Assembly: GCA_019911785.1 (NCBI GenBank)
Contig: JAIOJM010000296.1
Coordinates: forward strand, 1 to 7,574
Origin: Sulfuricella sp.
Lineage (GTDB): Bacteria > Pseudomonadota > Gammaproteobacteria > Burkholderiales > Sulfuricellaceae
Direction: 5' to 3'
Length of the DNA: 7,574 nucleotides
This document shows, piece after piece, positions 1 through 7,574 of the stretch (its first letter is position 1; each line of letters begins with the position of its first letter). The notes beneath the pieces were generated by a model. That model saw only the letters and a program-made list of their open reading frames with translations, searched no databases and was not told the origin of the DNA. The position numbers and the translations under genes are program-made.

Positions 1-792
1 TTCGTATTCTTCGACCAGAATGCGGCGGCGGATGACGAATCATCCAAGTTCCTCAACAACACCTTCGTCCACAACCCGCTGCTGGATTCTGGCGGCGACG
101 CGGGGGTGGATGCCTACGGCTTCACCCCGGGGGTGCGCATCGCCTATCACAACGAGACCGAAAAACCGGAATGGTGGCGGGCATCGCTGGGCATGTTCGG
201 CGCAGGCAGCGGCGCAGGCTACGACCGCACCTTCAGCTCCCCATTCGTCATCGGGCAGCTGGAATTCGGGCGCAAGTTCTTCGGCGGCCTGAATGGAAAC
301 TATCGCCTCTATGCCTGGCGCAACGGCCAGTCAACGGCTTACCAGAATGGGTTCGACACCGCCACCGAACGCCATTCCGGATGGGGCGCGAGCGTCGATC
401 AGCGCGTCGGAGACGCAACAACGGTGTTCGGCCGCTACGGCAAGAGCCTGAACGGCAATGTGCGCTTCGACCAAGCCCTGACGCTGGGCGCGGAATTCGG
501 TGGCAACTACTGGAACCGAGGCGCGGACAGCATCGGCGTGGCATTGGGCTGGCTGCGCACGACCGGGGATTTCCGCGACAACTCCGCAGCGCTGGACACC
601 GACGCCGACGGCAATCCGGATTTCGGCTACACGGCAACGGGCACCGAACAGCTGGCAGAAATCTACTACAGGATCCGCCTCAACAGCAGCCTGGAACTGA
701 CCCCGGACTTCCAGCTGATACGCCATCCCGGCGGCGACAAGACCGCTACGACCGCAAAGGTGTTCGGTTTACGCGCCAAAGCGAGCTTCTGA
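1..792 (+). CDS. OprB-family outer-membrane porin, C-terminal part (5' end outside window)
   Basis: The frame is open from base 1 to a TGA at 790-792, giving 263 visible residues with no start in the window, so the N-terminus is missing. The sequence alternates aromatic/hydrophobic and polar residues in short strands separated by Gly/Asn/Asp-rich turns, as in a beta-barrel. It ends in Phe, the usual last residue of outer-membrane barrels. The C-terminal pattern (Y-R-I/L strand, 'LTPDFQ', 'HPGG', 'GLRA', final F) is what I associate with the OprB/carbohydrate-selective porin family, whose members form passive diffusion channels. A D-x-D-x-D-G-x-x-D loop at visible residues 199-207 resembles a calcium-binding turn. 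It lies 42 bases upstream of an iron-uptake cupredoxin gene in the same direction, so it may be the outer-membrane entry for the metal. The substrate is inferred from context; another solute, or an independent operon, is possible. Confidence 0.75.
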   Translation, partial: FVFFDQNAAADDESSKFLNNTFVHNPLLDSGGDAGVDAYGFTPGVRIAYHNETEKPEWWRASLGMFGAGSGAGYDRTFSSPFVIGQLEFGRKFFGGLNGNYRLYAWRNGQSTAYQNGFDTATERHSGWGASVDQRVGDATTVFGRYGKSLNGNVRFDQALTLGAEFGGNYWNRGADSIGVALGWLRTTGDFRDNSAALDTDADGNPDFGYTATGTEQLAEIYYRIRLNSSLELTPDFQLIRHPGGDKTATTAKVFGLRAKASF

Positions 793-834
793 GCTTGATT
801 AACCACCCATGACCGCAGACCAAGGAAAATCATC

Positions 835-1176
835 ATGAGTATCCTGAAGCTCTTTAACCGCATTGCCACGACCGTCATTTTTACCCTGCCCCCAGCCGCG
901 CTTGCAGAAGACATGCCCACCTTCCAGCTCACCGCGAAGGGCGGGCGCTTTTATCCTGAAACCATCGAAGCACCGGCCGGGAAGAAGTTCAGGATCGCCA
1001 TCAAGAACGAAGGCCCCGGCCCGGAAGAATTCGAGAGCCTCGAGCTTCGGAAGGAAACCGTGCTCGCGCCCGGCGTCACCCGGACATTGGTGTTCGCGCC
1101 AATGAAGCCGGGGATATACAAGTTTTTCGGCGAATTCCACCTGAATACCGCCAAGGGCCAGATCGTCGTCAAGTAG
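835..1176 (+). CDS. ftrB: Periplasmic cupredoxin-like protein, FtrB/EfeO cupredoxin-domain type
   Basis: This 113-residue secreted protein has a signal peptide: a basic N-terminus, a hydrophobic stretch at about residues 10-23, and a likely cut after ALA (residues 22-24). The mature part is one small beta-sandwich of about 89 residues. It has the pattern 'F-Y-P-E-T-I' (39-44), 'P-A-G' (47-49), 'N-E-G-P-G-P-E-E-F-E' (58-67), 'A-P-G-V-T' (78-82), 'P-G-I-Y' (92-95) and 'G-E-F-H' (99-102), ending in a short V-V-K strand. This matches the cupredoxin domain of EfeO and of FtrB in Bordetella-type ferrous uptake systems, proposed to handle copper or oxidise Fe(II) for the permease. There is no Cys and only one His (H102), so the classical blue-copper site is absent. 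AAGGA at 822-826 lies 8 bases before the ATG. The FTR1 permease follows after 9 bases, supporting co-translation. The symbol is given by gene order and domain type. Confidence 0.8.
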   Translation: MSILKLFNRIATTVIFTLPPAALAEDMPTFQLTAKGGRFYPETIEAPAGKKFRIAIKNEGPGPEEFESLELRKETVLAPGVTRTLVFAPMKPGIYKFFGEFHLNTAKGQIVVK

Positions 1177-1185
1177 GAGAAAACA

Positions 1186-2001
1186 GTGGGCAATACGCTA
1201 TTCATCGTCTGGCGCGAAAGCGTCGAAGGCATCCTCGTGGTGGGCATCCTCTATGCTTGGCTCAAATCCCATCCACAAGGCGCGCGCGGCATGCGCTATT
1301 TGTGGGGCGGCGTGGCCGCCGGGCTGGGGCTGGCTGGGCTGCTCGCGCTGGCCATGATGGGGGTATACAGCAGCCTGGACGGCGATGCGCTGGATTATTT
1401 CCAGCTCGGCATGATGCTCGTCGCTGCCGGGCTGATCACCCAGATGGTGTTCTGGATGAGAGAGCACGGCCGCACCCTGAAAAAGGAGCTGGAAACCGGC
1501 CTGGAACGCGCGGCGGGCGAGGCCAACTGGATGGGTGTATCGATCATTGCCATGTTCGCGGTCGGGCGCGAAAGCGCGGAAACCGTGATCTTCCTCTACG
1601 GCAACGGAATGGGGCAGCAAGGCATGGCGTTCGCGCAGTTCCTCGGCGCCGCCGCGCTGGGCTTTGCGTTTGCGCTCCTCACCTTCTGGCTGCTGGTCAA
1701 GGGCGGGCGCACCCTGTCGTGGAAGAACTTCTTCCGCATCAGCGAAACCCTGCTCCTGCTACTTGCCGCCGGGCTGCTGGTCGGCGGGGTGGAAAAAATG
1801 ATCGGCTACGACTGGATTCCGGCATTGGCAGATCCGGTGTGGGATTCCTCCTTTCTGCTCGACGACAACGCAACCGTCGGCAACCTGGTCGCCACGCTCA
1901 CCGGCTACCGCTCCCACCCGGCCCTGACCCTGGTGCTGGCGTATGCCGCCTACTGGGCGCTGGTGCTCGGTTGGCCGCGGTTGCGCAAGCAGGCGACATG
2001 A
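1186..2001 (+). CDS. ftrC: FTR1-family iron permease (FtrC/EfeU-like)
   Basis: This 271-residue integral inner-membrane protein has about seven hydrophobic segments (near residues 13-25, 38-60, 72-91, 116-140, 148-172, 186-204 and 246-264). It carries the two signature R-E-x-x-E motifs of the FTR1/EfeU family: RESVE at 10-14 in the first helix and RESAE at 128-132 in the fourth. In this family these glutamates bind Fe(III) during import coupled to periplasmic oxidation of Fe(II). The length is normal for the bacterial family and both motifs are intact. The start is GTG at 1186, chosen because AGGAG at 1175-1179 sits 6 bases upstream and the RExxE motif is then in its usual position close to the N-terminus. 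It is 9 bases after the cupredoxin stop, and its own stop overlaps the next start (ATGA). The gene order cupredoxin, FTR1, 4Fe-4S membrane protein matches FtrBCD. Family assignment is firm; the ferrous substrate is inferred from the neighbours. Confidence 0.93.
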   Translation: MGNTLFIVWRESVEGILVVGILYAWLKSHPQGARGMRYLWGGVAAGLGLAGLLALAMMGVYSSLDGDALDYFQLGMMLVAAGLITQMVFWMREHGRTLKKELETGLERAAGEANWMGVSIIAMFAVGRESAETVIFLYGNGMGQQGMAFAQFLGAAALGFAFALLTFWLLVKGGRTLSWKNFFRISETLLLLLAAGLLVGGVEKMIGYDWIPALADPVWDSSFLLDDNATVGNLVATLTGYRSHPALTLVLAYAAYWALVLGWPRLRKQAT

Positions 2002-2522
2002 ACGCGATTGTTTTAACGCCAGATTGGGGCAGCCCAATCAGTCCGGAACCGGATCGAGGCACGTGCCTGCTCTGCGCCATCGTCGGAATGTTGGCAGCGG
2101 CGATGACGCTGGCAGTGCTGGCCAAGATGCTGTTCCTCGCCCCTGCCGGCCCAACCGTGCTGCCCCTCGACGAAACTTGCAGCCTCAGCCGGGAAACCTG
2201 CTCCGTGCGCCTACCGGACGGCGGAACGCTGAAATTTTCCATCGGCCCACACCCTGTTCCACTGCTCCAGACGCTGACACTCGAAATCCGCATCTCCGAC
2301 AGCGATGCGCACCCGGTAGAAGTCGGTTTTACCGGTGTGAACGTACCTATGGCTTTCAACCGCACTTATCCCACGCCCGCTACCGACGGGGCTTATACCG
2401 CTCAAACCACGCTGCCTCTTTGTGCTTCCGGTCACATGGTTTGGCAAGCATCCGTGCTGCTGGAAAAAGGCGATGACCGCCTTCTTGTCCCGTTCCGCTT
2501 CGAAACCGAACGTGGCGCATAA
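1998..2522 (+). CDS. Single-pass membrane protein with periplasmic beta domain, unknown function (FixH/YtkA-like fold possible)
   Basis: I do not recognise this 174-residue protein with certainty. The ATG at 1998 overlaps the permease stop in an ATGA junction, so the two are probably translationally coupled. The frame is open well upstream, but that part lies wholly inside the permease gene. The N-terminal 22 residues are polar, residues 23-48 form one transmembrane helix, and the rest should be periplasmic. The soluble part has a Cys pair (C61, C68), a third Cys (C142), M118, and a strand pattern 'G-A-Y-T-A-Q-T-T-L-P' then 'H-M-V-W-Q-A-S-V' near 131-153. It ends in a 'F-R-F' strand. This resembles the immunoglobulin-like fold of FixH or YtkA-type domains, but that is an impression from pattern. 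Because it sits between FtrC and FtrD homologues, it may help assemble the iron transporter or deliver metal to it. The FtrD-like gene starts 16 bases later. Confidence 0.75.
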   Translation: MNAIVLTPDWGSPISPEPDRGTCLLCAIVGMLAAAMTLAVLAKMLFLAPAGPTVLPLDETCSLSRETCSVRLPDGGTLKFSIGPHPVPLLQTLTLEIRISDSDAHPVEVGFTGVNVPMAFNRTYPTPATDGAYTAQTTLPLCASGHMVWQASVLLEKGDDRLLVPFRFETERGA

Positions 2523-2538
2523 CAGAATGAGATAAATC

Positions 2539-3951
2539 ATGAAAATGGAACAACCGATATTCTTCCACCCCATGCCGCCGCTCCCCGCTTCGCGCCTGCA
2601 GCGCCTGGGTGACGCCATGAGGCGCAACCGCTGTCTCATCATCAGCGTGCAATGGGCGGTGGTGGTTTTCTACCTGGCGCTGGTGACGGTGCCGGCCTTT
2701 CTTCCCCTGCCGGGGACTGGTTCCAGCGTGCTGAACAACCTCACCCTGCTCGCCCAGTTCATGTTCTGGGGCATCTGGTGGCCGTTCGTGATCATTTCCA
2801 CGCTCGCTTTGGGACGGGTGTGGTGCGGTGTCTTCTGCCCGGAAGGCACGCTCACCGAACTCGCCAGCCGCCACGGCCTGGGCCGTCCGGTGCCGCGCTG
2901 GCTGAAGTGGGGCGGCTGGCCGTTCGCCGCCTTCGTCATCACCACGGTGTACGGGCAGTTGGTGAGCGTCTACGAATACCCCAAGGCCGTTCTGCTGGTG
3001 CTGGGCGGCTCCACCGTCGCCGCCGTCGCCGTCGGCTTCGTCTACGGCAAGGGCAAGCGCGTCTGGTGCCGCCACCTGTGCCCGGTCTCCGGCGTGTTCG
3101 CCCTGCTCGCCCGGCTAGCACCGGTGCATTTCAGGGTGGACCGCGAAAAATGGGATGCCGCCGCGACGACCCATCCAGCGCCGGTCGACTGCGCCCCACT
3201 GATTGACATACGGCGTATGAAAAGCGGCTCGCAGTGCCACATGTGCGGACGCTGCAGCGGGCACCGCGACGCCGTCGCCCTCGCCCCGCGCCTGCCGGGC
3301 GCCGAGATCGCCAGCCTGAAACCCGCCGAGGCCGGCGCGTGGGAAGCCCGGCTCTTGGTGTTCGGCATCATCGGCACGGCGGTGGGCGCGTTCCAGTGGT
3401 CGTCCTCCCCCTGGTTCGTGGCGATCAAGACCCGCGTTGCCGAATGGCTGATCGAACGCGATTCCTTCGCCCTGCTCCAGGACAACGCGCCCTGGTGGCT
3501 GCTGACCCACTACCCGGAAGCCAATGACGTGTTCACTTGGCTCGATGGCCTCGGCGTTCTCGCCTACATCGGCACCACCGCGCTGATCCTGGGCGGCTGG
3601 ATCACCCTCTGGCTGCGCCTCGCCGGCGCGCTGCTGCCGGGCAGCATGAAGCAGAGCGGGCGATGGCTCGCCTATGCCCTCATCCCGCTGGGCGGGCTGG
3701 GCGTGTTCCTCGGGCTGTCATCCCTTACCGTCACCCTGCTCAAGGCCGAGGGCGTCATCATGCCCTGGCTACCCGAGGTGCGCGGAGCGCTGCTGGCCCT
3801 GGCTGCACTGTGGAGCCTGTGGCTCGGCGGGCGCATGCTGTTCGCCCTGCCCGGCGCGTCCCGCGTGGCAAGACTGACGGCGCTGGCCTGCCTGACTACG
3901 GCCATCGGAGGTGTCGTGCTACCGTGGGTCTTCCTGTTTTATATATGGTAG
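2539..3951 (+). CDS. ftrD: Polytopic 4Fe-4S membrane protein, FtrD / NapH-NosR-CcoG superfamily
   Basis: This 470-residue inner-membrane protein has helices near residues 32-56, 68-90, 125-145, 149-170, 272-286, 336-359, 376-400, 414-436 and 446-468. Two W-C-x-x-x-C-P motifs (C96/C100 and C177/C181) are the paired CxxxCP signatures of the NapH/NosR/CcoG superfamily, which passes electrons across or along the membrane. A loop after the fourth helix carries C218 and then C233-x2-C236-x2-C239, enough for one [4Fe-4S] cluster. The usual second C-x2-C-x2-C-x3-C-P ferredoxin motif is absent. FTR1-linked homologues such as FtrD are thought to transfer electrons for ferrous iron import. The position directly behind FTR1 fits this, although the electron path is not established. 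The ATG at 2539 has only a weak GAG-containing Shine-Dalgarno (2529-2531); a second ATG follows two codons later at 2545. It is the last gene of this operon. Confidence 0.87.
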   Translation: MKMEQPIFFHPMPPLPASRLQRLGDAMRRNRCLIISVQWAVVVFYLALVTVPAFLPLPGTGSSVLNNLTLLAQFMFWGIWWPFVIISTLALGRVWCGVFCPEGTLTELASRHGLGRPVPRWLKWGGWPFAAFVITTVYGQLVSVYEYPKAVLLVLGGSTVAAVAVGFVYGKGKRVWCRHLCPVSGVFALLARLAPVHFRVDREKWDAAATTHPAPVDCAPLIDIRRMKSGSQCHMCGRCSGHRDAVALAPRLPGAEIASLKPAEAGAWEARLLVFGIIGTAVGAFQWSSSPWFVAIKTRVAEWLIERDSFALLQDNAPWWLLTHYPEANDVFTWLDGLGVLAYIGTTALILGGWITLWLRLAGALLPGSMKQSGRWLAYALIPLGGLGVFLGLSSLTVTLLKAEGVIMPWLPEVRGALLALAALWSLWLGGRMLFALPGASRVARLTALACLTTAIGGVVLPWVFLFYIW

Positions 3952-4048
3952 CAATCAATTCATTTCCGCATTGAGCCTGACTGGTCCCGGACTTTGCGGT
4001 GCAATCCGATCAATAGTTTTTTCCTATCACCGCGTTTTAAAAAAACAA

Positions 4049-4078
4049 TTTCCAGCCGCACCATTTAGAAACTATATT
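4049..4078 (+). promoter_or_regulatory. Candidate sigma70-type promoter of the rubrerythrin operon
   Basis: TTTCCA at 4049-4054 matches 4 of 6 bases of the -35 consensus. TATATT at 4073-4078 matches 5 of 6 of the -10 consensus. The spacer is 18 bases. An AT-rich tract (4034-4050) directly upstream could serve as an UP element. Transcription would start near 4085, giving a leader of about 64 bases. I see no clear Fur, FNR or OxyR operator, so regulation by iron, oxygen or peroxide is not shown by the sequence. Confidence 0.5.
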
Positions 4079-4094
4079 GGAATGGCCTAAACGC

Positions 4095-4129
4095 AACCCG
4101 TACTCCCGGCGCGGGATGCAAGCCGGGTT
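4095..4129 (+). promoter_or_regulatory. Structured 5' leader with nested or alternative hairpins before the rubrerythrin gene
   Basis: An outer stem pairs AACCCG (4095-4100) with CGGGTT (4124-4129). It encloses an inner hairpin TCCCG (4104-4108) with CGGGA (4112-4116) around a three-base loop. A competing stem pairs CCCGGC (4105-4110) with GCCGGG (4122-4127). The two folds cannot form fully together. They end 7 bases before the Shine-Dalgarno (4137-4141), so they could affect translation or mRNA stability. No known riboswitch class is recognised; the length is too short for most. Confidence 0.4.
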
Positions 4130-4136
4130 TATGTAT

Positions 4137-4141
4137 AGGAG
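4137..4141 (+). promoter_or_regulatory. Ribosome binding site that fixes the rubrerythrin start
   Basis: AGGAG lies 7 bases before the ATG at 4149. The same frame is open further upstream to a TTG at 4077, but that part lies in the leader and promoter and encodes nothing rubrerythrin-like. The site therefore decides in favour of 4149. Confidence 0.8.
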
Positions 4142-4148
4142 AACGACC

Positions 4149-4568
4149 ATGCAACTTAAAGGCAGCAAAACCGAGCAGCACCTGAAAGACGCCTTCGCCG
4201 GCGAATCCCAGGCCAACCGCCGTTATCTCTATTTCGCATCCAAGGCTGACGTGGAAGGCTACAACGACGTAGCCGCCCTGTTCCGTTCCACTGCCGAAGG
4301 CGAAACCGGCCACGCCCATGGCCACCTGGAGTATCTGGAGCAGTGCGGCGACCCAGCCACCGGCCTGCCCTTCGGCCCCACGGCGGACAACCTGAAGACC
4401 GCGGTGGCGGGCGAAACCCACGAGTACACCGATATGTACCCGGGCATGGCCAAGACCGCCCGCGAAGAAGACTTCGACGAGATTGCCGACTGGTTCGAGA
4501 CCCTGGCCAAGGCGGAGCGTTCCCACGCCAACCGCTACCAGAAGGCCCTGAACGAATTCGGCGGCTAA
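4149..4568 (+). CDS. Rubrerythrin (diiron, ferritin-like), lacking the rubredoxin domain
   Basis: This 139-residue protein is a single four-helix ferritin-like domain. All seven ligands of the rubrerythrin diiron site can be placed: E19, E52 with H55 (E-x2-H), E89 with E92 (E-x2-E), and E123 with H126 (E-x2-H). Rubrerythrins reduce hydrogen peroxide to water in the cytoplasm and so protect against oxidative stress. Classical members have a C-terminal rubredoxin domain with two CxxC pairs that feeds electrons to the diiron centre. Here the protein stops after the helix bundle and has one Cys (C66), so it needs an external donor. The Fe-S protein encoded 68 bases downstream is the obvious candidate. 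The ATG at 4149 is preceded by a strong AGGAG. It appears to be the first gene of a five-gene operon. Family and ligands are seen directly; peroxidase activity is known of the family; the donor is inferred. Confidence 0.93.
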
Positions 4569-4579
4569 ACGGCAGCATC

Positions 4580-4601
4580 CCGGCCACTGAAAGGTGGCCG
4601 G
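4580..4601 (+). other. Perfect 8-bp GC hairpin between rubrerythrin and Fe-S protein genes
   Basis: CCGGCCAC (4580-4587) pairs perfectly with GTGGCCGG (4594-4601) around a six-base loop. No T-run follows (the next bases are ATTTCACC), so it is not a standard intrinsic terminator. It begins 11 bases after the rubrerythrin stop and ends 22 bases before the next Shine-Dalgarno. It could protect the 3' end of a processed rubrerythrin message, allowing more rubrerythrin than the downstream proteins, or attenuate transcription. The function is inferred. Confidence 0.5.
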
Positions 4602-4615
4602 ATTTCACCATATCC

Positions 4616-4627
4616 ACTGGAACAGGA
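4616..4627 (+). repeat. 12-base direct repeat, copy 1, overlapping the Shine-Dalgarno of the Fe-S gene
   Basis: ACTGGAACAGGA here is identical to 5979-5990. In both places it leads into the Shine-Dalgarno of the gene that follows. The AGGAG used by the Fe-S gene is at 4624-4628, 8 bases before the ATG at 4637. This supports that start over an in-frame extension back into rubrerythrin. Confidence 0.6.
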
Positions 4628-4636
4628 GAACCCACC

Positions 4637-5971
4637 ATGGCCGGCCCCGCCCGCGAAGGCAACCTGGAAGCACCCACCCGCCACCCCCTGGATTGGCGGA
4701 ACCCGGATTTCTATGCCGAGGAATCTTTGTTCAAGGAACTGGAACGGGTCTTCGACATCTGTCACGGCTGCCGCCGCTGCATCAGCCTGTGCCAGTCTTT
4801 TCCCACCCTGTTCGATCTGGTGGACGAGTCCGACACCATGGAAGTGGATGGCGTAAAAAAATCGGATTACTGGCAGGTCGTGGATCACTGCTATCTGTGC
4901 GACCTGTGTTACATGACCAAGTGCCCCTACGTGCCGCCCCACGAGTGGAACCTGGATTTTCCCCACCTCATGCTGCGGGCCAAGGCCGTCAAATTCAAGA
5001 AGGGCGACATCAAGACCCGCGACCGCATCCTTACCAGCACCGATGCAGTCGGCAATCTGGCCGGCATCCCGGTGGTGGCCCAAGTGGTCAACGCGGCCAA
5101 CAGGTTCGGCCCGGCACGCAAGGTGCTGGAGGCGGTGCTGGGTGTGCATGCGGATGCCAAACTGCCCGAGTACCACAGCAACACCCTGCGCAAGCGCCTT
5201 TCCGGCCATCAAAGCGATGCCAAGCCTGAGCCCGCCGGAAAAACCAGGGGCCAAGTGGCCATCTTTGCCACCTGTTACATGAACCGCAACGAACCCGGCC
5301 CCGGCGAGGATTTCGTCGCCGTTTACGAACACAACGGCATCCCGGTAACACTGGCGGAAAAGGAGCGCTGCTGCGGCATGCCCAAGCTGGAACTGGGCGA
5401 CCTGGAAGCAGTGGCGGCGGCCAAGGAACACAACATCCCCATGCTGGCCAGGCTGGTGGACGCAGGTTGGGACCTCACCGCCCTGATCCCCTCCTGTGTG
5501 CTGATGTTCAAGCAGGAACTGCCGCTGATGTTCCCGGACGATGCGGAGGTGCAGAAGGTGAAAGAAACCTTCTACGACCCTTTCGAATACCTGATGCTGC
5601 GCCACAAGGAAGGCAAGCTGAAGACCGATTTCAAGCAGCCGCTGGGCAAGGTCGCCTACCATGCCGCCTGCCATCAGCGGGTGCAGAATATCGGACAGAA
5701 GACGCGCGAGGCCCTGTCCTTGGTGCCCGACACCACGGTGGAGATCATCGAGCGCTGCTCCGGCCACGACGGCACCTATGCGGTAAAAAAAGAGTTCCAC
5801 GCCTACGCCATGAAAATCGTCAAGCCGGTGGTGGAGCGGGTGAAGAAAGCCGAGGCGGCGCACTATGGCAGCGATTGCGCCATGGCCGGCCATCACATCG
5901 AGAACGGCCTGAAGGATGGCCGCGCGCCGGAACACCCGATCACCTTGCTGCGCAAGGCCTACGGCATCTGA
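4637..5971 (+). CDS. GlpC/HdrD-like Fe-S protein with two [4Fe-4S] motifs and two CCG-type domains
   Basis: This 444-residue protein has no evident signal peptide or membrane helix, so it is probably cytoplasmic. Two ferredoxin-type motifs lie near the N-terminus: C42-x2-C45-x2-C48-x3-C52 and C85-x2-C88-x2-C91-x3-C96-P. Two cysteine-rich domains of the heterodisulfide-reductase/GlpC type follow. The first has C213, C245-C246-G and C287. The second has C345, then C374-S375-G376 where CCG is expected, and C414. Neither C-terminal Cys has the full CxxC partner (C287-x2-M290, C414-x2-A417). Relatives (GlpC, HdrD, glycolate and lactate oxidase subunits) carry electrons between a partner enzyme and a quinone or another cluster. 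No catalytic glycerol-3-phosphate dehydrogenase gene is nearby. Between rubrerythrin and DUF3501, a role as reductase or electron donor of the rubrerythrin is plausible. AGGAG at 4624-4628 supports the start at 4637. Confidence 0.9.
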   Translation: MAGPAREGNLEAPTRHPLDWRNPDFYAEESLFKELERVFDICHGCRRCISLCQSFPTLFDLVDESDTMEVDGVKKSDYWQVVDHCYLCDLCYMTKCPYVPPHEWNLDFPHLMLRAKAVKFKKGDIKTRDRILTSTDAVGNLAGIPVVAQVVNAANRFGPARKVLEAVLGVHADAKLPEYHSNTLRKRLSGHQSDAKPEPAGKTRGQVAIFATCYMNRNEPGPGEDFVAVYEHNGIPVTLAEKERCCGMPKLELGDLEAVAAAKEHNIPMLARLVDAGWDLTALIPSCVLMFKQELPLMFPDDAEVQKVKETFYDPFEYLMLRHKEGKLKTDFKQPLGKVAYHAACHQRVQNIGQKTREALSLVPDTTVEIIERCSGHDGTYAVKKEFHAYAMKIVKPVVERVKKAEAAHYGSDCAMAGHHIENGLKDGRAPEHPITLLRKAYGI

Positions 5972-5978
5972 TCTGAGT

Positions 5979-5990
5979 ACTGGAACAGGA
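5979..5990 (+). repeat. 12-base direct repeat, copy 2, overlapping the Shine-Dalgarno of the DUF3501 gene
   Basis: ACTGGAACAGGA is identical to 4616-4627. It runs into an extended purine-rich Shine-Dalgarno (AGGAAGGAAG, 5987-5996) ending 6 bases before the ATG at 6003. That site decides the DUF3501 start, because the frame is also open upstream inside the Fe-S gene. Confidence 0.6.
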
Positions 5991-6002
5991 AGGAAGACGA
6001 CC

Positions 6003-6581
6003 ATGCAACTGACCCATGACAAACTCTACAGCCTGGAGCAATATGCCCGCATCCGTCCCGATTTCCGCGCCAAGGTGATGGAACACAAGAAGCATCGCCG
6101 GGTGCAGATCGGCGACCATGCCGCCCTCTATTTCGAGGACGCCCTCACCATGCAGTACCAGGTGCAGGAAATGCTGCGCCTGGAACGCATCTTCGAGCCG
6201 GAAGGCATACAGGATGAGTTGGATGTCTACAACCCGCTGATTCCAGACGGCAGCAACTGGAAGGCCACCTTCATGGTGGAGTACGAGGACGAGGCGGAAC
6301 GGAAACAGGCTCTGGCTCATCTCATCGGCGTTGAAAAAACAGTATGGGTGCAGGCAGAGGGATTCGGCAAGGTTTACCCCATCGCCAACGAGGATCTTGA
6401 CAGAGAAACCGAAGACAAGACCGCCTCGGTGCACTTTTTGCGCTTCGAACTTACCCCGGAGATGGTCACTGCGGTCAAGCAGTGCGCGACCGTGCGGGCT
6501 GGCATCGAACACCCTGTCTACCGCGAGGAGGCGGAATTACCACCGCAGGTGCGCGATTCGCTGGCCGGTGATTTGATTTAA
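6003..6581 (+). CDS. DUF3501 family protein, unknown function
   Basis: This 192-residue protein has no signal peptide or membrane helix. I recognise it as DUF3501 from its overall sequence: an N-terminal 'D-x-L-x-S-L-E-x-Y' start, an R/K/H-rich stretch at about 24-33, 'L-Y-F-E-D' followed by 'M-Q-Y-Q-V-Q-E-M' at about 40-56, and 'Y-N-P-L-I-P' with 'W-K-A-T' near 77-90. Acidic and His residues are frequent and there is one Cys (near position 159), so it is unlikely to bind an Fe-S cluster itself. No biochemical function is known to me. In my recollection DUF3501 genes tend to sit beside rubrerythrin and GlpC-like Fe-S genes, as here, which suggests a dedicated partner or assembly factor. It is 31 bases behind the Fe-S gene and is followed almost without a gap by the haem-protein gene. 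The first residues (M-Q-L) and the bases around the start are the same as in rubrerythrin. Confidence 0.88.
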   Translation: MQLTHDKLYSLEQYARIRPDFRAKVMEHKKHRRVQIGDHAALYFEDALTMQYQVQEMLRLERIFEPEGIQDELDVYNPLIPDGSNWKATFMVEYEDEAERKQALAHLIGVEKTVWVQAEGFGKVYPIANEDLDRETEDKTASVHFLRFELTPEMVTAVKQCATVRAGIEHPVYREEAELPPQVRDSLAGDLI

Positions 6582-6583
6582 GT

Positions 6584-7258
6584 GTGATGCCACCGATGGG
6601 GATGGTGCGAGCCATAGCGGTTGCCGTCGTGGGGTTGGCTTATGCGCAGATGGGCGCGGCAGAAGTGTCTCGGGCAACGGCGGTAAAGTTCAACACCGTG
6701 TGCACCCGCTGTCATGAGGGTGAGTGTAGCGGGCGCCTGAGCTTTTCTTCCGGCGTTGCGGCTACCCGCAGTCATGTGCGGCGCTACCTCCCCTCTTCTT
6801 CTTCCCTGGAGGTGGAGGAGCTTTTCGCCATCCTCAAGTACACCAAGGAACTCTGCGCCCATTACCCCCTGCCGGACGCCATCCCCGCCGATGGCGTGTG
6901 GGGTGCGGAAGCATTGCGGCAGTGGCGAAGCCCTGAGGGCGAGAGCTACTTCATCCCTTTGGGCAGAATGCGCCCGGGAGTCTATCACCTGGGCTTGCGC
7001 TTTGACGGGAAGGCGGAAGCGAGCGTGCGCATCACCAACGAAAAATTTGACGTGCTGCTGGAAGAGCAACAGTGCAAAGATCAGGCATGTGACTGGACCC
7101 TGCCGGTCGCCGCTGAAGCATTTTATTACCTCCACCTCAAGTCCAGTGCGACGTTGCTGGGTCTGACCCTCTCGCCAGTGGGATTGCACGTTCCTGCCGC
7201 CTTTACTCCTTCCATTAATTCCTGCGTAGCTGAAAAGGTGAGAGCATGGGTTCCCTGA
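6584..7258 (+). CDS. Exported mono-haem c-type protein with C-terminal beta domain, unrecognised family
   Basis: This protein is about 224 residues from the GTG at 6584. ATG at 6587, 6596 or 6602 are equally possible starts and none has a good Shine-Dalgarno. The 2-5 base gap to the DUF3501 stop suggests translational coupling. An N-terminal hydrophobic segment (about residues 8-26) ending in small residues is a signal peptide. One C-T-R-C-H motif (40-44) is a covalent haem c attachment site, with an extra Cys four residues later (C48). Residues 70-92 are a Ser-rich linker and short helix. Residues 118-205 look like a small beta-sandwich, with 'F-I-P-L-G', 'R-P-G-V-Y-H-L' and 'Y-Y-L-H-L' strands. 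Cysteines C91, C164, C169 and C214 may form disulfides. H64 or a Met could be the distal haem ligand; this is not determined. I do not know this family. It would be periplasmic, unlike its cytoplasmic operon neighbours. Confidence 0.75.
   Translation: MMPPMGMVRAIAVAVVGLAYAQMGAAEVSRATAVKFNTVCTRCHEGECSGRLSFSSGVAATRSHVRRYLPSSSSLEVEELFAILKYTKELCAHYPLPDAIPADGVWGAEALRQWRSPEGESYFIPLGRMRPGVYHLGLRFDGKAEASVRITNEKFDVLLEEQQCKDQACDWTLPVAAEAFYYLHLKSSATLLGLTLSPVGLHVPAAFTPSINSCVAEKVRAWVP
7235..7242 (+). promoter_or_regulatory. Internal ribosome binding site inside the haem-protein gene
   Basis: AAGGTGAG lies just before the ATG at 7246 and inside the last codons of the haem-protein gene. The downstream gene overlaps by 13 bases, in another frame. 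The site decides the start of the aminotransferase and implies coupled translation. Confidence 0.6.
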
Positions 7259-7574
7259 GCGAAAAAGGCGGCGGCACTTTCCAGGGCATCAAGCTGTTGC
7301 TGTGCGAAAACCCGCTGCCACCGATTGACGAGGCCATCGCCGCGGCCCAGGCCGAGGTGGCGCACAGCAACTTCTACACCGAGCCCTATTCGGCGCCGCT
7401 GCGCCGGCTTATCAGCGAGCAGCTCGGCGTGCCCGAACGGCTCATTCATATCAACGCCGGCTCCGAGCTCATCCTGCGCCAGATCTTCGACCGCTTCGGC
7501 CAGCAGGTCCATCTGCTGACGCCGACCTATGTACTCTTTCCCGAGATCGCCCAGCACTACACGGAAACACGGCT
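7246..7574 (+). CDS. PLP-dependent class I/II aminotransferase, HisC-like, N-terminal part (3' end outside window)
   Basis: The frame is open from ATG 7246 to the window end, giving 109 complete codons. Motifs of the histidinol-phosphate aminotransferase group are visible in order: E-N-P at 21-23 (the 'NENP' position near the N-terminus), 'Y-T-E-P-Y-S-A-P-L-R-R-L-I' at 44-56 (the 'YPDP...LR..L' region), 'I-N-A-G-S-E-L-I' at 69-76 (the 'GNGSDE' loop that holds the cofactor phosphate), and 'T-P-T-Y' at 92-95. The PLP lysine lies beyond the window. HisC transfers an amino group between glutamate and imidazole acetol phosphate in histidine synthesis, but this fold group also contains other amino-acid and secondary-metabolite aminotransferases. 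The E-N-P and S-E-L-I variants, and the location away from any visible his genes, favour a paralogue over the housekeeping enzyme. It overlaps the preceding gene by 13 bases. Confidence 0.8.
   Translation, partial: MGSLSEKGGGTFQGIKLLLCENPLPPIDEAIAAAQAEVAHSNFYTEPYSAPLRRLISEQLGVPERLIHINAGSELILRQIFDRFGQQVHLLTPTYVLFPEIAQHYTETR

Follow-up and report, generated by a model that had tools for sequence, protein, structure and literature searches.

The closest described relative of the genes considered here is the aerobic-type rubrerythrin system, published in 2016 by Cardenas, Quatrini and Holmes (PMC5114695). It joins a rubredoxin-less rubrerythrin (RBR), a GlpC-like Fe-S protein named RFO, and a DUF3501 protein; all three were present in 185 of that paper's 4461 genomes. 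The trio can be broken: in 25 organisms of the same paper RBR and DUF3501 occur and RFO does not, in one DUF3501 and RFO have no association with RBR, and one more has DUF3501 by itself. RFO was proposed to compensate for the lost rubredoxin domain; the paper settled neither what DUF3501 does nor how electrons reach a rubredoxin-less rubrerythrin in organisms that have no RFO.

The trio is also reported from a hot-spring metagenome and Sideroxydans (PMC7852563), from Acidihalobacter (PMC7760498), and from jakobid mitochondria (PMC7050145), and is reported to be absent from euglenozoans (PMC12699882); its presence in the mitochondria of some protists adds to its relevance. Among rubredoxin-less rubrerythrins, ferriperoxin of Hydrogenobacter thermophilus is a peroxidase, required for aerobic growth as judged by a mutant (PMC3317640), and sulerythrin has been termed a likely peroxide reducer (PMC12851003).

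The window, a stretch of 7,574 nucleotides from a Sulfuricella sp. contig, contains this known system, which is well confirmed here. An initial annotation had taken the three genes for an undescribed system; the trio, its co-occurrence, and the name RFO had all been published in 2016, which makes the find itself an ordinary one.

The three genes and their products

The features discussed below are as follows.

4013..4027, no strand assigned: putative OxyR-like operator half-site, ATAG-N7-CTAT (presumed consensus)
4149..4568, + strand: RBR, an aerobic-type rubrerythrin without a rubredoxin domain, 139 aa (ATG 4149, TAA 4568)
4637..5971, + strand: RFO, the Fe-S protein, 444 aa (ATG 4637, TGA 5971)
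6003..6581, + strand: DUF3501 (PF12007) protein, 192 aa (ATG 6003, TAA 6581)

Start and stop codons of all three genes were verified on the sequence, and the gaps are 68 bp between RBR and RFO and 31 bp between RFO and DUF3501. This upholds the initial description of a rubredoxin-less rubrerythrin followed, on one strand and at short distances, by an Fe-S gene and a DUF3501 gene. The nearest named matches of the three proteins, among the best 120 of 8000 for each, are mostly Sulfuricella proteins; identity to Sulfuricella sp. T08 is 97% for RBR, 95% for RFO, and 80% for DUF3501.

RBR matches PF02915 (E 2.7e-29) and, besides that, only PF00210; no rubredoxin domain was matched in the Pfam search. 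The seven diiron ligands, E19, E52, H55, E89, E92, E123, and H126, whose positions we assume from classical rubrerythrin, do not vary across an alignment of 10 sequences that includes the window's, in line with the earlier claim of a full ligand set. The protein is closest to 4di0 (E 9e-75) and 9onm (E 8.1e-75), with sulerythrin 1j30 at E 6.7e-51 and classical rubrerythrin 1b71 farther away at E 1.2e-26. As a candidate member of the classical rubrerythrin family NF045767 it reached 134.5 of 200 bits, below the equivalog cut-off. Both 4di0 and 1j30 are members of the aerobic-type group (PMC5114695), and RBR has the makeup of that group: a diiron domain, no rubredoxin domain, and greater closeness to 4di0 and 1j30 than to 1b71. 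The genes linked to it, for DUF3501 and for a COG0247 protein (RFO), are those of the aerobic-type system.

PF02754 (CCG) matches RFO over two stretches (E 3.2e-11), and a 4Fe-4S dicluster profile scores 18.8 bits, under its cut-off of 22.2. An alignment of 13 sequences, among them the window's and with identities as low as 40%, shows no change at any of the 15 motif cysteines of RFO. They form two ferredoxin-type motifs (C42 C45 C48 C52 and C85 C88 C91 C96) and two CCG-type sets (C213 C245 C246 C287 and C345 C374 C414). The HdrB cluster presumably has five cysteines, and because both CCG sets fall short of that number, the cluster types of RFO are uncertain. The predicted model (pLDDT 77.9) matches the fold of LutA 9a6l, EtfD 9ojn, and HdrB chains. 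GlpC, a subunit of anaerobic glycerol-3-phosphate dehydrogenase, was tried as an identity for RFO and rejected, the scores of 225.6 of 278 and 147.7 of 279.9 bits lying below the NCBIfam equivalog cut-offs.

The DUF3501 protein belongs clearly to PF12007 (E 4.5e-75; 252.2 bits versus a curated cut-off of 25). Its predicted model (pLDDT 92.4) has a sole strong match, the solved structure 3fjv, deposited as a protein of unknown function. No cysteine was found among the invariant or nearly invariant alignment columns, making a role as a Cys-ligated electron carrier unlikely.

Co-occurrence across genomes

With RFO as the query, the best 80 of 518 loci encoding a relative were kept, and in 78 of them RBR, RFO, and DUF3501 follow one another in that order on one strand. 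One exception (L009) is a contig that starts 54 bp ahead of RFO. In the other (L010), DUF3501 was not found between RFO and the contig end; a catalase-peroxidase (katG) reading frame (L010:7190-8059) starts 18 bp past the RFO stop, in the usual place of DUF3501.

Since these loci had been picked by their similarity to RFO, an even draw of 299 Pseudomonadota genomes was added; this is the phylum of Sulfuricella sp. T08, which was included by choice as a trio genome. DUF3501 is present in 17 of the 299 genomes, full-length RFO at 42% identity or more in 17 (next best match, 31%), and RBR at 78% or more in 17 (next best 54%, in G257, and then 53% or less). The carriers are the same 17 genomes for all three (16 of 298 without T08), and order and strand are constant in every one (16 genome stretches and the T08 locus, L001). 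None of the three was found alone at family-level similarity among the 299 genomes.

The initial annotation had looked to the co-occurrence of DUF3501 with rubrerythrin and the Fe-S family as the measure of its proposal that the three genes form one module. That survey has now been run, all 17 genomes carry the trio, and the module is borne out by the shared order here and in the 78 loci. The opposite pattern, DUF3501 and the Fe-S gene usually occurring without rubrerythrin, is not what the 299 genomes show, given that the same 17 carry all three. For DUF3501 as a dedicated partner, the support is one of association.

Two putative operator types upstream of RBR

From 80 loci, 16 genome stretches, and the window, 97 sequences in all, we took the 250 bp 5′ of RBR; five loci with no RBR or too little room were left out, which leaves 92. 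A perfect half-site ATAG-N7-CTAT, which we take to belong to the OxyR consensus, was present in 44 of the 92, compared to 3 of 3055 other 250-bp bins, the loci being related and the counts therefore not independent. The background was 0.41% in shuffles and 0.97% in 5161 chunks, with true sites included in the latter. The window's candidate site (4013-4027) is perfect and, continued through 4049 (the next 22 bases), agrees at 14 of 20 positions with what we take to be the tetrameric OxyR consensus. Among 44 distinct half-site segments the spacers vary, and downstream columns fitting a second half-site, including CAAT, are conserved.

In 20 of the 92 upstream regions (e.g., L031, L035, and L098) there is a perfect copy of a second, palindromic box, TTTAGA-N5-TCTAAA, which none of the 3055 other bins contains; we take its geometry to be that of Irr/ICE iron-box sites. 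It and the OxyR half-site are practically mutually exclusive. In the 75 usable loci of the 80, there were 38 with the half-site, 22 with the second box (one position relaxed), and none with both; one upstream region (L109) combines the half-site with a weak second-box match (10 of 12). A perfect half-site is missing from 48 of the 92, and 17 have neither box when second-box matches of at least 10 of 12 are counted. An OxyR-like LysR gene lies in 29 of the 75 loci, 22 with the half-site, 7 without it, and none with the second box; the 46 loci without such a gene include 16 with the half-site and 22 with the second box. Four LysR proteins from trio loci and a fifth from the second T08 cluster (L115, described below) were tested; OxyR was the best match of each, at a score under its cut-off.

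Irr boxes are reported 5′ of rubrerythrin-like and bacterioferritin genes in alphaproteobacteria (PMC3413700), and the Sideroxydans trio is reported with an OxyR gene (PMC7852563). The available text of PMC5114695 makes no mention of OxyR, of promoters or regulation, or of EncFtn, encapsulin, or ferredoxin. Neither the two-operator pattern nor the link to EncFtn-like ferritin described below was found in the literature searched, most of it outside subscription papers, and we regard the two operator types and this ferritin as modest additions to the known system. The operator survey makes “probably oxidative stress” a testable regulatory claim.

Rubredoxins and neighboring genes

Rubredoxin (PF00301) was detected in 12 of the 17 trio genomes and not detected in 5, all of unstated completeness; the latter include G149, in which the trio contig alone is 5.44 Mb. 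In another set, the genomes of ten loci, 7 had a rubredoxin. Sulfuricella sp. T08 has a second cluster (L115:1469-4482) with an OxyR-like regulator, a second rubrerythrin, a rubredoxin, and a reductase with a rubredoxin-binding domain; this is its single detected rubredoxin, and the trio is on another contig. These results weaken, and do not close, the possibility raised at the outset that a rubredoxin encoded elsewhere is the only functional donor. For a route of electrons that needs no rubredoxin, the five trio genomes in which none was detected are natural cases to test.

An EncFtn-like ferritin is encoded inside or beside the trio in 14 of the 80 loci, 10 times between RFO and DUF3501 and 4 times after DUF3501; of the 17 trio genomes in the even draw, 2 have it within their trio. 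The proteins (e.g., L001:9370-9642) are roughly 90 to 97 aa where the start is clear, PF22277 was matched in two tested, and no obvious C-terminal encapsulation tail was found. An encapsulin shell protein (PF04454) is encoded in one of four genomes carrying the ferritin, that of T08. There is no EncFtn-like gene in the window, though its near relative L001 has one. In L014, RFO is separated from the EncFtn-like gene by an inserted Uma2-family (PF05685) reading frame (L014:9333-9947).

Positions 1-3951 of the window encode the end of an OprB porin, a cupredoxin, an FTR1/EfeU-like permease, an unnamed protein, and a NapH-like Fe-S membrane protein. We take this to resemble an iron uptake cluster of the FtrABCD type; it is found upstream in the same arrangement in 1 of the 80 loci (L019). 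On the other side of the trio lie a secreted-looking protein (6587-7258) with a CXXCH heme motif, for which no Pfam or NCBIfam match was found, and then a HisC-like aminotransferase; both are also found 3′ of DUF3501 in L001.

Discussion

The reading that we favor, with a probability of about three in four for the whole, is that of a peroxide-reducing RBR with RFO as its electron donor, DUF3501 in docking or assembly, and control of the OxyR type. On this view the diiron center of RBR would be the site where H2O2, and probably also organic hydroperoxides, are reduced, as has been shown for a relative in the literature. RFO, as a GlpC/LutA/HdrB-like chain with two [4Fe-4S]-type and two CCG-type sites, would be fed by a cellular donor and would re-reduce RBR, which has no rubredoxin domain of its own. 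DUF3501 would most likely be a docking or assembly partner of both, and transcription of the operon may be peroxide controlled through the putative OxyR-type operator 5′ of RBR. The supply of electrons from the Fe-S protein to the rubredoxin-less RBR, put forward in the initial annotation, is still the best inference, and PMC5114695 infers likewise.

This reading is supported by the three-way co-occurrence with constant order and strand (17 of 17 genomes and 78 of 80 loci), by the peroxidase activity of ferriperoxin, by the OxyR half-sites and OxyR-like genes, by the katG frame of L010, and by the 5 of 17 genomes without a detected rubredoxin. It also draws support from the proteins themselves, RBR being nearest to 4di0, 9onm, and 1j30 and RFO combining 15 invariant cysteines with a LutA/EtfD/HdrB fold. 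It is weakened by the 48 of 92 upstream regions without a perfect half-site and the 17 with neither box, by the lack of a half-site in 7 of the 29 loci where an OxyR-like gene lies, by the rubredoxin of 12 of the 17 trio genomes, and by CCG sets without the fifth cysteine that we presume for HdrB. The reduction of ferriperoxin by NADPH and FNR without RFO (PMC3317640) and the published exceptions to the trio (PMC5114695) weigh in the same direction.

The latter observations could mean that RBR is a peroxidase served by a general donor (FNR/ferredoxin, rubredoxin, or a flavoprotein), with RFO and DUF3501 assembling, repairing, or protecting the diiron center, or with RFO as a separate quinone-linked stress enzyme. 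Activity of ferriperoxin in vitro with NADPH and FNR (PMC3317640), the 25 organisms with RBR and DUF3501 and no RFO (PMC5114695), the rubredoxin of the 12 trio genomes, and the lack of a conserved cysteine in DUF3501 would all fit. We consider such an arrangement unlikely, given that the three families occur together and in order in 17 of 17 genomes, that five of these have no rubredoxin match, and that the one rubredoxin detected in T08 has partners of its own, a second rubrerythrin and a reductase, away from the trio contig. That the three genes are merely accidental neighbors is contradicted by the 78 of 80 loci and all 17 genomes in which they are linked, and with no supporting point found we give this practically no credence.

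The initial annotation had also cautioned that the substrate need not be peroxide. This keeps some force; the putative OxyR-type operators 5′ of the trio favor peroxide. Were the trio instead an O2- or iron-handling diiron system (an oxidase, a ferroxidase, or an iron detoxification system), one might point to the 14 of 80 loci whose trio contains or adjoins an EncFtn-like ferritin gene, to the second operator type in 20 of 92 upstream regions, presumably of Irr/ICE-like geometry, and to the iron-uptake genes directly upstream in the window, although the same arrangement recurs in only 1 of the 80 loci. Diiron sulerythrin does react with O2 (PMC12851003), but ferriperoxin has peroxidase activity (PMC3317640). 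With OxyR half-sites in 44 of 92 upstream regions, OxyR-like genes in the loci, and katG as the neighbor in L010, a substrate other than mainly peroxide seems rather improbable, more so than a general donor.

Returning to the peroxide-reducing trio with RFO as donor, one can envision, quite tentatively, that RFO and DUF3501 make up a module replacing rubredoxin. DUF3501 would clamp RFO on the RBR dimer, and peroxide reduction in the cytosol would be driven by electrons that quinol or a flavoprotein supplies on the respiratory side, as for the GlpC and EtfD relatives. The operon might then be switched between operators of the OxyR type and of the Fur-family type (Irr/PerR-like), and an unencapsulated EncFtn-like ferritin might be recruited in some lineages for iron released under peroxide stress.

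Compared with known systems, the window's RBR shares its diiron ferritin-like domain with classical rubrerythrin but lacks the rubredoxin domain and has a separate Fe-S partner. Ferriperoxin and sulerythrin are rubredoxin-less like it, and the donor tested for ferriperoxin was NADPH/FNR (PMC3317640). RFO has the ferredoxin-type motifs and CCG domains of the GlpC/LutA/HdrB-type Fe-S proteins, while it scores under the GlpC cut-offs and has RBR as its gene neighbor. The aerobic-type rubrerythrin system (PMC5114695) has the same three families, the same linkage, a rubredoxin-less RBR, and a GlpC-like Fe-S protein, and from it the window, with its putative OxyR-type half-site and without an EncFtn-like gene, differs in nothing that defines the system.
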